From the IMG/VR virus record IMGVR_UViG_3300002180_000050, positions 1 to 29,509 of that record: 29,509 bases of DNA; one strand, given 5' to 3'. This document shows, in pieces, positions 1 to 29,509 of this stretch; positions within the stretch are counted from its first letter, which is position 1; every line of letters starts with the position of its first letter. Made by a program: the position numbers and the translations under genes. Origin of the DNA: a virus. Under the pieces are notes generated by a model that was not told the DNA's origin, searched no databases, and saw only the letters and a list, made by a program, of their open reading frames with translations.

Positions 1-377
1 CCCTCTCCCTCTCCCTCTGGTATAGCATCTTGCTCCGAAGTCTGTAGCGCCTTGCTAGCATCATGCTCCACACTTGGTAGCGGTTGATTTAATTGAAGAA
101 ATCCAGATTTAACAAGGGCATCTACATCGACCTTTGAATTTGCCCCTATTTTGCGCCCAATCCACTTAGGATCAGGATTGATTTTATTGCCGGTGCGACT
201 TGCTAACAACCAGATACAAAGCAGGTGCGCTTTGCTAGCATCATGCAAGCGCTCGAACTCATAGTTTTCTAACAGCTCATTTTGCAGTTTAATCCACGGC
301 GGGGATCGGTCTTTATAGTGCTGCATTTCATCCCAGTTAGGGATGCTTAGAAATGGTTTTGTATCTTGATCTTGCAT
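1..377 (-). CDS. Phage replication-type protein, N-terminal part (cut by window edge)
   Basis: The first 125 residues of a protein that continues beyond base 1. The start is ATG at 377, with AAGAGG seven bases upstream; an in-frame ATG further upstream lacks a comparable site. The stretch from WIKLQNELL to KAHLLCIWLLAS, followed by WIGRKI and DALVKSGFL, looks like the winged-helix N-terminus of phage replication proteins that bind the origin or load helicase. The last visible residues are an EGEGE run encoded by a hexanucleotide repeat, suggesting an acidic linker. As the last visible gene of the leftward operon that starts with the HNH gene, it fits an early replication function. The catalytic or partner-binding C-terminus is not visible, so the exact family is open. 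Confidence 0.6.
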   Translation of the reverse strand, partial: MQDQDTKPFLSIPNWDEMQHYKDRSPPWIKLQNELLENYEFERLHDASKAHLLCIWLLASRTGNKINPDPKWIGRKIGANSKVDVDALVKSGFLQLNQPLPSVEHDASKALQTSEQDAIPEGEGE

Positions 378-466
378 AAATAAACCTCTTAAAAAGCGAC
401 ACCCCGCGTGACACCCGTACATAAGGGGATAGCTTTGATAGCTGGAACAAACGGCGCTGGATGCCG

Positions 467-589
467 CTATTTAAGAGGTCTTTCAACCCCTATTGTTTTC
501 ATTAACGCCACGTGTCGAGTGGCGGCGTTACGATCAACGCGAATTAAACAATACCCCAGCTTCCTTGCCAGGTCAAATGCTAATCCCAT
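467..589 (-). CDS. Small 40-residue hypothetical protein
   Basis: This frame begins with ATG at 589, inside the last codons of the gene at 580-876 (10-base overlap), so it is probably translated by coupling. The product is a basic 40-residue peptide starting MGLAFDLARKLGY and ending VERPLK. No family is recognised. The support is position, strand and overlap with the neighbour rather than similarity. Confidence 0.4.
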   Translation of the reverse strand: MGLAFDLARKLGYCLIRVDRNAATRHVALMKTIGVERPLK

Positions 590-876
590 TTTATTCTTGG
601 CCGGTATAGCGCATGTTCATTTGCTAGCTCGCCGTTGTACTTATAAGGCCTTGTCCAGTTCTTTGGGTTCTTATACTCTGCCAGCTCTTTGCGGAGTTGT
701 TCGACCTCGCTTATAGCCACATAAGCCTTTACGCCCTCGCAGAACCACTTATAGTTCTGCTGGACTTGTGCCAGCTTATATCCACTCTCATTGCGTCTAA
801 ACAGCGCCTCGCGGGCATCTACTGGCATTCCTTCGCTGATTTTATTCTCGAATAGCTCTCGGTTGCTTAGTTTCAT
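580..876 (-). CDS. Small hypothetical phage protein (98 aa)
   Basis: Starts at ATG 876 behind GAGGGG with eight bases of spacing. The product is charged and largely helical, with a likely short coiled coil near residues 55-68 (VEQLRKELAEY). It has no membrane segment or metal motif. It lies in the leftward operon between an acidic small gene and the replication-type gene, with an overlapping small gene downstream. No function can be assigned. Confidence 0.6.
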   Translation of the reverse strand: MKLSNRELFENKISEGMPVDAREALFRRNESGYKLAQVQQNYKWFCEGVKAYVAISEVEQLRKELAEYKNPKNWTRPYKYNGELANEHALYRPRIKWD

Positions 877-889
877 GTTTTACCCCTCG

Positions 890-1060
890 TTATGTTTCGT
901 CTTCAACTGGGTCTTTCACCATCTCTTCAAACTCCATTTCGTGCCCGTCTACGATTAGTATGCTTTCAGATTTTCTTTTTATGGATTCTGCGTAGAACGT
1001 CATCCAGCTAGAACTCGCCCACTCTGCTTGCATTATCTCCACGCTCCATTTCTTTTTCAT
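890..1060 (-). CDS. Small acidic hypothetical protein (56 aa)
   Basis: The open frame extends upstream to 1150, but the better start is ATG at 1060. It follows GGTGAAGAC, the same leader seen before the next genes upstream, and lies four bases after the stop of the zinc-ribbon gene. The product starts MKKKWSVEIMQAEW and ends in an acidic tail (VKDPVEDET). It is unrecognised. Confidence 0.55.
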   Translation of the reverse strand: MKKKWSVEIMQAEWASSSWMTFYAESIKRKSESILIVDGHEMEFEEMVKDPVEDET

Positions 1061-1064
1061 GTCT

Positions 1065-1298
1065 TCACCACTCCAATCCACGGACATTGAACTCAGTCTT
1101 GCAGCTTTTGCATACAACCTCGTCGCACTCAAAGTCTGCGTTGGTGCCATAATCTGGGAACATCTGTCTTAATAGATTGCCGTCATCATTATGGCTAGTC
1201 CCGTCTGTGTCTTCCTCCTGCAATAAGTCAATTAGATAACCGCATTCTGGGCAGTCCAAGAACATCTGAATACCTAGCCTTGCTTCTACTGTTTTCAT
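1065..1298 (-). CDS. Zinc-ribbon small protein (77 aa)
   Basis: Two cysteine pairs, CPEC (residues 16-19) and CKSC (63-66), are separated by an acidic insert, the usual layout of a treble-clef or zinc-ribbon fold in small phage proteins that bind nucleic acid or other proteins. The start ATG at 1298 overlaps the preceding stop as ATGA and sits behind AAGGTGAAGAT. The structural role of the cysteines is well supported; the partner is unknown. Confidence 0.65.
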   Translation of the reverse strand: MKTVEARLGIQMFLDCPECGYLIDLLQEEDTDGTSHNDDGNLLRQMFPDYGTNADFECDEVVCKSCKTEFNVRGLEW

Positions 1299-1531
1299 AT
1301 CTTCACCTTATTCCACAATTGGCACTCAGCACATTCAGTGTTGGCAATATCTCCGTTGTCAGAATCCCACACTCCAGACACACCGTGCCCGTGATTGGGT
1401 GAGTTCCCACGGCTTGCGTGATGGCGGCGCTGTTCATGCCATAGCTTGATTAAGTTATACAGATCGAAATACCGCTCTTGGTAGCTCTGTCGAAGTCTTA
1501 CCTCTGCTAGAAACTCACCTTTATCACTCAT
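1295..1531 (-). CDS. Small hypothetical protein with C-terminal CxxC (78 aa)
   Basis: The frame is open to 1570, but ATG at 1531 is directly preceded by AAAGGTGAAGAT, the repeated leader of this operon, so the 78-residue product is preferred. The N-terminal half is helical with many aromatics (QSYQERYFDLYNLIKLW). It is followed by a histidine-rich stretch (RRHH, NHGHG, residues 38-53) and CAEC near the end. Those residues could bind a metal, though this is inference. It ends in an ATGA overlap with the zinc-ribbon gene. Confidence 0.6.
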   Translation of the reverse strand: MSDKGEFLAEVRLRQSYQERYFDLYNLIKLWHEQRRHHASRGNSPNHGHGVSGVWDSDNGDIANTECAECQLWNKVKI

Positions 1532-1559
1532 ATCTTCACCTTTGTTATTTATCCTGATG

Positions 1560-1772
1560 CTATACATCACTGCATATTTCGTCGTAATAAGCCGCGTCTA
1601 AATCATTTATCGCCTTCTCTTCGCGCTCTTGATAGTTAGCGCGAGCCACATAGTTGATGCCATTGCAACCTATGGCGTAAACCTTCTCCATCTTATAATT
1701 CAGACTGGAAACCGTTCTTTCAAGCTCACTGATTCGATTGAGCAATGTGGTTTTACTGTTTCTTTTGTCCAT
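1560..1772 (-). CDS. Small coiled-coil hypothetical protein (70 aa)
   Basis: The start chosen is ATG at 1772, behind AAAGGTGGACACG; an upstream in-frame ATG at 1796 has no good site. Residues 9-30 (TLLNRISELERTVSSLNYKM) form a clear heptad pattern, so the protein probably oligomerises. The C-terminus is acidic. It lies immediately downstream of the HNH gene in the leftward operon. No family is recognised. Confidence 0.55.
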   Translation of the reverse strand: MDKRNSKTTLLNRISELERTVSSLNYKMEKVYAIGCNGINYVARANYQEREEKAINDLDAAYYDEICSDV

Positions 1773-1820
1773 CGTGTCCACCTTTGTTTTAAGCATACGG
1801 GTCTATGATGGCGGTAGGGA

Positions 1821-2396
1821 CTATAGATTTTCCCAGTGTTGCCGCCAGTTTGTGTCGCCCCAATTGTCCTTGCCGACATTACAATCACTGCATAGGACTT
1901 GCAGATTATCTAAATCAAGCTCCAGTCTAGGGTGTTTTGACCTTGGGTAAATATGGTCTACATGAATCTGAACACCATCGCTCGCGGTTGCGCCACAACA
2001 CTGGCAAGCACCCCCGCAATTAACCAGGGCTTGATACCTAAGCGTCTTCCATGCCTTTGAATTATAAAATTCTGGGTCTTTTTTAATGAATGGTGTTTTA
2101 TTAGGCTTCTTATTTAGTTTTGTGAACTTCCTAAGAACTGCCTTGACCTGATCTACAGACTCGCATTGATCCCATCCTGTTTTATTGCAAATTAATATCG
2201 CAAGCATGATGTTATCAGTGGCTTCTGGCTTTCGGTTGAAGTAGTTAAGCGCAAAATCTCTATGACTTACGCTATGCGGCCCTTTAGCCTTGCGCCGTTT
2301 TTTAACCCTCTTGTTTTTTACTTTCTTTGGCCATACTTGTTTCTTCTTTGGCTTATTATCGTCTTGTTTCCAAAACCCACTTAGATCATTACCCAT
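1821..2396 (-). CDS. HNH endonuclease (191 aa)
   Basis: The C-terminal half carries an HNH module. A zinc knuckle CQCC (residues 131-134) and CSDC (169-172) surround the HVDHIYP motif (145-151, with D147 and H148) and the conserved asparagine of DNLQVLC (N164). The N-terminal 40 residues are very lysine-rich and suit DNA binding. It is the first gene after a nearly 400-base leader in the minus-strand replication-side operon. HNH enzymes in phages act in homing or in packaging; terminase is 26 kb away, so a homing-type or replication-linked role is more likely. The start at 2396 follows AAGGATTAATC. Confidence 0.85.
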   Translation of the reverse strand: MGNDLSGFWKQDDNKPKKKQVWPKKVKNKRVKKRRKAKGPHSVSHRDFALNYFNRKPEATDNIMLAILICNKTGWDQCESVDQVKAVLRKFTKLNKKPNKTPFIKKDPEFYNSKAWKTLRYQALVNCGGACQCCGATASDGVQIHVDHIYPRSKHPRLELDLDNLQVLCSDCNVGKDNWGDTNWRQHWENL

Positions 2397-2408
2397 GATT
2401 AATCCTTA

Positions 2409-2498
2409 TATGCTCTCTGGTGAAGTGGTAGTTTTTGGGCAAAAGAAACCCAAACCCACAACAATGCGAGTTTAGTCCTTTTGCCTTATGCTCTCTGG
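2409..2498. repeat. Direct repeat pair TATGCTCTCTGG
   Basis: The 12-base sequence occurs at 2409-2420 and again at 2487-2498, each preceded by CCTTA-like bases. Both copies lie in the leader upstream of the HNH start. They could be binding sites for a regulator or a relic of duplication; nothing in the sequence decides. Confidence 0.4.
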
Positions 2499-2677
2499 AA
2501 CCAGCGTATAGCCTCAAGGCACCCTGTAATCATCAAAGTTGTACAGGGTCGCCACCTTTCCGCTCTTTGAAGCGTCCACCCTCTGTAGTGGCTTTAGAAC
2601 TCAGTTGCGGTATAGGGTTATCTTTAAGCCGCTTTAAACGATAGGTAGTGAGTGATAGCCGTAGCTAGACATATCTT

Positions 2678-2690
2678 CTATCGTCGATAG
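2678..2690. promoter_or_regulatory. Perfect 13-base palindrome, candidate operator
   Basis: CTATCG-T-CGATAG is a perfect inverted repeat ending five bases before the -35 hexamer of the plus-strand promoter at 2696. The placement is typical of a regulator site. Which protein would bind is unknown; the XRE repressor and the HTH proteins in this window are candidates. Confidence 0.4.
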
Positions 2691-2695
2691 CGGGT

Positions 2696-2723
2696 TTGTA
2701 GAAGGCATTGGATGTGTTACGAT
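2696..2723 (+). promoter_or_regulatory. Plus-strand promoter for a candidate antisense RNA
   Basis: TTGTAG (2696-2701) and TACGAT (2718-2723) are 16 bases apart. Transcription would begin near 2730 and reach the terminator at 2764-2795 without crossing any gene. The hexamers are moderate matches, so this is a prediction. Confidence 0.4.
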
Positions 2724-2728
2724 ACAGA

Positions 2729-2796
2729 CCTGTTAGAAGCTTCCCGCTAAGAACTCTTCTAACAAAGCCCCGGTTTCTTGCTGGGGCTTTTCTTTG
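2729..2796 (+). ncRNA. Candidate OOP-like antisense RNA with two hairpins
   Basis: A transcript of about 65 bases would hold two abutting hairpins. The first is GTTAGAAG/CTTCTAAC (2732-2739 with 2756-2763); the second is the terminator AAAGCCCC/GGGGCTTT. The RNA is fully complementary to the first bases of the leftward transcript that starts near 2794. Lambda OOP has a similar arrangement: a short RNA opposite to the replication-side operon and ending at its own terminator. Read from the other strand, the same two hairpins at the 5' end of the leader resemble HK022 put elements, so an antitermination role is the main alternative. Confidence 0.4.
2764..2795 (+). terminator. Rho-independent terminator, plus strand
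   Basis: An eight-pair stem AAAGCCCC (2764-2771) and GGGGCTTT (2783-2790) is followed by TCTTT. The T-rich tail is on the plus strand only. The adjoining genes are all on the minus strand, so this terminator needs a plus-strand transcript of its own. Confidence 0.75.
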
Positions 2797-2800
2797 TCCG

Positions 2801-2828
2801 ATTATAATCTATACGCGAGCATTATCAA
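2801..2828 (-). promoter_or_regulatory. Strong minus-strand promoter of the HNH-replication operon
   Basis: Read on the minus strand, TTGATA (2823-2828) and a perfect TATAAT (2801-2806) are separated by 16 bases. Transcription would start near 2794 and give a leader of about 400 bases before the HNH start at 2396. The -35 lies on the stop end of the methylase-like gene. Confidence 0.6.
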
Positions 2829-3469
2829 CATTCAATTGGTGAATGCGGATTGCTGTGGTATTTATTTGGTGAATACAGAGCCAGTTTTACAAGGGCATCC
2901 CTGAATAATACAGGAGTGGCGTTGGCTTCTTTTTTCCCAAGAGTGGGCTTGTTTTTAGCTTTGCCACGCTGATCTTGAAACCCTATCTGGTGTGTTCCTT
3001 TTGGCCTATCTTGTATTAATTCAAAAGGCTTTGATGCGCCCTTGTAATACAGCCATGTGGCTTTGTTTGCCCTGTGGCCGTATGCCGATTGCCAAACCTC
3101 GCAAACCCAGCCAGCACCACTTTCTTGCCATCCTTTGCCAACTGGCTTAATCAACCCATGAGTAGCCCATGCTCGAGTTTTTGCAGGATGCTCTAACACA
3201 CCGCCGCACCTATTTACCGCCGCGAGCGCCGACTCAAAACACCCTTGGTCATTACCTGGCTTGTTATGTTCGCCTCCCCACCGCGAATAATTGACAGCCG
3301 CTAGAGCGCCCCATAGCTGGCATGGTGGATGCGCAACAACCGGCAATACTCCGGTATATTTCCTTGCGTCCCTTTCTTCGTCCCATAGGTCTACATTTTG
3401 CAGGCTTGAATAACACCCGTCGGATTGGGCGTATAATACAGCGATAGTTTGGTTTTGCGGCGTGTTCAT
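2825..3469 (-). CDS. Phage protein with cytosine-C5-methylase-like motifs (214 aa)
   Basis: The motifs in order are AHPPCQLWG (residues 46-54), GCF near 76-78, VLEHP (91-95), WVCEVWQSAYGH (121-132) and KATWLY (136-141). They recall motif IV (PC) and motif VI (EN-type) of C5 methyltransferases, in a family common in phages but uncharacterised to my knowledge. No clear SAM-binding motif I (FxGxG) is seen, so methylation is not assured; a related base-modifying or DNA-protecting role is inference. The start is ATG 3469 with GAGG seven bases upstream, preferred over an upstream in-frame GTG at 3481. The gene has its own promoter and a structured leader. Confidence 0.65.
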   Translation of the reverse strand: MNTPQNQTIAVLYAQSDGCYSSLQNVDLWDEERDARKYTGVLPVVAHPPCQLWGALAAVNYSRWGGEHNKPGNDQGCFESALAAVNRCGGVLEHPAKTRAWATHGLIKPVGKGWQESGAGWVCEVWQSAYGHRANKATWLYYKGASKPFELIQDRPKGTHQIGFQDQRGKAKNKPTLGKKEANATPVLFRDALVKLALYSPNKYHSNPHSPIEC

Positions 3470-3502
3470 CTGTAACCTCACAATTATTGGTTATCAATCG
3501 AG

Positions 3503-3562
3503 AATACGCGGCAACAAGTGATTGAGGCTTGCTTTCGGGTTCGATGCCCTAGCCGCGTTATT
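3503..3562 (-). ncRNA. Structured leader with tRNA-like or three-way-junction fold
   Basis: ACGCGGC (3506-3512) pairs perfectly with GCCGCGT (3552-3558). Inside are two arms: CAAG/CTTG with a nine-base loop, and GGG/CCC enclosing a seven-base loop. Read on the plus strand, the second arm has the GGGTTCGA look of a tRNA T-arm next to an acceptor-like stem, but only about 22 bases lie between, too few for both D and anticodon arms. Read on the minus strand, it forms the first bases of the transcript of the methylase-like gene, which suits a regulatory leader. Confidence 0.4.
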
Positions 3563-3563
3563 T

Positions 3564-3592
3564 ATTGTAAATCGTGATAATGCTTTATTCAA
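3564..3592 (-). promoter_or_regulatory. Minus-strand promoter of the methylase-like gene
   Basis: TTGAAT (3587-3592) and TACAAT (3564-3569) on the minus strand are 17 bases apart. The start would be near 3557, the first base of the folded leader. A terminator lies directly upstream, so the gene below is probably transcribed on its own. Confidence 0.55.
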
Positions 3593-3597
3593 GGCGT

Positions 3598-3629
3598 AAA
3601 AAAAGCCATCAACGCTAGAAGATGACTTT
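3598..3629 (-). terminator. Rho-independent terminator, minus strand
   Basis: On the minus strand AAAGTCATC and GATGGCTTT pair (3602-3610 with 3621-3629, one G-U) around a ten-base loop and are followed by a run of T (3598-3604 as A on the plus strand). It closes the candidate small RNA that starts near 3699 and backs up the terminator at 3745. Confidence 0.65.
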
Positions 3630-3700
3630 TAATACCGGCCTCGCAAAGACCGAGCTGATGTGACTACTTGCAACTACCCTAAGCTTATCCAGAACTTAGA
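3598..3700 (-). ncRNA. Candidate small RNA of about 100 bases
   Basis: A minus-strand extended -10 promoter (TGGTATAAT) is followed by about 100 bases without an open frame. The segment contains small hairpins (CTAAG/CTTAG; CTCG/CGAG around 3640-3655) and ends at a terminator with seven T. The unit is isolated between two terminators, which is the usual layout of an independent small RNA gene. No known RNA family is recognised. Confidence 0.35.
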
Positions 3701-3705
3701 ATTCA

Positions 3706-3714
3706 ATTATACCA
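3706..3714 (-). promoter_or_regulatory. Extended -10 promoter, minus strand
   Basis: TG-N-TATAAT on the minus strand (TATAAT at 3706-3711, TG at 3713-3714). There is no recognisable -35 at the proper distance, so it would rely on the extended -10 element. Confidence 0.45.
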
Positions 3715-3744
3715 TATACATCTGCTGTTTTTTCTATCGCCCAC

Positions 3745-3772
3745 AAAAAAAGCCACACCGGAGAAATGTGGC
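3745..3772 (-). terminator. Rho-independent terminator of the repressor-side operon
   Basis: GCCACA (3752-3757) and TGTGGC (3767-3772) form a stem followed, on the minus strand, by seven T (3745-3751). It is the first terminator after the last gene of the leftward accessory operon that begins with the repressor. Confidence 0.75.
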
Positions 3773-3780
3773 CTTTAATG

Positions 3781-3906
3781 CTGGGAGGGAAGGCCCAGAA
3801 GGGAATGCACTGTGAATGCCAAGCGATTATATTCCGCATTCACTGCAACTGTAAAGGATTACTTGATAGTTGAACTATCCGGAGTTTCCGGTAGGTTGGA
3901 ATACCG
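3781..3906 (-). other. Run of short hairpins in the 3' untranslated region
   Basis: Successive inverted repeats are visible: CTGGG/CCCAG (3781-3798), GTGAATGC/GCATTCAC (3812-3843), GATAGTT/AACTATC with a one-base loop (3865-3879), CCGGA/TCCGG (3879-3891) and CGGTA/TACCG (3889-3906). The last three share bases and would compete. The stretch carries no protein gene and lies between the last gene of the accessory operon and its terminator. It may stabilise the mRNA or be a processed RNA. Confidence 0.4.
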
Positions 3907-3955
3907 CCCCGTCAGTTTGAGGATGCAAGCATAGCCTTGGCGGGTATTGCTGGGG

Positions 3956-4168
3956 TTATTCTATCTCCACCCACTCGCCGTCGATATACTCTTCGATAAC
4001 AAATATATTCGAGTAGTCCGGCATAACCTTAATTGTATCTTGTAGGAATAACAACAGATCAGCAATATTGTCTGATGCGTGTCGCACGTCTTCTATTGTG
4101 CTGTATGTGATGGAAATAGTGTTGTCGCCAGCCTCTAGTGCTGGGTTTATCGTTAGTTTAAAACTCAT
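3956..4168 (-). CDS. Soluble short form, hypothetical protein (70 aa)
   Basis: ATG 4168 follows AACGGAGATAATGAT, the strongest match to the leader shared by the genes of this operon, so this product is probably the main one. It begins MSFKLTINPALEAG and ends in an acidic EYIDGEWVEIE tail, with alternating polar and hydrophobic residues that suggest a small alpha/beta fold. It is the last gene before the structured 3' region and terminator. No family is recognised. Confidence 0.65.
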   Translation of the reverse strand: MSFKLTINPALEAGDNTISITYSTIEDVRHASDNIADLLLFLQDTIKVMPDYSNIFVIEEYIDGEWVEIE

Positions 4169-4303
4169 ATCATTATCTCCGTTATTTGTGGATGTCTCCC
4201 CAAGCCTCTTCACCTTCGCATGAAAAGAAGCTAGCTCATACACAAAGCCGACAAACCAAAATATCCCCACGAAAATCAACAGCTCTCTAGTTATATCGCA
4301 CAT
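3956..4303 (-). CDS. Membrane-anchored long form of a dual-start small protein (115 aa)
   Basis: From ATG 4303, behind ACGGAGAGTAAATA, the frame encodes one membrane segment (residues 8-26, LLIFVGIFWFVGFVYELAS), then a basic stretch (HAKVKRLG) and a C-terminal 70-residue domain. An internal start at 4168 with an equally strong site gives the domain alone. A TAA lies out of frame just at the internal ribosome site, where genes in this operon normally end. The fusion may therefore come from a past frameshift that removed the stop of a separate membrane gene. Function is unknown. Confidence 0.5.
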   Translation of the reverse strand: MCDITRELLIFVGIFWFVGFVYELASFHAKVKRLGETSTNNGDNDMSFKLTINPALEAGDNTISITYSTIEDVRHASDNIADLLLFLQDTIKVMPDYSNIFVIEEYIDGEWVEIE

Positions 4304-4341
4304 TATTTACTCTCCGTAGTGTGGTTAAGTGCGCGCCCTAG

Positions 4342-4626
4342 TCATGCGCCAATCTTTTTTAGCGCATCTATAATATTACGGCCATCCGTCAATAAAACCT
4401 CAATCTCTTTTATCTCGGCAAGGTCGCCAAACACGGCTTGTATTGCCGCCCTTTCGTCGCCTTTCCCCTTGTCGCCTGAATCCACCCACTCGATGTCATG
4501 CATGGCTTGTGCGCCCAGCTTCATGTGCTCGCCGAATGCTCTACGCAAAGGGCTTTTATCCTGACAAAGCTCGCCAGCAACTTCCTCTGCTTTGTAACAA
4601 AAATAATCCCAACTTCCACCGCTCAT
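4342..4626 (-). CDS. Conserved phage protein of the MSGGSWDY type (94 aa)
   Basis: The N-terminus MSGGSWDYFCYKAEEVA is a recurrent opening of a small protein family found in phages and bacteria whose function I do not know. The rest is helical and charged (GDLAEIKEIEVLL), with no membrane segment. ATG 4626 follows CCGGAGATAATAGA. It sits between the interrupted small gene at 4644 and the dual-start gene in the accessory operon. Confidence 0.7.
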   Translation of the reverse strand: MSGGSWDYFCYKAEEVAGELCQDKSPLRRAFGEHMKLGAQAMHDIEWVDSGDKGKGDERAAIQAVFGDLAEIKEIEVLLTDGRNIIDALKKIGA

Positions 4627-4643
4627 TCTATTATCTCCGGTTA

Positions 4644-4797
4644 TTAATTAAGTGCTTGGTCGCCCCACCCTGTCCAGATGCTCCAAGCCAACGGTTTCAT
4701 CCAAAACTCGCTCCCAATGTTCACGGGCTTGCCTGCCCCAACATCACACCAGCAAAGACAATTGCTTTATAGTGCCTGAACTGCTAGCGGCAAGCAT
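4644..4797 (-). pseudogene. Small gene with a one-base frame break
   Basis: ATG 4797 overlaps the end of the preceding gene and opens MLAASSSGTIK, then stops early. In the next frame the sequence continues at once as a protein-like stretch: CLCWCDVGAGKPVNIGSEF, then MKPLAWSIWTGWGDQALN to TAA at 4644-4646. The full length is one base out of register. Together the two parts look like one protein of about 50 residues with two cysteines and many tryptophans. It is either a disrupted gene, a sequencing error or a +1 recoding site near AAG-C-AAT. Confidence 0.4.
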
Positions 4798-5107
4798 GAA
4801 CCTCGGCGCTAGGGTCTTGCTTGCAGGCTTCAATATAACGCTCAACCCAAGGGATGAAATCATCATACGTACCCCACCCGTTTTCAGCATCATACTTACG
4901 GAACCTCTCAGGGTCAGCTTTCATCTTTTTCAAACCCTCGCTCAGTGGTTGTATCAACTCGCTAGCTTTTTTTATACCAATCTCCTCTGGCCGCCACAAA
5001 GCATTGTAGATCCCTGCTTCTTCGGCCATATCATTTAGGTTGTGTGTGATATTTGCTGAAAAAACCTCTACTTTTTTAACCTTGTATAACGATACATCTA
5101 GGCTCAT
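4784..5107 (-). CDS. Conserved phage protein (107 aa), MSLDV family
   Basis: The protein opens MSLDVSLYKVKKVEVF, followed by NITHNLNDMAEEAGIY and LWRPEEI, then a C-terminal NGWGTYDDFIPWVERYIEAC. This pattern recurs in hypothetical proteins of many phages; its role is unknown to me. It is soluble and acidic. ATG 5107 follows GCGGAGTAAATAAACT, which is also the 3' end of the 31-residue gene at 5115, so the two are coupled. Confidence 0.7.
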   Translation of the reverse strand: MSLDVSLYKVKKVEVFSANITHNLNDMAEEAGIYNALWRPEEIGIKKASELIQPLSEGLKKMKADPERFRKYDAENGWGTYDDFIPWVERYIEACKQDPSAEVHACR

Positions 5108-5114
5108 AGTTTAT

Positions 5115-5210
5115 TTACTCCGCTTGTTTAACAAATGCCGTAGGGATGGAATCACTTGGCTCTAGTAATCCTAAGTGCTCTAAAATCTCGCGTAGGGCTT
5201 GTTCACTCAT
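5115..5210 (-). CDS. Very small hypothetical protein (31 aa)
   Basis: The gene is placed by its context: the start ATG 5210 overlaps the stop of the gene at 5207-5491 as ATGA, and its own last codons (KQAE, stop at 5115) carry the ribosome site for the next gene. The peptide begins MSEQALREILEHLGLLEPSD, an amphipathic acidic helix. No function can be suggested. Confidence 0.5.
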   Translation of the reverse strand: MSEQALREILEHLGLLEPSDSIPTAFVKQAE

Positions 5211-5491
5211 AACGCAGCCTGATATACATACTCTGTGCCACCGCTTTCTTGTATAACGCAGTGACGCTGTAGGTACCCAGACAAATAGAGCCTTTTGAGT
5301 TTAGCTCCTGCATTTTGAACGCTTATATTCTTATCTGACGCTAGTTCGGCAGTAGTGATTAGTGGGCCGCACTTCCTGCTTCTTATACTATTTATAAGCG
5401 ATACTTGCTCCACGCTTAGAAGCAAACTGCGGATGCGCTCACCATCCCCCTGCAACACTGCGGCCCTGATTCCACTATCAATATTTATCAT
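5207..5491 (-). CDS. Probable winged-helix DNA-binding protein (94 aa)
   Basis: Residues 45-75 (ITTAELASDKNISVQNAGAK followed by LKRLYLSGYLQR) have the helix-turn-helix and recognition-helix pattern of winged-helix transcription factors, then a short beta hairpin (GGTEYVYQ). It may regulate this accessory operon or a host gene; its target cannot be read from the sequence. It is tightly packed with ATGA overlaps on both sides. Confidence 0.5.
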   Translation of the reverse strand: MINIDSGIRAAVLQGDGERIRSLLLSVEQVSLINSIRSRKCGPLITTAELASDKNISVQNAGAKLKRLYLSGYLQRHCVIQESGGTEYVYQAAL

Positions 5492-5892
5492 AACTCAGGC
5501 ACCCATAGTTCATCGGCGGGGATTGGTGTTGCGTATTTCCAGCGACCAGTATCACTTCGGTATGGGTAGTCAGCGCCTTTAACATACTTGCATATGCCCC
5601 TTTCCGTACCTACAAGTGTGGGGTCACTGTCATTCACATAACAAGGCACCTTTTTACCCTCGGGGATGCAGTCGTGCCAGTTGAGTTTTTTGTAGAAGGT
5701 GTGGTTTTCAACGTCCCAAAATTTCTTTATCGGCTCGTCAACACCATAGAAGTCTTGGAATAAAAATGGTTGGTTACCTACATCATCACAAAAATGAATC
5801 ATGTATTTTTCGCATGTAACATACAGCTCTCCTTTATTCATTAAATGCTCGGCAAGTTCTTTTTTAGTGTTTATTTCTACTTCTTCGTACAT
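5488..5892 (-). CDS. Hypothetical phage protein (134 aa)
   Basis: A soluble acidic protein with many aromatics. It begins MYEEVEINTKKELAEHLMNK and ends ATPIPADELWVPEL, an ending reminiscent of phage proteins of unknown role. Its cysteines (residues 27, 35, 75, 84 and 101) show no regular metal motif. ATG 5892 follows AACGGAGATAAATT. Confidence 0.65.
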   Translation of the reverse strand: MYEEVEINTKKELAEHLMNKGELYVTCEKYMIHFCDDVGNQPFLFQDFYGVDEPIKKFWDVENHTFYKKLNWHDCIPEGKKVPCYVNDSDPTLVGTERGICKYVKGADYPYRSDTGRWKYATPIPADELWVPEL

Positions 5893-5904
5893 AATTTATC
5901 TCCG

Positions 5905-6195
5905 TTAGTCCTGTTGTTCGGCGTTATACCCATCAAGGTCGTGGATGCTGCTAGTTTTGTCTGGGTCAATCATCCCAAATATCTCATCAAGCAAGTCGTA
6001 CCTTTGCTCATCGTGCGCCTCCTCTATTAGAGCAAGACGGTGTAGCTCATGCCCACGCGACACTGCGGTTATCGCCCACGGTAGGCCGTCAGATTTTTTA
6101 AAGTTGTCGAAAATCCTTTTGTTTTCTTCCTCGAACGCGGCTGTGTCGTTGATTGTGTAAACGGTTGTCAACTGCCTCAATCTTGGTATTTTCAT
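5905..6195 (-). CDS. Hypothetical phage protein (96 aa)
   Basis: Mostly helical and strongly acidic in the C-terminal half (DLLDEIFGMIDPD, then DLDGYNAEQQD), with a basic N-terminus (MKIPRLRQL). ATG 6195 follows TCGGAGAAAGAC. The acidic surface could mimic nucleic acid, as in some anti-defence proteins, but that is only a thought. No family is recognised. Confidence 0.6.
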   Translation of the reverse strand: MKIPRLRQLTTVYTINDTAAFEEENKRIFDNFKKSDGLPWAITAVSRGHELHRLALIEEAHDEQRYDLLDEIFGMIDPDKTSSIHDLDGYNAEQQD

Positions 6196-6225
6196 GTCTT
6201 TCTCCGATTGTTTGTAGTGTTATGT

Positions 6226-6238
6226 GGGATTCAATCCC
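6226..6238. repeat. Perfect 13-base palindrome GGGATT-C-AATCCC
   Basis: It lies in the short gap between the genes at 5905 and 6252. It could be a small mRNA hairpin between two translated genes or a protein site. No T run follows, so it is not a terminator. Confidence 0.35.
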
Positions 6239-6251
6239 GTAAAGCAGGCTG

Positions 6252-6563
6252 TTAGCTGGAAAAAACACCCTTAAACGGCGTGCCATCCTCTTTAGCCCGA
6301 TTGATAAGATAAATATTTCGCGGCCCTTTGATAAAGCCAGCGCTTTCAATTCCTGCTATCTCGATTGGCGTCCCTTCTCCCGCGATACATTGAACAGCCA
6401 TAATATATGTTCCATCATCGCGCGATCCGTAATGAAACCAGTACCGAGTCCATGTATTATTAGCAAGAAACCGAACCTTGTCTTGCACGTCAGCAGGAGT
6501 AGCAAAGCCAGCATCAGCTAACAAGGCGCTTAACGCGGATTCGTCACTCTTCGCTTCGCTCAT
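6252..6563 (-). CDS. Hypothetical phage protein (103 aa)
   Basis: The N-terminal 30 residues form two small helices (SALSALLADAGFATPADVQDK). They are followed by an aromatic beta-rich part (TWTRYWFHYGSRDDGTYIM) and an ILE-rich end. There is no signal peptide or metal motif. ATG 6563 follows CCGGAGAGGAAAG. No family is recognised. Confidence 0.6.
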   Translation of the reverse strand: MSEAKSDESALSALLADAGFATPADVQDKVRFLANNTWTRYWFHYGSRDDGTYIMAVQCIAGEGTPIEIAGIESAGFIKGPRNIYLINRAKEDGTPFKGVFSS

Positions 6564-6588
6564 CTTTCCTCTCCGGTTAACTAAAGCG

Positions 6589-6786
6589 CTAGTATTGATC
6601 TGGTCGTGCTGTGGTGCATTCTGGGTTATCGCACTGTGATTCTTCTTTGTAATAACTCCAGCCGCAAGTACACTTTATCCAGCAATCACAAGCGCCAGCT
6701 TTCGCACCGCACATTGTGCAGGTCATTTTGGCTTTAATAAAAAACATATCCATCGGTGTTGCTGTGTGGAAATCTGATTCTTTCAT
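6589..6786 (-). CDS. Small cysteine-rich zinc-finger protein (65 aa)
   Basis: Eight cysteines are arranged as CTMC (23-26), CDC (33-35), CTC (39-41) and two further at 52 and 57. That is enough for two zinc sites in a compact ribbon. Such proteins in phages may be adaptors or inhibitors, but this one is not recognised. ATG 6786 follows CCGGAAAGATATTAG, a variant of the operon's leader. Confidence 0.65.
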   Translation of the reverse strand: MKESDFHTATPMDMFFIKAKMTCTMCGAKAGACDCWIKCTCGWSYYKEESQCDNPECTTARPDQY

Positions 6787-6787
6787 G

Positions 6788-6976
6788 CTAATATCTTTCC
6801 GGCATTGCTGGCCCTATCTCGGGGCAGTCTGGTTTTAAGCCTCGATAATCAGGCCATACTTTAGAGCATACATTTTACTTATAGCGCTCTGCCTCGCCAG
6901 CATCATCGTCATAGCTCATTGATCCAGCCGCAAAGAATAGAGCCAGGATGATGGCGCATAGTATGTGGACTCTCAT
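6788..6976 (-). pseudogene. Signal-peptide small protein interrupted by an in-frame TAA
   Basis: ATG 6976 overlaps the repressor stop as ATGA. The first part is a 33-residue peptide with a classic signal sequence (MRVHILCAIILALFFAAGS), ending in GEAERYK and TAA at 6875-6877. The same frame continues for 28 residues, NVCSKVWPDYRGLKPDC and onward, to TAG at 6788-6790. The second part carries a WPDY-G motif and cysteines like those closing small exported phage proteins that I recall. The simplest reading is one 62-residue gene broken by a nonsense codon; a true short gene or stop read-through are alternatives. Confidence 0.5.
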
Positions 6977-7173
6977 GACTCGCCCTTCTTGATAAACGCG
7001 CTAGCCTTCACCCCGAACACATTAGCCAGCTTTAATATCGTGTCGCTGTTGCAGCTCCCACGCCGCAGCATAGTTGATACCGCAGCCGGTGAAATACCAA
7101 GATGCTCGGCTAATTGCTCTTGATTCCAGCCCTTTTTCTTCATGTAAATTTTAGTTGATTTTGTTATATCCAT
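6973..7173 (-). CDS. XRE-family repressor, helix-turn-helix only (66 aa)
   Basis: Residues 15-62 form a complete HTH_3 domain: WNQEQLAEHLGISPAAVSTM is the helix-turn-helix, followed by NSDTILKLANVFGV. It lacks the C-terminal LexA/CI peptidase domain, so it cannot be inactivated by RecA in the way lambda CI is; it is more like Cro or a small immunity repressor. It heads the leftward accessory operon, opposite the plus-strand early operon. ATG 7173 is preceded by GCGAGG. Confidence 0.8.
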   Translation of the reverse strand: MDITKSTKIYMKKKGWNQEQLAEHLGISPAAVSTMLRRGSCNSDTILKLANVFGVKASAFIKKGES

Positions 7174-7199
7174 GTCGCGCCTCGCTTGGTTAGGCTTTA

Positions 7200-7227
7200 A
7201 TAATACGCTAAAAATATAATTTGTAAA
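7200..7227 (-). promoter_or_regulatory. Leftward promoter of the repressor operon
   Basis: On the minus strand TTTACA (7222-7227) and TATTAT (7200-7205) are 16 bases apart. Transcription would begin near 7193, about 20 bases before the repressor start. Confidence 0.55.
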
Positions 7228-7233
7228 GCGCTT
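7226..7233. promoter_or_regulatory. AAGCGCTT palindrome, candidate operator
   Basis: This perfect eight-base palindrome overlaps the -35 elements of both divergent promoters. Two copies of TTTAATAAT (7196-7204 and 7236-7244) flank it. A repressor bound here would control both directions. The operator assignment is inference. Confidence 0.35.
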
Positions 7234-7261
7234 GATTTAATAATCGAAAGGGTGCTATTGT
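7232..7261 (+). promoter_or_regulatory. Rightward early promoter
   Basis: TTGATT (7232-7237) and TATTGT (7256-7261) are 18 bases apart on the plus strand. Transcription would begin near 7268, just ahead of the ribosome site of the first early gene. Confidence 0.45.
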
Positions 7262-7287
7262 TTGACCACAACAACGGAGAAGAAAGC

Positions 7288-7782
7288 ATGATAAATATAT
7301 CTGAAATAGTAAAAGACTGGCCTGTAGTGGATGGGTGGAGTGTCAGCACTGGCGTCTCATGGTGCGCCAAAGGCTTTAGATTGAAGGTTGGCATAAACTG
7401 TTATATCAGCGACCGGGCTCATGTTGGCGACCGGGCTCATGTTGGCGAAGGGGCTAGTGTTGGCGAAGGGGCTCATGTTGGCGACCGGGCTCATGTTGGC
7501 GGCTGGGCTCATGTTGGCGAAGGGGCTCATGTTGGCGAAGGGGCTAGTGTTGGCGAAGGGGCTAGTGTTGTTTGTAATATTGGCTATGCAGACGGCTACG
7601 GCAAGGCGCTTTGCTCTTTTGAAGGGGTCGCATACATTGGGGCTGGATGCCAGTGGTTAACTCTGGATGATGCTATAGAGCATTGGTCTAATCACGACGA
7701 AGATAGAAGCATGACTCTATGTCTGATGGAATCGGCCAAAGCGATAGCCAAGCTGAAAGGGCTAAAAACTGGAGCATCATGA
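7288..7782 (+). CDS. Left-handed beta-helix (hexapeptide repeat) early protein (164 aa)
   Basis: First gene of the rightward early operon. ATG 7288 follows AACGGAGAAGAAAGC and is preferred over an in-frame GTG at 7252, which lies upstream of the predicted transcription start. The centre (about residues 41-94) is nine hexapeptides of the type V-G-D/E-R/G-A-H/S, which match the left-handed beta-helix rule. They would form three turns of a prism. The N-terminal 40 residues and the C-terminal 70 (VAYIGAGCQWLTLDDAIEHW and beyond) flank it. The helix alone does not show enzyme activity; structural, binding or DNA-mimic roles are all possible. Confidence 0.75.
   Translation: MINISEIVKDWPVVDGWSVSTGVSWCAKGFRLKVGINCYISDRAHVGDRAHVGEGASVGEGAHVGDRAHVGGWAHVGEGAHVGEGASVGEGASVVCNIGYADGYGKALCSFEGVAYIGAGCQWLTLDDAIEHWSNHDEDRSMTLCLMESAKAIAKLKGLKTGAS
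7408..7569 (+). repeat. Nine tandem 18-base repeats inside the beta-helix gene
   Basis: Units such as GGCGACCGGGCTCATGTT and GGCGAAGGGGCTAGTGTT follow each other without a gap and preserve frame. Only codons 2, 3 and 5 of the unit vary, and variants are shuffled among positions. This suggests unit duplication and recombination, so the copy number may differ between relatives. Confidence 0.9.
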
Positions 7783-8030
7783 TGCTAAACGCAAAGCTAA
7801 AAATAGCAGTTTTTAAGCACATAACCCTGAATTATTTAATGATTGGCGAGGCCGGGCCATACGGTCGAATAACTAATTATCTGCAAATATCAAAACCTAT
7901 TGAGGTTGAATTTGAACCTAATGACGGCGGCGAGTTGCTGAAAGAGCAGAAAGAGAAGCTGATTAAACTAGCAGAGCAATCGGTGAAAGAAGCACAGCAA
8001 AAACTAGATGATCTAAATAACGGAGAATAA
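7779..8030 (+). CDS. Small protein A of a tandem paralogous pair (83 aa)
   Basis: ATG 7779 overlaps the preceding stop as ATGA, with GGAG eight bases upstream. The middle (GEAGPYGRITNYL, then IEVEFE) and the C-terminal coiled coil (EQKEKLIKLAEQSVKEAQQK) line up with the next gene's product, so the two probably arose by duplication. No family is recognised. Confidence 0.65.
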   Translation: MMLNAKLKIAVFKHITLNYLMIGEAGPYGRITNYLQISKPIEVEFEPNDGGELLKEQKEKLIKLAEQSVKEAQQKLDDLNNGE

Positions 8031-8031
8031 A

Positions 8032-8271
8032 ATGAAAACTACAACAAGAGATGTAGGTGTTTATAGGCACGTAAGATCTGGCATCAGTATCGCCGGCGAA
8101 GCAGAAAGGTATAAACACGATAATGACTACATCCTTACATCAAACATTGTAAATGTTAAATTTGAAGTGGTCGATATTCTAGCCGAGAACGATGCAATGA
8201 AAGCTATCAGGATCAAGCTAGCACAAGAGCGGCTAGAGGTGGCGCAAAAAGACTTGGAGGACCTGCTATGA
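8032..8271 (+). CDS. Small protein B of a tandem paralogous pair (79 aa)
   Basis: ATG 8032 follows AACGGAGAATAAA. The product has the same build as its upstream neighbour: GEAERYKHDNDYI, then VNVKFEVVD, then a helix IRIKLAQERLEVAQKDLEDL. The two helices could pair with each other as a heterodimer; this is inference. It ends in an ATGA overlap with the next gene. Confidence 0.65.
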   Translation: MKTTTRDVGVYRHVRSGISIAGEAERYKHDNDYILTSNIVNVKFEVVDILAENDAMKAIRIKLAQERLEVAQKDLEDLL

Positions 8272-8528
8272 GTGACTACACGATATATACAAGGATTGGC
8301 GATGCAAATATAGAGCTTCGCATTGAGTTTGAATACTTTCCAGGTACACCAGCCAAGATTACCGGAACAATGGAAGACGGATGCCCAGCAGAAGGCCCGA
8401 CACTTAACGTGACAGAAGTTCAAATAGTGCCGTCCATAGAGCCGAGAGACATAACCGATTTTGAGATATGGGGGCAGCTCATAGATAAGGCCTGCCTTAA
8501 CCACGTTGCAAGCATAGGGGAAGCGTGA
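8268..8528 (+). CDS. Hypothetical phage protein (86 aa)
   Basis: An acidic, beta-rich protein: IELRIEFEYFPGTPAKITG is followed by a proline-rich middle and a C-terminal helix. The arrangement recalls small hypothetical proteins placed just ahead of recombination genes in lambdoid phages. Both ends overlap their neighbours by ATGA. Confidence 0.65.
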   Translation: MSDYTIYTRIGDANIELRIEFEYFPGTPAKITGTMEDGCPAEGPTLNVTEVQIVPSIEPRDITDFEIWGQLIDKACLNHVASIGEA

Positions 8529-9034
8529 TGAGTAAAACACATTATCGCAAAGTATTTAAAAGCGACCACCTTGGCGTGGCTGATCTTGAAGATTTTGTCG
8601 AAACAGGCAGCAATCTAAAGTTTACAATATCTCACGTCAACCAAGAGATTGGCGCAACTGTTGCAGGTAAAAAGATAAACGCCAACATCGCATATTTTAA
8701 CGAGAAAATTAAGCCTCTAGTGCTTAATGCCACTAATTCTAAAACAATGAGGAATTTAACGGGAAGCAGCTTTATTGATGACTGGGCTGATATTACGGTG
8801 CAGCTTTACATAGACAAGACCGCACAGCTAATGGGGGAAATTGTTGGCGGTGTGAGGATTAGTCCCAACAAGGTTAGTGCGACTAAAGAGGAGCTGACAC
8901 CAAACCATGCTAAGTGGGGCGGCGCTGTAGCCGCGTTCAAGCGCGACGGCAATCTAAAGGCCGTTATGGATGTAATGACTATAAGCAGAGAAAATCAGCA
9001 GCTTATAATCGACCAGGCTACCGACAATGTTTGA
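8525..9034 (+). CDS. Conserved phage protein paired with the exonuclease (169 aa)
   Basis: The features YRKVFKSDHLGVADLED, the motif NATNSKTMRNLTGSSFIDDW and a beta-strand IDKTAQLMGEIVGGVRI belong to a phage protein type that commonly precedes YqaJ-type exonucleases. Its beta-rich middle suits single-strand DNA binding and its position suits an accessory recombination factor, but I know of no experimental proof. The sequence does not look like a RecT or Bet annealing protein. It overlaps the exonuclease gene by eight bases and the preceding gene by ATGA. Confidence 0.6.
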   Translation: MMSKTHYRKVFKSDHLGVADLEDFVETGSNLKFTISHVNQEIGATVAGKKINANIAYFNEKIKPLVLNATNSKTMRNLTGSSFIDDWADITVQLYIDKTAQLMGEIVGGVRISPNKVSATKEELTPNHAKWGGAVAAFKRDGNLKAVMDVMTISRENQQLIIDQATDNV

Positions 9035-9662
9035 GTTCCACGATGTTGAGCAGAATAGCGACGCGTGGTTTGACCTTCGTGCAGGGAGGCTTACCAGCTC
9101 AAAGCTCGGCGTCGTGATGGCGAACTACGGGAAGGCGTTCGGCAATCCAGCCAAGCAGTACGCTGTTAATATCGCTGTAGAGCAAATTACCGGGAAGCCC
9201 ATGCCTAGCGGCTACCAGAACGAACACATGCAGCGCGGCCACGAACAGGAGCCTGTAGCCCGCATGATTTACGAGACCGACACATTCTCCACCGTAAGCA
9301 ATGGAGGGTTTTTCGGCTCTGAGTTCATTGGATGCTCACCTGACGGGATGGTATTCGACAGTGGTGTAATTGAGATCAAATCGGTAATACCTAGCGTTCA
9401 TTTTGCCAACATCAAAAGACAGTCGCTTGACCCGGCTTATCGCTGGCAGTGTATCGGCAATCTTAAATTCACCGGGAGGGACTGGCTAGACTTTGTGAGT
9501 TACTGCGCTGACTTTCCACCCGACAAGCAGTTATTCACGCATCGCATTGAACCTGATAGTTTTACCGATGATTTCAAGATGATTGATGAGCGTATCAGTG
9601 AGTTTAAGGCGCTGGTCGATAAGACTCGGCAAGATATTTTAAACCTCGACTACAGGACGTAA
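9027..9662 (+). CDS. YqaJ/lambda-type 5'-3' exonuclease (211 aa)
   Basis: The nuclease core is complete. GHEQEP (residues 71-76, E75) is followed by CSPDG (103-107, D106) and VIEIKS (114-119, E116 and K118), the D...ExK centre of the PD-(D/E)XK fold. RWQCIGNLKFTG (139-150) contains the conserved glutamine-bearing helix. These proteins resect DNA ends to give 3' single strands for annealing in phage recombination and concatemer formation. The length is normal for the family. It follows its likely DNA-binding partner with an eight-base overlap. Confidence 0.85.
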   Translation: MFEFHDVEQNSDAWFDLRAGRLTSSKLGVVMANYGKAFGNPAKQYAVNIAVEQITGKPMPSGYQNEHMQRGHEQEPVARMIYETDTFSTVSNGGFFGSEFIGCSPDGMVFDSGVIEIKSVIPSVHFANIKRQSLDPAYRWQCIGNLKFTGRDWLDFVSYCADFPPDKQLFTHRIEPDSFTDDFKMIDERISEFKALVDKTRQDILNLDYRT

Positions 9663-9664
9663 CT

Positions 9665-9808
9665 ATGTACAGAATCAAATACTGGTACACCGGGGACGAT
9701 AACCCAAGGTGGTGCTTATCTGGCACTATGGACTACAACTCAGCGGCAATGATTGTCGAATCTGGATTACATGAGAAGGCGCATATTGTGTGCGAAGGGG
9801 AAATATAA
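9665..9808 (+). CDS. Small hypothetical protein (47 aa)
   Basis: ATG 9665 lies three bases after the exonuclease stop, and the gene ends in a TAATG junction with the next. The product opens MYRIKYWYTGDDNPRWCLSG and ends HIVCEGEI, a compact aromatic-rich protein with two cysteines. It may be distantly related to the following gene, which also has an N-terminal strand and an alanine-rich helix. Confidence 0.6.
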   Translation: MYRIKYWYTGDDNPRWCLSGTMDYNSAAMIVESGLHEKAHIVCEGEI

Positions 9809-9987
9809 TGTTCATTATCGAATGCGACCCGGCAATAAGTGAGTCCCATATTTTTAAGTTTGACAACGAAAAGGATGCTTTTACGGCTGCTTCTGTTATG
9901 GCGAAAAAACATAATGTAGTGGTAACTGTCAGCAAAGAGATTAAAAGGTTCCGTCTCATTGTTCAACAGGAGGTTGTACAGTCATGA
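9808..9987 (+). CDS. Small hypothetical protein (59 aa)
   Basis: The start is ATG 9808, joined to the preceding stop (TAATG) with GAAGGGG upstream; a start further upstream would overlap the neighbour without a site. The pattern is strand-helix-strand-strand: MFIIECDPAI, then EKDAFTAASVMAKKH, then VVVTVSKEIKRFRLIV. This looks like a small alpha/beta fold. Function is unknown. Confidence 0.6.
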   Translation: MFIIECDPAISESHIFKFDNEKDAFTAASVMAKKHNVVVTVSKEIKRFRLIVQQEVVQS

Positions 9988-10178
9988 CTATTGAAGTAAA
10001 GATATCTTGCGACGCTAGTGGTTGTTTTAACGAGAGAGACCTTTACGACTGGCCGACTGACAGTGATATTGAAGATATGGGATGGCACCTTCATCCTGGC
10101 GTTCCAGAGCAACAGTATTGCGACGAATGCTGGCCTGTTGTAAAAAAAGAAATCGACGAAATACGCAATTCAGGATGA
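9984..10178 (+). CDS. Small protein with paired cysteines (64 aa)
   Basis: CDASGC (residues 9-14) and YCDEC (45-49) are spaced as two halves of one zinc site around an acidic middle and a WHLHPG segment. The pattern matches small phage zinc proteins of unknown role. ATG 9984 overlaps the preceding stop as ATGA. Confidence 0.6.
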   Translation: MTIEVKISCDASGCFNERDLYDWPTDSDIEDMGWHLHPGVPEQQYCDECWPVVKKEIDEIRNSG

Positions 10179-10184
10179 GCATCA

Positions 10185-10340
10185 ATGACTAAACCACTAA
10201 TGGCACAACCAGGCACCGTAATGGCTGCCATCGAAGCTATGGAGTCAATCATTCATAATAAACGGCAGGGTATGAAAGAGCAGGCTGTAGACAGGCGCAG
10301 GCTTGAGGTTATTAAGAAGGTGTTGATCGGTGATATTTAG
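10185..10340 (+). CDS. Small basic hypothetical protein (51 aa)
   Basis: ATG 10185 follows AGGATGAG. The product is helical and basic (IIHNKRQGMKEQAVDRRRLE, then VIKKVLIGDI). It closes the tightly packed part of the early operon, 70 bases before the membrane gene. It is unrecognised. Confidence 0.5.
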   Translation: MTKPLMAQPGTVMAAIEAMESIIHNKRQGMKEQAVDRRRLEVIKKVLIGDI

Positions 10341-10342
10341 AC

Positions 10343-10366
10343 AAAAAAACCCCGCAATTAAGCGGG
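10343..10366 (-). terminator. Rho-independent terminator of the late operon
   Basis: CCCGC (10351-10355) and GCGGG (10362-10366) form a stem with a six-base loop, followed on the minus strand by seven T (10343-10349). It lies downstream of the portal gene and would end the 19 kb leftward late transcript. Confidence 0.7.
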
Positions 10367-10410
10367 AAAATGTGGGCCGTCGCCCTTTCGGAGAAACTAA
10401 AGGATAGCAC

Positions 10411-10590
10411 ATGAAACCAATATACGCATTTAATCTGTTTATATGGGGCATGGTGACGGGCCTAAACTTATTCGCGTTAAGCTGGCCCGATAATATGCCA
10501 GACCATGTTTACGGGTCGTGGCCGCTGGCTGTCGTGGGAATATGCGCGGCTATTTTTTGCTTTATAAAAGTGACGCGGCCTGATAATTAG
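10411..10590 (+). CDS. Small two-span membrane protein (59 aa)
   Basis: Two hydrophobic segments, about residues 5-25 (YAFNLFIWGMVTGLNLFALS) and 37-53 (WPLAVVGICAAIFCFIK), flank a short polar loop; the C-terminus is basic. ATG 10411 follows AAAGGATAGCAC. Small size and two spans fit a class II holin, but no lysis enzyme is next to it and it lies in the early operon, so an exclusion or other membrane role is equally possible. Its stop overlaps that of the portal gene by three bases. Confidence 0.6.
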   Translation: MKPIYAFNLFIWGMVTGLNLFALSWPDNMPDHVYGSWPLAVVGICAAIFCFIKVTRPDN

Positions 10591-12050
10591 TCAGTATTTA
10601 GCAGCGCATCGACCAGCCCCACTGTGCCATCGACTTTAGCCAGCCCATTATCGGCTAGCTTTTTCTGGTAGCTAGACAGTTGAGTGATAACGTCATACGG
10701 GTTTTGTCCGCGCTTTCTGATTACTTCGATCTCGCTGGCAAAGCCTGCATCAACTAGCGCCTTATTACCCATAGCTTCTTTTAGCGGATCAATCCACGGC
10801 ATTTGCTGGCCAACAAAGAGCGCGTCATTGACTGTCAGCGGGTCAATGTCTCGCGGCATAGGAACAACGCCGGAAAGATTAGCGACACGGACAAAGTTAG
10901 ACCATGTGGGATTAACTATAGCGCAAACAAAGTTATCCGTTTCGATAGCGTAATTAACCCACTGTTCGACAAGCTCCTGCCTTTGAGCTGAATATGTGCC
11001 GTCGTAGCTTTTAGATATAGAGCTGTAACTTGTGCCAAACCCAGCCGCCACTGCCTTTAGCTGGCCAGCCCTGAATGTAATTAAATTTGGGTTAGGTCGC
11101 TTTGAGTCGATCATTCCTATATCTTCGCCGGGGCCAAGGTCGTCAATAACCATTCCGGCCTCAAAGTCTATTTGGCGGTCGGTTTCGCTTGCGCTGTAGT
11201 CATCTGTTGACCCTTTGCGAATGTATGCCGTCAGCTTCGCCGCTATCTTTGCAGCAACCCGCTCGCTCTCTTCATAATCTTTGACGTCTTCGAGGCGATT
11301 TAAAATACTGGCGAATTTCGTTACGCCGCGCATTTGCCCGATTGATTCCAGCCCCGCATAGTGTAAAACCCTCGCCCACGGTACAGGCACAGTATCAACG
11401 GACATAGTATTTAAAGTTGTCTGCCACGGCGATTGCTTTATAACGTGCAATGCTTGCGGCCTGCCCCATCCATTAACCCTGATGCCCTGGATTATTTTGT
11501 CAGTCGTGTTGTTCAGGCCAAGTGGCACACTATCTGCGTCGATCATCTCAATAGAGAATGGAACTCGCGTTCCGTGCACTAGCCCGGCTTTATCACCGAA
11601 CACCATCTGGCCGAATACCTCGCCATCACGATAGCGCGACCATGCCAGCAGTCTTTGCACTTGGCTCCACTTGTGCCGCCCGGTCACATCAGGGCTTGCC
11701 GTCCAATCCTTCCACGCCTCGCGCAAATCGTTAGCGTATTGTTCGTGGACATTTCCTGACGTGTCTTTTGGCTGCGGCTCGATGCCAACACCATTGCCAA
11801 CAACATTGTTAACCATAGTTTCTAGGACGCCACGGGCTAAATCGTGGTTTAAAACAGCGTGACGGGCTTGCACTCTTAGATCATACGCCGACCGCTGCAC
11901 ATTTATGTTCTGCCCGCCGGACGACTTGCGAAAGTTTCGAAGTCTATTTGACTCGCTCGCCTCGTAAGATGCCGCAGCGCTGCGATAAGCTGCCCGCCTA
12001 GCTGCCTTTTCCGGCGATATGTAATTAATCGCTTTATCGAGGATGTTCAT
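10587..12050 (-). CDS. Lambda-family portal protein (487 aa)
   Basis: This forms the dodecameric ring at the capsid vertex through which DNA enters and leaves. The N-terminal ARRAAYRSAAASY, the stretch RLRNFRKSS, RSAYDLRVQARHAV (DLR...R.L pattern), the central WSRYRDGEVFGQM, IEMIDADSV and IQGIRVNGWGRPQALHV are those of the gpB/lambda portal family. The length is close to that of relatives. The start is ATG 12050, one base after the gpW stop; upstream in-frame codons overlap gpW. It is the last gene of the late operon, a displaced position, as it normally sits next to terL. The head protease is a separate protein here. Confidence 0.85.
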   Translation of the reverse strand: MNILDKAINYISPEKAARRAAYRSAAASYEASESNRLRNFRKSSGGQNINVQRSAYDLRVQARHAVLNHDLARGVLETMVNNVVGNGVGIEPQPKDTSGNVHEQYANDLREAWKDWTASPDVTGRHKWSQVQRLLAWSRYRDGEVFGQMVFGDKAGLVHGTRVPFSIEMIDADSVPLGLNNTTDKIIQGIRVNGWGRPQALHVIKQSPWQTTLNTMSVDTVPVPWARVLHYAGLESIGQMRGVTKFASILNRLEDVKDYEESERVAAKIAAKLTAYIRKGSTDDYSASETDRQIDFEAGMVIDDLGPGEDIGMIDSKRPNPNLITFRAGQLKAVAAGFGTSYSSISKSYDGTYSAQRQELVEQWVNYAIETDNFVCAIVNPTWSNFVRVANLSGVVPMPRDIDPLTVNDALFVGQQMPWIDPLKEAMGNKALVDAGFASEIEVIRKRGQNPYDVITQLSSYQKKLADNGLAKVDGTVGLVDALLNTD

Positions 12051-12051
12051 C

Positions 12052-12285
12052 TTAAAGCCCTGTATTAAGGTTAGCTTTTGCAAAAGAGAGTGACCCGCCA
12101 CCGGCCTCGCTTCGCAGCTTTCTCGCAAGATCTCGCTCTAACTTCGCTATCTCTGCGCGGACTTCTTTCAGCTCAGTCATTTTATGGCTTTTGCCATCTC
12201 GCGCCATTTCTTGCGCGCCAAGTATTTCAAGTTCTGCGGCTTTATATGCGGCGAGCCTTGTTTGAATTTCTGCTGATGTTGCCAT
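12052..12285 (-). CDS. gpW-like head-tail joining protein (77 aa)
   Basis: A small helical protein with the gpW signature: an N-terminal helix (TRLAAYKAAELEIL) is followed by a short lysine-rich hairpin (ARDGKSHKM) and a second helix (TELKEVRAEIAKLERDLA), then a disordered tail. gpW plugs the portal after packaging and provides the site for FII and tail attachment. It lies directly upstream of the portal gene, as W precedes B in lambda. ATG 12285 follows AGGTGATAAA. Confidence 0.8.
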   Translation of the reverse strand: MATSAEIQTRLAAYKAAELEILGAQEMARDGKSHKMTELKEVRAEIAKLERDLARKLRSEAGGGSLSFAKANLNTGL

Positions 12286-12293
12286 TTTATCAC

Positions 12294-14540
12294 CTAGTAA
12301 ACTGTTGCAATCGTGCTAATTTCATCTTCAAGATAGCCATAGGTTGAAACGTATGGTGCAGCACTTTCATCCGACCCAAATACCTCGCCATCAATCGTCT
12401 TTTCTTCTGACATTGCAAAGTCTGAAACAACAAATGAATCAGCCTTCTCAGCTATGCGCTCATCCTCGTTATTCTTTAATATTATATCAAACACACCATG
12501 CCCAAGCGTAACGTATGCAGATTCATCGCCAAACCGATAGTAAAGCTCGTCATACGATGAGAATACGACAGGCTTTGCAGCAACGGTCTTTATGGTTGTT
12601 TCACCTTGTTTGACATTAACGCCATTATGTTTAGCTGTATTCCCGCCGTATGAAATTACATTATTGTACGATTCTATCGCCGAGGATGCTGATTCTTTGT
12701 AGTATGTTGTTGTTTTTACAGAATGGAAATTGCCAATCTCCTCTATATAATCGCCATTTCCGAGTATTCTAGGCAGCACTGATATAAAGGTTATTGTTAG
12801 AGTGTTGTCATCTGTCGTGGTTGCGCCGTCCCATGTGTGCACCCTGGTTTCGTCACCGTCGATGTCAGCTATTCGCTTAGTATATATATCGCCTGCGTCT
12901 ATATCTGTTGTTCTTAAAGATGTGTTGGCTATCGTTTTTGTTCCCGATGTTGGGAAACCAAGCCCGCCCGGTCTCTCCCATGATCCAGACTCAACTGAAA
13001 GAGCATTATAAGCTGATTCGAGCGTCACTATCTGCTCAGTCCATGCTCCTGTTGATCCAGTCCAGAACACACCTATAGGCCCAGAATATCCGCCTGTTGT
13101 TGTGACTGTCCTAGTCCACGACCCAGACGTTCCAGAAGGGTCGTCTTCTGGCTCATTCCCAGTTTTAACCTCGCTAGTAACATTCGCGTCTGCCACGGCG
13201 TATTCCTGGCTAGAATCAACAACTGCGCTAAGGCCATCGCTTGAGATAATAGCCGAGCAATAACCATCGCCATCGAACCCGTATATTTTACCGCCGTCCG
13301 GCCTTGTGTAAATATGGATCGAATAGGGTAGTGTAGCTATAACCACGCTACCACTTAGGCCGTCAACAGGCGATGAATTCACAGTCCCGTCAGAAAATAC
13401 CGTTATAAACCTTCCGCCTGAAACCGCGAACACTGCCCTTATATGAATTGCTGATATAACGGGGCTGCCTTTTGAGAAGGCAAAGTTTGATGAGCTGCTA
13501 ATTATATACGGCTCTGTATCGTGCGCGAATTTATTAAGCGCCCCAAAGTTTGACAGTTTTATTTTGTCTAGCTGGTCATCGCCTCTCAATAAAACTGGCT
13601 CTATCCCTTCTCCAGCGGGATAAACAGAGACATAATCATCTCGCGGGCTTAAAGAATACGCAGGGCCGATAATAAACGGTGAGCACCCTCGCGGATTGCT
13701 CTCAAAACCTACAACCTTGGGGCTATCCCAGCTCTGCCCGTCGAACTTAACAACCACTCTATCATTCAATAAAAAGGCTGCCCGGTTGCAGGTCATGTAC
13801 TCTATTGGCACATCAATTAAATCTGTAGCCATGTTTATATCCAACCCTAACGTCGATGATGATGCCGCGTCAATTGTTACGCTGCAAGTTTGATCGGCGT
13901 TAAACCCAGTGATTTCGGCTAGCCGATATGTCGGCAAAAACTTCTGCCAGCCCGGTAATATCGCGGCATTGTAATAGCACTGATGGCCAAATTGAACTCC
14001 CCGCGCCTCTAAATGGCCATCGTCTGATACTGGCGCGCTGGCTCCGGGGGCGATTAGTATCAAGTCATTTTCGCCAGGCACTTCGATAGACGCCACATCA
14101 CCAGATGCGCCTACAGTTAAATCGCAGCACCACGCCTCCATGTCATTTTCAAGCACGAGGTCTGTTAGCTCTTTTTTATCTAATTCAAGAGCGGTCTTTT
14201 CAAACTCTAGCTCATTGACAAGAATTTCCTTTACAAGCAGATCGCCTCGCGCCCTCAATGCAACCTCAGTGGCGCTAGTAACAGCCGATCTCTGAGTCTG
14301 GTTGTCGTCAGTCGGGGCAAGAATAAAAGCGTCAATGGCTGAATTCATCACTGACAGCGCAGAATCTAGGGCGGCTTGTGCGGCATCTCGCTCAACTATC
14401 AGATTAGATAGGTCTGCGTCAATTTCCGCAATACGCGCATCAATTTCAGATACGCGCCCATCTCTTTGAACCGTTCCCGTGTCAACAGAAACACTATAAA
14501 GCCCCGCGCCTATGTGGTTGTTGACCGTAACTTCGCCCAT
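12294..14540 (-). CDS. Large distal tail protein with coiled coil (748 aa)
   Basis: Residues 29-75 (DARIAEIDADLSNLIVERDA and onward) and 95-130 form coiled-coil segments that suit a trimeric fibre stalk. The remainder is beta-rich with many serines and threonines. A cysteine-containing part near 135-225 (EAWCCDLTVG, GHQCYYNAAILPGW) precedes a VVGFESNPRG motif seen in phage tail-tip proteins. It probably belongs to the tail tip or fibre. The start at 14540 joins the preceding gene by TAATG. The exact family is not identified. Confidence 0.6.
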   Translation of the reverse strand: MGEVTVNNHIGAGLYSVSVDTGTVQRDGRVSEIDARIAEIDADLSNLIVERDAAQAALDSALSVMNSAIDAFILAPTDDNQTQRSAVTSATEVALRARGDLLVKEILVNELEFEKTALELDKKELTDLVLENDMEAWCCDLTVGASGDVASIEVPGENDLILIAPGASAPVSDDGHLEARGVQFGHQCYYNAAILPGWQKFLPTYRLAEITGFNADQTCSVTIDAASSSTLGLDINMATDLIDVPIEYMTCNRAAFLLNDRVVVKFDGQSWDSPKVVGFESNPRGCSPFIIGPAYSLSPRDDYVSVYPAGEGIEPVLLRGDDQLDKIKLSNFGALNKFAHDTEPYIISSSSNFAFSKGSPVISAIHIRAVFAVSGGRFITVFSDGTVNSSPVDGLSGSVVIATLPYSIHIYTRPDGGKIYGFDGDGYCSAIISSDGLSAVVDSSQEYAVADANVTSEVKTGNEPEDDPSGTSGSWTRTVTTTGGYSGPIGVFWTGSTGAWTEQIVTLESAYNALSVESGSWERPGGLGFPTSGTKTIANTSLRTTDIDAGDIYTKRIADIDGDETRVHTWDGATTTDDNTLTITFISVLPRILGNGDYIEEIGNFHSVKTTTYYKESASSAIESYNNVISYGGNTAKHNGVNVKQGETTIKTVAAKPVVFSSYDELYYRFGDESAYVTLGHGVFDIILKNNEDERIAEKADSFVVSDFAMSEEKTIDGEVFGSDESAAPYVSTYGYLEDEISTIATVY

Positions 14541-15205
14541 TACAACTGGCTCGCGCCTACGTCCATATATGCGCTGGTTTCATTAACAATGTAATTTATA
14601 TAACTTACTGTGAACTCCTCACTATCAACAATAGCATTCTGCCCCGGCCTTAAAAACCAATCTATACCACATCGAACACGAGTCCCGCCGTTGTATGTTG
14701 TTACCGTCTGTATATCTTGAAGCGTTCTCGTTGTTGTGTCTGACGGCGCGAGAGGAACAAAAACAGACTCGTAGCCTGATAGTGTCGCCGTGTAATTGAT
14801 CGCGCCTCTAGCCGCACTGAGCGACGTTAAAACACTCCTCGACATTTCCTGAATAAACACTTGCCCATCAAATGACGCTTCTCGATAAATCACAAAGGTC
14901 GGGCTAACCTCTGATGACAAAAAGCTAATGTAATCACCGCAAGCAGGCACAACAGCCTGTAAATAATTCGAGCGGTCTGTTTGCAGTGTGGCCTGCCATG
15001 ACGATATGGGTATTCTTTTTGTTTCTGTCCCGACAACATCCATAACGTAATTAATTACAGCGTAGTCGGGTATTAATCGGCTCCAGTCGTGGAACACTGA
15101 AAAAGCAGCAGCCCCCAATGGTGAGTCAACGGCGATATGTACAATTATCGGATTGTCGGCACTGCCGTTTATTGGCGCACCGTTTATCGAAAATAAATTA
15201 GGCAC
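14540..15205 (-). CDS. Distal tail structural protein (221 aa)
   Basis: A beta-rich protein of the tail-tip cluster. It starts MPNLFSINGAPINGS and has repeated strand patterns (VFIQEMSRSVLTSLSAARGA, then YTATLSGYESVFVP) that suit a baseplate or hub component. The start codon is GTG 15205, inside the end of the preceding gene (eight-base overlap), which argues for coupled expression. No clear homologue is recalled. Confidence 0.55.
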   Translation of the reverse strand: MPNLFSINGAPINGSADNPIIVHIAVDSPLGAAAFSVFHDWSRLIPDYAVINYVMDVVGTETKRIPISSWQATLQTDRSNYLQAVVPACGDYISFLSSEVSPTFVIYREASFDGQVFIQEMSRSVLTSLSAARGAINYTATLSGYESVFVPLAPSDTTTRTLQDIQTVTTYNGGTRVRCGIDWFLRPGQNAIVDSEEFTVSYINYIVNETSAYMDVGASQL

Positions 15206-16472
15206 TTAAAATCTCGGTGATCAGCCCTCTGATAACAAGGCGGCCTGTATAATTACCTGTTCCGGCTGTCACTAGCCCGCCCCCAAATTGCTTAGCCCCT
15301 TCGCTATTCGTCGGCTTTATCATTTCCGCCGCATAGTCGCCGGTTAGAAGCGTTGTCTGAGTCGAGGCTAGCCATTTAGTTAAATTGCCGTTTATGCCGA
15401 ACGATATGAAGGGTTGTGTTGTATCACTTACCGTTGTTGCGATAAACCCGAACTCTATAGGAGTGAACCGTAAATAATCCGGCATGATAAACTGGTAGTC
15501 TGTGGGGTCTATGCATATCCAGCTTAAATCACCATCACCAGTATTGGCCGCGCCTACAGTCGTAGTCCATGTTGGCTCGGTGCTTCCGCTTGTCCCTGAA
15601 CCAAAATAACTGCCGACCCACTCGTAACACAAATAGCACTTACCATTCGATACTGTTGGGAATATAACGTCACCGTGCTCGTATGACGTTGTTGCAGCCC
15701 ATGTTGGAGAATCTCCCAAGTTTATCGGGTCGCTGTAAATGATCATTTCTTGAGCCAAATGCTTCGCTGTTTGATCTTCGTCAACTGTCGCCGAGAACTC
15801 GCCAAAATGCGGAGCTATGTACTCAAACCCTCCAAGGTGGCGCTGGTAGTTCGCCGTTGGGTATTTATACGAATTTATATGCAATGCGTGTTCGGCAGTC
15901 TTTCCTGCATCACCTGTCCATTGGTTTATTGCTGTTTGCCGCGCTGATAATGCCTCGCTATAACCGCCGATTGCTATAGCCCTGCCGCCTGCGCCACCTG
16001 CGGCCTCTGAGTTCGACCCGATTGATATATCATACAGCCCAGTCGCTTTTGTTTTATATCCGGCGACAATCGACTGGCTGCCACTGGCGACCTGATCCGA
16101 CGACGTGCGCGAGGGCTGTAAATTAACTGACGCAAAGCCTTTAGCATCGCCACCATTATCGAACCCTTGCGGGAACTCATCTAACATGCCAGCCGTTACC
16201 CTTGCAGCCACAATGCTGCCTATCGGCCACTCTTTCGCAGTAGTGCTTTCTCTGCCCCTTGTGACAGTAAATATCAGCCCTGCCACCAGCGTGCATTGAA
16301 CAATCTCGTAGTCAGTATGGTCAAAAGGGTTAACGATTGTCAGATATAGAATCTCAGTTGCCGCTGGTGTCACAAGGTCGCCAACTGACGCCACCGTGGC
16401 CGTGAGGTCGCCAATAGACATAACCGCTGTCAGTTCGTCCTGATAGCTATTATAAAAAACGTACTTGCTCAT
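15198..16472 (-). CDS. Receptor-binding tail fibre with YadA-like head repeats (424 aa)
   Basis: The N-terminal 100 residues, with FTVTRGRESTTAKEWPIGS and RVTAGMLDEF, match the attachment domain of phage tail fibres. Residues 128-180 contain GSQSIVAGYKTKATG, ISIGSNSEAAG, and AIAIGGYSEALSARQTAIN, which follow the SIAIG-x-A-xA rule of trimeric autotransporter head repeats. Residues 258-322 (WAATTSYEHGDVIFP, CYLCYEWVG, EPTW, WICID) resemble a small carbohydrate-binding fold of the chitin-binding type. Together this indicates a trimeric adhesin that recognises a surface glycan. ATG 16472 lies close behind the preceding gene. Confidence 0.65.
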   Translation of the reverse strand: MSKYVFYNSYQDELTAVMSIGDLTATVASVGDLVTPAATEILYLTIVNPFDHTDYEIVQCTLVAGLIFTVTRGRESTTAKEWPIGSIVAARVTAGMLDEFPQGFDNGGDAKGFASVNLQPSRTSSDQVASGSQSIVAGYKTKATGLYDISIGSNSEAAGGAGGRAIAIGGYSEALSARQTAINQWTGDAGKTAEHALHINSYKYPTANYQRHLGGFEYIAPHFGEFSATVDEDQTAKHLAQEMIIYSDPINLGDSPTWAATTSYEHGDVIFPTVSNGKCYLCYEWVGSYFGSGTSGSTEPTWTTTVGAANTGDGDLSWICIDPTDYQFIMPDYLRFTPIEFGFIATTVSDTTQPFISFGINGNLTKWLASTQTTLLTGDYAAEMIKPTNSEGAKQFGGGLVTAGTGNYTGRLVIRGLITEILSA

Positions 16473-16475
16473 AAC

Positions 16476-16865
16476 CTATCCAATCGTTGCGGAAACTAGC
16501 GCAACTACCTGATTAATTTTAATTGCCGTGGTGTTTAATACAATATAACCCGCCACCGGAACAACACCGGAAGTGGCAGGAAGAGATAACAGTAAATTAT
16601 CATCGCCGTCTAAAAGTTCGCCGTATGTCGCTGTACCTGATGCCACCGCCTGAACTTGTGTAGGCTCTGTTATCGTCAATATCCCAGTTACACCAGACAC
16701 GCTGCCGCATGGGTCATTTAGTGTTATTGTCGCCAGCAAAACATCGCTATCGTCTTTTATTAACACCTTGCCCGCCGTCGCTGCGCCGTCAATAGTGTCA
16801 AGCATCCCCGTGTGCGCGCCTACAAGCGCGGCAACGGTATAAGTCGCTGATACTGGGGCTGGCAT
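16476..16865 (-). CDS. Small tail protein, fibre-side (129 aa)
   Basis: A beta-rich protein with the pattern LLATITLNDPCGSVSGVTGI followed by GTATYGELLDGDDNLL and VVPVAGYIVLNT. This belongs to small proteins seen just upstream of tail fibre genes in many siphoviruses; function unproven. ATG 16865 overlaps the preceding stop as TAATG. It is three bases from the fibre gene. Confidence 0.6.
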   Translation of the reverse strand: MPAPVSATYTVAALVGAHTGMLDTIDGAATAGKVLIKDDSDVLLATITLNDPCGSVSGVTGILTITEPTQVQAVASGTATYGELLDGDDNLLLSLPATSGVVPVAGYIVLNTTAIKINQVVALVSATIG

Positions 16866-17212
16866 TATGTTTTACTCAGTAGTGACAGGTTAAGCACAGA
16901 GTCGGCCCCGACTTGCGTGTAGCCGGTCGGCACTGCCTCAAAAAACCCGCTATGCCCGGAAACATTTAACCGACTGTAAGCCTCGACAATGCGCTCGATA
17001 TTCTCCTCATATTCTTTGCTTTTTGTTCGCCACATAACCACCGCCAACCTGTCTCCGTGACTTGATCCGCCGTCATTTACAGCCACCCCGCCATCGAGCG
17101 TTTTAACGACCGTGACGCGCCGGGTAATATCGCCAAAACTAGAAGATGGTTTCGCGTCAATAGTCACAAAACCATCTATGTCGTAGGTCTGAGTTGATAT
17201 TGTGATTATCAT
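16865..17212 (-). CDS. Tail protein downstream of tape measure (115 aa)
   Basis: Size and position match those of the minor tail or distal tail proteins that follow the tape measure gene (lambda M-like by position only). It is beta-rich, starting MIITISTQTYDIDGFVTIDA, with a polar middle (DGGSSHGDRL) and a helical C-terminal half (EENIERIVEAYSRL). The ATGA overlap with the tape measure stop indicates coupled translation. Confidence 0.55.
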   Translation of the reverse strand: MIITISTQTYDIDGFVTIDAKPSSSFGDITRRVTVVKTLDGGVAVNDGGSSHGDRLAVVMWRTKSKEYEENIERIVEAYSRLNVSGHSGFFEAVPTGYTQVGADSVLNLSLLSKT

Positions 17213-20175
17213 ATCGGCGCGGGGCTTCCCAACAGCATATCAAGGCCGTCAGAATTCACCCTTACTTGTATTGTTCTCAGTATTTCCCACATAAAGCCCT
17301 CTAAATGAGGTTGCAATCCTGCTCCGTCGATCTGAATTATACCATCCCCACGGTTTAGCGCCTTGGCCCTTGCTTCCATTTCTTTAATCTGCGCGGCGGT
17401 TAAGTCTTTCTGTAAATCAAGAGCCTCTTGCCTTCTGTCGTTTTCTATTTCAATCTGCCGCTCGATTTTAAATTGGTCGCTCAGGCTTGTATCACCGCCA
17501 TAGGCTAGGCCATAAAGGTCAGTTAATAACTGCCCGGTGCTTTCAATCGTGGTATTTATTGATTCATAAGCCGCTTGTATTTTGAGTGCGTCGGCCTCGA
17601 TCTGAGCGACGGCTATTTCTGTGTTGCCGCGTATGACTTCAGTCTGAATATCAACGCGGGCCTGTAGCATGACCTCGTTCCATCGCGCTTGGGCTGCTGC
17701 TGCTTTGTCTGCCTCTCTAGCTGCGTCGCTTATGGATTTAGCGGCCTTGCTTGTTTTGTTTTCTAGCGAGTCTGCGGCATTCGAGCTATTAATCAACCCT
17801 TGCTCGTAGCCGACAATCTTCCCGGTGGCCTCATCGTAAATAGGCACGATTCCGGTCATGGACTGCTCTAATTTTTCGTTTACATCAACAACCCCTGCAA
17901 GACCTTCTTTAAACCCGGTAACAACGTCATGAGTTTCTGACATGACAGGCTGTAGATTTAACTGCGCGGCCAACGCTGCAAACGATGATTTTGTAAACTC
18001 TTCAAAACTAAGGCCAGCTTTTACAACGCCATCCTCAAGCTGTAGCATTTGCGATGCAATCAGCGCCGATTCAATAGAAAAGTCCTCGACACCTTCTGCT
18101 AGTTTTTTTGCCGACTCTTCGTCGGCTACTTTTTTTACCGTGACACCAAAATCACTTACAGCGTCTTTCAGATCGCCTATCTTCTGCTCCGTGTCATTAA
18201 TTGCGTCATTCCCTTGCAATAGACCTGCAAGCCAGTCGCCAGTCGCTGCCCCAGCCTCACCAAAAGCACCTGGAAGCCCTGTAGTTAAAATCCTGATAAG
18301 GGGCAACAAAACGTCAGTCGTCGTGTCTACGTTTTCCTCTATCTTGGAAGGGTCTGTGATCTGCTCAACAAGGTCATATATCTCGCTACCTAGTGATGTA
18401 TCTCTCCCTGTAAGTGCCGATAGAGCGTCATCAATTCCATTTTTTAGAACAGTGCCAAGCGCATAACCAGCAGCCCCCGCCGCAGCCACAAGACCACCTT
18501 TTCCTAATAGCGCAATAAGCCCTGTGCTGCCTGTTAGCTTTGATGCCACCGCGCCAAGCCCACCGACAAGCCCTGCGCCTTGCTTAATAACCAAAAACTG
18601 CAATAGCGTTTCTATTGTAGGCATCAGGTTATTAAGGCCGGTGGAAAGTATATTCGCTTGTTCCGCGAACCCGCCGACCAGCCCCGCTGTTTTGAAAACC
18701 TCATCGCCTAGCTCGCTGGCGTCTGTAGCGAGGTCGCCAAACGTATCGACCATTGTTTCAAACGATTCAATCACGCCTCCTGTAAACGCGCTAAGACCAG
18801 CAAATGAATTGCCGATTAAGGTAATAGCCTGGGCCAGCCCGTTTGCTGTAGTCAGGTCTGCCCCGTCGAATATTTTGCCGAACGCATCACCTATTGACTC
18901 TAGCCCGCGAATAAACCCGCTTAGGTCAGCTTGATCGAATGCCGCTGGTATGTTTTTGGCTATCGTTGCTAGTGTTTTTTCAAGCCCCTCCATTTGGCTT
19001 TCAATATACTTTATAAAATCAGTAAGCGCCCCGTCTTGAACCTCTTTTCCAATGGCTAAAAATATAGCCCTGATTGCCTCTGCGATGCCGCCAAACTCAT
19101 CTAACAACGGATCACCGATTGAAATACTTAGCAGCGTGAATCCGTTCACAATTTTCTGGATGCTTAAATCAAAAGAGCCGGCCATCTTCTTAAATGCCGC
19201 GTCCGTAGCCCCTGAGCTGCCTGCCATAGCATCAAGGGTTTCGGCAAATTTTTCTGATGCGTTGCCTGTCAACTGCAAAACGGCTTTCATAGCCTCAGTG
19301 CTGCCAAACAGCCTTCTCATTTGCTCTTCGCTTCCGCCCGTGGCTTCGGCAACCGAGTTTAGAACGCTTTGCAGCCCGTTAGCCTTTACAGCCTGGGCAC
19401 TAAATTCTAGCCCTAGCTCTGCGGCTATGGTTCTTGCCTCGCTAGACGGCGCTATCATCGCAGTAAGGGCCGCATTAATAGCCGTAACCGCTTGCCCTGT
19501 CGGGATACCAACAGAGGTCAGCGCGGCAATAGATGCGTTTAAGTCAGAAAAGGGGATTTCTAGCGTTGCGGCTGTACCTGTCACATTTGACAATGCCGCT
19601 GATAATTCAGGGAGTGTGGTCTGGCCCTTCTCAACCGTCGTGAACAATATGTCACTAAACTCAGCGGCGTGTTCCATGCCAAGTCCGTAGGCATTGAGCG
19701 ACGATACTAGCACGACCATCGAGTCATTCAGGTCAGCCCTACCGCCTACCGCAAGCTGCTCTGCAACCCTTAGTGCGTCGATAGAATCGGTATAATCAAC
19801 CCCCGCAGAGATAGCGTTATACGTTGCTGCGGTGATTGTTTCGAGTGATTGTGTGCTAGTGCCCGCGTAATCTAAAAGCGACTGTTTGAAACGGTCTAAA
19901 TCTTCGACCGGCGCATCAATTAGTGTTGAAATTTCGCGGAATGCGGTGTCAAAACCACCGGCGGCAACAATCGACGCGGCTGTCATTGCTACGCCAACCG
20001 CCAAAATACCAGCCTCTAGCTTTACAGCACTGGTGGTAAAATCGGCGACTGGTTGTGTGGCTGATTGTACGCTCGAAGAGAATGAACTGACGCCATTGAC
20101 GGCGGATTGCGTGGCCAGTGCGGTTTTATCAACGCCGTTAAATATTATGTCTATCGTGCGTTGTGCATCAGCCAC
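17209..20175 (-). CDS. Tail tape measure protein (988 aa)
   Basis: It sets tail length and travels with the DNA into the host. The N-terminal third carries the TP901/PhageMin tail core: GGFDTAFREISTLIDAP, LETITAATYNAISAGVDYTD, and GIPTGQAVTAINAALTAMIAP. Hydrophobic stretches lie at about 51-75 and 530-590 (GLVAAAGAAGYALGTVL), as expected for a protein that enters the membrane. Near the C-terminus there is a long alanine-rich coiled coil (READKAAAAQARWNEV and onward). The start is GTG 20175, within the end of the frameshifted chaperone. By length it predicts a tail of about 150 nm, from the usual 0.15 nm per residue. Confidence 0.9.
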   Translation of the reverse strand: MADAQRTIDIIFNGVDKTALATQSAVNGVSSFSSSVQSATQPVADFTTSAVKLEAGILAVGVAMTAASIVAAGGFDTAFREISTLIDAPVEDLDRFKQSLLDYAGTSTQSLETITAATYNAISAGVDYTDSIDALRVAEQLAVGGRADLNDSMVVLVSSLNAYGLGMEHAAEFSDILFTTVEKGQTTLPELSAALSNVTGTAATLEIPFSDLNASIAALTSVGIPTGQAVTAINAALTAMIAPSSEARTIAAELGLEFSAQAVKANGLQSVLNSVAEATGGSEEQMRRLFGSTEAMKAVLQLTGNASEKFAETLDAMAGSSGATDAAFKKMAGSFDLSIQKIVNGFTLLSISIGDPLLDEFGGIAEAIRAIFLAIGKEVQDGALTDFIKYIESQMEGLEKTLATIAKNIPAAFDQADLSGFIRGLESIGDAFGKIFDGADLTTANGLAQAITLIGNSFAGLSAFTGGVIESFETMVDTFGDLATDASELGDEVFKTAGLVGGFAEQANILSTGLNNLMPTIETLLQFLVIKQGAGLVGGLGAVASKLTGSTGLIALLGKGGLVAAAGAAGYALGTVLKNGIDDALSALTGRDTSLGSEIYDLVEQITDPSKIEENVDTTTDVLLPLIRILTTGLPGAFGEAGAATGDWLAGLLQGNDAINDTEQKIGDLKDAVSDFGVTVKKVADEESAKKLAEGVEDFSIESALIASQMLQLEDGVVKAGLSFEEFTKSSFAALAAQLNLQPVMSETHDVVTGFKEGLAGVVDVNEKLEQSMTGIVPIYDEATGKIVGYEQGLINSSNAADSLENKTSKAAKSISDAAREADKAAAAQARWNEVMLQARVDIQTEVIRGNTEIAVAQIEADALKIQAAYESINTTIESTGQLLTDLYGLAYGGDTSLSDQFKIERQIEIENDRRQEALDLQKDLTAAQIKEMEARAKALNRGDGIIQIDGAGLQPHLEGFMWEILRTIQVRVNSDGLDMLLGSPAPI

Positions 20176-20356
20176 TTTTGAGAGCCTCTATTCTGTCGTT
20201 TTGCTCGCCGATATGGAGACCCCAGAGAGCTATTTCATCGTCCGTTAAATACCCCTCTGGGAATATATCAGGGCGCACTTCATAAAGGCATTTTCCTAGC
20301 CTGTCAGCGAGAGCAAGGCTTGCCCTTACGCTCCCGTCTTCCCAGAGGGCTTCGGC
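20168..20356 (-). CDS. -1 frame extension of the tail chaperone (T-like, 62 codons)
   Basis: It is read after a slip on G GGA AAG (minus strand, 20362-20356), identical to the lambda G/T slippery heptamer. The extension starts AEALWEDGSVRASLALADRL, has no start codon of its own, and ends at TGA 20168-20170. A GCCCT/AGGGC stem lies just downstream of the heptamer. The fusion (206 residues) would be made in small amount and recruit the tail tube protein to the tape measure during assembly, as known for lambda gpGT. Confidence 0.8.
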   Translation of the reverse strand, partial: AEALWEDGSVRASLALADRLGKCLYEVRPDIFPEGYLTDDEIALWGLHIGEQNDRIEALKSG

Positions 20357-20787
20357 TTTCCCGGCTCTTGACCTTGACCTGTTAGAGCGTCAATTTTATT
20401 GGTCAGCTCGTAGAAAATCACGGGGAAAGTTTCGGCCAGTTTCACAACCGCATCACGGGAATTTGCGTCTATCTTCGGCGACACTGATCCAAGCATTAAC
20501 GATTCAATTCTACGCGATACGTCTTGCGGAACATCAGCGCCCGTTAAGCCTAGCGCACTCGTTACCGCTTCGATCTTATCAGGCGCATTAGCCAGCGCAC
20601 CGATCAATGCCCGCGCTGTTTCAGTCCGGTCATAAGCCTGTTTGGTTTGCGCCACCTCGATAGCTGTCAGTCCTTTGACAGTCCACACGGCCTCCTCACC
20701 ATCGGCAAAATACTCTGCCAAGTCTGGGACTTTTACATCCTCAGTGCGTGGCGAGTATTTTGCCTGCGTGAATCTATCTAAGTCCAT
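20326..20787 (-). CDS. Tail assembly chaperone (G-like, 153 aa)
   Basis: Located between the major tail gene and the tape measure, as is lambda G. The main product ends in a flexible PGKPKPSGKTGA. Its middle (VWTVKGLTAIEVAQTKQAYD) is typical of siphovirus chaperones that coat the tape measure and are absent from the mature tail. A -1 slip at residues 143-144 makes the longer GT form. ATG 20787 overlaps the preceding stop as TAATG. Confidence 0.8.
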   Translation of the reverse strand: MDLDRFTQAKYSPRTEDVKVPDLAEYFADGEEAVWTVKGLTAIEVAQTKQAYDRTETARALIGALANAPDKIEAVTSALGLTGADVPQDVSRRIESLMLGSVSPKIDANSRDAVVKLAETFPVIFYELTNKIDALTGQGQEPGKPKPSGKTGA

Positions 20788-21779
20788 TAAGACAGCACGT
20801 CGATGGTTTTGCTTTCAGGTGTGATGGTGCACGATACGGGGCGTTTACCCTGTACCGGGTTGGCAATCGCCACACCTAAAATGCCCTGGGTGTATTGCTT
20901 AGGGAAAGAAGTGTCGCGGTCTGGTCGAAACTCAAACCATAGTGACTCGCCTTCCTGCTGTACAACAGCATCAGTAATGCCGTCAACACCCTGGAACGTG
21001 AATGTGGCCTGCCCCAATGATGAGCTAGATGAGCCGATAGGGCCATCGTAAGTATCTGTGCTCGACACGCTGTAGCTTGGCTTGGCTGGCACCCAGTCGC
21101 TTACGTTTGGCACTGCTGAAAATAAAGGAGTAGATCCTTTAATCCAAACCTTTTTCGTAACTGATGCCGTGTGAATCAATGGCAGCGCGTCGGCAAATGT
21201 AACTTCGCCTGTGCCGCTATCCAGTGAATAGACAGGGAAGTCACTACGCTCTTGATGAGATCCTACAACTTGATAAATCTCAGTGCTTAAAACATCGCCC
21301 GCCGTTACCGATGAGGTGCGAACTTGGCCGATCTCAACCGAACCAACAGGGATAAAGGGAGGGCCACCCGTCGCGCCTCGGGTTTCTGACAGCGTGGGGC
21401 CATCAGTACCGGAAACCGCAGCCAATGCGCCAGAGCTGTTAATAGTAATCGAGGTTACATTGATAATATCTGTAGTGATGCCGCGAGTAATTGAAACATT
21501 TCCAGACGATACTGACACATCGCCGTCGGCGTCTGCTCCTGTAGCTTCTGGCATTTTTGCGGTCAGCGCTGCGACAGTCACACTGTCATTGGTGCCGGTG
21601 TTAGGCGTGATGACTCCGCCCGTCAAAAGGCCGTAAGGGGCTACTAGCGCCTCCGATCCTGCCTTGTTTGAGATAGGAGAGAAAGACGCGGCAAACGTGG
21701 TGTAATCGCCGCTGTCCGTCATTTCTTCAAAAGCCTGTGCAACTTGCCCGGCTTCGTATTTTAAAATTGAACGACCCAT
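20787..21779 (-). CDS. Major tail tube protein (330 aa)
   Basis: A beta-rich protein in the V position. It has an N-terminal GRSILKYEAGQVAQAFEEMT, a threonine/serine-rich middle with GTNDSVTVAALTAKMP, and a C-terminal VSCTITPESKTIDV. The central GQATFTFQGVDGITDAVVQ is typical of hexameric tube subunits. It is longer than a minimal tube protein, so an added surface domain is likely in residues 60-200. ATG 21779 follows AGAGGATAAAATC. Confidence 0.75.
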   Translation of the reverse strand: MGRSILKYEAGQVAQAFEEMTDSGDYTTFAASFSPISNKAGSEALVAPYGLLTGGVITPNTGTNDSVTVAALTAKMPEATGADADGDVSVSSGNVSITRGITTDIINVTSITINSSGALAAVSGTDGPTLSETRGATGGPPFIPVGSVEIGQVRTSSVTAGDVLSTEIYQVVGSHQERSDFPVYSLDSGTGEVTFADALPLIHTASVTKKVWIKGSTPLFSAVPNVSDWVPAKPSYSVSSTDTYDGPIGSSSSSLGQATFTFQGVDGITDAVVQQEGESLWFEFRPDRDTSFPKQYTQGILGVAIANPVQGKRPVSCTITPESKTIDVLS

Positions 21780-21790
21780 GATTTTATCCT

Positions 21791-22201
21791 CTACGATAAT
21801 GTGTAAGGGTCGCCCCTCACATGACTGAATTTAATTGTAAATTGCGCTTCTGCGCCTACGAACGTGGAATTTAAAGTGATCCCGCCGCCGTCGTATTCTG
21901 TGTTTTGTGCTAATCCGCCGAACGTACTATCGGCGAACATTTCCGTAATAATTTCGGCTTGCAGTGCGTTGGCCTGCGCTCTTTGCGTATCGCCATCACG
22001 CCCAATTGTTGCCGCTGCTCTTGCTACTGCCACGGGTATTTCGATGATCGTTTCGTCATAGTCGCTGGTCGCTGTTTCAACATCGTCGAGCACTAGCGTT
22101 ATTGGTAGCTCTCGCTCATCTGTGGGGATTTCGGTGTTATATTCACCGCCTACCGCAAGGGTTATTGCTGCTAATAGTTGCTCGCGTATTGATACCGGCA
22201 T
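21791..22201 (-). CDS. Tail terminator, gpU-like (136 aa)
   Basis: gpU caps the tail tube and joins it to the head. The protein has the alpha/beta layout of this family: an N-terminal helix (IREQLLAAITLAVG), a central ELPITLVLDDVET, the strand TIIEIPVAVARAAA, a helix AQANALQAEIITEMF, and a final strand AQFTIKFSHVRGDPYTL. The position between Z and the major tail gene matches lambda. ATG 22201 is two bases beyond the preceding stop. Confidence 0.7.
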   Translation of the reverse strand: MPVSIREQLLAAITLAVGGEYNTEIPTDERELPITLVLDDVETATSDYDETIIEIPVAVARAAATIGRDGDTQRAQANALQAEIITEMFADSTFGGLAQNTEYDGGGITLNSTFVGAEAQFTIKFSHVRGDPYTLS

Positions 22202-22203
22202 AG

Positions 22204-22824
22204 CTAGACCGGGTACTTCTTCTGCAATAAGTAATTAATTGATTCGAGCATTTTCGACTCGTAAATCTCTTCGGCTTCAACGTCTTCCTTGATGTTGCCA
22301 AACGCCTGCGATACCGATGGCCCATACAGCAATAGCAATTTTCCGCCTTCCGGCCCTGCTGTCTTCCTGCGCTGTGCTATTGATACGATCCCGCTTTTCA
22401 GCAAGATATAAAACGGCTTTCCTGTGCCGTCAGAGCTGCCCTGCACAATCTTTCGCTTGCCAGGTGTTACCTCTACACGCATGCCTCGCGGGGGCACTGG
22501 GGGCGCTTGGCTGCCCGTCCATGTATTATTTCTAATTGCTGGCGTGGTCGAATATCTCGATAACAACCGGCCTTTTTTCTTTGCTTTTACGCGGCCTTGT
22601 AAATTTGAGTTGGTCGCCTTGCTTTTAATGTCGAGCTTGTCGCGTACTTCACCAGCTTTGATTTTTAGCTCTGCTCGAATGCCAACACTTGCCGCAGTTC
22701 TGGCAATCGGTAATGATTTATTGATCGCAATACGAAACGCATTTTTTGAATTGCCGCCGACAAACTCCAAAAGACTGATCGCGTCTTTTACTTGACCTTG
22801 ATTGACTTCGACAGCGTTCGTCAT
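22204..22824 (-). CDS. Minor tail protein Z-like (206 aa)
   Basis: The basic N-terminal half, with RIAINKSLPIARTAASVGIR and the charged AKKKGRLLSRYS, and the later GMRVEVTPGKRKIVQGS and GKPFYILLKSGIVSIAQRR match the Z family, needed for correct head-to-tail joining in lambda. The C-terminus is acidic and helical. It sits between FII and U, the lambda order. ATG 22824 overlaps the preceding stop as ATGA. Confidence 0.75.
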   Translation of the reverse strand: MTNAVEVNQGQVKDAISLLEFVGGNSKNAFRIAINKSLPIARTAASVGIRAELKIKAGEVRDKLDIKSKATNSNLQGRVKAKKKGRLLSRYSTTPAIRNNTWTGSQAPPVPPRGMRVEVTPGKRKIVQGSSDGTGKPFYILLKSGIVSIAQRRKTAGPEGGKLLLLYGPSVSQAFGNIKEDVEAEEIYESKMLESINYLLQKKYPV

Positions 22825-23138
22825 GCTTTAACCGTCATGCTGTATTCAATGCCGTTATCTTTAAACACGTCATCAACGTGATATGTCGTACTACCCACTA
22901 AAAACTGATGATCTTTAAACGGCCTGATCGGTATTTCTGACTTTCTGACGCTAACCACGGCTTCCACCCCGGCTACGTCAACACCGGCTTCTGAATACGT
23001 TTGCAGGTCTTTATCAACCAACACCAAGCAGCTCGCGTTAATGACAACCGAGTCTTCGTCGAGAGCGATGGCAGCATCACCATGAAAGTTGTAGATGCTG
23101 CCATTTCTCGAATCAAACTTGTCGTCAAAAGAACTCAC
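22821..23138 (-). CDS. Head-tail joining protein, FII-like (105 aa)
   Basis: Length, position and beta-rich build fit gpFII, which completes the head by binding gpW and receives the tail. The C-terminal part (RPFKDHQFLVGSTTYHVDDV, then EYSMTVKA) has the recurrent pattern of that family. The start codon is GTG 23138, joined to the preceding stop as TAGTG. The similarity is moderate. Confidence 0.65.
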   Translation of the reverse strand: MSSFDDKFDSRNGSIYNFHGDAAIALDEDSVVINASCLVLVDKDLQTYSEAGVDVAGVEAVVSVRKSEIPIRPFKDHQFLVGSTTYHVDDVFKDNGIEYSMTVKA

Positions 23139-23506
23139 TAAGCAACGGTGCCAGGTGTGCCGGTCAGCTTAACGGCGATGGTAGTAACACCATTACCGGC
23201 AGCCTCAGCCGCGAAACAAGCCGCGCCCGTTACATCGCCAGTTGCAGGTGTTGCTGCGTTGTCATCAAAAGCACCAGCCGACACATCCCATGTCAGGCTT
23301 TCGCCTTGGGCGATTACAGCCGCAGATACTTTGGCGAAGTTATAAACACCAGTTACAGCAACCGCGCCTGTGCCTGTAGTGGCGGCAATATCAACCAGGG
23401 CAACGCCAAGCGTTTCGCCCATAACCACTAAATCACCAGAGCTGATGGCAGAGCCTGAGTTTGAATAATCAATGACGTTGCCGTCTTGTACAAAATTTGT
23501 AGCCAT
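23138..23506 (-). CDS. Capsid decoration protein, DUF2190-like (122 aa)
   Basis: The opening MATNFVQDGNVIDYSNSGSA and the continuing ISSGDLVVMGETLGVALVDI are typical of DUF2190 proteins, small trimeric beta proteins that bind the outside of the expanded capsid, filling the place of lambda D. The C-terminal half is alanine-rich with TIAVKLTGTPGTV. The gene follows the capsid fusion directly. ATG 23506 follows GAGGGTTTAGAAA. Confidence 0.8.
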   Translation of the reverse strand: MATNFVQDGNVIDYSNSGSAISSGDLVVMGETLGVALVDIAATTGTGAVAVTGVYNFAKVSAAVIAQGESLTWDVSAGAFDDNAATPATGDVTGAACFAAEAAGNGVTTIAVKLTGTPGTVA

Positions 23507-23557
23507 TTTCTAAACCCTCAAAATAATTAAATGGCGCTATTAAACGCCCGGCTTAAT

Positions 23558-25609
23558 TTATGCGCCTGCGTCTGTAACAGCACCTTGATAGCCAACACCG
23601 GCAATACCGTAGTCCAAGGACACTTTGTAGCTAGTGCCATCGACCGTAAAGCCCTGCTCCATCTCTATGGTAGGCTCTTGCATACCATCCAAAAATGCGA
23701 CCTCAAGCACAGGCGCAATGGCTGGATCAGCAAACAAGTAGCGGCGTGTGCCGGTAATGCGTGGTGAGTCAACAACATCGCCAAACAGCCCGCGTACCAC
23801 GTTGGGCTTGCGCTGGTTCTTGCTGGTATCGTCGTTGTATTCCTGTGCGTTAACTTCGCGCATTGAGCCACCAAGGCCAATTGGCACAACGGCCACGGCT
23901 GGGGATAAGTCGAGGAAGTCGTTACCGCCATTGTCCTGCTGGCTGGCCATGATTACGCGGTTAGCGTCAATGGCGGCAACACTGATTGCAGACCCCGCAC
24001 CGATGTTGTTGTGGTCGGCGTGGAACAATGATTTACCATCGCCTAGCAAGGGGCCAAGGCCGCTATTAGATGTAAGGGCGGTGTAAACGTCAGACTCAAT
24101 AGTGCGGGCTGCACTACGGCCTAGATCGGCGGCGATGCTTACAAACGCGCCAAGGTCATCATTAACAACCATTTCGCGTGATAGGCCGATAATCAAACCC
24201 TTCGTGGAAGCTGTGATTGACTCTTTGGTGCCGTCGCCTAAGCTGCCGTTTTTGTACTCGTTCAGCTCGGTTTTGCCCATCAAATTGCCGATAGAGCCGC
24301 GCATGTAGCGATTGTGAGCGCGAAAGTCTGAAACACTGCCAACCGCACAGAATCGACGCCATGTATCAGCCGCTACGTTGTAGCCACCCAATAGCGCTTT
24401 GTGCATGGTGTTTTCGAGCAGAATCGGGAAGTCGCTACCAGAATAAGTAAAGGCAGCGGCAACAATCTCTTTCTTGCTCATGTGTGCCGATACAGCGCCG
24501 CAACGGTCAAGCGATGCTTTTGCAAAGTCGAGCAATGTGTGCCCCATGTAACCAGCTTTGATGGCTTCTTGACGCATTTCCGGCGTACCCTTGCCAGCTT
24601 TGCACAAAATAGCCGAGATGCTAGCGGCGCGTATTTCGTCGCTATGGTCAACAACAGTAATACGGCTAACTGACTGCGCGGGCTGCTGGCCTTTAGCAAG
24701 GACTTCAAGCAACTGAATGCCAGCGGCCTGTGCTGTTACCTTGTGGTCATTCTCGCAAGATTCGCGCAGAGCCAGAATCTCAGGCGTCTGCTCAAAGCCT
24801 TCAAACTTCGCTCGAATCTCAGTGCGGCGCGATTGATCGGCGGCCAGAATGTCGGCAGTAGATTTAACCGCTTTCACTTCTGCTTTAGCCTCAACATCCT
24901 TAGCTTCTACAGGCTTTGCTTCGGCGGGCTTTTTAGTCTCAACTTTTTTAGCTTCGACCTCTGGCTTTGTATTAGCTTCTGTTTCTTTTGGCATGGTTTT
25001 TAATCCTGTGGGCGCTTTGTGCCCTGCTTCGTTGATTGAGTTAATTAATGACGCTGCAATCTGCATTGGTTCCGTGATTTCATCCACGAGGCCGAATGCA
25101 AGTGCCTCTTCTGCGTTGAAGTAGTGGTCTTTGCCGCCTGATAACAGCGCTTGAATTTCGTCGAGAGTCTTGCCGGTTTTTGTGGCGATGCCTTGCGCAT
25201 AAATCTCTGTCCACTTGTCGAGAACGTCGGCCATCTCTCGCATATCATCAGCACGACCCGCTGCGCCGCCGTGGGGCTGGTGCAACATCAAGAGCGCATT
25301 ACTGGCCATTGTGGTGCGGCCTGGGCCTGATGAGATATAGGCGGCCATCGAATAGGCGACTGAATCAATAACGTATTCAATGCTTGCGGGGTGCGAGTCG
25401 AGCGCGTTGGCAATAGCGATGCCGTCCGGTACTGATCCACCGTAAGATGCGATGCGCACCTTTATTGTTTCGGCATCAATCTCTGCAATTTCTTTGACTA
25501 GGGTTTTCGCCTCTACAGTTTCATCAAACCAGCTAGGGCCAATGTCGCCATAAATCCAGACTGTAGGCGTACCGTCGTGCGCTGCTTTAATTTCGTAGGG
25601 TTTTGGCAT
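23558..25609 (-). CDS. ClpP-like prohead protease / major capsid fusion (683 aa)
   Basis: The first 190 residues are a ClpP-type serine protease. The likely triad is S87 (DSVAYSMAAY), H110 (LLMLHQPHGG) and D161 (GGKDHYFNAEEA), with the oxyanion turn SYGGSVPDG (55-63). Then comes a charged low-complexity linker (about 210-250, repeats of the type KPVEAK) that suits a scaffold. From about 310 on is the capsid subunit: FPILLENTMHKALLGGYNVA, ESDVYTALTSN and LFHADHNN. The fusion should be cut by its own protease after assembly. An internal start at M206 (ATG 24994, AGGA upstream) might add a scaffold-capsid form. ATG 25609 follows GGAGTGAGTTTTT. Confidence 0.9.
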   Translation of the reverse strand: MPKPYEIKAAHDGTPTVWIYGDIGPSWFDETVEAKTLVKEIAEIDAETIKVRIASYGGSVPDGIAIANALDSHPASIEYVIDSVAYSMAAYISSGPGRTTMASNALLMLHQPHGGAAGRADDMREMADVLDKWTEIYAQGIATKTGKTLDEIQALLSGGKDHYFNAEEALAFGLVDEITEPMQIAASLINSINEAGHKAPTGLKTMPKETEANTKPEVEAKKVETKKPAEAKPVEAKDVEAKAEVKAVKSTADILAADQSRRTEIRAKFEGFEQTPEILALRESCENDHKVTAQAAGIQLLEVLAKGQQPAQSVSRITVVDHSDEIRAASISAILCKAGKGTPEMRQEAIKAGYMGHTLLDFAKASLDRCGAVSAHMSKKEIVAAAFTYSGSDFPILLENTMHKALLGGYNVAADTWRRFCAVGSVSDFRAHNRYMRGSIGNLMGKTELNEYKNGSLGDGTKESITASTKGLIIGLSREMVVNDDLGAFVSIAADLGRSAARTIESDVYTALTSNSGLGPLLGDGKSLFHADHNNIGAGSAISVAAIDANRVIMASQQDNGGNDFLDLSPAVAVVPIGLGGSMREVNAQEYNDDTSKNQRKPNVVRGLFGDVVDSPRITGTRRYLFADPAIAPVLEVAFLDGMQEPTIEMEQGFTVDGTSYKVSLDYGIAGVGYQGAVTDAGA

Positions 25610-25841
25610 AAAAACTCACTCCAATATAGCCGGAATGATATAAGCCTAGAGTGTGCCAAAATAGGGCAAAGTGCCGCTTTTAACACACTGTTGGCTTTGC
25701 GTCTGGATGCAAATAAGGGGCTTCTTGTATCCAGTGAATAACGCGAGGAGCGTTTATGTGATTTTGATCTAAAGCAATACTTGCCGCTAGCAAATAACTT
25801 GTTATAATGAACTCACACAAACAAGAACGCGGAGAAATAAA
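25610..25841. other. Intergenic control region between capsid operon and inverted island
   Basis: There is no protein gene here. It holds the ribosome site of the capsid fusion, an imperfect ten-base inverted repeat CTGGAT-G-CAA / TTG-T-ATCCAG (25703-25712 with 25725-25734), and the plus-strand island promoter. On the minus strand TATA-like blocks occur near 25630-25645 with no clear -35, which would suit an activator-dependent promoter. That is inference. Confidence 0.4.
25781..25808 (+). promoter_or_regulatory. Plus-strand promoter of the inverted island
   Basis: TTGCCG (25781-25786) and a perfect TATAAT (25803-25808) are 16 bases apart. Transcription would begin near 25815, ahead of GCGGAGAAATAAAATG. 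Confidence 0.6.
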
Positions 25842-26039
25842 ATGGCTAAAGTAATACAAGAAGTGTTGGAAGAATCAATGAAGGCTATAGCGCAGCATTA
25901 CGCTGACAAAATGATCGCACAAGGCATTACGCCCACTAAGGCGCAAATTGAAGAATCTCTACAGAACAACTGGGAAAAAGTGAGCAAGGAAGTGTCAGAA
26001 CTTTATGCGCAGGTTATGGCTCAGTTGGAGGCGGCGTGA
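25842..26039 (+). CDS. Small helical protein, first gene of inverted island (65 aa)
   Basis: ATG 25842 follows GCGGAGAAATAAA. The product is entirely helical and mildly acidic (MAKVIQEVLEESMKAIAQHY and onward, ending VSELYAQVMAQLEAA). No fold family is recognised. The next gene starts within its stop (GTGA). It has its own promoter and opposes the late operon. Confidence 0.6.
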   Translation: MAKVIQEVLEESMKAIAQHYADKMIAQGITPTKAQIEESLQNNWEKVSKEVSELYAQVMAQLEAA

Positions 26040-26179
26040 GTCGCCGCTTAACATGGGCGCAGGATGGATATGGTCGCAACTTCCTACATTACAGTGATGA
26101 GCTTATTGTTATTTTATGCGGCCTGCCAGGCACTTCAGGAATGGAGCTTAAATGGTTGCACGAGGATTATGGGCCATGA
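26036..26179 (+). CDS. Small hypothetical protein (47 aa)
   Basis: The start is GTG 26036, in a GTGA overlap with the preceding stop and behind GGAGGCG. The product reads SRRLTWAQDGYGRNFLHY, then ELIVILCGLPGTSGMELKWL and a short acidic end. Both ends overlap neighbours, which supports the frame. No function is recognised. Confidence 0.5.
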   Translation: MSRRLTWAQDGYGRNFLHYSDELIVILCGLPGTSGMELKWLHEDYGP

Positions 26180-26349
26180 CGCCATCACAACAAGCGATAG
26201 AAGCAGGGCTGGAAAGCCTTGCTCAGGTCATAAAGCTAACAGGGCAAAGCCGCCAAACGCTAGCGAACTGGCAGCGAGACAAGCCCGACCTGTTTAGAAT
26301 TGTCTTAACAGGGTGTGCAACTGAGATCCATGGAGAAAATAATGACTAA
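26176..26349 (+). CDS. Small helix-turn-helix protein of the island (57 aa)
   Basis: The start is ATG 26176 (ATGA overlap with the preceding stop). Residues 15-45, with SLAQVIKLTGQSRQTLANWQ and then KPDLFRIVLTGC, match a recurrent small phage DNA-binding protein with one helix-turn-helix. It could govern the island promoter. An eight-base overlap leads to the next gene. Confidence 0.65.
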   Translation: MTPSQQAIEAGLESLAQVIKLTGQSRQTLANWQRDKPDLFRIVLTGCATEIHGENND

Positions 26350-26557
26350 AGTATATCTTCAAAACTCAACACAAAAACGCGACGATCTAAAAACTAGCAA
26401 CGAGCGCGCCGAATTCGATTTTAAGAAAATGTACTTGAATGCGATAAATCGGGATCAGTTCGACGATGACGGCACTCTGAAAATCACCGCTGGAATAATT
26501 GAAGGGTTTTACGTTGCCGGCGAGTCTAGCCCCGAATTATTCGGTACACGGTTCTAG
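26342..26557 (+). CDS. Small hypothetical protein (71 aa), convergent with the Mor-like gene
   Basis: ATG 26342 follows ATGGAGAAAATA within the end of the preceding gene. The product is charged (LQNSTQKRDDLKTSNERAEF, then NAINRDQFDDDGTLKIT) and ends GESSPELFGTRF. Its last 32 bases overlap those of the Mor-like gene on the opposite strand. It is unrecognised. Confidence 0.6.
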   Translation: MTKVYLQNSTQKRDDLKTSNERAEFDFKKMYLNAINRDQFDDDGTLKITAGIIEGFYVAGESSPELFGTRF

Positions 26558-26798
26558 GCGATACGTTGTACTTCTTGCAGATTGATTTTAAGTTGTTGCC
26601 TTTGAAGTCTGCCAAAATCATGGCGGAGCGCTCTTGCGCTGTTAACAGGTGGAACTGACATGGCCAGTAGTATTTCTGTCCGGCTATGTCATTGTCTGCC
26701 CCCCACATGATAATGCGCTCTGCAACGGTCGTGGCTTTCTTTTCATTGTCGCCAGTTTCAATTAAGGCTGTTTTTATCAGGTCTGCTAACTGGGTCAT
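26526..26798 (-). CDS. Mor-like transcriptional activator (90 aa)
   Basis: The C-terminal part MILADFKGNNLKSICKKYNV and then SPRTVYRIIRG has the Mor/C (Mu middle activator) form: F-G-N...LA/C..Y.VS...Y.I.. as helix-turn-helix. The preceding GADNDIAGQKYYWP resembles the Mor dimer region (GG..IYIP). Mor proteins bind a dyad upstream of a promoter lacking a -35 and recruit polymerase. The gene overlaps terL as ATGA and lies ahead of the capsid operon, so it might boost late expression. It is slightly shorter than Mu Mor. Confidence 0.7.
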   Translation of the reverse strand: MTQLADLIKTALIETGDNEKKATTVAERIIMWGADNDIAGQKYYWPCQFHLLTAQERSAMILADFKGNNLKSICKKYNVSPRTVYRIIRG

Positions 26799-28894
26799 AA
26801 GCGCCGCCCCCAGTTGCCACTGGCCATGCTATTGCGTTGGCGCACTCGTTTTTTAGTGACCTCTTTCCTGATAATGCGTTCCTCTTTGTTGACCATCTGA
26901 CTATTGCCGTCAAATATAGGCAAGGCCCATTCTGGTGGCTTATCCCATAACAGTCGGCCATTAGCACCAAACCCTAGATCGTCCATTACCGCTTCAGCAT
27001 AGCCCCAGTTATCGAACGCCTCGTTCGCCGCGCCTTTCGGGCACTTCCACTTGCCATCAACACCGCGCTTTTCTGCTCGCAATTCTCGAAAGTAATCACT
27101 GGGTAGCCATGCAGAAGGATGAAAATACCCGGCACCTGGCACATCACGGCGCATTGAGTTGGCCACAATGTCCTTGAAGTAATTGGTCGCCAATAGATAT
27201 ATCGGCACGTCGCGCATTCTCCGGCCACGCGAATCACGCGCATAGCTTTTCACCACTGGCTTTTCTTGCTTGTGGTTGCCGCCTTTCACTAAACAAGCCC
27301 GATCGGACAACCCCGCCGACCTTAGTCGCTTAAGCCATGCATAGGCATTAGGTGTTACACCCGCCTCACCACCTGTATCGACGGCGGTGCGGTAAACCCT
27401 TAGCTCCTGCTCGCCACTTGTCTTGTAAGTGCCGTTGATTAGCTTGTCGGTTAATAAGTCCCAATCCTCAGCAAAGCCAGCCGGGTCAACTCGCACGTCC
27501 TTGCCGCCTCGCGTTGTATTGCGCAGAGAAAACCTATCAACAAGGCATGACTCACGATCTACGCCATAGGCTCGAACCTCACAGACAAAGCGCGACTCTA
27601 CGCCGCCCTGTACATCCACTGACGCGATTAGAACCCTAGCCCAATCCGGCACAAGATACCGCTCTAGTCCGTGATCGACTCTATCTTCTGCGTTTTGTGT
27701 TTTATCTTCTTTCAGATAAATAGGTAGATAAGCCAAGCCCTGATCGGTGTTGCGCGTGGCTTTCAGGCTTTGATCTGATCCAGATACAACGTATTCTCGC
27801 AGCCCTTGCAGCTCTCGAAGTATTAAGCTGTCCCATTTTTGATATGCCGCCGCCACGCCGCCCAAACAATACCCAGCTATGTTGCTCGGTATTCTTTCGC
27901 CGGACAAATTGCCATCTTTATCGACTGACTGCCCATCGCCAACCCATCGAGCAGTTTTAATGCTATTCAGCTCGGGCTTGTGCTTCTGTTCTATCTGAGA
28001 GCCGCAATGAGGGCAGCATACAAGCGAATGCTTATGTGCCAGCTCGCCCAAGTCTGCATCTCGCACCATGTCGATTAATTCGTTTTCTTTTGGTAGTGTT
28101 GCGAATAGATCAAGCCCAGGCTTTGCCTCGAAATACTCTTTACAGTCTAAGCACTGCCAGTACCACCGGCACCGATCAGAATTGTTATAAATACCACCAA
28201 CACCACTTACAGGCGGGAATTCATGGGGCGTTGACGGATCCCAATAAGCATCTTCATAGTCACGGCCCGGTGATGACTCAAACAGCGCCATGCCTCGACT
28301 AAGATACGTCTGTGTTCGCTTTAGCAGGAGAAGGAACCCAGAGCCGCCACCGTCAATATCATCAGGGGCGCGGTCGTAATCTGTCCACGCCACATAACGA
28401 TAGTCACTGCTTGATAATTGGGATTCGCTAGGCCATCCAAGTTTGAGCCACATGCCGTTTTTAAACAGCTTGTCATGCGTATTATCGTCTTGCCCGCGTA
28501 TGCTCAACAACTCCCTAAGCGCCTGAGAGTAGCGAATAGCTTTATCAATCCGAGTCTTTGAGAATTCGCGCGCTTTTGTTTGTGTCATTTGAACAATCAG
28601 CATATCGCCAGGGTCATTGGCGACATTGTGAGCCATCCATCCATCAATCAGCCCCATTGTTTTCCCCGTTCGAGCAGGCCCGACAAAACACACCGCCTCA
28701 TGCTTTCGACTGGCTAAGGCGTTCATCGGCTCGATCATATACGGCGTTTCTTCCGCTGACCAAGGCCCTGTATAGCCACCGGCTTGGCTTATGCGCAACA
28801 CCGACGCTGCCCCATCTGACACGCTCACGCGCTTAGGCGGTCTAAATGCCTGCGCTGAATCTCTCAGGATTGGGAAGGGTGACGCAAAACTCAC
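26795..28894 (-). CDS. Terminase large subunit, GpA family (699 aa)
   Basis: It packages DNA with an N-terminal ATPase and cuts it at cos with a C-terminal nuclease. Walker A is GPARTGKT (72-79) and the Walker B region is YVAWTDYDRAP (167-176). A zinc site is probable, CLDC (248-251) with CCPHC (293-297). The nuclease begins IASVDVQGG (423-431, D427). Length and order of motifs fit the lambda A family. The start is GTG 28894, overlapping the terS stop as GTGA. Confidence 0.92.
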   Translation of the reverse strand: MSFASPFPILRDSAQAFRPPKRVSVSDGAASVLRISQAGGYTGPWSAEETPYMIEPMNALASRKHEAVCFVGPARTGKTMGLIDGWMAHNVANDPGDMLIVQMTQTKAREFSKTRIDKAIRYSQALRELLSIRGQDDNTHDKLFKNGMWLKLGWPSESQLSSSDYRYVAWTDYDRAPDDIDGGGSGFLLLLKRTQTYLSRGMALFESSPGRDYEDAYWDPSTPHEFPPVSGVGGIYNNSDRCRWYWQCLDCKEYFEAKPGLDLFATLPKENELIDMVRDADLGELAHKHSLVCCPHCGSQIEQKHKPELNSIKTARWVGDGQSVDKDGNLSGERIPSNIAGYCLGGVAAAYQKWDSLILRELQGLREYVVSGSDQSLKATRNTDQGLAYLPIYLKEDKTQNAEDRVDHGLERYLVPDWARVLIASVDVQGGVESRFVCEVRAYGVDRESCLVDRFSLRNTTRGGKDVRVDPAGFAEDWDLLTDKLINGTYKTSGEQELRVYRTAVDTGGEAGVTPNAYAWLKRLRSAGLSDRACLVKGGNHKQEKPVVKSYARDSRGRRMRDVPIYLLATNYFKDIVANSMRRDVPGAGYFHPSAWLPSDYFRELRAEKRGVDGKWKCPKGAANEAFDNWGYAEAVMDDLGFGANGRLLWDKPPEWALPIFDGNSQMVNKEERIIRKEVTKKRVRQRNSMASGNWGRRL

Positions 28895-29409
28895 TCTTCG
28901 TCGCCCCCAGCTTCTACAGGGCCAAATGCCGCCAACTTGTCTGCTGTGTCATCAAGATAACCTAGAACAATATTATCGACGATCTCGGCTATCTCAGGCG
29001 CTATACCATGTCTGCGCTCTAGCGTGTCACCAATCGATTGTAGGTTCTGAGATACAAGGGAGAAGGCTGTAAGGATGGCCGGTTCTAATTCGCCTGCCGG
29101 TATAAGGTCGCGGTCTTTGACTTGAAGCTCGCGTTTTTTTGTTTCTGATTCATACCACGCCTTTCTGTCCTGTGGCGAGTATTCATCTGGGTTTTCACCG
29201 CTGCCAGTTTCGCTGCTTCCATAGTGCCATTGAGCCATAGCATTTAAATCTAGCTCCCACGACAAGCCGCGAGACCCTTGCTTTAATACCGGCGCGCCTT
29301 TCCTGATCCACCGATTAATAGTCGTTAGTTCAACATCGAAAAAGTCTGCGGCCCCGGCTTTGTTTGTTATGCGCCTTGACCCAACAATGCTCTCTACTGT
29401 TTGAGACAT
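28891..29409 (-). CDS. Terminase small subunit, Nu1-like (172 aa)
   Basis: Residues 12-60 form the winged-helix DNA-binding domain of Nu1: KAGAADFFDVELTTINRWIR, then KGAPVLKQGSRGLSWELDL. A charged helix follows (AWYESETKKRELQVKDRDLI), used for oligomerisation and contact with GpA. It recognises the cos region. ATG 29409 follows GCGGAGGGTT, a very strong site. It is the first gene of the late operon. Confidence 0.88.
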   Translation of the reverse strand: MSQTVESIVGSRRITNKAGAADFFDVELTTINRWIRKGAPVLKQGSRGLSWELDLNAMAQWHYGSSETGSGENPDEYSPQDRKAWYESETKKRELQVKDRDLIPAGELEPAILTAFSLVSQNLQSIGDTLERRHGIAPEIAEIVDNIVLGYLDDTADKLAAFGPVEAGGDEE

Positions 29410-29509
29410 AACCCTCCGCGATACTTAGCTAGGTCTGTTATTCCAGCGGGATATAGTAGTACCCAATAGGGGGCTAAAAACTCTGAATTTGCGCCGTCAA
29501 CGTCTTGCT
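29410..29509. other. Sequence upstream of terS (window edge)
   Basis: About 100 bases without a gene. In lambda-type phages the cos site lies just ahead of the small terminase gene, so it could be here or just outside. A short inverted element, CCCAATAGGG, is present. No clear promoter pair was found: a TTGACG near the edge has no matching -10. Confidence 0.3.

Follow-up and report, generated by a model that had tools for sequence, protein, structure and literature searches.

Plasmid countertranscripts such as ColE1 RNA I, IncFII CopA and pT181 RNA I are antisense RNAs complementary along their whole length to a leader's 5' region, and in plasmid copy control their promoters are usually stronger than the sense promoters. 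Among phages, OOP and its promoter pO occur in lambda and in other lambdoid phages as well. According to PMC3985674, pR transcription into the replication region of lambda is reduced by the convergent pO promoter, which also influences the initiation of replication, and oop RNA works on cII mRNA via RNase III; PMC5869508 places the 5' end of OOP at base 38,675 and gives OOP a LexA site. The put RNAs of phage HK022, as defined in PMC9378689, are two stem-loops of ~70 nt just downstream of an early promoter. They act in factor-free antitermination through the beta' zinc-binding domain.

The locus compared here with these systems lies in a virus record of 29,509 bases (the window, i.e., the whole stretch of DNA that was analysed), which is identical to positions 14,443-43,951 of IMGVR_UViG_3300027852_000071 (43,959 bases). 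Identity was 100% across the 9,274 bases compared, with both start and end matched, and the longer contig is therefore the same virus and not a relative. Its genes mark it as a tailed phage (portal, large terminase, protease-capsid fusion and exonuclease, along with a Mor-like activator and a Cro/CI-like HTH protein), and relatives of its terminase are found in Caldimonas, Marinobacter, Rosenbergiella, Methylobacter and two metagenome-assembled genomes. Based on lists of open reading frames and not on a gene finder, the minus strand carries all likely genes from the left part of the contig to window position 7173, which agrees with the earlier note that all flanking genes are on this strand. 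Positions 7415-7570 consist of 8.3 tandem copies of an 18-bp coding repeat, with a super-period of 54 bp, and lie within a plus-strand reading frame in which a six-residue motif recurs (e.g., GDRAHV or GEGAHV).

At the site under study, a gene of unknown function (phrog_12600, E 5.2e-63) at 2825-3481 on the minus strand is followed by a gap at 2397-2824, where all three minus frames are interrupted, and then by an HNH endonuclease gene at 1821-2396 (minus; Pfam PF01844, E 6.9e-12; phrog_144). The gap is non-coding. Its earlier description as the leader of an HNH-replication operon is not exact: the leader contains a terminator-like hairpin of its own (2475-2450), and from the start of the HNH gene it is another ~2 kb downstream to the replication initiator.

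Promoters were scored at 58,946 window positions with a sigma70 base-frequency matrix entered by hand. The top score in the window (13.53, rank 1 of 58,946) belongs to the minus promoter TTGATA-16-TATAAT at 2801-2828, which matches 11 of 12 consensus bases, has its -35 overlapped by the stop codon of the phrog_12600 gene, and has a predicted start at ~2794; the claim of a strong minus promoter therefore stands. Facing it at 2696-2723 on the plus strand is the candidate TTGTAG-16-TACGAT, with a moderate score of 7.15 (rank 158 of 58,946), a -35 at 2696-2701, a -10 at 2718-2723 that is extended by a TG at 2715-2716, and a predicted RNA start at ~2730. Just upstream of the plus -35, the palindrome CTATCGTCGATAG (2678-2690), the sole copy in the window, could serve as an operator. 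A LexA-like box, ATGTGTTACGATACAG, at 2712-2727 overlaps the plus -10 and has one mismatch to CTGT-N8-ACAG, which falls on a strongly conserved base of the LexA site. One-mismatch boxes occur in the window at chance frequency (12 observed, 9.8 expected), and on this count the box was not taken as significant.

From the plus promoter candidate to its U-tract, a small RNA of ~68 nt is predicted at 2730-2797, comprising a 5' hairpin and an intrinsic terminator. The first hairpin (2731-2764) has nine perfect pairs and a 16-nt loop, with CTAAGAACTC in the loop region; the terminator hairpin (2764-2790) has 11 pairs and a T-rich tail to ~2797. The two directly abut, as had been reported, with A2764 common to both. 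No other intrinsic-terminator candidate in the window, whichever the strand, is as strong as the second hairpin in the plus sense (-17.9 kcal/mol); in the minus sense this hairpin is reduced to 8 pairs and -11.6 kcal/mol, and the U-tract and two G-U pairs belong to the plus RNA only. The earlier observation of the promoters, hairpins and plus-strand terminator is confirmed. The earlier note had the plus RNA at 65 bases, exactly covering the 5' end of the minus leader; the overlap is indeed ~65 nt, but the predicted length is ~68 nt and the RNA spans the minus start at ~2794. Our reading of this arrangement, to which we assign a probability of about one half and which we consider the most likely, is that the plus RNA would be a negative cis-acting antisense device on the early operon, in the manner of lambda pO/OOP.

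How often such an arrangement arises by chance was estimated from 98 dinucleotide shuffles of the whole 43.95-kb contig. Hairpins as strong as 2764-2790 occurred 0.15 times per shuffled contig; when a promoter at least as good was also required at 45-200 nt, the figure was 0.06. The real contig has 10 plus and 14 minus terminator candidates at -10 kcal/mol or better, of which one plus (RNA 2730-2797) and four minus candidates have a promoter scoring at least 7 at the right distance. Under these thresholds, the promoter at 2696-2723 and the terminator at 2764-2790 thus form the sole plus unit in the contig, and all but one of the four minus units lie inside long reading frames. A promoter at least as good would fall within 3 nt of the spot that starts an RNA at the hairpin foot with a chance of ~2% (7 x 158/58,946). 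The plus-strand RNA is probably real, judging from the 0.06 units per shuffle together with the short non-coding gap and the perfect hairpin at the RNA start.

It is unlikely, in our estimation, that the plus terminator is a mere roadblock against antisense transcription into the strong minus promoter, with no discrete regulatory RNA. The terminator ends at 2797, just before the minus -10 at 2801, it is strong while the plus promoter is moderate, and such terminators are common in bacterial genomes. However, there is no plus-strand gene upstream that needs a terminator, and the roadblock explanation leaves aside the perfect 9-bp hairpin abutting the terminator and the promoter at the right distance.

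The antisense reading finds a close parallel in lambda OOP, in which a 5' hairpin, one base and then a terminator hairpin follow one another much as the two hairpins abut in the candidate. Both are short, intrinsically terminated RNAs (in the present case predicted from the sequence) directed against an early operon near replication genes, and they are of similar size and stability: 68 nt and -27.5 kcal/mol for the candidate, and 77 nt and -28.5 kcal/mol for OOP. Their loops, CTAAGAACTC in the candidate and CTCAGAACTC in lambda OOP, are alike at 9 of 10 bases. This match is reached by 0.7% of loop shuffles and by 7% of 2000 whole-RNA shuffles, and in view of the latter we claim no kinship. There is likewise no DNA match between the candidate and any phage record, and an RNA model of the plus RNA (R1, built from one distinct sequence) gives lambda oop 10.6 bits (E 0.13). 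Unlike lambda OOP, the candidate does not lie opposite the 3' end of cII, the upstream gene that ends at 2825 being phrog_12600 and not CII; it covers the 5' end of a leader, and it lies before an HNH gene and not just before the start of O. Hence, of the proposal of an OOP-like antisense RNA, the terminator strand, promoter position, two-hairpin shape and placement opposite an early operon hold up, while cII, gene overlap and a significant sequence match are absent. The likeness to OOP is well supported as one of anatomy, but the element is not an OOP homologue.

Searches for other relatives were negative as well. No Rfam family reaches its gathering cut-off in the window, and the best sub-threshold matches at 2730-2797, Yfr10 (26.5 of 43 bits) and suhB/MmgR (15.7 of 41), score far under the cut-offs and reflect general shape only (a hairpin, a short linker and a terminator). 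At the DNA level, no homologue was found in the phage records, and the exact hairpin pattern is absent from genome_contigs and present in viral_contigs only in the parent contig. R1 gave a best other match of 20.0 bits among 84 sources holding 79 non-self loci, and matched 2 of 39 virus or phage records (37 of them from 50 non-self loci), namely itself and one record at 11.6 bits. Matches were also returned in four of five genomes (from seven loci) at E ≤ 1, with a best score of 27.8 bits, and in 14 of 81 genomes from the genus of one relative's host at E ≤ 1e-5, with a best score of 33.5 bits. Alignments were read for ten of the matches; all lie on the terminator and none has the full 9-bp first stem, and for this reason they were rejected as homologues. 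As far as alignments were read, R1 matches away from this locus share only a common terminator. With the replication protein as a guide, two more loci were located in viral contigs, and the protein was present in 2 of 38 records; two of the three sources concerned were searched with R1, in their loci or records, and neither gave a convincing match. An antisense terminator within ~125 nt behind phrog_12600 genes was present at only 2 of 48 other loci, in weaker form, so the linkage is not conserved. The element is without a homologue in the phages, virus contigs and bacterial genomes searched.

On the opposite strand, the RNA from the minus promoter (2397-2794) is either the non-coding leader of the HNH gene, with all frames interrupted, or a separate non-coding RNA of ~350 nt; the fold of 2440-2794 has a z of -2.60 in the minus and -3.14 in the plus sense. 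Within it, a terminator- or attenuator-like hairpin at 2475-2450 (-12.3 kcal/mol), lengthened by flanking pairs and followed by a U-rich tail to 2440, stands ~54 nt before the HNH start. The presence of this second terminator-like hairpin in the minus RNA means that the leader may be a self-terminating RNA of ~350 nt, or that the hairpin may act as an attenuator. A 12-nt perfect direct repeat, TATGCTCTCTGG, at 2409-2420 and 2487-2498 flanks the long hairpin before the HNH gene; in the minus sense AAGG closely follows both copies, and the second AAGG is part of the likely HNH ribosome-binding site. Iterons were searched for near the hairpin site and none are there.

These features bring the locus close to plasmid countertranscripts: the promoters face each other, the antisense RNA (start 2730, plus) would be complementary over its whole length to the first part of a leader (start ~2794, minus) upstream of replication functions, and the downstream terminator-like hairpin could act as an attenuator. 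Unlike in those systems, the sense promoter looks the stronger of the two, folding reveals no switch, and there is no sign that the leader acts as a primer or in initiator control. When the first 67 nt of the leader were blocked in silico, the probability of the 2475-2450 stem was 0.97 either way and the unpaired probability of the HNH start region moved only from 0.68 to 0.60, in a calculation that covers the folding of the leader alone. A leader switch operated by blocked 5' hairpins is therefore without folding support. Pairing of TAGCGGG at 2688 with CCCGCTA at 2743 within the leader has a probability of 0.0 in a fold without pseudoknots. That a plasmid-style countertranscript controls the replication operon, with the 68-nt RNA set against a self-attenuating leader of ~350 nt within a group of at least four self-promoted phage non-coding RNAs, is a proposal we hold only tentatively and regard as improbable.

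The best promoter in the window also puts the same two hairpins right at the beginning of the minus RNA, and they could function there, as a 5' cap against 5'-dependent decay or a regulatory element of the leader, with the plus signals as by-products of palindromy. The fold of 2730-2797 is significant in both senses (z -4.75 plus and -4.19 minus, with 0 of 200 shuffles as stable in each case), and the first hairpin is more stable in the minus than in the plus sense (-12.7 vs -8.8 kcal/mol). Given these opposite preferences, the terminator argues for the plus strand while the first hairpin does not. The much weaker second hairpin in the minus sense and the plus-specific T-tract speak against a role in the minus RNA, which we consider quite unlikely.

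A more specific role for the minus hairpins had also been suggested, that of a put-like leader. As an antitermination RNA, it would allow read-through of the 2475-2450 terminator and beyond. As in putL and putR of HK022 (PMC9378689), two adjacent stem-loops of ~70 nt lie just past a strong early-type promoter, and a terminator-like hairpin is present further down in the leader. HK022 putL and putR were located via their mutual inverted similarity, the same putL sequence being annotated as putL in HK75, and combined into a covariance model (R2), which gave the annotated putL-like RNA of HK639, used as a positive control, 43.7 bits. Unfiltered, R2 has no minus match at 2731-2797; its best score in 2380-2850 is 2.8 bits, on the plus strand and away from the hairpins, and a plus match of 0 bits covers the terminator. 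The motifs invariant between putL and putR (GTCGGG, AGGATGA and CAATG) are absent from the hairpins, and the terminator sense is on the opposite strand. Homology to put is rejected on the failure of R2 at the hairpins, despite their position near a promoter, and put-type antitermination is extremely improbable.

Turning again to the cis-acting antisense device, a stable, intrinsically terminated RNA of ~68 nt would be made from its own promoter against the leftward early operon. As seen in the sequence, the minus-promoter RNA has its 5' end fully matched by the complement in this RNA, and the same would hold for any early transcript that reads through the site. Transcription into the HNH and replication genes would be lowered or timed by the convergent transcription and by pairing of the two RNAs, with cleavage by RNase III as the probable next step. 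This proposal is consistent with the position of the strongest terminator in the window opposite the strand of all flanking genes and with a promoter placed so that the RNA starts at the hairpin foot. Counting against it are the moderate plus promoter, much weaker than the minus promoter, the fact that the plus RNA overlaps no gene and no ribosome-binding site, and the 0.06 promoter-terminator units per shuffled contig, a score that alone is not overwhelming.

The standalone shape of a hairpin and a terminator would also suit an RNA acting in trans on host or phage messages, with the loop CUUCCCGCUAAGAACUC as a seed and the position opposite the leader being incidental. Loop pairing with the start regions of the phage itself gives no encouragement: none of 66 was paired better than by shuffled loops (78% of 500 shuffles as good), and trans targets of the loop among these phage regions were rejected. 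More favourable is the fourth minus promoter-terminator unit (3819-3742), the only one outside coding sequence, which resembles the trans-acting MmgR/suhB family and whose terminator aligns weakly with that of the plus RNA (16.6 bits). Taken together, we consider action in trans doubtful.

This MmgR/suhB-like unit belongs to the next gap (3482-3955), which has a similar look, with several RNA-like units on the minus strand; the two Rfam matches that follow are both under the curators' cut-offs. The MmgR/suhB-like RNA (RF00519; 3811-3736, 36.8 bits, gathering 41, E 2.9e-4 for the window) has a promoter TTTACA-18-TATAAT at 3855-3826 (rank 3 of 58,946), a terminator at 3775-3749, and a fold z of -4.19 in the minus vs -0.05 in the plus sense. 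Directly upstream of the phrog_12600 gene, an int-alpA-like RNA (RF02996; 3559-3492, minus, 31.1 bits, gathering 35.8, E 0.0078) has a 5' end at the predicted start of TTGAAT-17-TACAAT (rank 4 of 58,946); a paper search under the int-alpA name found nothing. Between them, a third terminated unit (3698-3596, minus, fold z -1.67), a hairpin and then seven T, is a possible small RNA behind the extended -10 TGGTATAAT at 3713-3706 (rank 11). A weak abiF RNA-like match lies at 3907-3944 (minus, 18.8 bits, gathering 37, E 1.2), and the abiF cut-off is reached at one phrog_12600 neighbour (L009, 2077-2139, 37.5 bits).

Four of the eleven best promoters in the window stand before RNA-like units flanking the phrog_12600 gene, which suggests a cluster of small non-coding RNAs beside this gene. 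If the plus RNA is expressed, face-to-face antisense control at the entrance to phage replication, as known from lambda, would recur in an unrelated phage with an unrelated sequence, and this early operon, given the cluster of promoter-terminator RNAs around it, would offer a compact setting in which to seek RNA regulation in phages.

Follow-up and report, generated by a model that had tools for sequence, protein, structure and literature searches.

In phages of the lambda type (lambda, Gifsy-2, F10, MD8, mEp213) the late operon reads terS-terL-W-portal-protease/capsid-tail. This terminase-portal-capsid order serves to find and name phage genes, and a common explanation for it is that head proteins which interact should be made together. 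Departures from it have been described. In phiCbK-like phages terL and portal are 18–20 kb apart (PMC3556154), and large insertions between the two genes are common in actinophages (PMC7302621). As regards the partners of the portal, type-1 necks carry an adaptor between the portal and the head-closure protein, and in a few of them gpW stands in place of Ad1 (PMC4362835).

Here, we describe a viral DNA stretch of 29,509 b (the window, meaning the whole stretch analysed), an IMG/VR record of an uncultivated phage, whose late region shares with the lambda-type operons a GpA-type terminase, a lambda-family portal and an adaptor directly upstream of the portal, together with a protease-capsid fusion as in F10 and MD8. 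Unlike in the lambda-type operons, however, the adaptor-portal pair is located after all tail genes, far from terminase and capsid, and the portal is thus not found between the terminase and the protease/capsid gene. The late genes are all on the minus strand, from terS through portal (Table 1). The adaptor begins 14.5 kb past the 3′ end of terL, the portal lies about 11–11.5 kb past the protease-capsid gene and the span from terS to the end of the portal is 18.8 kb. These distances agree with the original prediction, according to which the two genes keep their mutual order downstream of all tail genes, some 14 kb from terL and at the end of a region of about 19 kb. As shown below, this is a real and recurrent rearrangement of a well-known operon, and an order that is usually treated as fixed can change.

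Table 1. Features of the late region and its surroundings (positions in the window).
Feature	Position	Strand	Evidence or remark
Terminator-like hairpin	10350..10367	-	intrinsic type, T7 tail, ~220 bp past portal stop; candidate late-operon end
Portal protein, 487 aa	10587..12050	-	sole copy; PF05136 and phrog_21 matches
Head-tail adaptor ("gpW"), 77 aa	12052..12285	-	phrog_118, 1.4e-11; conserved in relatives
t748, last tail-module gene	12294..14540	-	3′ end is landing site A; 8 bp from adaptor
Neck and tail genes	12294..23138		tail genes 12294..22824
t115/t129 boundary	16865	-	empty counterpart of landing site B
Tape-measure protein, 988 aa	17209..20175	-	phrog_991, 1.3e-52
t105/neck boundary	22821..22824	-	empty counterpart of landing site C
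Decoration gene	23138..23506
ClpP-like protease fused to major capsid protein, 683 aa	23558..25609	-	phrog_133, 1.4e-159; PF00574, PF25209
Three small ORFs	25842..26039; 26152..26349; 26315..26557	+	at ancestral adaptor-portal site
Mor/C-type transcription activator, 90 aa	26526..26798	-	PF08765, phrog_532, 1rr7; ancestral terL neighbour
Terminase large subunit, terL, 699 aa	26795..28894	-	phrog_15, 4.2e-192
Terminase small subunit, terS, 172 aa	28891..29409	-	phrog_141, 6.2e-20

Identity of the displaced genes

The portal product matched PF05136 (lambda-family portal) with an E-value of 5.5e-85 and a score of 286 bits against a curated cut-off of 32.9, covering profile positions 2–351 of 354, and phrog_21 with 1.9e-96. 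A profile search also returned solved lambda-type portals, namely 8k38 (lambda portal protein B, 2.2e-8) and 8gtd (2.6e-19). Its start is the conserved ATG at 12050, which the ORF list extends upstream to 12128.

The gene directly upstream, separated from the portal by 1 bp, had been predicted as gpW. Its assignment as a head-tail adaptor stands, but membership of the gpW family was not recovered: there was no Pfam match, gpW did not appear among the PDB sequence matches and a fold search (AlphaFold and Foldseek) gave nothing significant, gpW being absent from the best 50 fold matches. The predicted model has two helices (mean pLDDT 71.7). In consequence, the product is best called an adaptor, gpW proper not being confirmed. 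Both genes are under purifying selection, since codon positions 1–2 differ far less than third positions between the window and its independent relative IMGVR_UViG_3300030037_000020 (0.167 against 0.598 for the portal and 0.240 against 0.558 for the adaptor, with synonymous sites saturated).

The displaced order recurs in an independent contig

Could such an order result from a faulty assembly? The record IMGVR_UViG_3300027852_000071 (G001, 43,959 b) holds the entire window at 100% identity over 29,509 b (G001:14443-43951); it possibly comes from the same or a related sample and is hence a weak independent test. Much stronger is IMGVR_UViG_3300030037_000020 (G049, or L054 among the loci), an independent contig whose proteins have 76% (portal), 80% (major-tail-like) and 46% (t748) identity to those of the window. 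There, the genes follow the identical order, tape measure-t115-t129-t424-t221-t748-adaptor-portal, and the gap between t748 and the adaptor is 9 bp compared with 8 bp in the window. The junction at 12285-12294, where a mis-assembly might have been suspected, is therefore real, as is the displaced order. An assembly error or a chimeric contig would be favoured by the fact that the order is known from metagenome contigs only, yet we consider it extremely improbable, because the two possibly related records are identical over 29.5 kb, order and junctions recur in a contig at 46–76% protein identity and additional contigs read terL-regulator-capsid with no portal between. One of these is G002 (terL identity 68%), which ends inside t748. 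A circular permutation of the ordinary order was also discarded, since ~25 kb of the 43,959-b record lie between the portal and the opposite contig end.

The window being a fragment, the gene at 10587 might alternatively be a spare copy, with a second portal near terL elsewhere in the genome. This reading is again extremely improbable: the window has only one PF05136 match, and thus one portal, the longer G001 (43,959 b) has no more than that, and the interval from terL to capsid has no portal. The second intact portal that would have spoken against the original prediction was therefore not found in either, and the comparison with the nearest relatives by portal and terL that it called for bore out the displaced order in an independent genome.

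Three landing sites in related phages

To place the window among its relatives, 361 loci were gathered by searching viral contigs for terL, portal, capsid and tail genes and bacterial genomes for the capsid gene, and their gene order was mapped with profiles built from the proteins of the window. The portal was between terL and capsid in 213 of the 361 loci. In 21 loci, corresponding to about 14 distinct records, it was not; these become 15 with G049, which was added separately because its contig starts inside the capsid gene. The portal could be located in seven of the 15 displaced records (counting the phage of the window once), at three different sites. Site A, after t748, is occupied in four records (window/G001, G049, G036 and G037); site B, between t115 and t129 just after the tape measure, in two (G004 and G045); and site C, between t105 and the neck gene in the decoration/neck region, in one (L191). 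The other eight (G002, L286, L259, L203, L270, L007, L193 and L006) have terL and capsid without a portal between them and end before any portal. The displaced records are all metagenome contigs save one contig of a Rhodoferax MAG, which also ends before any portal. Searches of whole records found a single portal in every record that has one. Homologues of t748, for which no PHROG or Pfam family was matched, close the tail module in relatives.

Several other maps that looked displaced were rejected. In L050/G033 the adaptor, portal and capsid genes remain adjacent, indicating an insertion and not a move: ~8 kb lie between the regulator and the adaptor-portal-capsid block (L050:12315-20489), in another lineage. 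In L275/G038 and L272/G039 the portal is 1–2 kb from terL, and large inserts or contig ends explain the maps. A separate observation concerns terL, which is interrupted in frame by inteins in three relatives (L007:1240-3876, L006 and G037, the latter as L361/L362) inside the Walker A motif (GPARTGK/C...VPTHN/T). L007 has a mini-intein of ~150 aa and G037 a full intein that includes a LAGLIDADG-like endonuclease region; the terL of the window has none.

At all sites adaptor and portal are adjacent or overlapping, and every displaced record with a portal has one adaptor, directly upstream of it. The gaps to the neighbouring genes are 3–37 bp or are replaced by overlaps. At site A, t748 and adaptor are separated by 8 bp in the window, 9 bp in G049 and 24 bp in G036. 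At site B, 37 bp separate t115 from the adaptor and 5 bp the portal from t129 in G004, the latter gap being 3 bp in G045. At site C, the start of the adaptor overlaps the stop of t105. Neither repeats nor transposase genes were seen at the inspected junctions.

The ancestral site

The place that the pair has left can be recognised by its neighbours. Directly after terL, inside the late operon, the window encodes a Mor/C-type activator (PF08765, 49.7 bits with a cut-off of 24.9; phrog_532, 4.4e-15; PDB 1rr7, Mor, 5.4e-6). The same gene sits between terL and adaptor in the canonical relatives also, which indicates that the ancestral order was terL-regulator-adaptor-portal-protease/capsid and excludes that the regulator replaced the portal at its old place. 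A Mu-like dyad pattern was not enriched in the window (2 matches, with 0.68 expected).

In the window, the old site measures ~0.9 kb and holds the three opposite-strand ORFs, the middle one being regulator-like by a weak match (phrog_409, 7.1e-5). In site-B phages regulator and capsid are separated by 69–85 bp, and L259, L203, L270 and G002 carry other, unrelated inserts. No remnants of portal or adaptor were found at the old sites.

Expression of the displaced pair

The hairpin just past the portal makes it probable that the adaptor-portal pair ends the late operon. Terminator and promoter counts in the region were not above those in shuffled sequences, this hairpin being among the better ones. 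In G049 the late strand runs on past the portal into a membrane-protein ORF. Rfam and tRNA searches gave no matches. On the opposite strand, before the region discussed here, an 18-bp tandem repeat (7421-7660) generates an ORF of LATGLMLAKG units that is probably low complexity and not a gene.

Alternatively, a promoter within the last tail gene might drive the portal separately, in which case it would not be expressed as the tail end of one long late transcript. A sigma-70-like match of 10/12 positions is indeed present inside t748 (13312-13285, minus strand). Nevertheless, promoter-like matches are no commoner than in shuffles (20 versus 22.1) and just 8 bp separate t748 from the adaptor, so that a separate expression of the portal seems unlikely. 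Whether or not the pair is the last of a long message, the late region may comprise more than one transcription unit, since the opposing ORFs intervene between regulator and capsid genes; together with the Mor-type regulator, these ORFs hint that a second late unit may begin upstream of the capsid gene.

Would a portal encoded so far downstream come too late? The original prediction had raised this concern, which presupposes one continuous 19-kb message, and the distal location on which it was founded is correct, but the puzzle is a weak one. From the capsid start to the portal start there are 13.6 kb, and transcription proceeds at 40–50 nt/s, giving a delay of about 5 minutes, which is modest. 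Because assembly proteins would pool in the cytoplasm, proheads could still form with the portal arriving a few minutes late; a distal position would even suit a 12-copy protein such as the portal. Besides, phiCbK also splits terL and portal by 18–20 kb.

How the pair may have moved

Taken together, we propose that adaptor and portal form a functional two-gene unit that was taken from its ancestral place and is now the 3′ end of the late operon, a reading that we hold to be very probable. The pair sits after the last tail gene with seamless junctions and with its own start signals, and it would be translated from the late mRNA like its neighbours. Illegitimate recombination may account for the move: a duplicate of the pair would have inserted between two genes of the late operon, after which the original would have been lost, presumably with no transposase or repeats involved. 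The only constraints would be that the pair remains on the late strand and that its two genes are not separated. The phage also encodes a RecE/YqaJ-type exonuclease and NinG/NinB-like recombination genes (window 9027-9662, plus strand; G001:10535-11852), and phage-borne recombination functions of this kind could have aided such rearrangements.

How many times did this happen? In the portal tree, six displaced portals from sites A, B and C form one clade (support 96/89) next to the canonical L004/L281/L184, and the portal of G037 (L279) groups with the canonical L283/L289/L196/L200 (100/99). Forcing all seven displaced portals together cost 252 log-likelihood units (AU p 9e-53); the tested group was chosen after seeing the portal tree, and the effect is huge. 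The adaptor of G037 belongs to phrog_2545 instead of phrog_118, a family that it shares with the canonical L283/L289/L196/L200 phages. Because both its adaptor family and its portal clade differ, two different adaptor-portal pairs reached site A. A single origin of the displacement is therefore rejected, adaptor and portal having left their ancestral place independently at least twice, and within the six-portal clade the site changed at least once more. In addition, L232 and L276, both with the pair at site B, group as sisters by terL and by capsid but not by portal, a conflict between trees suggesting that the pair has also been exchanged between phages. Displaced and canonical phages are intermixed in the tail tree. 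The terL and capsid trees have weak branches, so that the number of moves given here is a minimum.

These trees also bear on a different history, in which the displaced pair came from another phage. It would have entered the late operon as a second adaptor-portal cassette, the resident one being lost later, so that the pair was replaced as well as moved. G037, with another adaptor family and a portal of another clade at the same site A, is what such a history would produce, and so is L232, whose terL and capsid cluster with those of L276 whereas its portal clusters with that of the window, as expected from cassette exchange. Except for these two, however, the displaced portals are one clade near the canonical L004, whose terL is also close, and remnants of a resident copy were not found. 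We consider replacement by a foreign pair possible, although somewhat doubtful, and relocation of the phage's own unit remains our preferred reading. More generally, adaptor and portal may behave as a portable "connector cassette" that is exchanged and re-sited as a unit, limited by strand and linkage and not by the timing of head assembly, and this repeatedly in one loose phage group that combines a certain tail module with a protease-capsid fusion; we regard the chances of this broader view as evenly balanced.

Comparison with known phages

How unusual is the arrangement? In a prophage control of 200 genomes of one bacterial order, all 28 PF05136/PF05876 pairs on one contig were 1.3–6.0 kb apart, domain to domain, and all 22 cultured-phage records found in both the portal and the terL match lists have the two genes within 2 kb. 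No cultured phage with the displaced order was found, nor did a search of open-access full texts turn up a report of adaptor and portal lying together downstream of the tail genes, or occupying alternative sites among relatives. The original prediction called the broken order one of the most conserved in tailed phages; this is true within the lambda-type family, as the two controls indicate, but has to be tempered by the phiCbK-like exceptions and the common insertions mentioned above. The occurrence of the portal at its ancestral and at three other places represents a natural experiment on how gene order relates to prohead nucleation and portal dose, and is a caution for annotation pipelines that call portals by synteny.

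The nearest described phages make the difference evident. By tail genes (the 330-aa major-tail-like protein and t221), the nearest annotated ones are Marinobacter phage PS3 (MF959999) and Caudoviricetes sp. ctUtU524 (MW202621), in which, unlike in the window, terL, a small gene and the portal are adjacent and upstream of the capsid. By terL (55%), the nearest cultured relative is Curvibacter phage PCA1 (OP588919), with a canonical terS-terL-adaptor-portal order. In the phiCbK-like phages (PMC3556154) the structural module starts with the portal and continues with the capsid, so that the link to the terminase alone is lost; their portal belongs to a different family and does not alternate in position among phiCbK relatives, whereas the pair described here has left both terminase and capsid.
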